A stretch of 39,005 nt of DNA, taken from contig CALVCO010000010.1 of NCBI GenBank assembly GCA_944326095.1, forward strand, positions 1-39,005, read 5' to 3'. A program made the position numbers and the translations under genes. Below the pieces are notes generated by a model that was given only the letters and a program-made list of their open reading frames with translations, ran no database searches and had not been told where the DNA came from. Positions 1 through 39,005 of the stretch are shown one piece after another. Origin of the DNA: an uncultured Erysipelotrichaceae bacterium (GTDB lineage: Bacteria > Bacillota_I > Bacilli_A > Erysipelotrichales > Erysipelotrichaceae). Positions within the stretch are counted from its first letter, which is position 1. The number at the start of each line of letters is the position of its first letter.

Positions 1-1
1 A

Positions 2-88
2 ATAAGTTATAAGAAATTGGAATTGCTTAGTGCAAGGAATAGCTATTTAAAAGAAGAAAGGAGCAGGCAATTCCTCCTTAACTTATAG
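2..88 (+). CDS. C-terminal 28 residues of an upstream ORF, probably TnpB-like (5' end outside window)
   Basis: Frame 2 is open from the window edge to TAG at 86-88 and encodes 28 residues ending RQFLLNL. It does not resemble the C-terminus of Era, the usual recO neighbour. The stop codon falls in the loop of the hairpin at 79-94. Coding sequence running into a structured 3' end is the arrangement of tnpB and its omega RNA. No catalytic residue is in view, so the assignment rests on context, and a chance open frame of this length is possible. Confidence 0.4.
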   Translation: MSYKKLELLSARNSYLKEERSRQFLLNL

Positions 89-107
89 AAGTTAGAGTAT
101 CCTTGCC
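66..107 (+). other. Stem-loop structure of the element end
   Basis: Nested pairing: GGCAA (66-70) with TTGCC (103-107) encloses a perfect 6-bp stem (79-84 with 89-94) closed by the tetraloop ATAG. No T-tract follows, so it is not a standard terminator. It fits a TnpA-recognised end hairpin or the 3' part of an omega RNA. Confidence 0.55.
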
Positions 108-117
108 TAATATTTAG

Positions 118-855
118 ATGAAATTAATCTTATTTAAACAAGTTGATTATAGAGATAATGATTTGATAGTTAATGGAATTAATGAAAATAATCAAAGAAT
201 TAGTTTTTTAATCAAAGGAGCTAAAAAGCCAAATAGTAAAAGTGCGGCATATTGTATCTTAGGAAATGAATATAATTATATTTGTGATCAAGAAGATATT
301 ATCAAGATGCATAAGTTTAAAGGTGGAGAATTATTAAAGTCTCACCATCATATCTTAGATTCTCTATTAAAGATAGCTTGTTTTAATTGTTTACTTGAAT
401 TGACGGATAAATTATGTAAAGAAGATGAAATTATTACTGATGGATTATATAAAAATTTAGCTAAGGCCTTAGATTTATTAGAAAAAGATGCACATGAACT
501 TTTAGTTTTAGCATTATTTATGGCATATGCTTGTGAACAATTGGGAATAAAACCTGCAGTAGATAAATGTGTAGAGTGTGATAGTGATAAAATTGTTGCT
601 TTAAGTGTGGAAAAAGGAGGATTTATTTGTCAAAATCATCATGAAAGTAATGATCAATTATATAAGAATATTGAATTGTTAAAACAATTTCGTTATATAA
701 ATAAAGCTAGTTTTGATAATTATGAACAATTATGTTATTTAGATGTAAGTTTATTAGTTATAAATTGCTTTAATAATTTTTTAAATATACATGGGGCTAT
801 TAATTTAAACAGCTATGAATTTTTAACAACCATCGTAAAAAGTGCTATAAATTAG
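118..855 (+). CDS. recO: DNA repair protein RecO
   Basis: RecO is the recombination mediator that loads RecA on SSB-coated single-stranded DNA in the RecFOR pathway. The 245-residue length is normal. The N-terminal OB-fold region shows the family pattern (VDYRDND, then IKGAKKPNSK at about 32-41). A helical domain and a zinc site follow: C151, C154, C171 and probably H174 in place of the usual fourth Cys. Its position ahead of glyQS-dnaG-rpoD matches the B. subtilis order, but era is not next to it here. There is no Shine-Dalgarno before ATG 118; the preceding bases appear to come from an IS605-type end. The N-terminus aligns well from about residue 2, so the protein looks complete. Confidence 0.9.
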   Translation: MKLILFKQVDYRDNDLIVNGINENNQRISFLIKGAKKPNSKSAAYCILGNEYNYICDQEDIIKMHKFKGGELLKSHHHILDSLLKIACFNCLLELTDKLCKEDEIITDGLYKNLAKALDLLEKDAHELLVLALFMAYACEQLGIKPAVDKCVECDSDKIVALSVEKGGFICQNHHESNDQLYKNIELLKQFRYINKASFDNYEQLCYLDVSLLVINCFNNFLNIHGAINLNSYEFLTTIVKSAIN

Positions 856-864
856 CGCTTTTTT
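841..864 (+). terminator. Intrinsic terminator of recO
   Basis: AGTGC (841-845) pairs with GCGCT (855-859, one G-T wobble) and a run of T follows (859-864). The recO stop codon (853-855) lies within it. Confidence 0.6.
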
Positions 865-865
865 A

Positions 866-874
866 TGTTATATT
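866..874 (+). promoter_or_regulatory. Possible extended -10 promoter of glyQS
   Basis: TG, one base, then TATATT (869-874), placed just after the recO terminator and 27 bases before the glyQS start. No convincing -35 hexamer is seen 17 bases upstream. Confidence 0.35.
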
Positions 875-901
875 ATAAGATGACTTAAAAGGGAGAAAAA
901 T

Positions 902-2287
902 ATGGATATCAAGGATAAAACGTTTAATAAAATAGTATCTCATGCCAAGGAACAAGGATTTGTATTTCAAGGATCAGAAATTTATGGTGGTCTAAGTAAT
1001 ACATGGGATTTTGGTCCTTTAGGTGTTGAACTAAAGAATAATATTAAAAATGCATGGTGGAAAAAATTTATTCAAGAAAGCCCATATAATGTAGGAATTC
1101 AAACTGCAATCTTGATGAATCCTAAGGTATGGGAAGCTAGTGGTCACTTATCAGGTTTTAGTGATCCGTTGATGGATTGTCGTCAATGTAAGACTAGACA
1201 TCGTGCCGACCATATTATTGAAGAATTTAGTAAGGGGACAGTTAATCCTGAAGGTTGGTCAAATGAACAAATGATGGATTATATTAAAGAAAATCATATA
1301 CCTTGTCCTGATTGTGGGGCTCATGATTTTACTGAGATTCGTCGCTTTAATTTGATGTTTAAAACTTTCCAAGGAGTTTTGGAAGATGCTAAAAGTGCTA
1401 TTTATCTTCGCCCTGAAACTGCTCAAGGAATGTTTGTTAATTTTAAAAATATTCAACGTACTTATCGAAAAAAATTACCTTTTGGTATTGGTCAAATAGG
1501 AAAATCTTTTAGAAATGAAATAACTCCAGGTAATTTTATTTTCCGTACTAGAGAATTTGAACAAATGGAAATGGAATTTTTCTGTAAACCTGGAACTGAC
1601 TTAGATTGGTATGCTTATTGGAAACAATATTGTATGGATTGGATTTTAAGTTTAAATGGTAATAGAAAAGACAATTTACGTTTCCGTGATCATAGTAAAG
1701 AAGAACTAAGTTTCTATTCTGTAGGAACATGTGATATAGAATATAATTTCCCTTGGGGATGGGGTGAATTATGGGGCATAGCTGATCGTACAGATTATGA
1801 TTTAAGTAGACATGCAGAATATGCCAAAGTTAATATGGAATATTTAGATCCAACAACTAATGAAAAATTTATTCCTTATTGTATTGAACCAGCTGTTGGT
1901 GTTGAACGTTTATTCTTAATGTTTTTTACTGAAAGTTATGATGAAGAAGTAATCAATGAAAAAGATACACGAATTGTAATGCACTTTAGTCCTATTTTAG
2001 CACCAATTAAAGCAGCAATATTCCCATTGCGTAAAGATTTAAAGGATAAAGCTTTGGAAATTTATGCTGATTTAAGTAAAGAATTTACAGTAGATTATGA
2101 TGAAGCAGGCAGCATTGGTAAACGTTATCGCCGTCAAGATGCAATTGGTACACCATATTGTATAACAGTAGATCCACAAACTAATGAAGATAATTGCGTT
2201 ACTGTTCGTGATCGCGATACGATGGAGCAAGTTAGAATGCCTATTGATGAGGTTAAAGCTTATATTAAAAAATCATTGGAATTTTAA
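902..2287 (+). CDS. glyQS: Glycyl-tRNA synthetase, single-chain (alpha2) type
   Basis: Charges tRNA-Gly with glycine in the cytosol; class II aminoacyl-tRNA synthetase. The 461-residue chain is of the one-subunit type found in some Firmicutes, archaea and eukaryotes, not the split GlyQ/GlyS enzyme. It has an N-terminal motif 1 region, a candidate zinc knuckle with two CxxC pairs (C93/C96 and C135/C138), the signature RPETAQG at about 170-176, motif 2 around FRNEITPG, motif 3 near GVERLF, and a C-terminal anticodon-binding domain. A good Shine-Dalgarno (AAAGGGAG) precedes ATG 902. It sits between recO and dnaG as in B. subtilis. No T-box leader fits in the short upstream gap. Confidence 0.96.
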
Positions 2288-2311
2288 AAATATTTAGAAG
2301 GGGATGATTGA

Positions 2312-4054
2312 ATGCGCATATCACAAACTGATATTGATAATATTAGGCAACAAGCTGATATTGTTGATATAATAGGGCGCTACATTCCTATTGAAAAAAA
2401 AGGTAGTAATTCTTATAAAGCTATTTGTCCATTTCATGATGATCATGATCCTAGCTTGAGCATATCTAAATCAAGGCAAATTTTTAAATGTTTTGTTTGC
2501 CAAAAAGGTGGTAATGTTTTTACTTTTGTTCAAGAATATGAAAAAGTAGATTATATTCAAGCTGTTGCGAAAGTAGCTAGTATGATTAATTATCCTTTGG
2601 ATACTAGTAAAATTGTTTCAGTTAAAAAAGTTGATAGTAAATATGCTAATTATTACAATTTATTAAATGAAATGATTAAATTTTGTCATTATAGTTTAAA
2701 TACTAGTATTGGCTTAAGTGCCAAAGAATATTTATATGCTCGTAAAATTGATGATAAGCTTATAGATATGTTTGATATAGGTTATAATGGGAAAAATAAT
2801 AGTGTTTATAATTTTTTAAAAGCTAAAAAATATGATAAAGAACTAATGGTTGAAACCAATATTATCTTTGATAATGAATATGGAGAAAATGATGTATTTG
2901 CGAATCGAATAGTTTTTCCTATTCATGATGAGTTTGGTAATCCTATTGGTTTTACTGCTAGAGCATTAGATGATAATGCTAGTAAATATATAAATACATC
3001 GACTACGCCAATATATGTTAAAGGTGATTTTGTATATAATATGCATAGAGCAAAAAGTTATGCAAAAAAACTAAATTCAATTATTGTGGTTGAAGGAGTT
3101 ATGGATGTAATAGCTTTTGCTAAGGCAGGTATATATAATGTTGTAGCAACTTTAGGTACAGCTATTACTGCTAAACAACTAAATTTGATTAAACAATGTA
3201 GCATGAATTTGATTTTAGCATATGATGGAGATTTAGCAGGGCAAAATGCTATATATAAGGCAGGAATCATGGCGGTAGATAATGGTTTTAATGTAAGTGT
3301 TTATCGTAATGATACGCAATTAGATCCTGATGAAATCATTCAAAATAAGGGAATGGATTATCTAAAACAAAGTGTTGATGAGCCTTATGTTTGGATGGAG
3401 TTTATATTTAAATATTTACAAAAGAAATATAATTTAGAAATATATAGCGAAAAGAAAGAATTTATAAATGAAATTATTGAACAAATAAAAAAATTAAAAG
3501 ATGAATATGATCGTTTAAATTTTAAACATCAATTAGAGAATATAACTGGTTTTAGTTTAGGAAATATGTTAAATGTTCCTAAGCAACAAACAAAAATTTT
3601 AAAAGTTCAAAATGCTAAGGTTAGTAATGGCCTATATGATGCACAAATTCAAATCTTAAATGCTATGTTACAAAACTTTGATGCTATTGAGATATTCATA
3701 AACAATTTAGGCTTTTTGCCTGATGATAATTGTCAATTATTAGCTATGATGATTATTGATGAATATCGCCAAAATAAAAAGATAGATGCTTCAAAGCTTT
3801 TTGATCAAATAGATGATGAAAATGTCCAATCGCTTTTGGTTAAGATTATTAATGATACTTTAGAGGAAGCATATAGTGAGGATAGACTCAATGGAGCTAT
3901 TAAAAGAATTAAGATATATATGCTTGAGACAAGAAGTAAACAAATCAAAAAGCAATTAGGCTCATTAAATGATCTTATATCAAAACAGCAATTAATGGAG
4001 CAATTAAATAGTAATTATAAGGAGTTGAGGAAACTTTATGACGAAAAAGAATGA
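2312..4054 (+). CDS. dnaG: DNA primase DnaG
   Basis: Makes RNA primers for replication, working with the replicative helicase. The 580-residue chain has the N-terminal CHC2 zinc finger (C39, H42, C60, C63), the catalytic TOPRIM core with VVEG (Glu261) and the acidic pair in AYDGDLAG, then a helical C-terminal helicase-interaction region of low complexity. AGAAGGGGATGATTGA upstream supplies the Shine-Dalgarno. The 3' end overlaps rpoD by 17 bases in another frame, so the two are likely translationally coupled. This is the conserved macromolecular-synthesis operon of Firmicutes. Confidence 0.97.
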
Positions 4055-5264
4055 AGAAAAAAAATTAGAAAATGGTCATGTTAAATTTGAAACGGTAAAA
4101 GGTAAAGGTAAGAATAAACAAATATTAACCTTAGATGAATTAAAAGAACAGTTTCAAAAAGCATTTGAAACCAATAAAGTTTTATATCAAGCTGATGTAC
4201 TAGAAGCATTAGATAAGATTGATTTAAATGAAAGTCAAACCGAAGATCTTTATGATTGGTTTAATCAAATGGGCATTAATTTAACAGAAGATGAGGATAT
4301 TGATGTTTCTAAAGTCGATGATGATTTAGATGATTTAATTGATGATGATAATCTAGATGCTGAAGATATAGATACTAGTATCTTAGATAATTCTTTATTA
4401 GGTATTGATGTTGGCAATGCACCAGTAAAGATTAATGATCCTGTTAAAATGTATTTAAAAGAAATTGGTAGGGTTCCATTATTAAAACCTGATGATGAAT
4501 TAGAAATTGCGAAAAGAATTGAAAATGGCGATGAAGAAGCTAAAAATATTTTGATTTCTAGTAACTTACGTTTAGTTGTATCAATTGCTAAAAAGTATGT
4601 TGGTAGAGGTATGTTATTTTTAGATTTGATTCAAGAAGGTAATATGGGATTAGTAAAAGCTGTTGAAAAATTTGATTATCGTAAAGGATTTAAATTTTCT
4701 ACTTATGCTACTTGGTGGATTAGACAGGCTATTACTAGAGCTATTGCTGACCAAGCTAGAACTATTCGTATTCCTGTTCATATGGTTGAAACAATCAATA
4801 AACTAACAAGAATTGAAAGACAATTAGTTCAAGACTTAGGTCGTGATCCTACGGCAGAAGAAATTGCGGCTAAAATGGATGGTATTACTCCTGAAAAGGT
4901 TAGAGAAATTAAAAAGATTGCTTTAGATCCAGTTTCTTTAGAAACACCTATTGGTGAAGAAGATGATTCACATTTAGGAGATTTTATTGAAGATAAGGAT
5001 GCAATGAGCCCTGATCAATATGCCAATAACCAATTATTAAAAGATGAAATAAATAAAGCATTATCGGAATTGACAGAAAGAGAAGAAAAAGTTTTAAGAC
5101 TTCGTTTTGGTCTATATGATGGTAGAACTAGAACACTGGAAGAAGTTGGTAAAGAATTTAATGTTACTCGTGAGCGCATACGTCAAATTGAGGCTAAAGC
5201 TTTACGTAAATTAAAGCATCCAACACGTTCTAAACGTTTGAAAGACTTTAGAGAAAAATTATAA
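4038..5264 (+). CDS. rpoD: RNA polymerase primary sigma factor (SigA/RpoD)
   Basis: Housekeeping sigma factor. The 408 residues include a lysine-rich start and a very acidic region 1.1 (about 80-120). Region 1.2 follows ([11 protein letters not shown]), then region 2 with the -10 recognition segment ([17 protein letters not shown]), region 3, and region 4.2 with its helix-turn-helix ([18 protein letters not shown]) for the -35 box. The start lies inside dnaG, preceded by AAGGAGTTGAGG. The stop codon overlaps the trmK start (TAATG). The TTGACA/TATAAT-like promoters elsewhere in this window fit its expected specificity. Confidence 0.98.
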
Positions 5265-5947
5265 TGCTTAATAAACGTTTACAAGCGATTGCTCAAATGC
5301 TAAAACCATGTGAAATAGTAGCTGATATTGGTTGTGATCATGCTTTTTTGGCTATTTATTTAATTGAGAATGAAATTGCTAAAAAAGTATATGCTACAGA
5401 TGTAGCTGATGGTCCTTTAAATATAGCTAAAACAAATGTTGCCTTGTCAAAATTAAATGATAAGATTGAATGTCGTTTGAGCAATGGTTTTGAAAATATT
5501 CCTGATGATTTAAATGCTGCTATTATTGCAGGAATGGGCTATCATACGGCTAAAATGATCTTGGAAAATGCAATTAATCGTTTAGAAAGACTAGATCAGA
5601 TTATCGTACAAATTAATACAGACGTAGAATTGTTTAGAAAATGGTTAAGTGATAATTGTTATACGATTGAAGATGAAAAGATTGTTTTTGATCGTAAATA
5701 TTATACAATTATTAAATTTAATACAAAAAAATTTAGAGCATTAACGGATGATGAGATAGAATTTGGACCATGTTTATTGATAAAACAAGAACCAGAATTT
5801 ATTGAATATATTCAAAATAAATTGCTTACATTTAAAATGATTGCTAAAAAAATTACTACGGATGTCGATAAAAAGAATATGATTGCTAAAAAAATTAAAC
5901 AATATGAATTTGTTTTGGACAATATTATAAATAAAAAAACTTTTTGA
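5264..5947 (+). CDS. trmK: tRNA (adenine22-N1)-methyltransferase TrmK
   Basis: SAM-dependent enzyme that makes m1A22 in certain tRNAs (TrmK/YqfN family). The 227 residues carry a Rossmann fold with the SAM loop ADIGCDHA near residue 20, the acidic strand end YATDV, and a catalytic-region segment IIAGMGY near residue 88. The C-terminal lysine-rich tail is probably coiled. It starts on the last base of the rpoD stop. In B. subtilis the next gene is the Nif3-like yqfO; here a strong terminator follows, so that partner is missing or moved. Confidence 0.9.
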   Translation: MLNKRLQAIAQMLKPCEIVADIGCDHAFLAIYLIENEIAKKVYATDVADGPLNIAKTNVALSKLNDKIECRLSNGFENIPDDLNAAIIAGMGYHTAKMILENAINRLERLDQIIVQINTDVELFRKWLSDNCYTIEDEKIVFDRKYYTIIKFNTKKFRALTDDEIEFGPCLLIKQEPEFIEYIQNKLLTFKMIAKKITTDVDKKNMIAKKIKQYEFVLDNIINKKTF

Positions 5948-5970
5948 TTTAATTTTCAAAAAGTTTTTTT
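5934..5970 (+). terminator. Intrinsic terminator of the recO-trmK block
   Basis: A perfect 14-bp stem, 5934-5947 with 5956-5969, around an 8-base loop and ending in a T-run to 5970. The stem is AT-rich. It overlaps the trmK stop codon. Confidence 0.75.
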
Positions 5971-5974
5971 AATA

Positions 5975-6001
5975 TAAAAAACTGTTGGCATTTACCAACA
6001 G
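5975..6001 (-). terminator. Intrinsic terminator of rpsT
   Basis: On the minus strand CTGTTGG pairs perfectly with CCAACAG (7 bp, 6-base loop), followed by a T-run (A-run at 5975-5981 on plus). It lies 18 bases past the rpsT stop. Confidence 0.8.
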
Positions 6002-6018
6002 CTATTGACTTTGTTTAA

Positions 6019-6282
6019 TTATTTAACTGAATTAACAGCTTTTGCTAAACGTGATTTTTGACGAGCAGCATAGTTGCTATGTTTGATATTGCTAGCAACT
6101 GCTTTATCTAATAATTTATTAGCGTTGTCAAATGCTTTAACAGCAGCTTCTTTATCATTAGCTTCAACGGCTACTAATACGTTTTTAATAGCAGTTTTTA
6201 ATGCTGTTTTTTCACCTTGTTTTGCATTTTGTTTTTTAAGGTTAGTGATAGCACGTTTCTTTTGAGATTTAATATTAGCCAC
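6019..6282 (-). CDS. rpsT: 30S ribosomal protein S20
   Basis: Small-subunit primary rRNA-binding protein. It has 87 residues, the usual length, a basic N-terminus (ANIKSQKKRAI) and an all-helical composition, and ends near KSRLAKAVN. The start codon is GTG at 6282-6280, supported by a near-perfect Shine-Dalgarno AGGAGGTG (6295-6288). It is the only plus-strand interruption between trmK and fmt and has its own promoter and terminator. A long opposite-strand ORF over it is a shadow. Confidence 0.95.
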   Translation of the reverse strand: MANIKSQKKRAITNLKKQNAKQGEKTALKTAIKNVLVAVEANDKEAAVKAFDNANKLLDKAVASNIKHSNYAARQKSRLAKAVNSVK

Positions 6283-6309
6283 AAGTACACCTCCTATAAT
6301 TGCCTTTTG

Positions 6310-6338
6310 ATTATAGCAAACTTAGTTATTTTTTGCAA
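6310..6338 (-). promoter_or_regulatory. Sigma-A promoter of rpsT
   Basis: On the minus strand, TTGCAA (6338-6333), a 17-base spacer and a perfect TATAAT (6315-6310). It is back-to-back with, and overlaps the upstream region of, the fmt promoter. Confidence 0.8.
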
Positions 6339-6343
6339 GAATA

Positions 6344-6352
6344 TGATATAAT
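6344..6352 (+). promoter_or_regulatory. Extended -10 promoter of fmt
   Basis: TG, one base, then a perfect TATAAT (6347-6352), 31 bases before the fmt start. The -35 region would overlap the rpsT promoter and has no good consensus. Confidence 0.6.
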
Positions 6353-6383
6353 CATATAGTTAATTAGGGAGGGAAGTAATAAA

Positions 6384-7316
6384 ATGAAAGATATTAGAAT
6401 CATATTTATGGGAACGCCAGTATTTTCTTGTAGTATTTTACAAACATTACTTGATGAAAAATATAATGTTGTTGCAGTGGTAAGTCAACCTGATAAAAAA
6501 GTTGGAAGAAAGCAATTGATTCAAGCAACACCGGTTAAAAGCTTAGCTATGCAATATAATATAGATGTGTTACAAATGGATAGTATCAAAGAAGAATATG
6601 ATAAGGTTTTAGCATATAAACCTGATTTAATCGTAACATGTGCTTATGGCCAATTTGTTCCTAAAGTAATTTTAGATTATCCCAGATATGGATGTATAAA
6701 TGTGCATGCTTCCCTTTTGCCTAAACTTAGGGGAGGAGCACCTATTCATAAGGCAATTATAAATGGTGAGCATAAAACAGGAATAACTATCATGCAGATG
6801 ATACCTAAAATGGATGCGGGTAAGATGTATGCAAAAAAGGAAGTTATAATTGAAGATGATGATACAACAAGCATTTTACATGATAAGTTGATGATTGCAG
6901 GTTCACAATTATTAAAGGAAATGTTACCGGATTATCTTGAAGGAAAAATTGAAGGTATTTCTCAAGATGAATCTTTAGCAACTTTTGCTTATAATATTTC
7001 TAAAGAAGAAGAATTTATTAGTTTTAAAAATGATGTTAATATAACATATAATCACATACGTGGGCTTATTGATTGGCCTGTGGGTTATGGATTAATAAAT
7101 GGCCAGCGTCTAAAAATTCATAAAGCATGTAAAGTAATATGTAAGCATCATGATGCTTTAGGTAAAGCATTTATGAAAGATAATATTATTTATGTTGCAT
7201 GTGAGAATGGATATATTGGCTTGATTGAAGTTCAATTAGCTGGTAAAAAGAAGATGAATGCAATAGATTTTTATAATGGTAATAAAGAATTGATTTCAAA
7301 ATATTATTTTGATTAG
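6384..7316 (+). CDS. fmt: Methionyl-tRNA formyltransferase
   Basis: Formylates initiator Met-tRNA using 10-formyl-tetrahydrofolate. The 310 residues match the family. It has the N-terminal MGTPVFS, the catalytic-domain signature HASLLPKLRGGAPI (about 107-120), with the Asn-His-Asp-type active site around VHASLLP, and a C-terminal tRNA-binding domain. A strong Shine-Dalgarno (GGGAGGGAAG) precedes ATG 6384. The usual neighbour def (peptide deformylase) is not adjacent. Nine bases separate it from lepA, so the two are probably co-transcribed. Confidence 0.96.
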   Translation: MKDIRIIFMGTPVFSCSILQTLLDEKYNVVAVVSQPDKKVGRKQLIQATPVKSLAMQYNIDVLQMDSIKEEYDKVLAYKPDLIVTCAYGQFVPKVILDYPRYGCINVHASLLPKLRGGAPIHKAIINGEHKTGITIMQMIPKMDAGKMYAKKEVIIEDDDTTSILHDKLMIAGSQLLKEMLPDYLEGKIEGISQDESLATFAYNISKEEEFISFKNDVNITYNHIRGLIDWPVGYGLINGQRLKIHKACKVICKHHDALGKAFMKDNIIYVACENGYIGLIEVQLAGKKKMNAIDFYNGNKELISKYYFD

Positions 7317-7325
7317 AGGTAGTAG

Positions 7326-9137
7326 ATGGAACAAAAATATATACGTAATTTTTCAATAATTGCTCATATAGATCATGGTAAATCAACTTTAGCAGATAGA
7401 ATTTTAGAGTTGACTAATACACTTGAACAAAGAGAAATGCAAGACCAAATCTTAGACTCTTTAGATCTTGAAAGAGAAAGAGGTATAACCATAAAATTAA
7501 ATGCAGTACAGTTGAAATATACAGCAAAAGATGGGCATGATTATATCTTTCATTTAATTGATACACCAGGGCATGTGGATTTTACCTATGAAGTTAGTAG
7601 GTCTTTAGCAGCATGTGAAGGTGCAATTTTAGTAGTAGATGCTGCTCAAGGTATTGAAGCTCAAACTTTAGCCAATGTTTATTTGGCTTTGGATAATAAT
7701 TTGGAAATTATTCCAGTTATTAATAAGATTGATCTTCCAAGTGCTCAACCAGAACTTGTAAAAAAAGAAGTTGAAGATGTTATTGGTTTAGATTGTAGTG
7801 ATGCTCCATTGATTTCAGCTAAAAATGGTATAAATATAGATCAAGTATTAGAGAAAATTGTTAAATGTGTTCCTAGTCCTAATGGTGATCCAAATGGTCC
7901 TTTAAAAGCTTTAGTATTTGATTCATTTTATGATGCATATCGTGGAGTAATTGCTTTTATTCGAATCAAAGAAGGTTCTTTAAAAGTGGGCGATAAAATT
8001 CGTTTTATGGCAACCAATGCTGTCTATGAAGTTGTTGAGTGTGGAGTAAGAACACCAAAAGAGATAAAAAAAGATTGCTTGGAATGTGGAGAAGTAGGTT
8101 GGGTTGCGGCAAGTATTAAATCAGTAAAAGATGTTAGGGTAGGTGATACTTTAACTAATGCTATAGATAGTGCCCAAGAGCCATTACCAGGATATCGTCA
8201 GATGAATCCAATGGTATATTGCGGATTATATCCTACGGATAGTGATAAATATAATGATTTAAGAGATGCTTTAGAGAAATTGCAATTGAATGATGCTTCT
8301 TTACATTTTGAAGCGGAAACATCTCAAGCACTTGGATTTGGATTTAGATGTGGTTTTTTAGGCTTGTTACATATGGATGTAATTCAAGAAAGATTGGAAA
8401 GAGAATATAATCTTAATCTTATTGCAACAGCACCTTCGGTAATATATCATTGTTATCTTACTGATGGTTCGATGATTAAGGTAGATAATCCTAGTATGTT
8501 ACCAGAAACGCAAAAGATTGATCGTATTGAGGAACCTTATGTAAAAGCAAGTATCATAGTTCCTAATGATTATGTTGGTAGTGTAATGGAGCTATGTCAA
8601 AATAAACGTGGTATATATAAAGATATGCATGTAATTGATGATAATCGATACCAAATTGATTATGAATTACCTCTAGGGGAAATTATCTTTGATTTTTTTG
8701 ATCGCTTAAAATCTTGTACTAAGGGTTATGCTAGTTTAGATTATGAGATGATAGGATATCGTGAAGGTAAATTAGTTAAAATGGATATCTTGTTAAATGG
8801 TGAAATAATTGATGCTTTATCTATTATTGTATTTAAAGATTTTGCTTATCAACGTGGTAATGCTATATGCGTTAAATTAAAAGATTTAATTCCTAAACAG
8901 CAGTTTGAAATACCTGTTCAAGCAGCTATAAATGGTAAGGTTATTGCTCGTACTAATATTAAATCATTACGTAAAAATGTCTTGGCAAAATGTTATGGTG
9001 GAGATATAAGCCGTAAGAAAAAATTATTAGAAAAGCAAAAAGAAGGTAAAAAACGAATGAAAGCAGTGGGTTCAGTCGAAATACCTCAAGAAGCATTTAT
9101 GGCGGTTTTATCAATGGATGATAGTGGAAAAAAATAA
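7326..9137 (+). CDS. lepA: Elongation factor 4 (LepA), ribosome-associated GTPase
   Basis: Translational GTPase of the EF-G family implicated in ribosome assembly and back-translocation. The 603 residues include G1 AHIDHGKST (13-21), G3 DTPGH (about 79) and G4 NKID (about 132). A beta-barrel domain II follows, then EF-G-like domains, then the LepA-specific lysine-rich C-terminal domain ([20 protein letters not shown]). A short GAGGTAG motif precedes ATG 7326. The stop codon overlaps the hemW start by one base; lepA-hemW pairing is common in Firmicutes. Confidence 0.98.
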
Positions 9138-10228
9138 TGACTAAAGGATTATATATACATGTTCCTTTTTGTAAGACAATTTGTTATTATTGTGACTTTT
9201 GTCATATTGGCTATAATGAACAAATTGTTGATAAATGGCTTATAGCTTTAGCAAGTCAATTAAATAATACAGATATTGAAGATATTGATTCTATATATAT
9301 TGGTGGAGGAACCCCTAATTGTTTAAATAATGAACAATTAGAAACATTATTTAAATTATTAGAACCTTATAGTAAAAATGTAAAAGAATATACAATTGAA
9401 ATTAATGCTGAATCTATGAATGATGAAAAATATCATTTATTAAAAAAGTATAATATTAATCGTATAAGTATTGGTTTAGAATCTACAGATGATAAAATGT
9501 TAAAATTATTAAATAGAAAGTCAAGTTTTGTAGACATAAAAAATTGTATTAATTCTTTTATAGATGTGGGTATAAATAATATATCAATTGATTTAATGTA
9601 TTCCTTACCTAATCAGACTTTAAAAGATTTTATGTACGATATTGACCTTGTACTTACATTACCAATAAAACATATTTCTATTTATGCTTTAACTATTGAA
9701 GAAAATACTGTTTTTGGTCGAAAAGGAATTAAAAGTCAAGATGATGATATTGAAGCAGATATGTATTTACAAGCTATTGATAAATTTGAACAAGCTGGTT
9801 TTAAGCAATATGAAATAAGTAATTATGCTAAAGAGGGATATCAAAGTATTCATAATTTGCATTATTGGCATTTCGATGATTTTTATGGAATTGGTCCTGG
9901 AGCTAGTGGTAAGATTGATTATTATCTATATGATAATACTAGGAATGTAAAAGAATATATTCAAAATCCTCAAAGTAAAGATATTATGCCATTTGCCGAT
10001 AAAGATGAAGAGATGTTTGAACATATCATGATGAATTTAAGATTGGTGGAAGGTATTGATATTATAAAATTTAATGAGCGTTATAATATTGATATTATAG
10101 CAAAGTATAAAAAAGTAATTGATGATTTACTATCTAAAAATCTTTTAAGCATAGAAGGAAATTTTCTAAAATGTACTAAGCAGGGATTACCTTTATTAAA
10201 TAGCATTTTAACGCAATTTATGGATTAA
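9137..10228 (+). CDS. hemW: Radical SAM heme chaperone HemW-like protein
   Basis: Radical SAM protein of the HemN/HemW family. The 363 residues carry the cluster motif C12-x3-C16-x2-C19, an extra C22 after DF, a GGGTPN SAM-binding loop (about 56-61), and a C-terminal HemN-type domain. Length and the DF after the third Cys favour HemW (heme trafficking) over true coproporphyrinogen dehydrogenase HemN. It starts on the last base of the lepA stop. No heme synthesis gene is visible, so its role here may not be heme biosynthesis. Confidence 0.88.
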   Translation: MTKGLYIHVPFCKTICYYCDFCHIGYNEQIVDKWLIALASQLNNTDIEDIDSIYIGGGTPNCLNNEQLETLFKLLEPYSKNVKEYTIEINAESMNDEKYHLLKKYNINRISIGLESTDDKMLKLLNRKSSFVDIKNCINSFIDVGINNISIDLMYSLPNQTLKDFMYDIDLVLTLPIKHISIYALTIEENTVFGRKGIKSQDDDIEADMYLQAIDKFEQAGFKQYEISNYAKEGYQSIHNLHYWHFDDFYGIGPGASGKIDYYLYDNTRNVKEYIQNPQSKDIMPFADKDEEMFEHIMMNLRLVEGIDIIKFNERYNIDIIAKYKKVIDDLLSKNLLSIEGNFLKCTKQGLPLLNSILTQFMD

Positions 10229-10233
10229 TTAGC

Positions 10234-10262
10234 TTGAATAAATATAATAAATATGATAACAT
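10234..10262 (+). promoter_or_regulatory. Probable rpsO promoter
   Basis: TTGAAT (10234-10239), 17 bases, then TAACAT (10257-10262), with an extended -10 TG at 10254-10255. Predicted transcription would begin near 10269 and give a leader of about 78 bases. Confidence 0.45.
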
Positions 10263-10267
10263 ATAAA

Positions 10268-10346
10268 AGCTTTTGATCTGGGTTTGACGTTACCTCTAGA
10301 CGTATTACGCGGATTAAAAGGTCTTAGAAAAAATGGAGGAAATAAA
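10268..10346 (+). promoter_or_regulatory. Structured rpsO leader, candidate S15 autoregulatory site
   Basis: The leader is visibly richer in G and C than its surroundings. TCTAGAC (about 10295-10301) can pair with a GTC and TAGA segment (about 10321-10328) around one bulged base, just upstream of the Shine-Dalgarno (TGGAGGA at 10334-10340). Direct ACGT repeats allow alternatives. S15 is known to autoregulate through leader RNA in several bacterial groups; that this leader does so is inference. Confidence 0.35.
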
Positions 10347-10613
10347 ATGTTAACTAAAGCAGAAAAAACACAAATTATTAAGGATTATGCGCGTTTTGAA
10401 GGTGATACAGGAAGCGTTGAAGTACAAGTTGCAGTTTTAACAGCTCAAATCAATCGTTTAACTGAACACTTGAAAGAACACAAAAAAGACTACCATTCAA
10501 CAAGAGGATTGATGAAAATGGTAGGTCGTCGTAAGAATTTCTTAAATTATCTAAAAGATAAAGATATCAATAGATATCGTGATCTAGTTTCAAGATTAGG
10601 TTTAAGAAAATAA
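10347..10613 (+). CDS. rpsO: 30S ribosomal protein S15
   Basis: Primary 16S rRNA-binding protein of the small-subunit central domain. The 88 residues contain the typical helix pattern and the motif [13 protein letters not shown], with [11 protein letters not shown] and [11 protein letters not shown] further on. I chose ATG 10347 because it gives the standard length and N-terminus (MLTKAEK) and follows GGAGGA. An in-frame TTG at 10284 would add 21 unrelated residues across the structured leader. rpsO and pnp are neighbours in many bacteria; here the TetR/ABC cassette and the superoxide reductase gene lie between them. Confidence 0.96.
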
Positions 10614-10614
10614 T

Positions 10615-10637
10615 GGTCATGCTTGCATGATCTTTTT
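10615..10637 (+). terminator. Intrinsic terminator of rpsO
   Basis: GGTCATG (10615-10621) pairs with CATGATC (10626-10632, one G-T) around CTTG, followed by TTTTT. Confidence 0.8.
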
Positions 10638-10644
10638 CTTTATT

Positions 10645-10672
10645 TTAATAATGAACTAGTGTATATTATTAA
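10645..10672 (+). promoter_or_regulatory. Inverted repeat, candidate TetR operator
   Basis: TTAATAAT (10645-10652) and ATTATTAA (10665-10672) form a perfect 8-bp inverted repeat with a 12-base gap, 17 bases before the TetR start. A promoter-like pair TTGCAT (10624-10629), 17 bases, AATAAT (10647-10652) would place the -10 in the left half-site. This is consistent with autorepression, but AT-rich repeats arise easily by chance. Confidence 0.4.
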
Positions 10673-10688
10673 TATAAGGGTGAGTAAT

Positions 10689-11276
10689 ATGGCACAAATA
10701 TTAAAAGAGAATGTTAGAAATAAAATTGTTGAAGCTGCGATATCGGAAATATATCAAAAAGGTGTAAAGAAGATTAGTATGCGCAATATTGCTTCAAAAG
10801 CAGAAATGACCGTGGGGAATTTATATCGTTATTATCCTAGTAAAGAGGCTTTAGTAAAAAGTATTATTTATCCTGTAATTAATAAAATTGATTATGCGAT
10901 TAAAAATGCTAGTAATAAAAAGATTGGTTTTTTAAATGTGAATGATATTAACGTTAGCATTGATGATGTAAATGAAGCTATTGAAAATCTTGCGGATAAG
11001 TTAATAGAAATTTATGATGATAACCCGATTGTCATGAAAATTATTATGAAAAATGAATTCGTTAATAAGAATATAATTGATTGGCTAGCTAATCTAATGA
11101 TTTCTTTTAGCGATAAATGGTATGAAGAACATTTAGATGATGAATATTATTATATAGTTGCTACATCAATTTTTGGCGGAATGAGTTATGCTTTTAGCAA
11201 TATTGAAAATAGAGAAACTCTAGCCAATAATTTCAAATTATATTTAAAACATATTATTAAAATTTTAGGAGCATGA
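10689..11276 (+). CDS. TetR/AcrR family transcriptional regulator
   Basis: Likely one-component repressor of the ABC cassette it leads. The 195 residues have an N-terminal TetR helix-turn-helix (about 29-51, with KISMRNIASKAEMTVGNLYRYYPSKEAL) and a divergent helical C-terminal ligand/dimer domain of unknown specificity. I chose ATG 10689, preceded by AAGGGTGAG, over an upstream ATG at 10623 because the upstream 22 codons run through the rpsO terminator. The ABC ATPase gene begins 3 bases after the stop. Confidence 0.85.
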   Translation: MAQILKENVRNKIVEAAISEIYQKGVKKISMRNIASKAEMTVGNLYRYYPSKEALVKSIIYPVINKIDYAIKNASNKKIGFLNVNDINVSIDDVNEAIENLADKLIEIYDDNPIVMKIIMKNEFVNKNIIDWLANLMISFSDKWYEEHLDDEYYYIVATSIFGGMSYAFSNIENRETLANNFKLYLKHIIKILGA

Positions 11277-11279
11277 CTT

Positions 11280-11981
11280 ATGAGTTTTATTGAATTTCAA
11301 AATGTAAAAAAAATATATAAGATGGGTGAAGTAGAAATTGAAGCATTATCTGGAGTTGACTTTACCATAGAAAAAGGAGAATTTGTAGTTATTGCTGGGC
11401 AATCAGGAGCAGGGAAAAGTACGATATTAAATATCCTAGGTGGTATGGATAATTGTACTAGTGGAAATATTTTTGTTGATGGTGTGGAAGTTAGCAAGAT
11501 GGATGCTAAAGAACTTTGTATATATCGTCGATATGATATTGGCTTTGTTTTCCAATTTTACAATTTAGTACAGAATTTAACTGCTAAAGAAAATGTAGAA
11601 TTAGCAACACAAATTTGTAAAAACCCTTTAAATATTGATGAAACAATAGAAGCTGTAGGATTAAAAGAACGTAAAAATAATTTTCCATCTCAACTATCAG
11701 GTGGTGAACAACAACGTGTAGCTATTGCTAGAGCTTTAGCTAAAAATCCTAAATTATTATTATGTGATGAGCCTACGGGTGCTTTAGATTATCAAACAGG
11801 AAAACAAGTATTAAAATTATTGCAAGATACATGTCGTGAAAGAAAAATGACCGTTGTGGTAATTACTCATAATCTTGCATTATGTCCTATGGGAGATAAA
11901 GTTATTCATGTAAAAAGTGGTAAGATTGCTAATATTGAAATTAATGAACATCCAAAGGATATAGAAAGTATTGAGTGGTAA
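11280..11981 (+). CDS. ABC transporter ATP-binding protein, MacB/LolD type
   Basis: ATPase of an efflux or mechanotransmission ABC system. The 233 residues include Walker [10 protein letters not shown] (about 40-48), Q-loop [19 protein letters not shown], signature [15 protein letters not shown], Walker [13 protein letters not shown], and an H-loop VITHN. The Q-loop and EPTGALD pattern are those of ATPases that pair with FtsX-fold permeases. The start follows TTAGGAGC. It lies directly before, and is coupled to, the giant permease gene. Confidence 0.94.
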
Positions 11982-11983
11982 AT

Positions 11984-14900
11984 ATGAAGAGCATGTTGTT
12001 TAAAAATGCTATTAAAACGATAGGTAAAACCAAAGGAAGATTTTTCTCTATCTTGGCAATAGTTGCCGTTGGAGTAGCATTTTTCTCGGGAGTTTTAGCT
12101 AGTGCTCCAAATATGAAATATAATGCTGACTTATATTTTGATGAATATAATTTGATGGATTATCAAATTATGTCTAATTTTGGACTAACTGATGAAGATA
12201 TCCAAAGCTTGGAAAAAATCGATGGAATTGAAGGTATAATGCCAGCATATAGTGCGGATGTTCTTGCGAATATTAATGATAAAGAAAGTGTTATTAAGGT
12301 TCATTCATTAGATATTGATGATACAAGTTTACAAAATAAAAATTATATTAATCAAATTGTAGTTGAAGAAGGAAGATTACCTACTAAAAGTGGAGAATGT
12401 ATTGTTGAACAATCTTTAATGGTAGAAGATCCTATTGAAATAGGTGATACAATTACTATTCGTTCTGGAACTGATGATGATATAAATGATACCTTTAATA
12501 CTACTAGTTTTAAAGTAGTTGGTTTAATGCATTCACCATATTATTTATCATACCAAAAAGGTTCTTCAAATATAGGTGGAGGAACAGTTAATTATTATAT
12601 GTATGTTCCTAGTGAAGATTTTGCTTTAGATGTATATACGGAGGCATATCTTACAGTTGAAGGGGCTAAAAAATATAATAGTTATTCTCAAAGCTATTTT
12701 GATTATATTGAGGATATTACTAATGAATTAGAAAATCTAGGAATTGAACGTTCAGAAATAAGAAGAGCGGATATTTTAGATGAAGCACAAACTGAATTAG
12801 ATAAATATCAAAAAGAATATGAAGAAGGCTTACAAACTTATAATGAAGAGATTAGTAATGCAGAAAAACAAATTGAAGATGGTAAACTTGAACTATTAGA
12901 AGGACGTTTAACTTTACAATCAAAGAAAGATTTAGCTGAAAGTCAATTTGCTTCTGCTCAAATACAAATTGAAACAAATAAACAACAATTAGCAATGATT
13001 AGTGAAGAATTAGCTAAAGTTAGGGCTGAATATGATAGCCAAAATGCTCAAATGATTGCGCAAAAAGAAGAGGCTCAAAAACAATTAGATGAAGCTTCAA
13101 AACAAGAAGAAACTGCTCAACAAGCATATGATGCTCAAAATGTTATATATACAGAATATCAAACAGCTAGTGATAATTTAAATGCATATGAAACTGAAAA
13201 TACTATTTTAGAAGCAGATAATACTATTCAACAATCGTTGATTGATACAAATAATAAATTATTAGAAGATCCAAATTTAACTGAAGAAAATAGAGCTCAA
13301 TTAGAAAAACAAATTGTTGATGCGAATAATAAAATTTCCGAAAATAATACTAAAATAAATGAAAATAATGTAAAAATTGAAGAAATTAACGCTAAATATC
13401 CTAATCTTAATGAAGATTTAACTAATGCATCTATTGAATTAGCTAGATGTGAAACAGAACTTCAAGCTTACCAAGCACAAGTTAGTTTATTAGAACAAAC
13501 AATAGCTGGAATTGATGAAGGATTGGATGCATCTAAGCAAGTATTAGATGAATTGCAACAAAAAGTTGATAGTTATAATCAACAAATTGTTGATGGTGAA
13601 AATCAATTAGCAACCCAAAAAGCTCAAGCAGAGGTAGAATTTGCTAAAGCACAAAAAGAATTAGAAAATGCAACTTATACCCTTGCTCAAGGAGAAATTG
13701 AACTTGAAAAACAGAAACAAGAGGGTCAAGAAAAACTTGATGATGCTTATGATGAATTAGTTAAAGCTCAAGATCAAATAGATCAAATAGGTGAGGCAAG
13801 ATGGTATGTTTTAGATCGTCATAGCCATTATAGTTATGTAGATTATGAAGGGGCAAGCGATAGAATTGAAGCAATTGCTAAAGTATTCCCAGTATTCTTC
13901 TATTTTGTTGCAGCACTAGTATGTTTAACAACTATGACAAGGATGGTTGATGAAGAGAGAAGTGAAATTGGCACTTTAAAAGCTTTAGGTTATAGTAATG
14001 GCAAAATTGCTTTTAAATACGTTTTCTATGCAGCGATTGCTAGTGTTATTGGTTCTATTTTAGGGCTTTTAGTAGGTGTATTTGCCTTCCCATATATTAT
14101 TTATACGGCATGGAATATGATGTATCTATTACCTTCACAAATGCATTTTGAAATGCAATGGGATATTATGATTACAGCAACCATTTTATCTGTATTGATA
14201 ACGACAATTGCTTCATTCTCATCATGTTATAAATCCTTGGTTGAAGTTCCTAGTGAACTTATGCGTCCAAAAGCACCAAAAGTTGGTAAAAAAATATTAT
14301 TAGAAAGAATTACTTTTATCTGGAAACGTTTATCATTCACTTCAAAAGTAACCTGTCGTAATATCTTTAGATATAAGAAAAGATTTATTATGACAGTTGT
14401 AGGTATATCTGGCTGTACAGCATTGATTGTTGCAGGATTTGGTATAAAAGATTCCATAAATACAATTGTAGATAAACAATTTGGCGAAATATTTAAATAT
14501 AATGGAGTTGTTACTATTGATGATTCTTTAAGTAATTCGCAAAAGGATGAATTGGTTTTGGAAATTGAAAATAGTTCATCAATTAGTGATGCATTTTTAA
14601 CTTATACTGCAAATGGAACATTAACTTTTGATGGCGAAAGCCGTGATGTTACTATTACTGTTATCGATGATAATGAAACATTTAAAGATTTTATTGATCT
14701 TCATGAAAGAAAAACAAATAAGCCATTAGCTTTATCAACAAATGGAATTATCATAACTGAAAGAATGGCTAATGCCTTAAATATTGGTATAGGTGATGTT
14801 ATATCATTAGAAAATGTTGATGGTATGGCTAGAGATTTTACAGTGGATGGCATTTGCGAAAATTATGTTAATCATTATGTCTTTATGACTAGCGCAACAT

Positions 14901-15475
14901 TTAAGAATACTTATGATATTAGAGCTGTAAATAATTCTATTTTACTTAAGGTAATAGATGAATATCAAAATGATGATTCAGTTCCAGCTAAGCAAATTAG
15001 TCAGCTTAATGGAGTAGAAACTTTAACCTTCAATACATCTATTCGCACTAATTTTGAAGACATGATTAAGAGCTTAGACTATATTGTAGTAGTTTTAATA
15101 ATATCGGCAGGAGCCTTAGCCTTTGTAGTTTTATATAATCTAACTAATGTTAATATTTCTGAAAGAACTAGGGAAATTGCTACCTTAATGGTATTAGGTT
15201 TTAATAATAAGGAAGTTAATCATTATATATATAATGAAAATATCTTGTTGACTTTAATTGGTAGTATAGTAGGGCTTGGCTTAGGAAAATTGTTACATTT
15301 AACCATAATGGTAGTTGTTGAATTAGACTATATTATGTTTGGTAGGATTATTAATAATATTAGCTATGTTTATGCAGTAATTATTACTTTGGTTTTTGCT
15401 TTTATTGTAAATCAAGTTATGAAGAAGAAATTGCGTAATATACCAATGGTTGAATCCTTAAAGAGTGTAGAATAA
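11984..15475 (+). CDS. FtsX-type ABC permease with long coiled-coil insertion
   Basis: Partner permease, about 1163 residues. It has a first membrane helix near residues 18-40 (FFSILAIVAVGVAFF), a MacB-like extracytoplasmic domain, and a predicted coiled coil of about 340 residues (about 262-602, rich in Q, E, N and K). Then come three helices of a first FtsX domain (about 633-745), a second anchor helix (about 800-822), another soluble domain, and a final three-helix FtsX domain (about 1033-1145). A GTG at 11975 overlapping the ATPase gene is an alternative start; ATG 11984 gives a cleaner N-terminus (MKSMLFKN). Substrate unknown; export of peptides or lipids, or envelope stress work, is typical of the class. 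Confidence 0.9.
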   Translation: MKSMLFKNAIKTIGKTKGRFFSILAIVAVGVAFFSGVLASAPNMKYNADLYFDEYNLMDYQIMSNFGLTDEDIQSLEKIDGIEGIMPAYSADVLANINDKESVIKVHSLDIDDTSLQNKNYINQIVVEEGRLPTKSGECIVEQSLMVEDPIEIGDTITIRSGTDDDINDTFNTTSFKVVGLMHSPYYLSYQKGSSNIGGGTVNYYMYVPSEDFALDVYTEAYLTVEGAKKYNSYSQSYFDYIEDITNELENLGIERSEIRRADILDEAQTELDKYQKEYEEGLQTYNEEISNAEKQIEDGKLELLEGRLTLQSKKDLAESQFASAQIQIETNKQQLAMISEELAKVRAEYDSQNAQMIAQKEEAQKQLDEASKQEETAQQAYDAQNVIYTEYQTASDNLNAYETENTILEADNTIQQSLIDTNNKLLEDPNLTEENRAQLEKQIVDANNKISENNTKINENNVKIEEINAKYPNLNEDLTNASIELARCETELQAYQAQVSLLEQTIAGIDEGLDASKQVLDELQQKVDSYNQQIVDGENQLATQKAQAEVEFAKAQKELENATYTLAQGEIELEKQKQEGQEKLDDAYDELVKAQDQIDQIGEARWYVLDRHSHYSYVDYEGASDRIEAIAKVFPVFFYFVAALVCLTTMTRMVDEERSEIGTLKALGYSNGKIAFKYVFYAAIASVIGSILGLLVGVFAFPYIIYTAWNMMYLLPSQMHFEMQWDIMITATILSVLITTIASFSSCYKSLVEVPSELMRPKAPKVGKKILLERITFIWKRLSFTSKVTCRNIFRYKKRFIMTVVGISGCTALIVAGFGIKDSINTIVDKQFGEIFKYNGVVTIDDSLSNSQKDELVLEIENSSSISDAFLTYTANGTLTFDGESRDVTITVIDDNETFKDFIDLHERKTNKPLALSTNGIIITERMANALNIGIGDVISLENVDGMARDFTVDGICENYVNHYVFMTSATFKNTYDIRAVNNSILLKVIDEYQNDDSVPAKQISQLNGVETLTFNTSIRTNFEDMIKSLDYIVVVLIISAGALAFVVLYNLTNVNISERTREIATLMVLGFNNKEVNHYIYNENILLTLIGSIVGLGLGKLLHLTIMVVVELDYIMFGRIINNISYVYAVIITLVFAFIVNQVMKKKLRNIPMVESLKSVE

Positions 15476-15485
15476 TGCATTTTGC

Positions 15486-15514
15486 TTGCAATTTTTAATT
15501 AAATAAACAATAAT
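15486..15514 (+). promoter_or_regulatory. Promoter of the superoxide reductase gene
   Basis: TTGCAA (15486-15491), 17-base spacer, AATAAT (15509-15514), followed by a strong CAGGAGG Shine-Dalgarno. Confidence 0.55.
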
Positions 15515-15534
15515 AAAATCAGGAGGATTTAAAA

Positions 15535-15915
15535 ATGTCTAAAGAATTAAAATTTTATATTTGTGAACATTGTAAAAATGTTATCGTAAAGGTAAGTGAT
15601 TCAAATGTACCAGTAGTTTGCTGTGGAACACCAATGAAAGAATTGGTTGCGAATACAACAGATGCTTCTCAAGAAAAACATGTACCAGTAGTTACTAGAG
15701 AAAATAATATTGTAAAAGTAACTGTTGGTAGTGAAATTCATCCAATGACAGAAGCCCATTATATTGAATTTGTAGTTTTAGAAACTGCTTCAGGCTTTAG
15801 AGTAGCTTATTTGAAACCAAATGATGTTCCTACAGTAGAATTCTATGCTGATGAACCAGTAATTGCTGTATATGCTTATTGCAATTTACATGGTTTGTGG
15901 AAAACAAGCGTATAA
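15535..15915 (+). CDS. dfx: Superoxide reductase (desulfoferrodoxin)
   Basis: Non-heme iron enzyme reducing superoxide to hydrogen peroxide without making oxygen, typical of anaerobes. The 126 residues have two centres. Centre I (desulforedoxin-like) has C10, C13, C29 and C30. Centre II has E47-K48-H49, H69, H75, C116 and H119, the expected four-His one-Cys site. A perfect Shine-Dalgarno precedes the start and the gene has its own promoter and terminator. Electron donor (rubredoxin or similar) is not in the window. Confidence 0.95.
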   Translation: MSKELKFYICEHCKNVIVKVSDSNVPVVCCGTPMKELVANTTDASQEKHVPVVTRENNIVKVTVGSEIHPMTEAHYIEFVVLETASGFRVAYLKPNDVPTVEFYADEPVIAVYAYCNLHGLWKTSV

Positions 15916-15929
15916 ATGTTGCTTTAAAT

Positions 15930-15959
15930 AGGTTTGATCGTTATGATTGAACCTTTTTT
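15930..15959 (+). terminator. Intrinsic terminator of the superoxide reductase gene
   Basis: A 10-bp stem (15930-15939 with 15945-15954, two wobbles) followed by TTTTTT. Confidence 0.8.
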
Positions 15960-16011
15960 AATTTTTAATATAAGAATGATTTATTCTTTTTTTTAAATTT
16001 ATGTGTTAATA

Positions 16012-16017
16012 TATAAT
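16012..16017 (+). promoter_or_regulatory. -10 element upstream of pnp
   Basis: A perfect TATAAT 27 bases before the chosen pnp start. No clear -35 is visible in the T-rich sequence upstream. Confidence 0.4.
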
Positions 16018-16043
16018 AGTTGATTAAAGAGGAAAATAGTAAG

Positions 16044-18230
16044 ATGACAAAACAAGAATTTAGTATAGACTTTCATGGAAGAAAGTTAAAAATTGAAACT
16101 GGTGAAATTGCTAAACAAGCTGGGGGATCAGTTTTGGTTAGATATAATGATACTGTAGTACTATCATGTGCTACTGCTAATCATGAACCAAAGGATACTG
16201 ATTTTTTCCCGTTAACTGTAAGTTATGAAGAAAAATTATATTCAGTTGGTAAGATACCTGGTGGTTTCTTACGTCGTGAAGGTAGACCAAGTGAACATGC
16301 TACTTTAACTGCTCGTTTGATTGATAGACCTATTCGTCCATTATTTGCCGAAGGTTTTAGAAATGAAGTTCAGGTAGTTAATACTGTTTTATCAGTTGAT
16401 CCTGATTGTTCTAGTGAAATGGCTGCAATGTTTGGTGCTAGCTTAGCTTTATGTATATCAGATATTCCATTTAATGGGCCTATTGCTGGTGTAATAGTTG
16501 GAAGAGTAGATGGAAAATTGATTATTAATCCTAGCGTTGAAGAAATGGAAAAATCAGACATTAATTTAACAGTTGCTGGTACAAAAGATGCAATTAATAT
16601 GGTTGAAGCTGGGGCAAAAGAAGTTAGCGAAGAAGATATGCTACAAGCTTTAATGTTTGGCCATGAAAATATTAAAACTCTATGCGCATTCCAAGAAGAA
16701 ATAATTGCTAAATGTGCTAAAGAAAAAATGGAAGTTGTTTTATATGAAATAGATCCTAAGATTAAGCAATTAGTTGATGAAAATGGTAAAAAAGATATAG
16801 AAGAAGCTGTAAGTATTAAAGGTAAACTAGAAAGATATGGTAAAATTGATGAATTAATTGCTAAAATGTGTGACATGGTAGCACAATTGCCATATGATAG
16901 CGAAAAAGAAAAAGATAAAGCTATTAAACAATGTCATGAATATTGTGTTGAAATTGAAGCTCAAGAAGTTCGTCGATTAATTAGTGTTGATAAAATCCGT
17001 CCAGATGGTCGTAAATTAGATGAAATTAGACCATTAAATTCTCAAGTTGATCTATTACCAAGAGCGCATGGTAGTGCATTATTTACTCGTGGAGAAACGC
17101 AAGTATTATCAGTTACTACTTTAGGGGCTTTAGGTGATAATCAAATTATTGATGATCTAACAGAAGTTGAAGAAAAACGTTTTATGCATCACTATAATTT
17201 CCCTCCTTATTCTGTTGGTGAAACTGGAAGAATGGGAAATCCTGGAAGAAGAGAAATTGGGCATGGTGCTTTAGGAGAAAGAGCTTTATTGCAAGTATTG
17301 CCTAGTGAAGAAGAATTCCCTTATTGCATTAGAACGGTTGCTGAAGTATTAGAATCTAATGGTAGTAGTTCTCAAGCAAGTATATGTGCAGGTACAATGA
17401 GTTTAATGGCTGCAGGTGTTCCAATTAAAGCACCAGTTGCTGGAGTTGCAATGGGTTTAATTACCTATGGTGATCATTATTCTATACTTACAGATATTCA
17501 AGGCATGGAAGATCATTATGGCGATATGGATTTCAAGGTTGCAGGTACTAAAGATGGTATTACGGCATTACAAATGGATATTAAGATTGATGGTATCAAT
17601 GAAGATATCTTGCGTGAAGCTCTTGCACAAGCTCATAAAGGCCGTTTGGAAATATTAGAAAATATGCTTGCTTGCATTGATAAACCACGTGCAGATGTAA
17701 GTAAATATGCGCCTAAATTAGATTCAATCAAGATTCCAGTAGATAAGATTAGAGAAGTAATTGGTACTGGTGGTAAGATGATTAATCAGATTATTGCTGA
17801 ATGTGATCAAGTTAAGATTGATATTGATGATGATGGAAATTGCGTTATTTATCATATGGATCGTGAAATGATTAATAAAGCAAAATTAATGATTGAAAAT
17901 ATTATTAAAGAAGCTAAAGTAGGAGAAATTTATGATGCAAAAGTAGTTAGATTAGAAAAATTTGGAGCTTTTGTAGAATTATTTGCTAATACTGATGCAT
18001 TATTACATGTAAGTAAGATTTCATATGAACATGTAGAAAAAGTTGAAGATGTTTTAAAGATTGGTGATATTATTAAGGTAGTAGTTACTGATATTGATGA
18101 AAAAGGTAGAATTAATGTTTCTCATCGTGACTTATTAGAAAAACCTGAAGGTTGGGATGAACAACAAGCTGCTAAAAAAGAAAAACATCGTTCACATGGT
18201 GAAAAAAGAGTTTTTAAAAAACAAGATTAA
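16044..18230 (+). CDS. pnp: Polyribonucleotide nucleotidyltransferase (PNPase)
   Basis: Phosphorolytic 3'-to-5' exoribonuclease of RNA turnover. The 728 residues contain the first RNase PH domain (with [12 protein letters not shown]), a helical linker, the catalytic second RNase PH domain ([11 protein letters not shown] and the [13 protein letters not shown] acidic site), a KH domain ([10 protein letters not shown] at about 572) and an S1 domain (from about 627). ATG 16044 is chosen because [15 protein letters not shown] is the usual N-terminus and AGAGG lies upstream. An in-frame TTG at 16020 would sit at the predicted transcription start. A 168-codon ORF on the opposite strand is a shadow. 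Confidence 0.97.
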
Positions 18231-18251
18231 GGGGAGGTAATCCCCTTTTTT
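18229..18251 (+). terminator. Intrinsic terminator of pnp
   Basis: AAGGGGA (18229-18235) pairs with TCCCCTT (18241-18247) around GGTAA, with T-run to 18251. Confidence 0.8.
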
Positions 18252-18264
18252 AAAGGATGATATT

Positions 18265-18711
18265 ATGATTATAAGAAAATATGAACAAGATGATTTATTA
18301 GAAATAATTCAATTATTTTATGATACAGTTCATCATATAAATATCAAAGATTATAATTTAGAACAAATAGAAGCATGGACTTCATCCTATAATGATTTAA
18401 AGTATTGGCAAAATAAAATGCATAATAGTTATTGCATAGTTGCCCTAATGGATCAAAAAATTGTAGGTTTTGCCAATATTGAAGATAATGGATATTTTGA
18501 TTGCCTTTATGTTCACTATAGGTATCAAAATAAAGATATAGGATCAAGACTATGTGAGGCGATTGAAGAATATTATCCTAATAAAAAATTTGTTCATGTT
18601 TCTTTGACTGCATTAAGTTTTTTTTCAAAACGTGGTTATAAAATCATTAAAAAACAATCTGTCTATAAAGATAATATTATGTTAACTAATATTGTTATGG
18701 AAAAAGATTAA
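18265..18711 (+). CDS. GNAT family N-acetyltransferase
   Basis: Probable acetyl-CoA-dependent acetyltransferase of unknown substrate. The 148 residues show the GNAT order: N-terminal MIIRKYEQDDLLEII, central strands with IVGFANIEDNGYFDCLYVHYRYQ, and the acetyl-CoA loop QNKDIGSRL (one loop Gly replaced by Asp), then FFSKRGYKI near the C-terminus. It resembles YafP-like members. It begins just after the pnp terminator with an AAAGGATGAT ribosome site and probably depends on read-through or a weak local promoter. Confidence 0.85.
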   Translation: MIIRKYEQDDLLEIIQLFYDTVHHINIKDYNLEQIEAWTSSYNDLKYWQNKMHNSYCIVALMDQKIVGFANIEDNGYFDCLYVHYRYQNKDIGSRLCEAIEEYYPNKKFVHVSLTALSFFSKRGYKIIKKQSVYKDNIMLTNIVMEKD

Positions 18712-18766
18712 TTCATTTTTTACAATACATTTATTAAAATTATAAACTTATTAGGAGGAATTGACT

Positions 18767-19414
18767 ATGCGAATGCGCAAGAAAAAATGGGCAATGCCTT
18801 ATTTAGAAGCTAATACTGATTTTGTTATTTTTCAACCTGAAAGTAATAAAGGAAATTGGAAAAAGATTTTAAATAAAGATATATTACATATAGAAATTGG
18901 TTGTGGTAAAGGTGATTACTTTATTCAAATGTCCAATATGTATCCTGATGAAGGATGGTTAGCAATTGAAAAAGATTATAATTGTGCAGCAGTTGCTGCT
19001 AAAAAAGCTTTGGAAAATAGACCTGATAATGCTTTGATGATTGCTCATGATGCGGCGAATATCAATGAATGGTTTTTAGATGAAGAAGTAGATGTTATAC
19101 ATTTAAATTTTAGTGATCCATGGCCTAAATCTAAAAATTCAAAGCGTAGATTATCACATAGCAATTTTTTACAACAGTATTTTAAAATTTTAAATAAAAA
19201 TGGGAAAATCATTTTAAAAACGGATAATAAGAAATTTTTTGAATATTCATTGATAGAATTTACTAATTTTGGATATAAATTAGAGAATGTATGGGTAGAT
19301 TTTAGAGATGAAGATCATCCAGAAGATGCTATTAGTGAATATGAAGCTAAATTTATGGCATTAGGGCAGCCAATTTATCGGGCGATTTTTTCTAAATCTA
19401 ATGTTATAATGTAA
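18767..19414 (+). CDS. trmB: tRNA (guanine46-N7)-methyltransferase TrmB
   Basis: Makes m7G46 in the tRNA variable loop. The 215 residues have the SAM loop EIGCGKG, an acidic AIEKD strand end, and the family signature NFSDPWPKSKNSKRRL with the catalytic Asp, plus a conserved LKTDN. ATG 18767 is chosen: the AGGAGG at 18753-18758 is 8 bases away and MRMRKKKW matches the family N-terminus; the upstream TTG at 18761 is too close. Confidence 0.95.
   Translation: MRMRKKKWAMPYLEANTDFVIFQPESNKGNWKKILNKDILHIEIGCGKGDYFIQMSNMYPDEGWLAIEKDYNCAAVAAKKALENRPDNALMIAHDAANINEWFLDEEVDVIHLNFSDPWPKSKNSKRRLSHSNFLQQYFKILNKNGKIILKTDNKKFFEYSLIEFTNFGYKLENVWVDFRDEDHPEDAISEYEAKFMALGQPIYRAIFSKSNVIM
19402..19410 (+). promoter_or_regulatory. 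Extended -10 promoter before the first lipoprotein gene
   Basis: TG, one base, perfect TATAAT (19405-19410), located inside the last codons of trmB. No clear -35. Confidence 0.45.
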
Positions 19415-19428
19415 ATGTGGTGATTAAA

Positions 19429-20184
19429 TTGAAAAAAGTACTATTAGTATTATTATTAGTTTTATTATGTGGATGTCAAAGTAATCTTGATGCGCTAGAT
19501 ATTCAACAAAGCTTAATTGAAGCATTTGATGAAGCAAATAGTTTACCTACAGCGCAAGCAGATAATAAGAAAGTTTTCTATAGTTTTTATTTAGAGCCTG
19601 AAGTAGGAAGATTAGAGTCTAATGAAACAAGTTCAATTTTAAAATATAAAGAAACAAAATTTGCTATGAATTTAAATATAGCTAAGATTGTTAATGCTCA
19701 AAACTATGGGGATATTATACCTTCAACCATAAAGTTGAATGATGAGTTATTAGTAGCTACAGTTAATGGTGAATATTCAGATTTTGATAATAGTATTTAT
19801 CCATATCAAAGTTATATTTATCAACTATCAGATGATGAATATTATTTAACAATAGATACGCAATATGTTTTCTTTAGTGCTTTAGGTAATGCTAAACAAA
19901 TTATTGATGTGGTTAAACCTATTATGAAAATTGCTAGGTCTATAGAAATTAATAGTGATGCTATTATGTTAGAATATTCGGCAAAAGAGCGTATTACTTT
20001 TGAAGGAGAAGAACTTAGTCTATATGATGAGATTATTCCTACAGAAGGAAGAGTTAGTGATATGATTAATAAAAACAATCAAAATACGGAAACTGATACA
20101 AATAATCCTAGTACACCTGGGGAAGAAAATATTTCTGATATTATTCCAAGTGATGAAGAATATCGTACTGATAATTTAGAATAA
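19429..20184 (+). CDS. Putative lipoprotein of unknown function
   Basis: The N-terminus is a classical lipoprotein signal (KKVLLVLLLVLLCGC), with the lipobox ending in the Cys to be lipidated, so it is predicted to be anchored on the outer face of the membrane. The mature part is about 235 residues, beta-rich in the middle, with a disordered acidic C-terminus (NNQNTETDTNNPSTPGEEN). I do not recognise a family. I take TTG 19429 as start because GGTGAT sits 5 bases upstream; GTG 19417 or 19420 would add a few residues. Its signal closely resembles that of the lipoprotein at 26011. Confidence 0.75.
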   Translation: MKKVLLVLLLVLLCGCQSNLDALDIQQSLIEAFDEANSLPTAQADNKKVFYSFYLEPEVGRLESNETSSILKYKETKFAMNLNIAKIVNAQNYGDIIPSTIKLNDELLVATVNGEYSDFDNSIYPYQSYIYQLSDDEYYLTIDTQYVFFSALGNAKQIIDVVKPIMKIARSIEINSDAIMLEYSAKERITFEGEELSLYDEIIPTEGRVSDMINKNNQNTETDTNNPSTPGEENISDIIPSDEEYRTDNLE

Positions 20185-20261
20185 GCTATTTTTTAGCATT
20201 TTAGTGGTTACAAATTGGATAAATTATACTAAAATATAGTAAGGATAAAGGAGAAAAAAAG

Positions 20262-21134
20262 ATGTTTAATAAATTAAAGAACTTAATTTTTGAAGAAGAA
20301 GATATTATTGAAGAAGATGAAGATAATTTCGAAGAAAGCTTTGATAGTGAACCAGTAGCAAAACCTGTTAAGCAAAAAGCTAGTAAGAAAGTTGAAAAAC
20401 CAGTTATTGAAGATAATTATTTTGAGGAAGAAAAACCAGTAAGTAGAGTTTCAAAAGTTGAACAAGTAGTAGAGCCTAAAGATACATATGTTCCTAGTTC
20501 TAAACCTAAAGTTCAACAATTTGATAATGTTAAATTAAATAATCTTAAAACTACAAATACGGTAGTTGAGCAACCAAAACCTGTTTCTCAACCAAAGAGT
20601 AGTTTAGGTATTGAAGTTGATGATATTAAGACTTATGAACCAGTTAAAAAACCAACGATGTCATCAACTAGAACTACTAGAAATAGCTCTTCAGTTAATA
20701 CTAAGAAGGTTGCTAAAGTTGAAACAAATTCAACTTATGAAAGAAGACCAGTTATTAGTCCTATTTTTGGTTTGAGTGAAAAAGATGTAAAATCATCTAT
20801 GAATTCTACTTTGGTACCAAAGACTAATAAAGATGAGGAAAAAGATGATGTAATTTCGCCAATTTATGGAAATGAAATTCGTAAACCTTTCACACAAGAA
20901 GTAGAACAAAATAAATTAACTGATGTTGAAAAAGAAGAAAATTATAGTAAGTTAGCTAATAATAAAAAAGTTGAAAAAGAAGATTACAATGACGATGTTC
21001 CAGTATTTTCTTTAGATGATATATTAGCTAGTAGAGATGAACAAGATAAAAAAATAGCTAAGAGTGATGTAAAAGAAACTCCAACTAGAGTAGTAAATAG
21101 TCGAAATTATAGCTTATTTGATGATGAGGACTAA
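20262..21134 (+). CDS. Acidic, largely disordered protein with SepF-like N-terminus and repeated ISPI[FY]G motif
   Basis: Function not recognised. The 290 residues start with a short amphipathic stretch (MFNKLKNLIF) and then a run of Glu/Asp, as in the membrane-targeting start of SepF, but no SepF core domain follows. Most of the chain is low-complexity (Lys, Glu, Ser, Thr, Pro, Val). Two copies of one motif stand out: VISPIFG at 164-170 and VISPIYG at 197-203, 33 residues apart, each followed by charged residues. A conserved-looking end contains VFSLDDILASRDEQD. It lies 3 bases before murC with a good AAAGGAG site, at a place where B. subtilis has sftA. A membrane-associated adaptor in envelope growth or division is a guess from context. 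Confidence 0.75.
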   Translation: MFNKLKNLIFEEEDIIEEDEDNFEESFDSEPVAKPVKQKASKKVEKPVIEDNYFEEEKPVSRVSKVEQVVEPKDTYVPSSKPKVQQFDNVKLNNLKTTNTVVEQPKPVSQPKSSLGIEVDDIKTYEPVKKPTMSSTRTTRNSSSVNTKKVAKVETNSTYERRPVISPIFGLSEKDVKSSMNSTLVPKTNKDEEKDDVISPIYGNEIRKPFTQEVEQNKLTDVEKEENYSKLANNKKVEKEDYNDDVPVFSLDDILASRDEQDKKIAKSDVKETPTRVVNSRNYSLFDDED

Positions 21135-21137
21135 TTT

Positions 21138-22445
21138 ATGATTTATATGATTGGAATTAAAGGGACAGGAATGTCTGCTTTAGCATGTATCTTAAAAGAT
21201 TTAGGATATGAAGTTGCTGGAAGTGACTTAAATAAACATTTTTTTACCGAAGATTCTTTAATTTCGCGTCATATAAGGATAGATGAGTTTAATGCAAATA
21301 ATATAAAAGATAATATGACCGTGATTATAGGTAATGCATTTAAAGAAGATTTTTGTGAGGTGCAAGCTGCAAGAAATAATCCAACATGTACTTGTTATCG
21401 TTATCATGAATTTCTAGGTAAATTCATGGAAAATTATAAATCGGTATGTGTTGCCGGTAGTCATGGGAAAACCACTACAACAGGAATGCTTTCAAGTATG
21501 ATGAATGAAAGCTTTCCTAGTGGATATCTTATTGGCGATGGTAGCGGATATGTAAATAAAGATACAAAATATCTTTGTGTGGAAGCTTGCGAATACCGTC
21601 GTCATTTTTTAGCTTATCATCCTGAATATGCCATAATTACTAATGTGGAGATAGATCATGTTGATTATTATAAATCTAAAGAAGATTATCGCTTAGCTTA
21701 TGAACAATTTAGTGAAAATGTTACAAAAGCTCTAGTTATTTTTGGTGATGATGAAGAAGCAAGAAAATTAAATATTAATAAATGTCATTATTGGTATGGT
21801 ATTAATCATAATAATGATTTTTATGCTGATAATATTGTTGAAACTAGTGAAGATATGACTTTTGATTTATATTTTAAAGATAAATTTATTTATCGTTTTA
21901 ATTTACCTTTTGTAGGTCGCCATTTATTATGGAATGCAATAGGGGCTATCGCAGTTGGTATTTTAGAAAATATGGATCCTAGAGCTATTGAAAAAGGATT
22001 AAGAAACTTCCATGGTGTAAAAAGAAGATTTGTAATTGAAAAACATGGACAAAATGTTTTTGTAGATGACTATGCTCATCATCCTACAGAAGTTAAAATA
22101 ACTGTTTTAGCAGCTCGTAAACGTTTCCCTGATAAAAAGATTGTGGCTATATTTAAACCACATAGAGTTTCCAGAGTTTATTATTTTGCTTCAGAATTTG
22201 CAGATGCTTTAAAATTAGCAGATAAAGTTTATTTATGTGATTTTACAAGCATTGATGATAAAGAAGAAGGTATCGATATTGATATCAGCTATTTACAAAA
22301 AATGATTCCAGGTAGCATTATTCTAGAAGAAAATGAAAATGGAGCTAGTCAATTAGCTAAAGAGGAACCATGTTGTTATTTATTTATGTCTAGTAAAGAC
22401 ATATATGGGCTTGCTAATTTAGTTAAGCGTTATCAAAATGATTGA
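21138..22445 (+). CDS. murC: UDP-N-acetylmuramate--L-alanine ligase MurC
   Basis: Cytosolic ATP-dependent ligase adding L-Ala to UDP-MurNAc in peptidoglycan synthesis. The 435 residues have the N-terminal Rossmann domain (IGIKGTGMSALA), the ATP loop GSHGKTTT (about 106-113), a central domain with the EACEYRRHF and NVEIDHVDYY motifs, and a C-terminal domain with VDDYAHHPTEV and FKPHR. It is followed by ytxG/ytxH-like genes, ccpA and tyrS as in B. subtilis. Confidence 0.96.
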   Translation: MIYMIGIKGTGMSALACILKDLGYEVAGSDLNKHFFTEDSLISRHIRIDEFNANNIKDNMTVIIGNAFKEDFCEVQAARNNPTCTCYRYHEFLGKFMENYKSVCVAGSHGKTTTTGMLSSMMNESFPSGYLIGDGSGYVNKDTKYLCVEACEYRRHFLAYHPEYAIITNVEIDHVDYYKSKEDYRLAYEQFSENVTKALVIFGDDEEARKLNINKCHYWYGINHNNDFYADNIVETSEDMTFDLYFKDKFIYRFNLPFVGRHLLWNAIGAIAVGILENMDPRAIEKGLRNFHGVKRRFVIEKHGQNVFVDDYAHHPTEVKITVLAARKRFPDKKIVAIFKPHRVSRVYYFASEFADALKLADKVYLCDFTSIDDKEEGIDIDISYLQKMIPGSIILEENENGASQLAKEEPCCYLFMSSKDIYGLANLVKRYQND

Positions 22446-22470
22446 AAAAATTTTCATAATAGTATATAAT
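22442..22470 (+). promoter_or_regulatory. Sigma-A promoter of the ytxG-ytxH-like-ccpA genes
   Basis: TTGAAA (22442-22447), a 17-base spacer and a perfect TATAAT (22465-22470). The -35 hexamer overlaps the murC stop codon. Confidence 0.8.
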
Positions 22471-22490
22471 TAATTCCAGAGGTTATTTAT

Positions 22491-22841
22491 ATGGATGCAT
22501 TATTAAAAGATTTACAAATTGTTTGCGAACAGTTGTTACCAATAGTTGGAACAGTTGTTTTGATATTTTTATGTATTTTTCTAAATAAATTAATTAAGCT
22601 AGTAATATCAATTACCAAAACAGTTGATAACTTAGAAGGTACAATTAAATTAGTAGATACATCTTTAGAAAAAGTACAAACACCATTGGATACAGCAGTA
22701 AAAGTTAGCCATACAGTTGATAATGTCCATGATACTACTGTAGAAAATGTCAAAAAAGCTCAAGAATTTATAAATGAAAATATGGATAATGTGAAGAATT
22801 TTATTAATGAAAAAATAACCAAGGAGAATAATCATGAATGA
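22491..22841 (+). CDS. ytxG: DUF948 family membrane protein (YtxG-like)
   Basis: Small protein of 116 residues with one membrane helix (about 16-37, LPIVGTVVLIFLCIFLNKLI) and a long amphipathic helical tail with heptad-like pattern (TVDNLEGTIKLVDTSLEKV). Family DUF948 has general-stress associations in B. subtilis but no clear molecular role. Position between murC and a YtxH-like gene, ahead of ccpA, supports the ytxG assignment. The 3' end overlaps the next gene by 8 bases. Confidence 0.8.
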   Translation: MDALLKDLQIVCEQLLPIVGTVVLIFLCIFLNKLIKLVISITKTVDNLEGTIKLVDTSLEKVQTPLDTAVKVSHTVDNVHDTTVENVKKAQEFINENMDNVKNFINEKITKENNHE

Positions 22842-23472
22842 TGAAAATAAAAAAAATAATGCTGTAGATGATATTGAACAAACGGTAGAAGAGTTAAAGG
22901 CTAAAATTGATAAGATAAGTCAAGAAACACCTTTAGATGTAGAAAATAAAGATATTGATGTTGAAGTAGCTAATAAAGCTAATGAAGATTATAAAGAAAA
23001 TGCAACTAAAGTTTTAAATGAAGCTATTAAACAAATTAAAGATGCTTCAAAAAAAATTAAAGATGATGAAGAATTAAAAAGAATTGTAGATAATATTTCA
23101 AGAATTACTGAAGATACACTTGAAGGAATCAAAAAACAATATTCAGATTTTATTAATGATCCTAAAGTGCAACAATCTTATAATGATGTAAAAGAGCAAG
23201 TTATTACTATGTATGAAAAATTACAGGATAATATCAATATTAAAATCAATAGTTTAAAAGAAAATGAAAAATTCATGAATACCGTAAATGATATTAATGA
23301 ATCTATTGATGCGGGTATTGCTTATGCTAGTGAAAAAATAAATGAATTTACTAGTAGACCTGAAGTAAATGAAAAAATAGAAAAAGCTAAGGATGTTGCG
23401 ATTGATTTAGCAGAAAAATCAACAGAGGCTTTAAAAAATTGGTTAAGGCCAAATAATAAAGATAATAAATAG
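22834..23472 (+). CDS. Helical charged protein, YtxH-like by position
   Basis: 212 residues, predicted to be almost entirely helical, with repeated segments rich in Lys, Glu, Asn and Ile (for example IKDASKKIKDDEELKRIVDNI). No membrane helix is evident, unlike classical YtxH, which has a short hydrophobic start. It ends in NWLRPNNKDNK. An AAGGAG site precedes ATG 22834, inside the ytxG 3' end. Placement in the murC-ytxG-ytxH-ccpA order is the main reason for the link. It could act with the YtxG-like partner at the membrane. Confidence 0.65.
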   Translation: MNDENKKNNAVDDIEQTVEELKAKIDKISQETPLDVENKDIDVEVANKANEDYKENATKVLNEAIKQIKDASKKIKDDEELKRIVDNISRITEDTLEGIKKQYSDFINDPKVQQSYNDVKEQVITMYEKLQDNINIKINSLKENEKFMNTVNDINESIDAGIAYASEKINEFTSRPEVNEKIEKAKDVAIDLAEKSTEALKNWLRPNNKDNK

Positions 23473-23486
23473 AAGGAGGAGTTTTG

Positions 23487-24476
23487 ATGAAGCGTGTCAC
23501 AATATATGATGTAGCAAAAGAGGCAGGTGTAAGTTTAGCAACCGTTTCGCGTGTTATTAATCGTTCGGATGTTGTTAAAGCACCAACTAAAGACAAAGTT
23601 GAAGCTGCTATTGAAAGACTTGGGTATAAGCCTAATGCTATTGCTCAAGGTTTAGCTTTATCAAAAACTACTACTATTGGTCTTGTCATTCCTGAAGCAA
23701 GCTATACATATATTGGGCAAATCATTAATGGTTTAATTGATGTAGCTAAAATGTATAATTATAATATTATCTTACATACCATAACTGAAGGAATTACTGA
23801 TCTTAATGATATTATTGAGACTATAATTCGTTCACGAGTAGATGGGGTAATTGTTTATAATGATAAATTAGTCATTGATCGTATAGAAGAAATTTCTAAT
23901 TATAATATTCCTATTGTTATAATTGGTAATAGAACTAGTGGTAATATGGTAAGTAGCGTATTTGTTGATATTGAAAAAGCTATCTATGAACTAGTTAATG
24001 ACTATTTGGATAAAGGTGTAGATGATATTGCAATAATACAAGATAGAAAAAATCCATGTGCGGTTGAACAGATGGTAAAAGGTGCTACTAAAGCATTTGA
24101 AGAACATGGTAAAAAATTTACAAATTACTTAGAAATGGATGCTGCTAGTCGTACATCATATAAATTCATGAGCAAATATTTGAAAAATCATCATCATGAT
24201 GTTATAATTGCTCATCGTGATTCGCAAGCTATGGCAACAATCAATGCAGCAAGAGAAAATGGTTATGATGTTCCTAAAGATATAGAAGTTGTTTGCGTTA
24301 TTGATACTAAATATAATTCAATGATGCGTCCACAAATATCTAGTTTTGCCATTCCTTCATATGATTTAGGAGCTGTTTCTATGCGCATTATGACGAAGAT
24401 GCTTCATGATGAAGTAGTTGATGATCAAGAAATTGAATTAAGTTATTTATATAGTCCTAGACAATCTACAAAATAA
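23487..24476 (+). CDS. ccpA: LacI family transcriptional regulator, probably catabolite control protein CcpA
   Basis: Global carbon regulator in Firmicutes, activated by HPr-Ser46-P. The 329 residues have an N-terminal LacI helix-turn-helix (TIYDVAKEAGVSLATVSRVIN, starting at residue 5), the hinge helix region (KPNAIAQGLALSKTTTIGLV) and a periplasmic-binding-protein-like effector domain. The typical gene order with tyrS supports CcpA over a local sugar repressor. AGGAGG at 23474-23479 is 7 bases from ATG 23487; the TTG directly before it is not needed. The effector domain is divergent, so the identification is not certain. Confidence 0.8.
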   Translation: MKRVTIYDVAKEAGVSLATVSRVINRSDVVKAPTKDKVEAAIERLGYKPNAIAQGLALSKTTTIGLVIPEASYTYIGQIINGLIDVAKMYNYNIILHTITEGITDLNDIIETIIRSRVDGVIVYNDKLVIDRIEEISNYNIPIVIIGNRTSGNMVSSVFVDIEKAIYELVNDYLDKGVDDIAIIQDRKNPCAVEQMVKGATKAFEEHGKKFTNYLEMDAASRTSYKFMSKYLKNHHHDVIIAHRDSQAMATINAARENGYDVPKDIEVVCVIDTKYNSMMRPQISSFAIPSYDLGAVSMRIMTKMLHDEVVDDQEIELSYLYSPRQSTK

Positions 24477-24479
24477 AAG

Positions 24480-24687
24480 CGATGATTGGAAAGAATTATT
24501 AATAGTTGATATATAGAGAGATCTTGGTTGGTGAGAAAGATTTATCAAATTAATAATGTACGCTCCATGAGCTGTTTATGAAAATAAAACGTAAGCTTGC
24601 GTTAAAAGCAAAAAGGGCATATCATTTAGATATGAACTAAGGTGGTACCGCGTTATTAAACGTCCTTAGAATCAAGGACGTTTTTTT
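24480..24687 (+). promoter_or_regulatory. Tyrosine T-box riboswitch upstream of tyrS
   Basis: The T-box sequence AAGGTGGTACCGCG is complete at 24639-24652. A specifier codon TAC (Tyr) lies at 24559-24561 in AATGTACGC. A terminator stem follows at 24658-24667 with 24674-24683 and a T-run. Uncharged tRNA-Tyr would pair with the specifier and stabilise the antiterminator, allowing tyrS transcription. The whole 24477-24711 gap is accounted for by this leader. Confidence 0.95.
24658..24687 (+). terminator. Regulated terminator of the tyrS T-box
   Basis: AAACGTCCTT (24658-24667) pairs with AAGGACGTTT (24674-24683), followed by T to 24687. The 5' arm lies a few bases after the T-box sequence. Confidence 0.9.
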
Positions 24688-24711
24688 ATGGAAAGAAAGG
24701 AAATAAAAGTT

Positions 24712-25956
24712 ATGACATTTTTTGAAGAATTAGAAGCAAGAGGATTAATTAAAGACGTAATTGATGTAGAAAATTTAAAAAAACATATGGATGAACAATG
24801 TGTTGTATATATTGGTTTCGATCCTACTGCTGATTGTTTACATGTAGGCCATTTACAACAAATATGCATTTTAAAAAGATGGCAAGAAGCAGGACATAAA
24901 GTAATCGCCTTAGCTGGGGGAGCTACGGGAATGATTGGTGATCCAAAACCAACTCAAGAAAGAAGATTATTAAGTGCTACGGAAATTAAGCATAATGTAG
25001 AAGCTATTAAAAATCAATTAGGCAATTTTCTAGATTTTAATAGTGGTACTGCTAGCTTAGTTGATAATTTTGATTGGTTAGGAAGTATGTCCTTAATTGA
25101 TTTTTTACGTGATTATGGTAAATATTTTAATGTAAATTATATGATTAATAAGGATACGATTGCTAAGCGTTTAGAAACAGGTATTAGTTTTACTGAATTT
25201 ACATATACAATTTTACAAGCCATTGACTTTTTACAATTATATAAAAATTATAATTGTACTATTCAACTAGGTGGTAGTGATCAATGGGGAAATCTTGTTA
25301 GTGGAACTGATTTGATTCGTAAAGTATGTGGATCTGAAACTAAAGTATATGGAATTACTTCACCATTATTAACTAAAAGTGATGGAGGAAAATTTGGCAA
25401 AACTGAAAGTGGTACTGTTTGGCTAAGTGCTGATCGTACTAGTCCTTATGAATTTTATCAATTCTGGGTTAATACTAGTGATGCTGATATTATTAATTAT
25501 ATGAAGCGTTTAAGTTTTATGAGCTTAGATGAAATTAAAGAATATGAAGAAAAAGTTAAAACTTGTCCAGAAAAACGTGAAGCACAAAAGGCTTTTGCTG
25601 CAGAAATGACAAAGTTAGTACATGGCCAAAAAGCTTTAGAAGATGCTTTGAAAATTACCGAAACTTTCTTTAAAGGAAATATTAATGACTTAACAGTTGA
25701 TCAGTTGAAAACTGGATTAGCAAATGCTAAAAAATTTAAGATAGAGGATGGAGATCTATTAATTGATTGTTTAGTTGCTGGTCATATATGTAATAGTAAA
25801 AGAGAAGCAAGAGATTTAATTAATCAAGGCTCAATACAAGTAAATGGAATAAAACAAACTAGTTTAGAATATAGATTATCAAAAGCTGAAGCTTATAATC
25901 AAGAATTCAGTATTATTAAAAAAGGTAAAAAGAACTATTTTGTATGTGAGTTTTAG
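24712..25956 (+). CDS. tyrS: Tyrosyl-tRNA synthetase
   Basis: Class I synthetase charging tRNA-Tyr. The 414 residues have the HIGH-type motif HVGH (44-47), tyrosine-pocket segments (IGFDPTADCLHVGHL), the KMSKS-type loop KFGKT (about 227-231), and a C-terminal S4-like RNA-binding domain (about 350-414). ATG 24712 gives the standard N-terminus MTFFEELEARG; an in-frame ATG at 24688 lies directly on the leader terminator T-run and would add 8 residues. Controlled by the T-box just upstream. Confidence 0.96.
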   Translation: MTFFEELEARGLIKDVIDVENLKKHMDEQCVVYIGFDPTADCLHVGHLQQICILKRWQEAGHKVIALAGGATGMIGDPKPTQERRLLSATEIKHNVEAIKNQLGNFLDFNSGTASLVDNFDWLGSMSLIDFLRDYGKYFNVNYMINKDTIAKRLETGISFTEFTYTILQAIDFLQLYKNYNCTIQLGGSDQWGNLVSGTDLIRKVCGSETKVYGITSPLLTKSDGGKFGKTESGTVWLSADRTSPYEFYQFWVNTSDADIINYMKRLSFMSLDEIKEYEEKVKTCPEKREAQKAFAAEMTKLVHGQKALEDALKITETFFKGNINDLTVDQLKTGLANAKKFKIEDGDLLIDCLVAGHICNSKREARDLINQGSIQVNGIKQTSLEYRLSKAEAYNQEFSIIKKGKKNYFVCEF

Positions 25957-25981
25957 TGCTATGAAAAATAGCACTTTTTTG
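25955..25981 (+). terminator. Intrinsic terminator of tyrS
   Basis: AGTGCTA (25955-25961) pairs with TAGCACT (25969-25975), followed by TTTTTT. It overlaps the tyrS stop codon. Confidence 0.85.
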
Positions 25982-26010
25982 TTATAATTTTTTAGTGAGG
26001 TGAATTTACT

Positions 26011-26565
26011 ATGGCAAAAAAGGTCTTGATTATTTTACTTATAGTTTTACTTTGTGGTTGTTCACAAACAAATAATCAAAATTCAACATCACAAGAATAT
26101 ACTTATCAAGCATATTATACGGCTATAAAAGATAATACTAAATATGTTGCTGGAAGTGATTATTTTAATATTACAGCTGAGATGAGTCAACTTCCTGATG
26201 GTAATTATTTATATTATGTTTTTATTGATGAGCCAAAAATTGCCATGTTTAATATTAAGGCTTTGGTCATGGAAAATGATTATATTTATGAAGAAAATGA
26301 TGGAATAGTTTTACCAACTATAGGCATTTTTGATGATACTACTATTAATATGATTCCTAATCAAGTTGATTCAGAATTAGGTTATCAAAAAGGTATAGTA
26401 TTAAGTGGTGAAGCTAGTAGTGAATCAATTATATTAGATTTAATAGTAACTTGGGATAATCAAGACAAGAGTAAATCATTTAGAGAATTCTATCAAATGG
26501 AATTAAATATGGATGGCTTTACTTTTGTTGACACTGTTACGCAAAGTGATAATTTAGGTGAATAA
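26011..26565 (+). CDS. Putative lipoprotein of unknown function
   Basis: 184 residues with a lipoprotein signal (KKVLIILLIVLLCGC) whose Cys is the predicted lipidation site, followed by a disordered Asn/Gln/Ser/Thr stretch and a probably beta-rich domain (YYTAIKDNTKYVAGSDY onward). No family recognised. GTGAGGTGAAT precedes ATG 26011, and a TATAAT (25983-25988) suggests its own promoter after the tyrS terminator. Its stop overlaps the flippase start by one base, so it may act at the cell surface alongside that transporter. Confidence 0.75.
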   Translation: MAKKVLIILLIVLLCGCSQTNNQNSTSQEYTYQAYYTAIKDNTKYVAGSDYFNITAEMSQLPDGNYLYYVFIDEPKIAMFNIKALVMENDYIYEENDGIVLPTIGIFDDTTINMIPNQVDSELGYQKGIVLSGEASSESIILDLIVTWDNQDKSKSFREFYQMELNMDGFTFVDTVTQSDNLGE

Positions 26566-28196
26566 TGACTAATAAAAGAAAACAATCATTCATTGCTGGA
26601 GCTTTAACTAGTTCAGCAGGAATTTTCATTTCCAAAGCATTAGGTTTATTATATATTGTGCCTTTTACTGCTATGGCAGGTGAGGCAAATATGGTTTTTT
26701 ATAGTAAGACGTATACCTACTATGATTTATTATTACAAGTATGTAGTGCAGGTATACCTTTTGCTGTGGCAGCCTTAGTAGCTAAATATGCAAATAGAGA
26801 CGATTATAAAACAGTAGTTTTAATACGTAAACTTTCAACTTCAATATTATTAACTAGTGGCTTTATAATGGCTGTATTATTTTCATTATTATCAAAGCCA
26901 TTATCTAGTTTAATATTAGGACCTAATAGTACACCAAGTGATATACAAACGCAGAGTAATCTATTTATGATATTGTCGATCGCAATATTTTTGGTTCCAT
27001 TTTTAAGTAGCTTTAGAGGTTTTTATCAAGGCTTAAAAGAACTTAAAGCATATGCTTTTAGCCAAGTGCTTGAACAATTGGTTAGAGTAGTATCATTACT
27101 AGTTTTAGGTGCTATTGTAATTTATGTTTTAAATTTTAATGGTATAGCATCGGTATATACAGCTATTGTTTCCATTTCTATTGCTGCATTGGCTACTATT
27201 GTTTATTTTTTGAATTTTGATAAAAAGAATTATTATGTTATAAATAGGGCAGCTAGAATGCAAAAGACTCCTGCTAAGGAAAAAAAAGAGATTATAATAG
27301 AAATAATTTCCTATGGTATACCTTTTTTAATTTCTAGTGTTCTTGGTAGCAGTATGGATTTTGTAAATACTAATTTTTTCCAAAGTGCTATGGCTACGGC
27401 TGGATATCCATATGAAGAAGCTAAATTATTAGAAGGTATAATCCAAGTGCAATGTAATAAACTAACTTCTATTCCTCAGGTTTTAGCATTAGGTTTTTCT
27501 AGTGGTATTGTTCCTTATTTAACAATTTCTTTAGAAAAACATGATTGGAAAGGATTACAGAAAAATGTTTTAGATTGCTTAGATACGGTATTATATATTG
27601 CTTTACCAATGTGTTTTTGCCTATTGGTATTAGCGCGACCAATTTATTATTTAATGTATGGATCTGCTAATTTAGATTATGGACAAGAAGCTTTAGCTTG
27701 GTCTAGTTTATTAGCAATTACGGGAACTATTTCTCCAATCTGTACTTCTATGATGATGACTTTACGTCAACGTAAAAGAAATATATCTTATTTATTAATT
27801 GGATTTATTGTGAAATGTATTACATTTTATCCAATGATTCAAGCATTTGGATATATTGGAGCTATAACTAGTTCGGTTCTTACTTCTTGTGTGATTATTT
27901 TCTTAAATTTGCAATGTATCAGTAATCGCTTTAGAGTAAATTATCAAAGAGTTGTTATTAGAGCTTTAAAAATGATAGTTTGTTTATTTGCTTGTAATGG
28001 TGCTTTCTTTTTATTAAATTATTGTGGTCTAAGTTTTACTTATGATTCTAAGCTAATGACTTTTGGTTTATTAGCTATATATGGTGTTGTATGTTTGTTA
28101 GTTTATATTTATACTACTTCATTATTAAAATTACCACAAAAAATATTTAATTTTACATCATTTAAAGCATTATTTAGAAAGGTTATTAAATCGTGA
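26565..28196 (+). CDS. murJ: MurJ/YtgP-type lipid II flippase (MOP superfamily)
   Basis: Polytopic membrane protein of 543 residues with about 14 membrane helices. It begins with a conserved GALTSSAGIFISKALGLLYIVPF segment typical of the polysaccharide biosynthesis/SpoVB/YtgP group. The length equals B. subtilis YtgP, which moves the lipid-linked cell wall precursor across the membrane. As in B. subtilis, an RsuA-type synthase gene follows (4-base overlap). Export of another lipid-linked sugar cannot be excluded from sequence. Confidence 0.85.
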   Translation: MTNKRKQSFIAGALTSSAGIFISKALGLLYIVPFTAMAGEANMVFYSKTYTYYDLLLQVCSAGIPFAVAALVAKYANRDDYKTVVLIRKLSTSILLTSGFIMAVLFSLLSKPLSSLILGPNSTPSDIQTQSNLFMILSIAIFLVPFLSSFRGFYQGLKELKAYAFSQVLEQLVRVVSLLVLGAIVIYVLNFNGIASVYTAIVSISIAALATIVYFLNFDKKNYYVINRAARMQKTPAKEKKEIIIEIISYGIPFLISSVLGSSMDFVNTNFFQSAMATAGYPYEEAKLLEGIIQVQCNKLTSIPQVLALGFSSGIVPYLTISLEKHDWKGLQKNVLDCLDTVLYIALPMCFCLLVLARPIYYLMYGSANLDYGQEALAWSSLLAITGTISPICTSMMMTLRQRKRNISYLLIGFIVKCITFYPMIQAFGYIGAITSSVLTSCVIIFLNLQCISNRFRVNYQRVVIRALKMIVCLFACNGAFFLLNYCGLSFTYDSKLMTFGLLAIYGVVCLLVYIYTTSLLKLPQKIFNFTSFKALFRKVIKS

Positions 28197-28885
28197 TTAG
28201 ATTAGATAAATTATTAGCTAAAAATGGTTATGGTTCACGTAAAGAAGTTAAAAAATTAATAAGAAATAGTTTAGTTAGTATTAATGGTAATATTGTTAAA
28301 AATGATGATATTAAAATATCGGAAAATGATATTATATTAGTTGATGGTGTGCAATGTTTCTATCAGGAAAATTATTATATTATGTTAAATAAACCTGCAG
28401 GATATGTTAGCGCAAATGAAGATAATCTTCATCCTACAATTATGGATTTGATTGATATATATAATAGTGATATGTTTTGTGTAGGAAGATTAGATATAGA
28501 TACAACTGGTCTTTGTTTAATAACTACTGATGGTAAATTAGCTCATAATTTATTATCTAATAAAAAACATGTTGAAAAAGAATATTTAGTAACTATAGCT
28601 CATCCTTTAAATCAAGAAGATATTGATAAATTATCTTCAGGAATAGTGATAGATGGTGATGAGCTTTGCTTACCAGCAAAAGTTAACATCATTAATGATA
28701 ATCTAATTACTTTAACTATATGTGAAGGTAAATTTCATCAAGTAAAAAGAATGCTTAAAGCGGTTAATAATGAAGTAATTAAATTAAAAAGAATTAGAAT
28801 GAAAGATTTAATTTTGGATGAAAATTTAGCTGAAGGTGAATACCGATTATTAACTGAAGAAGAAATAAATAAATTAAAAGCCTAA
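28193..28885 (+). CDS. RsuA/RluB-family pseudouridine synthase (YtzG-like)
   Basis: Modifies uridine to pseudouridine in rRNA; the exact site is not readable from sequence. The 230 residues have an N-terminal S4 domain (MIRLDKLLAKNGYGSRKEVKKLI) and the catalytic motif GRLDIDTTGLCL with its Asp, followed by HLV-type and KxR segments (KFHQVKRML). The start is GTG 28193 in a GTGA overlap with the flippase stop. Confidence 0.9.
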   Translation: MIRLDKLLAKNGYGSRKEVKKLIRNSLVSINGNIVKNDDIKISENDIILVDGVQCFYQENYYIMLNKPAGYVSANEDNLHPTIMDLIDIYNSDMFCVGRLDIDTTGLCLITTDGKLAHNLLSNKKHVEKEYLVTIAHPLNQEDIDKLSSGIVIDGDELCLPAKVNIINDNLITLTICEGKFHQVKRMLKAVNNEVIKLKRIRMKDLILDENLAEGEYRLLTEEEINKLKA

Positions 28886-28916
28886 TCGAGGATTTTATCA
28901 ATCTCGATAGGCTTTT
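28876..28916. terminator. Bidirectional terminator between the RsuA gene and ispH
   Basis: AAAAGCCTA plus ATCGAG (28876-28890) pairs with CTCGAT plus AGGCTTTT (28903-28916), with one bulged A. T-runs occur on both strands. The two genes' stop codons are both inside the left arm and overlap by 4 bases. Confidence 0.85.
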
Positions 28917-29787
28917 TATTTAATATATGAGTATTATTATATTCTTTAATTGTTTGAATAATTTGCTCTGTTAAATAAGTAGGGGTACTAGCTCCACTAG
29001 TGATTGCTAGACGATTAATACCATTGAACATTTCTTCATTAAGATCATTAACAGTTTCTATCATATATATTTTAGGAATACTATTTGCAGCAATATCTTT
29101 TAACTTTTTAGTATTATTAGAATTTGGATCGCCAACGACAATTAAACAATCGATATCTTTTAGATTTAAAATTGCTTGTTGACGTATCCTAGTTGCATTG
29201 CATATTTCATCAACTACCTTAGCACTAGGAAATTTTTGTAGAGCATAATTTATTAAATCTTGAATTTCAAGGATGCTCATGGTTGTTTGATTAGTTATTA
29301 AAACATTATGTAATTGTGGTAAATCATCAATATCTTTTTTGTTAGATATCATATAAATGTTATCTGCTAGGCTACATGCACCTTCTGCTTCAGGATGATT
29401 CTTTTTTCCTATATAAATACAATCGCCATGTTTAATATGATCTAAAATGATTTGATGTGTTTTTAATACATCTTCACAAGATGCATTTACTATGATTAAT
29501 CCTTTGGCAATAGCTTTATCAATAACTTTTTGACTTACACCATGAGCGGTAAAAATAACGACACCATTATCTATTTTATCTAATAATTCTAAGCGAGTTA
29601 ATGATTTATCTTCAATACATTTAATATTATAGAGTTTGCATGCTTCTACAACATATTTATTATGTACTATCATTCCTAACATATATATAGGTTTATCAGG
29701 ATATTGTTCTGCTGTTTCTTTCGCAATTTTAATAGCGCGATATACTCCTTTACAATATCCTCTTGGTACAACGGGAATAATTTCCAT
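28882..29787 (-). CDS. ispH: 4-hydroxy-3-methylbut-2-enyl diphosphate reductase IspH
   Basis: Last step of the MEP isoprenoid pathway, giving IPP and DMAPP. The 301 residues have the three iron-sulfur Cys (C12, C104, C196), the conserved His residues H42, H82 and H131, and E133 in NHPEAEG. The family motif near C12 reads PRGYCKGV (Lys where Ala is usual). AAAGGAGAATT precedes the start. It converges on the RsuA gene and diverges from cshB; ispG follows nearby, so two steps of one pathway are clustered. Confidence 0.95.
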   Translation of the reverse strand: MEIIPVVPRGYCKGVYRAIKIAKETAEQYPDKPIYMLGMIVHNKYVVEACKLYNIKCIEDKSLTRLELLDKIDNGVVIFTAHGVSQKVIDKAIAKGLIIVNASCEDVLKTHQIILDHIKHGDCIYIGKKNHPEAEGACSLADNIYMISNKKDIDDLPQLHNVLITNQTTMSILEIQDLINYALQKFPSAKVVDEICNATRIRQQAILNLKDIDCLIVVGDPNSNNTKKLKDIAANSIPKIYMIETVNDLNEEMFNGINRLAITSGASTPTYLTEQIIQTIKEYNNTHILNKKPIEIDKILD

Positions 29788-29811
29788 ATAGCTAATTCTC
29801 CTTTAATCTAG

Positions 29812-29821
29812 TATAATTATA
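29812..29821. promoter_or_regulatory. Back-to-back -10 elements for ispH and cshB
   Basis: TATAATTATA (29812-29821) contains TATAAT for the plus strand (29812-29817) and, read on minus, TATAAT at 29821-29816. -35 hexamers are weak on both sides, so transcription in both directions from here is plausible but not certain. Confidence 0.4.
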
Positions 29822-29843
29822 AGGCATTAGAAAGGATGATACC

Positions 29844-31211
29844 ATGAAAACATTCCAAGATTTTAATTTAAAGCCTGATGTTTTGGCATTTATCAAAGCT
29901 AATAATTTTGAACATCCTACTAAAGTTCAAGATGCAATTATAAATGAAGTCTTAAAAAATAAAAGTGTTGTAGCAATTTCCGATACTGGTACAGGAAAAA
30001 CACATGCATTTTTAATTCCATTATTTAATATGATTGATCCTAATATTGATCAAGTTCAAGCGGTAATTACTGCACCTACAAGAGAATTAGCATTACAAAT
30101 ATATGAAAAAGCAAAAGTAATGAAGACAGTTAATCCCGCTTATAATATTCGTTTAATTACTGGTGGTATGGAAAAAGATAAGATGTCTGAAAGCCTAAAG
30201 AAGCAGCCACAAATGGTTATTGGTACACCAGGAAGGATTAAGGATTTATTTTTACAAGAATCAGTTTTAAGAGTAGATAAAGCTAGAATATTTGTTATTG
30301 ATGAAGCTGATATGACTTTAGAATTTGGATTCTTAGATGATGTAGATGCAATTTGCTCAAGAATGGGTCAAAACTTACAAATGTTAGCCTTTAGTGCTAC
30401 CATACCACAAGCTTTAAGACCATTTTTGAAAAAATATATGGCTAATCCACAAACAATTCAAATTAAAAATGATAATAAATTTAATCCAAGAATAGAACAT
30501 GTATTAATTCCATGTAAACATAAAAGTTATGGCGAAAAGATTTTAGATATTTTACCTGGCTTTATGCCTTATGTATGTTTGATATTTGCTAATACGCGTG
30601 AAGAAGCTGCACAAATAGCTCAAACTTTAAGAGATAATAAACAAAAGATTGTTGAAATTCATGGTGGTTTACAAGCCCGTGAAAGAAAACAAGCTATGCG
30701 TGAGTTAATTAACTTAGAAAAGTCTTATGTAGTAGCTACGGATATAGCAGCTAGGGGAATAGATATAGAGGGTATTACCCATGTTATTAGCTGTGGATTG
30801 CCAAATGATTTAGATTTTTATATTCATCGAGCAGGAAGAACAGGTAGAGCTGGAAAAGAGGGTACTTGTTTCTTGTTATATCATGAAAATGATGATCGAA
30901 ATATTAAATTATTAGCAAAAAATGGTATTAAATTTGTTCATAGAGATTGTAAAAATGGCAAATGGCGTGATTTAAAAGCATATGGCTCAAAACCATTTAG
31001 ACAAAATGATTTATATGAAAAAGAGATTGCTAAAAAATTACATCGAAAAAATGAAAAAGTAAAACCTGGATATAAGAAAAAACGTAAGATGGAAATTGAA
31101 AAAATTAAACGTCAGGAAAGAAGAGATTATATTCGTTCTAAAATTAAAGAACAACGTAAGGAAATGTTTAAAAAACGTCAAATTGAAAAAAATCATATGA
31201 AACAAAAATAG
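29844..31211 (+). CDS. cshB: DEAD-box RNA helicase, CshB-like
   Basis: ATP-dependent RNA helicase in ribosome assembly and cold adaptation. The 455 residues have motif I SDTGTGKT (about 46-53), Ia PTRELALQ, GTPGRI, DEAD (about 153-156), SAT, and motif VI HRAGRTGRAG. The tail of about 90 residues is extremely basic (KKKRKMEIEKIKRQERR) and probably binds rRNA. Next to ispH and ispG, as B. subtilis cshB (yqfR) is next to ispH, which supports CshB over CshA. Confidence 0.92.
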   Translation: MKTFQDFNLKPDVLAFIKANNFEHPTKVQDAIINEVLKNKSVVAISDTGTGKTHAFLIPLFNMIDPNIDQVQAVITAPTRELALQIYEKAKVMKTVNPAYNIRLITGGMEKDKMSESLKKQPQMVIGTPGRIKDLFLQESVLRVDKARIFVIDEADMTLEFGFLDDVDAICSRMGQNLQMLAFSATIPQALRPFLKKYMANPQTIQIKNDNKFNPRIEHVLIPCKHKSYGEKILDILPGFMPYVCLIFANTREEAAQIAQTLRDNKQKIVEIHGGLQARERKQAMRELINLEKSYVVATDIAARGIDIEGITHVISCGLPNDLDFYIHRAGRTGRAGKEGTCFLLYHENDDRNIKLLAKNGIKFVHRDCKNGKWRDLKAYGSKPFRQNDLYEKEIAKKLHRKNEKVKPGYKKKRKMEIEKIKRQERRDYIRSKIKEQRKEMFKKRQIEKNHMKQK

Positions 31212-31232
31212 CCTTCGCAATTGCGAAGGCTA
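31209..31232. terminator. Perfect 24-base palindrome shared by the cshB and ispG 3' ends
   Basis: The left arm begins TAGCCTTCGCAA and the right arm is its exact reverse complement. The first three bases are the cshB stop TAG and the last three, read on minus, the ispG stop TAG. On minus a TATTTTTG tract follows, giving a good terminator for ispG; on plus the T-run is weak. Confidence 0.8.
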
Positions 31233-32285
31233 CTTTATCATAGCTAAAATTTCTTCTTTTAATGTTTTAACTAGTAAATCTTGAGGAACAGTTTTAATTA
31301 ATTTTCCTTTTTTAAATAATAAACCTTGATCTTTACCACCGGCAATACCAATATCAGCACGTGATGCTTCTTGAGGGCCATTGACAGGACATCCCATAAT
31401 AGCTACTGTAATATCTGCATTTATTGTGTTTAAGAAGGACTCAATTTCTTTAACGATAGGAATCATATCATATTGGATTCTACCACAAGTAGGGCAAGCT
31501 ATTAGATTAGGTACATTGTCAATTAAATTAAAGCATTTAAGTAATTGTTTGCCGATAATTAATTCATCTTCAGGTTCACTAGATACACTAATTCTAATAG
31601 TATCACCTATACCATCATTTAATAGGGTACCTAGAGCTGCACTTGATTTAATAGAACTAGTCATAAATGTTCCTGCCTCAGTTACACCTAAGTGTAAAGG
31701 ATAAGGGAAAGTTTCACTAGCCAAGCGATAGGCATCGATGCATAATTGTACATCACTTGATTTAAATGAAAGACAAATATCATAGAAATCAAGTGATTCT
31801 AAAATATCAACATGTTTTTTAGCACTTTCAATCATTGCTTGAGCACACGGTTTACCATATTTAACTAGTAATTCTTTTTCTAATGAACCACCATTTATGC
31901 CAATTCTAATAGGAACATGATGCTTTTTACATGCTTCTACAACCTCTTTTACATTATCCATTGAGCCGATATTACCAGGATTTATTCTAATCTTATCAAT
32001 ACCATTTTCTATCGCAATTAAAGCTAATTTATGGTTAAAATGGATATCTGCAACCAATGGGATATTAGTTTGTTCTTTGATTTTTTTAATAGCTTGAGCA
32101 TCTTGAGCATCTAAGATAGCCAAACGAGCAATTTCACAGCCATTCTTTTCTAATCGCTTGATTTGGGCTACAGTAGCTTCTATGTCTTTAGTTTTAGTAT
32201 TGCACATTGATTGCAAGACACATTTGTTTTGATTGCCAATTTGAACATTACCAACCATTAATTTTCTTGTTTGAGTTCTTTTCAT
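31230..32285 (-). CDS. ispG: 4-hydroxy-3-methylbut-2-en-1-yl diphosphate synthase IspG
   Basis: Iron-sulfur enzyme of the MEP pathway, acting just before IspH. The 351 residues have an N-terminal TIM barrel (VADIHFNHKLA, RINPGNIG) and a C-terminal cluster-binding domain with CPTC and MGCPVNGP. I chose ATG 32285 with GGTGATT directly upstream. An ATG at 32312 would add nine residues and overlap the probable promoter. The gene reads toward cshB and shares its terminator palindrome. Confidence 0.95.
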   Translation of the reverse strand: MKRTQTRKLMVGNVQIGNQNKCVLQSMCNTKTKDIEATVAQIKRLEKNGCEIARLAILDAQDAQAIKKIKEQTNIPLVADIHFNHKLALIAIENGIDKIRINPGNIGSMDNVKEVVEACKKHHVPIRIGINGGSLEKELLVKYGKPCAQAMIESAKKHVDILESLDFYDICLSFKSSDVQLCIDAYRLASETFPYPLHLGVTEAGTFMTSSIKSSAALGTLLNDGIGDTIRISVSSEPEDELIIGKQLLKCFNLIDNVPNLIACPTCGRIQYDMIPIVKEIESFLNTINADITVAIMGCPVNGPQEASRADIGIAGGKDQGLLFKKGKLIKTVPQDLLVKTLKEEILAMIK

Positions 32286-32300
32286 ATAATCACCATATTC

Positions 32301-32306
32301 ATTATA
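32301..32306 (-). promoter_or_regulatory. -10 element of ispG
   Basis: A perfect TATAAT on minus, 15 bases before the start codon; the predicted transcript would begin at or just before the Shine-Dalgarno. The -35 is weak. Confidence 0.4.
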
Positions 32307-32341
32307 CAACAAAATAGTTAATTAATAGCTAAATTAATAAA

Positions 32342-32362
32342 TAATTCTTTGCGAAAGAATTA
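32342..32362 (+). promoter_or_regulatory. Perfect inverted repeat over the rpmG -35 element
   Basis: TAATTCTTT (32342-32350) and AAAGAATTA (32354-32362) are exact reverse complements around GCG. The -35 hexamer (32349-32354) lies at the centre. No T-tract follows, so an operator is more likely than a terminator. It does not match the PerR, Fur, Zur, CtsR or HrcA consensus I know. Confidence 0.45.
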
Positions 32363-32377
32363 ATCTTATGGTATACT
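32349..32377 (+). promoter_or_regulatory. Sigma-A promoter of rpmG
   Basis: TTGCGA (32349-32354), a 17-base spacer and TATACT (32372-32377), with an extended -10 TG at 32369-32370. Confidence 0.75.
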
Positions 32378-32407
32378 ACTAATGCGATTTTAAAGGAGGG
32401 TAGCAAC

Positions 32408-32560
32408 ATGCCAAGAGAAAATATTACTTTCAAGTGTTCAGTTTGTGGTGAAGAAAACTACATTGGTACTAGAAATAAAAGAAAACATACCGAAAAAATG
32501 GAAATTCAAAAATATTGTCCAGTTTGTCGCAAAAAAACATTACATAAGGAGAAAAAATAG
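32408..32560 (+). CDS. rpmG: 50S ribosomal protein L33
   Basis: Fifty-residue large-subunit protein. It starts MPRENITFKCSVCGEENY and carries two zinc CxxC pairs (C10/C13 and C37/C40), the zinc-binding (C+) form. TTRNKRK-type basic centre is seen as GTRNKRKHTEK. A strong Shine-Dalgarno (AAGGAGGG) precedes ATG 32408, with its own promoter and terminator. Ribosomal C+ forms are often replaced by C- paralogues under zinc limitation; no paralogue is in view. Confidence 0.93.
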   Translation: MPRENITFKCSVCGEENYIGTRNKRKHTEKMEIQKYCPVCRKKTLHKEKK

Positions 32561-32576
32561 CCATAAGGCTATTTTT
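32554..32576 (+). terminator. Intrinsic terminator of rpmG
   Basis: AAAATAGCC (32554-32562) pairs with GGCTATTTT (32567-32575) around ATAA, followed by T and AATTTTT. It overlaps the rpmG stop codon and ends 11 bases before the next start. Confidence 0.75.
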
Positions 32577-32587
32577 AATTTTTAAGC

Positions 32588-33184
32588 ATGGAAGTAAGAC
32601 AAATTGTAGTAGGAATTTATCAAACAAATTGTTATCTATTAATAGAAGATAATCATTGTTTAATAATTGATCCGGGTAAAAAAGCTGAGAGAATAATTGA
32701 ACAAATTGGTGATATTAAAGTAGATGCTATATGTTTGACCCATGGACATTTTGATCATATTGGAGCAGTTGATGAATTAGTTAACTATTATGGTTGTGAT
32801 ATTTATATTGAAAAAGATGATGAAAAACTAATTAAAAACTGTCCATATAATAAGATGGATGGATATACAGGTAAAATCACTCATGATGTTAAATATTATA
32901 AATTAGGGAATATGAAAATTGGTCACTTTGATTTAAATATTATTAAGGTAAGTGGACATACTGATGGAAGTGTTTTATTAATTTATAAAGATATTATGTT
33001 TGCAGGTGACACTATTTTTAAAGGTAGTATTGGTCGTACAGATTTATATTCAGGTAGTGAATCTAAGATGCATCAAAGTTTAAAATTAATAAAAGAATTA
33101 AATCCTAATTTAATTATTTATACTGGTCATGGAGAAAATACTACTTTGGAAGAAGAATTAAAATATAATTATTATCTAAGATAA
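32588..33184 (+). CDS. Metallo-beta-lactamase fold hydrolase, YqgX/GloB-like
   Basis: Probable zinc hydrolase of the glyoxalase II-like group; substrate unknown. The 198 residues have the metal motif THGHFDH (H52, H54, D56, H57), then SGHTDGS, FAGDTIF with the bridging Asp, and a final YTGHGENT. B. subtilis yqgX lies near comGA, as here. No Shine-Dalgarno is visible before ATG 32588, only TTTTTAAGC after the rpmG terminator, so translation initiation is unusual or depends on a different start. Confidence 0.9.
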   Translation: MEVRQIVVGIYQTNCYLLIEDNHCLIIDPGKKAERIIEQIGDIKVDAICLTHGHFDHIGAVDELVNYYGCDIYIEKDDEKLIKNCPYNKMDGYTGKITHDVKYYKLGNMKIGHFDLNIIKVSGHTDGSVLLIYKDIMFAGDTIFKGSIGRTDLYSGSESKMHQSLKLIKELNPNLIIYTGHGENTTLEEELKYNYYLR

Positions 33185-33214
33185 ACTTATGAGATTGTTT
33201 CATAAGTTTTTTTT
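33183..33214 (+). terminator. Intrinsic terminator before comGA
   Basis: AAACTTATGA (33183-33192) pairs with TCATAAGTTT (33200-33209), followed by eight T (33207-33214). Confidence 0.85.
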
Positions 33215-33216
33215 AG

Positions 33217-33247
33217 GTTTAAATTATATTTAAGCATATATTTAAAC
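33217..33247 (+). promoter_or_regulatory. Inverted repeat in the comG promoter region
   Basis: GTTTAAAT (33217-33224) and ATTTAAAC (33240-33247) are exact reverse complements separated by 15 bases, just after the terminator and 14 bases before the comGA start. Promoter-like TATATT (33225-33230) lies between. It could be the site for a competence regulator; it is not an obvious ComK box pair. Confidence 0.4.
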
Positions 33248-33260
33248 AAGGAGGGAAGAA

Positions 33261-34193
33261 ATGGAAGAAAGGTTGATTGAATTAATTGAACTTGCTTTAA
33301 ATAATCATGCAACAGATATTCATTTTACAATTAAAAATGATAAAGTAATAATTGAATTACGTATAAATAAACAATTATATAGTGTAAAACCTAAGAAGAA
33401 TGATGATAAGTTTTATCGTTATTTAATGTATCGAGCTAATTTAGATCTTGCTTTGCGTAGTTTACCACAAACAGGACATTTTAATATAATAATAAAAAAT
33501 AATAAAATTGCTTTACGTTTTGCCTGTTTAAATAATCATGATTTATCTTGTGGAGTATTAAGACTATTAAATAATCATGAGAAGTTAGAAATTGAAGATT
33601 TATGTAATGATTCATATATAATTAATTGTTTTAGAAAAATATGTAATTTAACAACAGGATTAGTGGTATTTAGTGGACCAACTTCTAGTGGGAAAACAAC
33701 TACTTTATATTCGATTTTACAACATATACAAAATAAGAAGATTTATACCTTAGAAGATCCTATCGAAGTATATGATGATCATTATGTACAATTACAAATA
33801 AATGAAGCTAACAATTTTGATTATGCGCAAGGAATAAAACAATTAATGCGCCATGATCCAGACATTATTATGATTGGTGAAATCAGAGATGAGATTGCTG
33901 CAAAAATGGCAATACGCTGTGCTTTGACTGGTCATTTAGTTTTTACAACTATTCATGCTTCTAATTGTTTATTAGCTATTGAAAGATTATTAGAACTTGA
34001 TGTTATGCGATTACAGCTTAAGGATTGTTTAAGTTATGTTTTTAATCAAAGATTAATGAATTATTTTGATGGTTATATTGGAGTTTATGAAGTTTTAACA
34101 CCTGATGATATCAACTATTTTTTTCAATTTGATAGATTACCAATGGAACATGAAGACATTGAAATTAAACTTAAAAAATATCTTAAATATTAA
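33261..34193 (+). CDS. comGA: Competence traffic ATPase ComGA
   Basis: Hexameric PilB/GspE-type ATPase that assembles the transformation pilus from the cytosol. The 310 residues have Walker A GPTSSGKTTT (about 139-148), Asp box TLEDPIE, Walker B IIMIGEIRD and His box LTGHLVFTTIHAS. It is shorter than B. subtilis ComGA but complete in motifs. A strong AAGGAGGG precedes ATG 33261. It is first of a tightly overlapping comGA-comGG operon. Confidence 0.95.
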   Translation: MEERLIELIELALNNHATDIHFTIKNDKVIIELRINKQLYSVKPKKNDDKFYRYLMYRANLDLALRSLPQTGHFNIIIKNNKIALRFACLNNHDLSCGVLRLLNNHEKLEIEDLCNDSYIINCFRKICNLTTGLVVFSGPTSSGKTTTLYSILQHIQNKKIYTLEDPIEVYDDHYVQLQINEANNFDYAQGIKQLMRHDPDIIMIGEIRDEIAAKMAIRCALTGHLVFTTIHASNCLLAIERLLELDVMRLQLKDCLSYVFNQRLMNYFDGYIGVYEVLTPDDINYFFQFDRLPMEHEDIEIKLKKYLKY

Positions 34194-35178
34194 AAAAAAT
34201 GAACATTTATCTTCATTTGATTTATTAGGAATATATAAATTATTACAGACGGGCTTTTCATTTAAAGAAAGTTTAGATTTATTAAATAATAATTCTAATA
34301 ATGATATATTTTTTAGAATTGATGAAAGATTAAAAAAAGGTGAGTTAATTGAAGATTTTTTTGTTGAATACCTTGATGCAAGATATATAGATTATTTTTC
34401 TACATTTATAAAATTTGAATCATTTGCGGTTAGTTTAGGTTTAAGTATAGAGATTGTTCAAGATGATTTAAAACAAAAAAAGTTATATTTAAAAAATCTT
34501 ACTTATCCATTGTTAATTTTAATCGTTACAGTTTTAGGAATATATTTATTTAATATTTTTGTTTTTCCTAATATGATAGAAGTTATGAATACTTTTTCTA
34601 ATGTAGATAATGGTTTATTATATGGGCAAAAAATTTTAAATATGGTAATTAATATAATATTAGTAATAATGATTCTTGTTTTAATAGCTATTTTGTATTT
34701 TAAACAAGAAAAAAATCAAGTTAAGGGTTTTACATTTTTTCAAAAAATTTTTAAACAAAGTTTTTTACATGATTTTATAACTAATGATTTTGTTCGCTTT
34801 TTTTATCATTGTCAAAAAAAAGGTTTATCTACTTTACAAAGTATGAAAATTCTTTGTAACATTCCGCATAAACCATTAGTATCCTATGTAGCTAGAAATA
34901 TAGATGAAAGATTATTAAATGGAGAAATGATGGAAAATGCAATTGATTTAGCTTTTTTAGATCATACTTTATATAAATTTATGATAATAGCGATAAATAC
35001 TGCAAAAATTGAAGAAATGCTTGTAGGTTATATGGAAATAAATGCTTTAAAAGTAGAAAAGAAATGTAAGAAACTTAGTAGAAGTTTACAAATAATATCT
35101 TATGTGATGTTAGGAATTATGTTAGTTTTCGTATATCAAATATTATTGATGCCTTTAGGCATAATATCCAATATATAA
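34150..35178 (+). CDS. comGB: Competence pilus inner-membrane platform ComGB
   Basis: PilC/GspF-type protein that forms the membrane base of the pilus. The 342 residues start with a helical soluble domain (SFDLLGIYKLLQTGFSFKESLDLL), a membrane helix pair near 117-140 and 163-183, a second helical domain, and a last helix near 314-336. The start is uncertain: ATG 34150 lies 44 bases inside comGA with no clear Shine-Dalgarno, and an ATG at 34105 would add 15 residues. Translation is probably coupled to comGA. Confidence 0.88.
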   Translation: MKTLKLNLKNILNIKKNEHLSSFDLLGIYKLLQTGFSFKESLDLLNNNSNNDIFFRIDERLKKGELIEDFFVEYLDARYIDYFSTFIKFESFAVSLGLSIEIVQDDLKQKKLYLKNLTYPLLILIVTVLGIYLFNIFVFPNMIEVMNTFSNVDNGLLYGQKILNMVINIILVIMILVLIAILYFKQEKNQVKGFTFFQKIFKQSFLHDFITNDFVRFFYHCQKKGLSTLQSMKILCNIPHKPLVSYVARNIDERLLNGEMMENAIDLAFLDHTLYKFMIIAINTAKIEEMLVGYMEINALKVEKKCKKLSRSLQIISYVMLGIMLVFVYQILLMPLGIISNI

Positions 35179-35192
35179 AGGGAGGAATAGAA

Positions 35193-35486
35193 GTGAAAAA
35201 GGGATTTACCATGTTAGAAATGATTATTGTTGTTTGTATTTTATCAATATTATTTTTGTTAACTATTCCAAATATTCAAAATGTAATAAATATTGTAGAT
35301 GATAAAGGATGCAAAGCATTAGTAAAAGTAGTAGATGCAGCGATTGTTGAATATAAATTACAATATGATGAATATCCAACAGATATACTTGATTTGGTTA
35401 ATGCAGGATTGTTAAGTGAAGAACAGACACAATGCTCTAATAACAAAACTATAATTGTTTCTGAAGGACAAGCTTATGTTCAATAA
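35193..35486 (+). CDS. comGC: Competence major pseudopilin ComGC
   Basis: Main subunit of the DNA-uptake pilus. The 97-residue precursor has a short basic leader (MKKG) cut by prepilin peptidase before FTMLEMIIVVCILSILFLL, with Glu at mature position 5. The N-terminal helix is followed by a short globular part with two Cys in GCKAL and TQCSN. Start is GTG 35193 after GGGAGG. The prepilin peptidase gene comC is not in the window. Confidence 0.93.
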   Translation: MKKGFTMLEMIIVVCILSILFLLTIPNIQNVINIVDDKGCKALVKVVDAAIVEYKLQYDEYPTDILDLVNAGLLSEEQTQCSNNKTIIVSEGQAYVQ

Positions 35487-35790
35487 AGAGGGCTATACTT
35501 TAATTGATATTTTATTAAGTGTTTTCATAATTAGTACTTTATCTTTGATCTATTTATCATTTAAACCATTTGAAATTAAAGATTATCATAAATTTATGTA
35601 TGATTATTGGTTGAAGCAAACTGAAAGTTTAATAAATGTGCGAAATGAGGAAGTTAATGATGAAAATTGTTTTGTGCCATATCCAATTTATTTTAATGAA
35701 AAAGGGAATGTTAATCAGGCACAAACTATTGAATGTTATGGAAAAGAAATGGTTGTTGAATTGGGATTTGGGCGTTTGGTTGAACGCTAA
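35476..35790 (+). CDS. comGD: Competence minor pseudopilin ComGD
   Basis: Minor pilin, 104 residues. Leader MFNKEG precedes YTLIDILLSVFIIST, so mature residue 5 is Asp instead of the usual Glu. ATG 35476 lies 11 bases inside comGC, consistent with coupling; an ATG at 35455 would add seven residues and give a longer leader. Position in the operon supports ComGD. Confidence 0.8.
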   Translation: MFNKEGYTLIDILLSVFIISTLSLIYLSFKPFEIKDYHKFMYDYWLKQTESLINVRNEEVNDENCFVPYPIYFNEKGNVNQAQTIECYGKEMVVELGFGRLVER

Positions 35791-35995
35791 AGGATTTATC
35801 TTAATAGATGCTTTGATATGCATTGTTATTTGTAGTGTTTGTGTTATGTTAATATACCAGTTAAGCCTTGTTAAAGGACAATATAGCGACATTTATGATG
35901 AGACAAGGAAAATACTAGCACAAGATTCTTTGACTAATGTGGAGCAATTAGAGCCATGGATACAAGAAGAGGTACAACCTACATCGACACCTTAA
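35780..35995 (+). CDS. comGE: Competence minor pseudopilin ComGE
   Basis: Minor pilin. The cleavage site is NAKG before FILIDALICIVICSVCVM, with Asp at mature position 5. The most likely start is TTG 35780 (leader MNAKG, 71 residues); the reading frame is open much further upstream but that part overlaps comGD in another frame and is not pilin-like. It overlaps comGD by 11 bases and comGF by 40. The non-AUG start is uncertain. Confidence 0.7.
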   Translation: MNAKGFILIDALICIVICSVCVMLIYQLSLVKGQYSDIYDETRKILAQDSLTNVEQLEPWIQEEVQPTSTP

Positions 35996-36342
35996 TCGCT
36001 ATTATAATAACTATTACTTTTATTCCCATAATGTTTAATTGTTTAAAAATTAGTTCTAATTTTTTATATAAAAATTTACAAAATGAAATTGGATTAATGC
36101 AAGTTAGAAATATCTTAGCTTTAAGTAAGGAAATATCTTGTGATATGAATACTTTATATTTTACATATGCAAACAATAATTATGAAATATATCAATCAAA
36201 TGATAAATTAATGATGACTCCAGGAACCCAATTTATTTTATGTGATGTAACAAATATTTCTTTTATTAAAGAAGGAAAGGTTATATTTATCTGTTATGAA
36301 GAAGATGGTCAAATGCAAAAAAGAGCGCTCATGGTGGCATGA
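35956..36342 (+). CDS. comGF: Competence minor pseudopilin ComGF
   Basis: 128 residues. Leader MDTRRG precedes TTYIDTLIAIIITITFIPIMF, again with Asp at mature position 5 and a Thr at position 1 in place of Phe. The remaining part is a small beta-rich domain with a run ending GKVIFICYEEDGQ. Starts inside comGE and its end overlaps comGG by 47 bases. Confidence 0.75.
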   Translation: MDTRRGTTYIDTLIAIIITITFIPIMFNCLKISSNFLYKNLQNEIGLMQVRNILALSKEISCDMNTLYFTYANNNYEIYQSNDKLMMTPGTQFILCDVTNISFIKEGKVIFICYEEDGQMQKRALMVA

Positions 36343-36673
36343 AGGATTTATCAGTAATTATTTTTTGTATATATTTTATATAATTGTCAATTTAGTAATA
36401 TTTCAAGCTATGATATTAAGTAAACAATTATTAATTTTACAAAATATTAAAACCTATTCAAATGTTGAAAAATATCAGTTACAAGTATTTAATTTCATAA
36501 ATAATAATTTAAATAAATTAGAAAATGGTAATTATCAATTTCAAGATATAAATATTGATGTTACATTATCAGAAAATCAGCTGTTGGTTAAGGCATATGA
36601 ACCAATAAATATGATATATATCTTCAGTATACAAGATGATAATATAATAGATTATCAAAGATACAAAGGCTAA
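36296..36673 (+). CDS. comGG: Probable competence minor pseudopilin ComGG
   Basis: 125 residues. A candidate cleavage site is HEG before FISNYFLYIFYIIVNLVIF, with no acidic residue at mature position 5, as is also known for tip pseudopilins of related systems (GspK class). The rest is short and Asn-rich. Assigned by last position in the comG operon. No terminator is seen after it; the efp promoter begins 20 bases on. Confidence 0.65.
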   Translation: MKKMVKCKKERSWWHEGFISNYFLYIFYIIVNLVIFQAMILSKQLLILQNIKTYSNVEKYQLQVFNFINNNLNKLENGNYQFQDINIDVTLSENQLLVKAYEPINMIYIFSIQDDNIIDYQRYKG

Positions 36674-36692
36674 GTATATATAATTATTTACA

Positions 36693-36720
36693 TTGACAAA
36701 TATCATTTTTAATTTACAAT
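36693..36720 (+). promoter_or_regulatory. Sigma-A promoter of efp
   Basis: A perfect TTGACA (36693-36698), 16-base spacer and TACAAT (36715-36720). Confidence 0.7.
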
Positions 36721-36746
36721 ATATAAGTACAAAAGGAGAAATAATA

Positions 36747-37304
36747 ATGATTATTGTAAATGATTTAAAACCAGGAACATCATTTGAATATAATAAAGAA
36801 ATTTATACAGTTTTAGATATAGCTCATAATAAAACAGCAATGCGTCAAATGATTGTAAAAGTTAAAGTTAAAAACTTACGCAGTGGAGTAATTAATGAAT
36901 TATCTTTTACTGGTGGTGATAAAGTAGAACCTGCACATATTGAAAAAAGAGAAATGAATTATTTATATGATGCTGGTGATTCATTGGTATTTATGGATAA
37001 TAGTACATATGAACAAATTGAAATTCAAAAATCACGTCTTGAATGGGAAATGAAATTTTTAAAAGCAAATGATAATGTTACTATTTCTATGTATGAAGGT
37101 GAAATATTAGGAATTATCTTACCTGATAAAGTTGAATTACAAATTGTTGAATGTGAATCAGCTGTTAAAGGAGATACTGCTACTAGTGCTACTAAGAATG
37201 CTAAAGTTGAAACTGGATTAGAAATTAAAGTTCCATTATTTATTGAAAATGGTGAAATGGTATTAATTTCTACAGCAGATGGTAAGTATTCTGGAAGAGC
37301 ATAA
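36747..37304 (+). CDS. efp: Elongation factor P with altered tip loop
   Basis: EF-P relieves ribosome stalling at polyproline stretches. The 185 residues have the normal three-domain length, from MIIVNDLKPG through the SFTGGDKVE segment to a C-terminal domain with VKGDTATSATKNAKVETG. The start is ATG 36747 after AAAGGAGA; the longer open frame from 36693 crosses the promoter. The conserved tip loop that normally reads PGKG (Lys32 in B. subtilis) reads TAMR at 30-33, so residue 32 is Met and 33 is Arg. Length of the loop is unchanged. Confidence 0.93.
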   Translation: MIIVNDLKPGTSFEYNKEIYTVLDIAHNKTAMRQMIVKVKVKNLRSGVINELSFTGGDKVEPAHIEKREMNYLYDAGDSLVFMDNSTYEQIEIQKSRLEWEMKFLKANDNVTISMYEGEILGIILPDKVELQIVECESAVKGDTATSATKNAKVETGLEIKVPLFIENGEMVLISTADGKYSGRA

Positions 37305-37328
37305 AGGATTGTTTTTTAATCCTTTTTT
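37303..37328 (+). terminator. Intrinsic terminator of efp
   Basis: AAAGGATT (37303-37310) pairs with AATCCTTT (37318-37325) around a 7-base loop, with T-run. It overlaps the efp stop codon. Confidence 0.8.
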
Positions 37329-37348
37329 ATTTTTTAAAGGAGATAACT

Positions 37349-38038
37349 ATGCCAAGAAAAAGAATTCACAAGAAGCCTAAATGGCAAATAAATAATAACA
37401 AAAAACATCCATTAATAATCAAACATACTAAATATATTAATAACGAAATTACTCAAGAAAATAAGGCTACTTTTGAATTATCAAATTCTTCCAAAGTTTA
37501 TGATTTATTCTTTTCTAAAATTAATACTTTTAATAAGTCTTTAATTAGTCATATTTCCTTTATTTTTATTTATAGTTATTTAATAACTAAAATTTTATAT
37601 GATGCAATAAATAGTGAAGGATTTAGTTTTTACCGCCTTTCATTTACCCAAGCATCAGGCATTTTTATAACTATTAGTTTTTTTATTTTAGTTATTAGTT
37701 TAGCTAGTTTAATTATTTTATATTTTGTAAATAGAAAAAATAATTTATCTAAATTTTATATTAGTTTTGGACAAAATATATTTTTTAGTATGATTGCAAG
37801 TTTATTATTTGCCATATTTGTAACCATATGCAATGTGGGAATAATCAATGGAATGATATTAATATTCATTATTTTGATTATCTATATTTCTTGTAGTATC
37901 TTAGGTATGGATGATAATAAAAATCATTATGATCAAAACTTGCTAAATATGCTTATATTAATTGTTAGTATATTTGTTTTAATTAGTTTGTTTTTTGGTT
38001 TATTTGGTAGTAATATTACTCATTTATTTACAGTTTAA
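37349..38038 (+). CDS. Polytopic membrane protein of unknown function
   Basis: 229 residues. The first 60 are very basic (MPRKRIHKKPKWQ) and cytoplasmic by charge. Five membrane helices follow at about 64-87, 97-126, 137-163, 164-187 and 198-221, with short polar loops. No family recognised; the arrangement recalls Yip1-like proteins, but nothing specific supports that. A strong AAAGGAGA precedes ATG 37349 after the efp terminator. Confidence 0.7.
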   Translation: MPRKRIHKKPKWQINNNKKHPLIIKHTKYINNEITQENKATFELSNSSKVYDLFFSKINTFNKSLISHISFIFIYSYLITKILYDAINSEGFSFYRLSFTQASGIFITISFFILVISLASLIILYFVNRKNNLSKFYISFGQNIFFSMIASLLFAIFVTICNVGIINGMILIFIILIIYISCSILGMDDNKNHYDQNLLNMLILIVSIFVLISLFFGLFGSNITHLFTV

Positions 38039-38043
38039 TTAAG

Positions 38044-38072
38044 TAGATATCAAGGCCTTCTTATGTTATAAT
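38044..38072 (+). promoter_or_regulatory. Promoter of the gene at 38099
   Basis: TAGATA (38044-38049), a 17-base spacer and a perfect TATAAT (38067-38072), with extended -10 TG at 38064-38065. Confidence 0.65.
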
Positions 38073-38091
38073 CTTTAAAGATATAAGGAGG
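38056..38091 (+). promoter_or_regulatory. Hairpin that would sequester the Shine-Dalgarno of the next gene
   Basis: CCTTCTTAT (38056-38064) pairs with ATAAGGAGG (38083-38091, one wobble), covering the ribosome site; ATCTTTAAAGAT (38071-38082) adds an inner stem. The -10 element lies in the loop, so only transcripts that begin upstream would contain the whole hairpin. Confidence 0.4.
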
Positions 38092-38098
38092 TTTTATT

Positions 38099-38929
38099 AT
38101 GCCTAAATATTCGCGAACCAAAAAATATGAAGAATTGCGTAATAAATTACAAAGTGATAATGAAGCTAATATTTCTAGTAAAGAACTATCAGAATATGCT
38201 AATAGATTAAATAAAATAGATGCTAATAATTTTGCCTCAATGAGTACTAATGTGGATAATATTAATCATGATCCTATTCATCGTCGCAAAGAAGTTAGTT
38301 ATGATAATGATACGTTAAGTACTTTTGATAATAATAAGAATAATGATTTTAATAATGAATATCTAGATGAATATATTGATGAAGTTAAGCAATATATGAT
38401 GGATAAAGGACTTATGGTATCAGATAATACTCAGCAAAATATTTTAAGAGAATTAAAAGGTGAACGACCAAAGAAAAAAATAGATATTGAACAAAAAGTT
38501 GATGATAGTAATACAAAACAAGATACGATGGAAGTTCCTTCATTTGCTAATCAAACATTACCAAGTGAATTCAATGATATTTCTATTGAAGATATTAAGA
38601 AAAGAGATAATATAACTTCAGAAATGAAAAAAGTTGTAAATTCGCAACCTAAATATGATTTTTTTGATGATAGTGATTCTTATGATACCATCAGTAATTT
38701 GGAATCTTCTTTAGCTCAAGAAAAAACAGCAAGAGAAAAATTAGTTAATGAAACAACACAGATGCGCGCTCAATTAGATGAATATGAAGATAATTTAACT
38801 GATGTAAATGATAAAATGCAACATACAAATCGTATTTTGAATTTTGTATTAGTTGTACTTATATTTGCTTTAGTTATTGTTTTAGCCGTTATCTTATATA
38901 TGGTACTTTTAAATAAGGGGACGATTTAA
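38099..38929 (+). CDS. Tail-anchored coiled-coil protein of unknown function
   Basis: 276 residues. A basic start (MPKYSRTKKYEELRNKL) is followed by a polar, mostly disordered middle, a coiled coil at about 199-245 (SLAQEKTAREKLVNETTQM) and one C-terminal membrane helix at about 246-269, with KGTI at the end. This predicts a cytosolic protein anchored by its C-terminus. It is not a family I recognise; adaptors of the divisome or of envelope synthesis can look like this. It has its own promoter and a perfect AAGGAGG site. Confidence 0.75.
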   Translation: MPKYSRTKKYEELRNKLQSDNEANISSKELSEYANRLNKIDANNFASMSTNVDNINHDPIHRRKEVSYDNDTLSTFDNNKNNDFNNEYLDEYIDEVKQYMMDKGLMVSDNTQQNILRELKGERPKKKIDIEQKVDDSNTKQDTMEVPSFANQTLPSEFNDISIEDIKKRDNITSEMKKVVNSQPKYDFFDDSDSYDTISNLESSLAQEKTAREKLVNETTQMRAQLDEYEDNLTDVNDKMQHTNRILNFVLVVLIFALVIVLAVILYMVLLNKGTI

Positions 38930-38937
38930 GTCAATAA

Positions 38938-39003
38938 CCCACCACTTATAGAAGTGGGAGCTTGAAAAAGCTCTTGTTGATTAGACAAAGTACTTTAAGT
39001 ACT
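38938..39003 (+). other. Three consecutive hairpins, candidate IS200/IS605-type end or structured RNA
   Basis: CCACTT (38942-38947) with AAGTGG (38952-38957) around ATAG; GAGCTT (38958-38963) with AAGCTC (38968-38973) around a GAAA loop; AGTAC (38989-38993) with GTACT (38999-39003). The first shares loop and inner stem with the hairpin at 79-94. No T-tract follows any of them. The element, if real, continues past the window. Confidence 0.4.
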
Positions 39004-39005
39004 AC

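Follow-up and report, generated by a model that had tools for sequence, protein, structure and literature searches.

The efp locus and its tip loop

The window, i.e. the whole 39,005-nucleotide stretch of DNA analysed here, comes from an uncultured gut bacterium of the Erysipelotrichaceae and contains a complete gene for elongation factor P (EF-P), which lies between a comG-type competence pilus operon and two further ORFs (Table 1). The ComGA-like gene is named after the best NCBIfam match of its ORF, a match under the cut-off. The 229-aa ORF has no NCBIfam match and few relatives beside efp elsewhere, and relatives of the 276-aa ORF are present in 80 of 188 efp loci. The promoter-like site just 5′ of efp is the best in the region and is known from its consensus match, such sites being about as numerous in shuffled sequence in a consensus scan.

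Table 1. Features of the efp locus, with the dehydrogenase gene found beside a PGKG-type efp (locus L001)
Feature	Position	Strand	Basis or remark
comG-type competence pilus operon, 5′ of efp (ComGA ATPase-like, ComGB-like, ComGC-like and small pseudopilin-like ORFs)	33261..36673	+	
Promoter-like site, TTGACA, 16 nt, TACAAT, 5′ of efp	36693..36720	+	11/12 consensus matches
Ribosome-binding site AAGGAG, 8 nt 5′ of ATG	36733..36738	+	direct reading
efp, elongation factor P, 185 aa, non-PGKG (TAMR) type	36747..37304	+	complete ORF
β3-β4 tip loop, codons 27-33, HNKTAMR (Met32, Arg33)	36825..36845	+	translation, alignment, model
ORF 3′ of efp, 229 aa, membrane-protein-like	37349..38038	+	
ORF 3′ of efp, 276 aa, C-terminal transmembrane segment	38099..38929	+	
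Short-chain dehydrogenase gene	L001:359-1105	-	beside PGKG efp L001:1126-1683 (-)

The efp product exceeds the cut-off of the EF-P equivalog model TIGR00038 (226 versus 185.8 bits) and carries all three Pfam domains (EFP_N, EFP OB and Elong-fact-P_C). An AlphaFold2 model based on a 46-row alignment (pLDDT 85), whose best PDB matches are EF-Ps (9a6x_B with a TM-score of 0.92; S. aureus 6rk3 with 0.87), predicts a normal EF-P fold with a seven-residue β3-β4 loop, residues 29-35, between strands 18-28 and 36-43.

A lysine (or arginine) at the tip of this loop, together with its modification, is taken as the heart of the rescue of stalled ribosomes by EF-P; the B. subtilis protein has a PGKG loop with 5-aminopentanol on Lys32. 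In the window EF-P, residues 27-34 read HNKTAMRQ, and TAMR stands in place of PGKG without insertion or deletion. The gap-free loop with Met32 and Arg33 given in a preliminary description of this DNA is confirmed by the translation and by alignment with S. aureus EF-P (6rk3), in which PGKG falls under TAMR.

Among 50 Met32-type sequences, the loop occurs as NKTAMRQM (30), NKTAMRKM (12), NKTAMAKM (7) and NKTAMRGM (1), such that Asn28, Lys29, Thr30, Ala31, Met32 and Met35 are invariant and the loop ranks among the most conserved parts of the protein. This conservation is accompanied by synonymous codon variation: four codons for Thr30, four for Ala31 and five for Arg33 are used in 21 TAMR genes, which were drawn from a Pfam set collected without regard to the loop, the group itself being still defined by TAMR. 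It had been suggested that a different tip residue, perhaps Arg33, does the work of the missing lysine. Arg33 is a plausible replacement, as it is present in 43 of the 50 sequences, but the remaining seven have Ala33 followed by Lys34, and the proposal was therefore widened to Arg33 or Lys34, one or the other of which positions is positively charged in every sequence.

The dN/dS ratios of the window gene to two copies from the same genus, the range to which the comparison was confined because of indels and saturated dS beyond it, are 0.04 and 0.10, and the gene is thus under strong purifying selection. Together with the conservation across genomes, these values rule out a sequencing error or a pseudogene, in agreement with the earlier judgement that the gene is unlikely to be dead.

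Phylogeny and distribution of the non-PGKG EF-Ps

In a tree built without the loop columns, the non-PGKG sequences form one clade (88 rows, support 100/98; also examined with a 93-row set) whose sister is a PGKG family, f10; the exceptions outside it are family f9 and the Thermus sequences. The clade comprises the housekeeping EF-Ps of Erysipelotrichales, of Mycoplasmatales-like genomes in which TGA encodes Trp, and of two further families, and mollicutes fall within it, whereas PGKG was observed in all sampled Bacilli families outside it other than f9. Lys32 is absent from every member. Part of the clade has Arg32 (NKTAR, NKQGR and SKSGR loops), including families f5 and f16 with SKSGR, SKTGR, TKTGR and SKQGRG loops, several genomes of which read TGA as Trp. 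Met32 marks a branch made up of f1, f8 and f19 (support 99/87); beyond Erysipelotrichales, f8 has NKTAMRK in all ten sampled members, and f19 has NKTAMRQ or NKTAMAK. The TARS sequences, which occur in part of f1, are nested in this branch, in a region of the tree that is partly resolved, and may represent a return to Arg32. Additional loop variants inside the clade are NKQARG and NKQGRL (L079 in genome G006, L089, L091, L094, L095, L097, L098 and L303), domain I of the NKQGRL variants being strongly altered.

The tree is most simply explained by one loss of Lys32 on the stem of the clade and a separate loss in f9. The four f9 sequences (L294, L311, L312 and L313) have the loop HVKSARSAA or HVKSARSGA and apparently lost Pro30 and Lys32 independently, outside the main clade.

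Among 113 Erysipelotrichales genomes, 60 have non-PGKG EF-P only, 43 have both types and three have PGKG only, two of the last being 79-89% complete. EF-P was not found in the other seven, including G021 and G060 (98-99% complete), in which neither an EF-P domain nor any candidate was detected, reflecting either true loss or assembly gaps. In 21 Erysipelotrichaceae genomes, of which 18 are at least 90% complete, no EF-P other than the TAMR type is present. Among named cultured organisms, TAMR alone occurs in three genomes of Holdemania and in Dielma fastidiosa, Anaerorhabdus furcosa and strain OH741, and both copies are present in Bulleidia extructa, Traorella massiliensis and strain NK3D112. 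The preliminary description had proposed to see whether TAMR is conserved across Erysipelotrichia and relatives; TAMR or TAMA was found in dozens of independent genomes that include cultured type strains. These counts do not show the pattern named there as contrary evidence, a canonical second efp combined with loss of the TAMR gene in close relatives.

A search of the window genome itself (1.61 Mb, 99% complete) for another efp, also foreseen in that description, did reveal a canonical copy, so the TAMR gene is not the only efp of this organism. The second copy has the loop HVKPGKGAA, lies on another contig (G000:C3) and is directly followed by a short-chain dehydrogenase gene. In all 48 Erysipelotrichales PGKG loci, efp is immediately followed on its own strand by such a dehydrogenase gene, at a distance of 19 bp or less, and the PGKG paralogues of the order form their own clade with a long stem; the accessory pair of PGKG efp and dehydrogenase is absent from most relatives. 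In B. subtilis, YmfI is the EF-P 5-aminopentanone reductase. The efp-linked dehydrogenase resembles both FabG and YmfI, scoring below the curated YmfI cut-off and higher with FabG-like models. Since the YmfI model does not single it out, its role is presumed from linkage, by which it would likely modify the PGKG EF-P, itself probably of the modified, Bacillus-like type. A third EF-P-like ORF was observed in genome G027, which already has PGKG and TARS copies (L096, G027:C35:3675-8839; 173 aa, loop YIKAGNGAG); it is very divergent, with about 31% identity.

The presence of a canonical copy in the window genome could suggest that the TAMR gene is a duplicate that evolves neutrally or is in decay. 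This idea is highly improbable, as both distribution and selection refute it: many near-complete genomes have TAMR and no other EF-P, dN/dS is 0.04-0.10, and it is the TAMR copy that is linked to comG throughout the order, the PGKG copy being patchy. Genes of the comG type adjoin the non-PGKG efp in 137 of 188 loci, whose flanks are limited. On account of this linkage and of the tree, the TAMR gene is considered the efp of the order by position and by vertical descent, and the PGKG gene an accessory one.

Comparison with known EF-P types and evidence on modification

Compared to lysine-type EF-Ps (B. subtilis; S. aureus 6rk3), the window EF-P is clearly homologous in sequence and shares the fold, the three domains, the length, the loop length and the equivalog model, but Pro30, Gly31, Lys32 and Gly33 are all replaced. 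It thus has Thr30 instead of the Pro two residues before the tip and Met32 instead of Lys32, and lacks the residue for aminopentanol attachment. Arginine-type EF-Ps rhamnosylated by EarP (Pseudomonas and Neisseria, with SKSGR-like loops) also lack Pro at −2, and sister families in the window's clade have Arg32 and even SKSGR-type loops like them; the window EF-P differs in having Met at 32 and its arginine at 33. Thermus thermophilus EF-P (1ueb, 4v6a; loop QKLGRGG) is likewise non-PGKG, with Arg32 and a loop of canonical length, but it falls outside this clade and keeps Gly at 31 and 33.

The unmodified tip of EfpL/YeiP (E. coli, 8s8u), which is of the Thr-Ala-Arg type (SPTARGA), also resembles the window tip, and EfpL co-occurs with a modified lysine EF-P much as the window EF-P stands beside a probably modified lysine copy. 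However, the window EF-P lacks the loop extension of EfpL and its conserved Pro three residues before Arg, has Met at 32, and belongs to a type that is the main and often the only EF-P. An EfpL orthologue is ruled out by the loop length and by the EfpL models NF003392 (131.4 bits versus a cut-off of 216) and TIGR02178 (117.6 versus 264 bits).

A methionine at the tip has been counted before: of 1166 EF-Ps, 0.77% have it, and none of these has Pro at −2 (Volkwein 2019, PMC6544042), a combination that agrees with the window EF-P, and it is also mentioned in PMC11611912. The main text of PMC6544042 gives the frequency of these proteins, and does not describe their taxa, loop or paralogy. The earlier impression of an undescribed loop type therefore holds in that we found no analysis of Met-tip EF-Ps, and fails in that the Met tip itself was on record. 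In the literature surveyed, mainly open-access main texts, EF-P loops of Erysipelotrichales and mollicutes are touched on in remarks in PMC4014445, PMC6544042 and PMC11611912, and neither the lineage nor the NKTAM[RA][QK]M loop was found described there, nor was its occurrence as the only EF-P of a genome or the pairing of PGKG efp with a dehydrogenase gene.

Whether such a tip is active is not self-evident, given that the single changes K34M, P32S/G and G33A/S each abolish the function of E. coli EF-P, in which no PGKG position can be altered without loss or a sharp drop of activity (PMC6544042). One alternative is that the tip has given up its action at the peptidyl-transferase centre, the protein mainly binding and positioning tRNA or the L1 stalk or preferring other stalling motifs, with polyproline left to the PGKG paralogue, a YfmR/Uup-type ABCF factor or YebC2. 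The individual need for the PGKG positions in E. coli fits this alternative, as do the shifted motif preference of EfpL, itself a relative of EF-P (PMC11611912), and the ability of ABCF and YebC2 factors to share the task (PMC11381351, PMC11990639). We nevertheless consider it quite unlikely, because the loop is among the most conserved parts of the protein, which would not be expected of a non-functional tip, and because the PPP motif of valyl-tRNA synthetase (ValS) and an ordinary PP content are retained in genomes with the sole copy. The motif is kept in all ten tested genomes without a PGKG copy (seven TAMR and one each TAMA, TARS and TARA), all relatives of the window genome, to which the check was restricted because the latter (G000, 99% complete) gave no valS match, probably owing to an assembly gap. 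Its retention bears indirectly on whether the TAMR EF-P relieves polyproline stalling. PP dipeptides show no depletion relative to PGKG-only relatives in these small samples (0.59 versus 0.49 of the shuffled expectation).

A second alternative retains an active tip that is modified, for example on Arg33, Lys34 or Met32, by an enzyme other than those known, and so stands in for modified Lys32. Most studied EF-Ps need modification, more than half of bacteria lack a known modifying enzyme (PMC6544042), and the rigid conservation of the loop would suit a modification recognition site. On the other hand, comG rather than any conserved enzyme gene adjoins the non-PGKG efp, and the charged residue moves among positions 32, 33 and 34 in the clade, whereas a modification site would be expected to stay in place. 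Mollicutes, which fall in this clade, likewise speak against such an enzyme: every one of them has EF-P, which M. genitalium and M. pneumoniae cannot do without, and they lack homologues of the enzymes that carry out lysylation in E. coli (PMC4014445). Regarding known enzymes, no EpmA was detected above the TIGR00462 cut-off in any of 15 genomes although the control was recognised; the frame that holds the single sub-threshold match in each genome is about 500 codons long, as expected for lysyl-tRNA synthetase. The EarP profile PF10093 matched in none of 116 genomes and was silent in the control genome as well. Overall, a modified TAMR tip appears unlikely.

The proposed tip and its implications

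With a probability of roughly 0.6, we regard the window EF-P as the vertically inherited housekeeping EF-P of Erysipelotrichaceae, whose tip would have been rebuilt around Met32 and Arg33 or Lys34 and most likely works unmodified. According to this proposal, the PGKG loop, including Lys32 and the Pro at −2, would have been lost by the clade in a single event; the TAMR protein would dock between the P and E sites as usual, and its jointly rebuilt tip would act without modification. Many of these lineages keep no other EF-P copy, so that modified Lys32 would not be needed in them, and EfpL is known to be active with a bare, unmodified Arg33, there in a longer loop (PMC11611912). The shift of positive charge among positions 32, 33 and 34 within the clade weakens a precise role of Arg33. 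From the sequences compared here, the absence of modification, the tip contacts and the polyproline activity of the TAMR EF-P are all presumed.

Three solutions to the chemistry of the tip are otherwise recognised, namely modified lysine, rhamnosyl-arginine and the extended EfpL loop. It is an evenly balanced proposal that a branch of Bacilli, comprising Erysipelotrichaceae and two further families, uses a fourth one, an unmodified active tip of Met32-Arg33 or Met32-Lys34, which in some genomes would share labour with an accessory PGKG EF-P and its own modifying dehydrogenase.

A large natural lineage has replaced all four PGKG residues, often with no other EF-P in the genome, and its natural variants (TAMR, TAMAK, TARS, NKQGR and SKSGR) provide material for asking what the tip of EF-P must do. 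Genomes with both copies may offer a system of two EF-Ps in one cell, one of them probably modified and the other probably not. In addition, the lineage argues against taking Lys32 for granted when EF-P modification is annotated or targeted in gut Bacillota and mollicutes.
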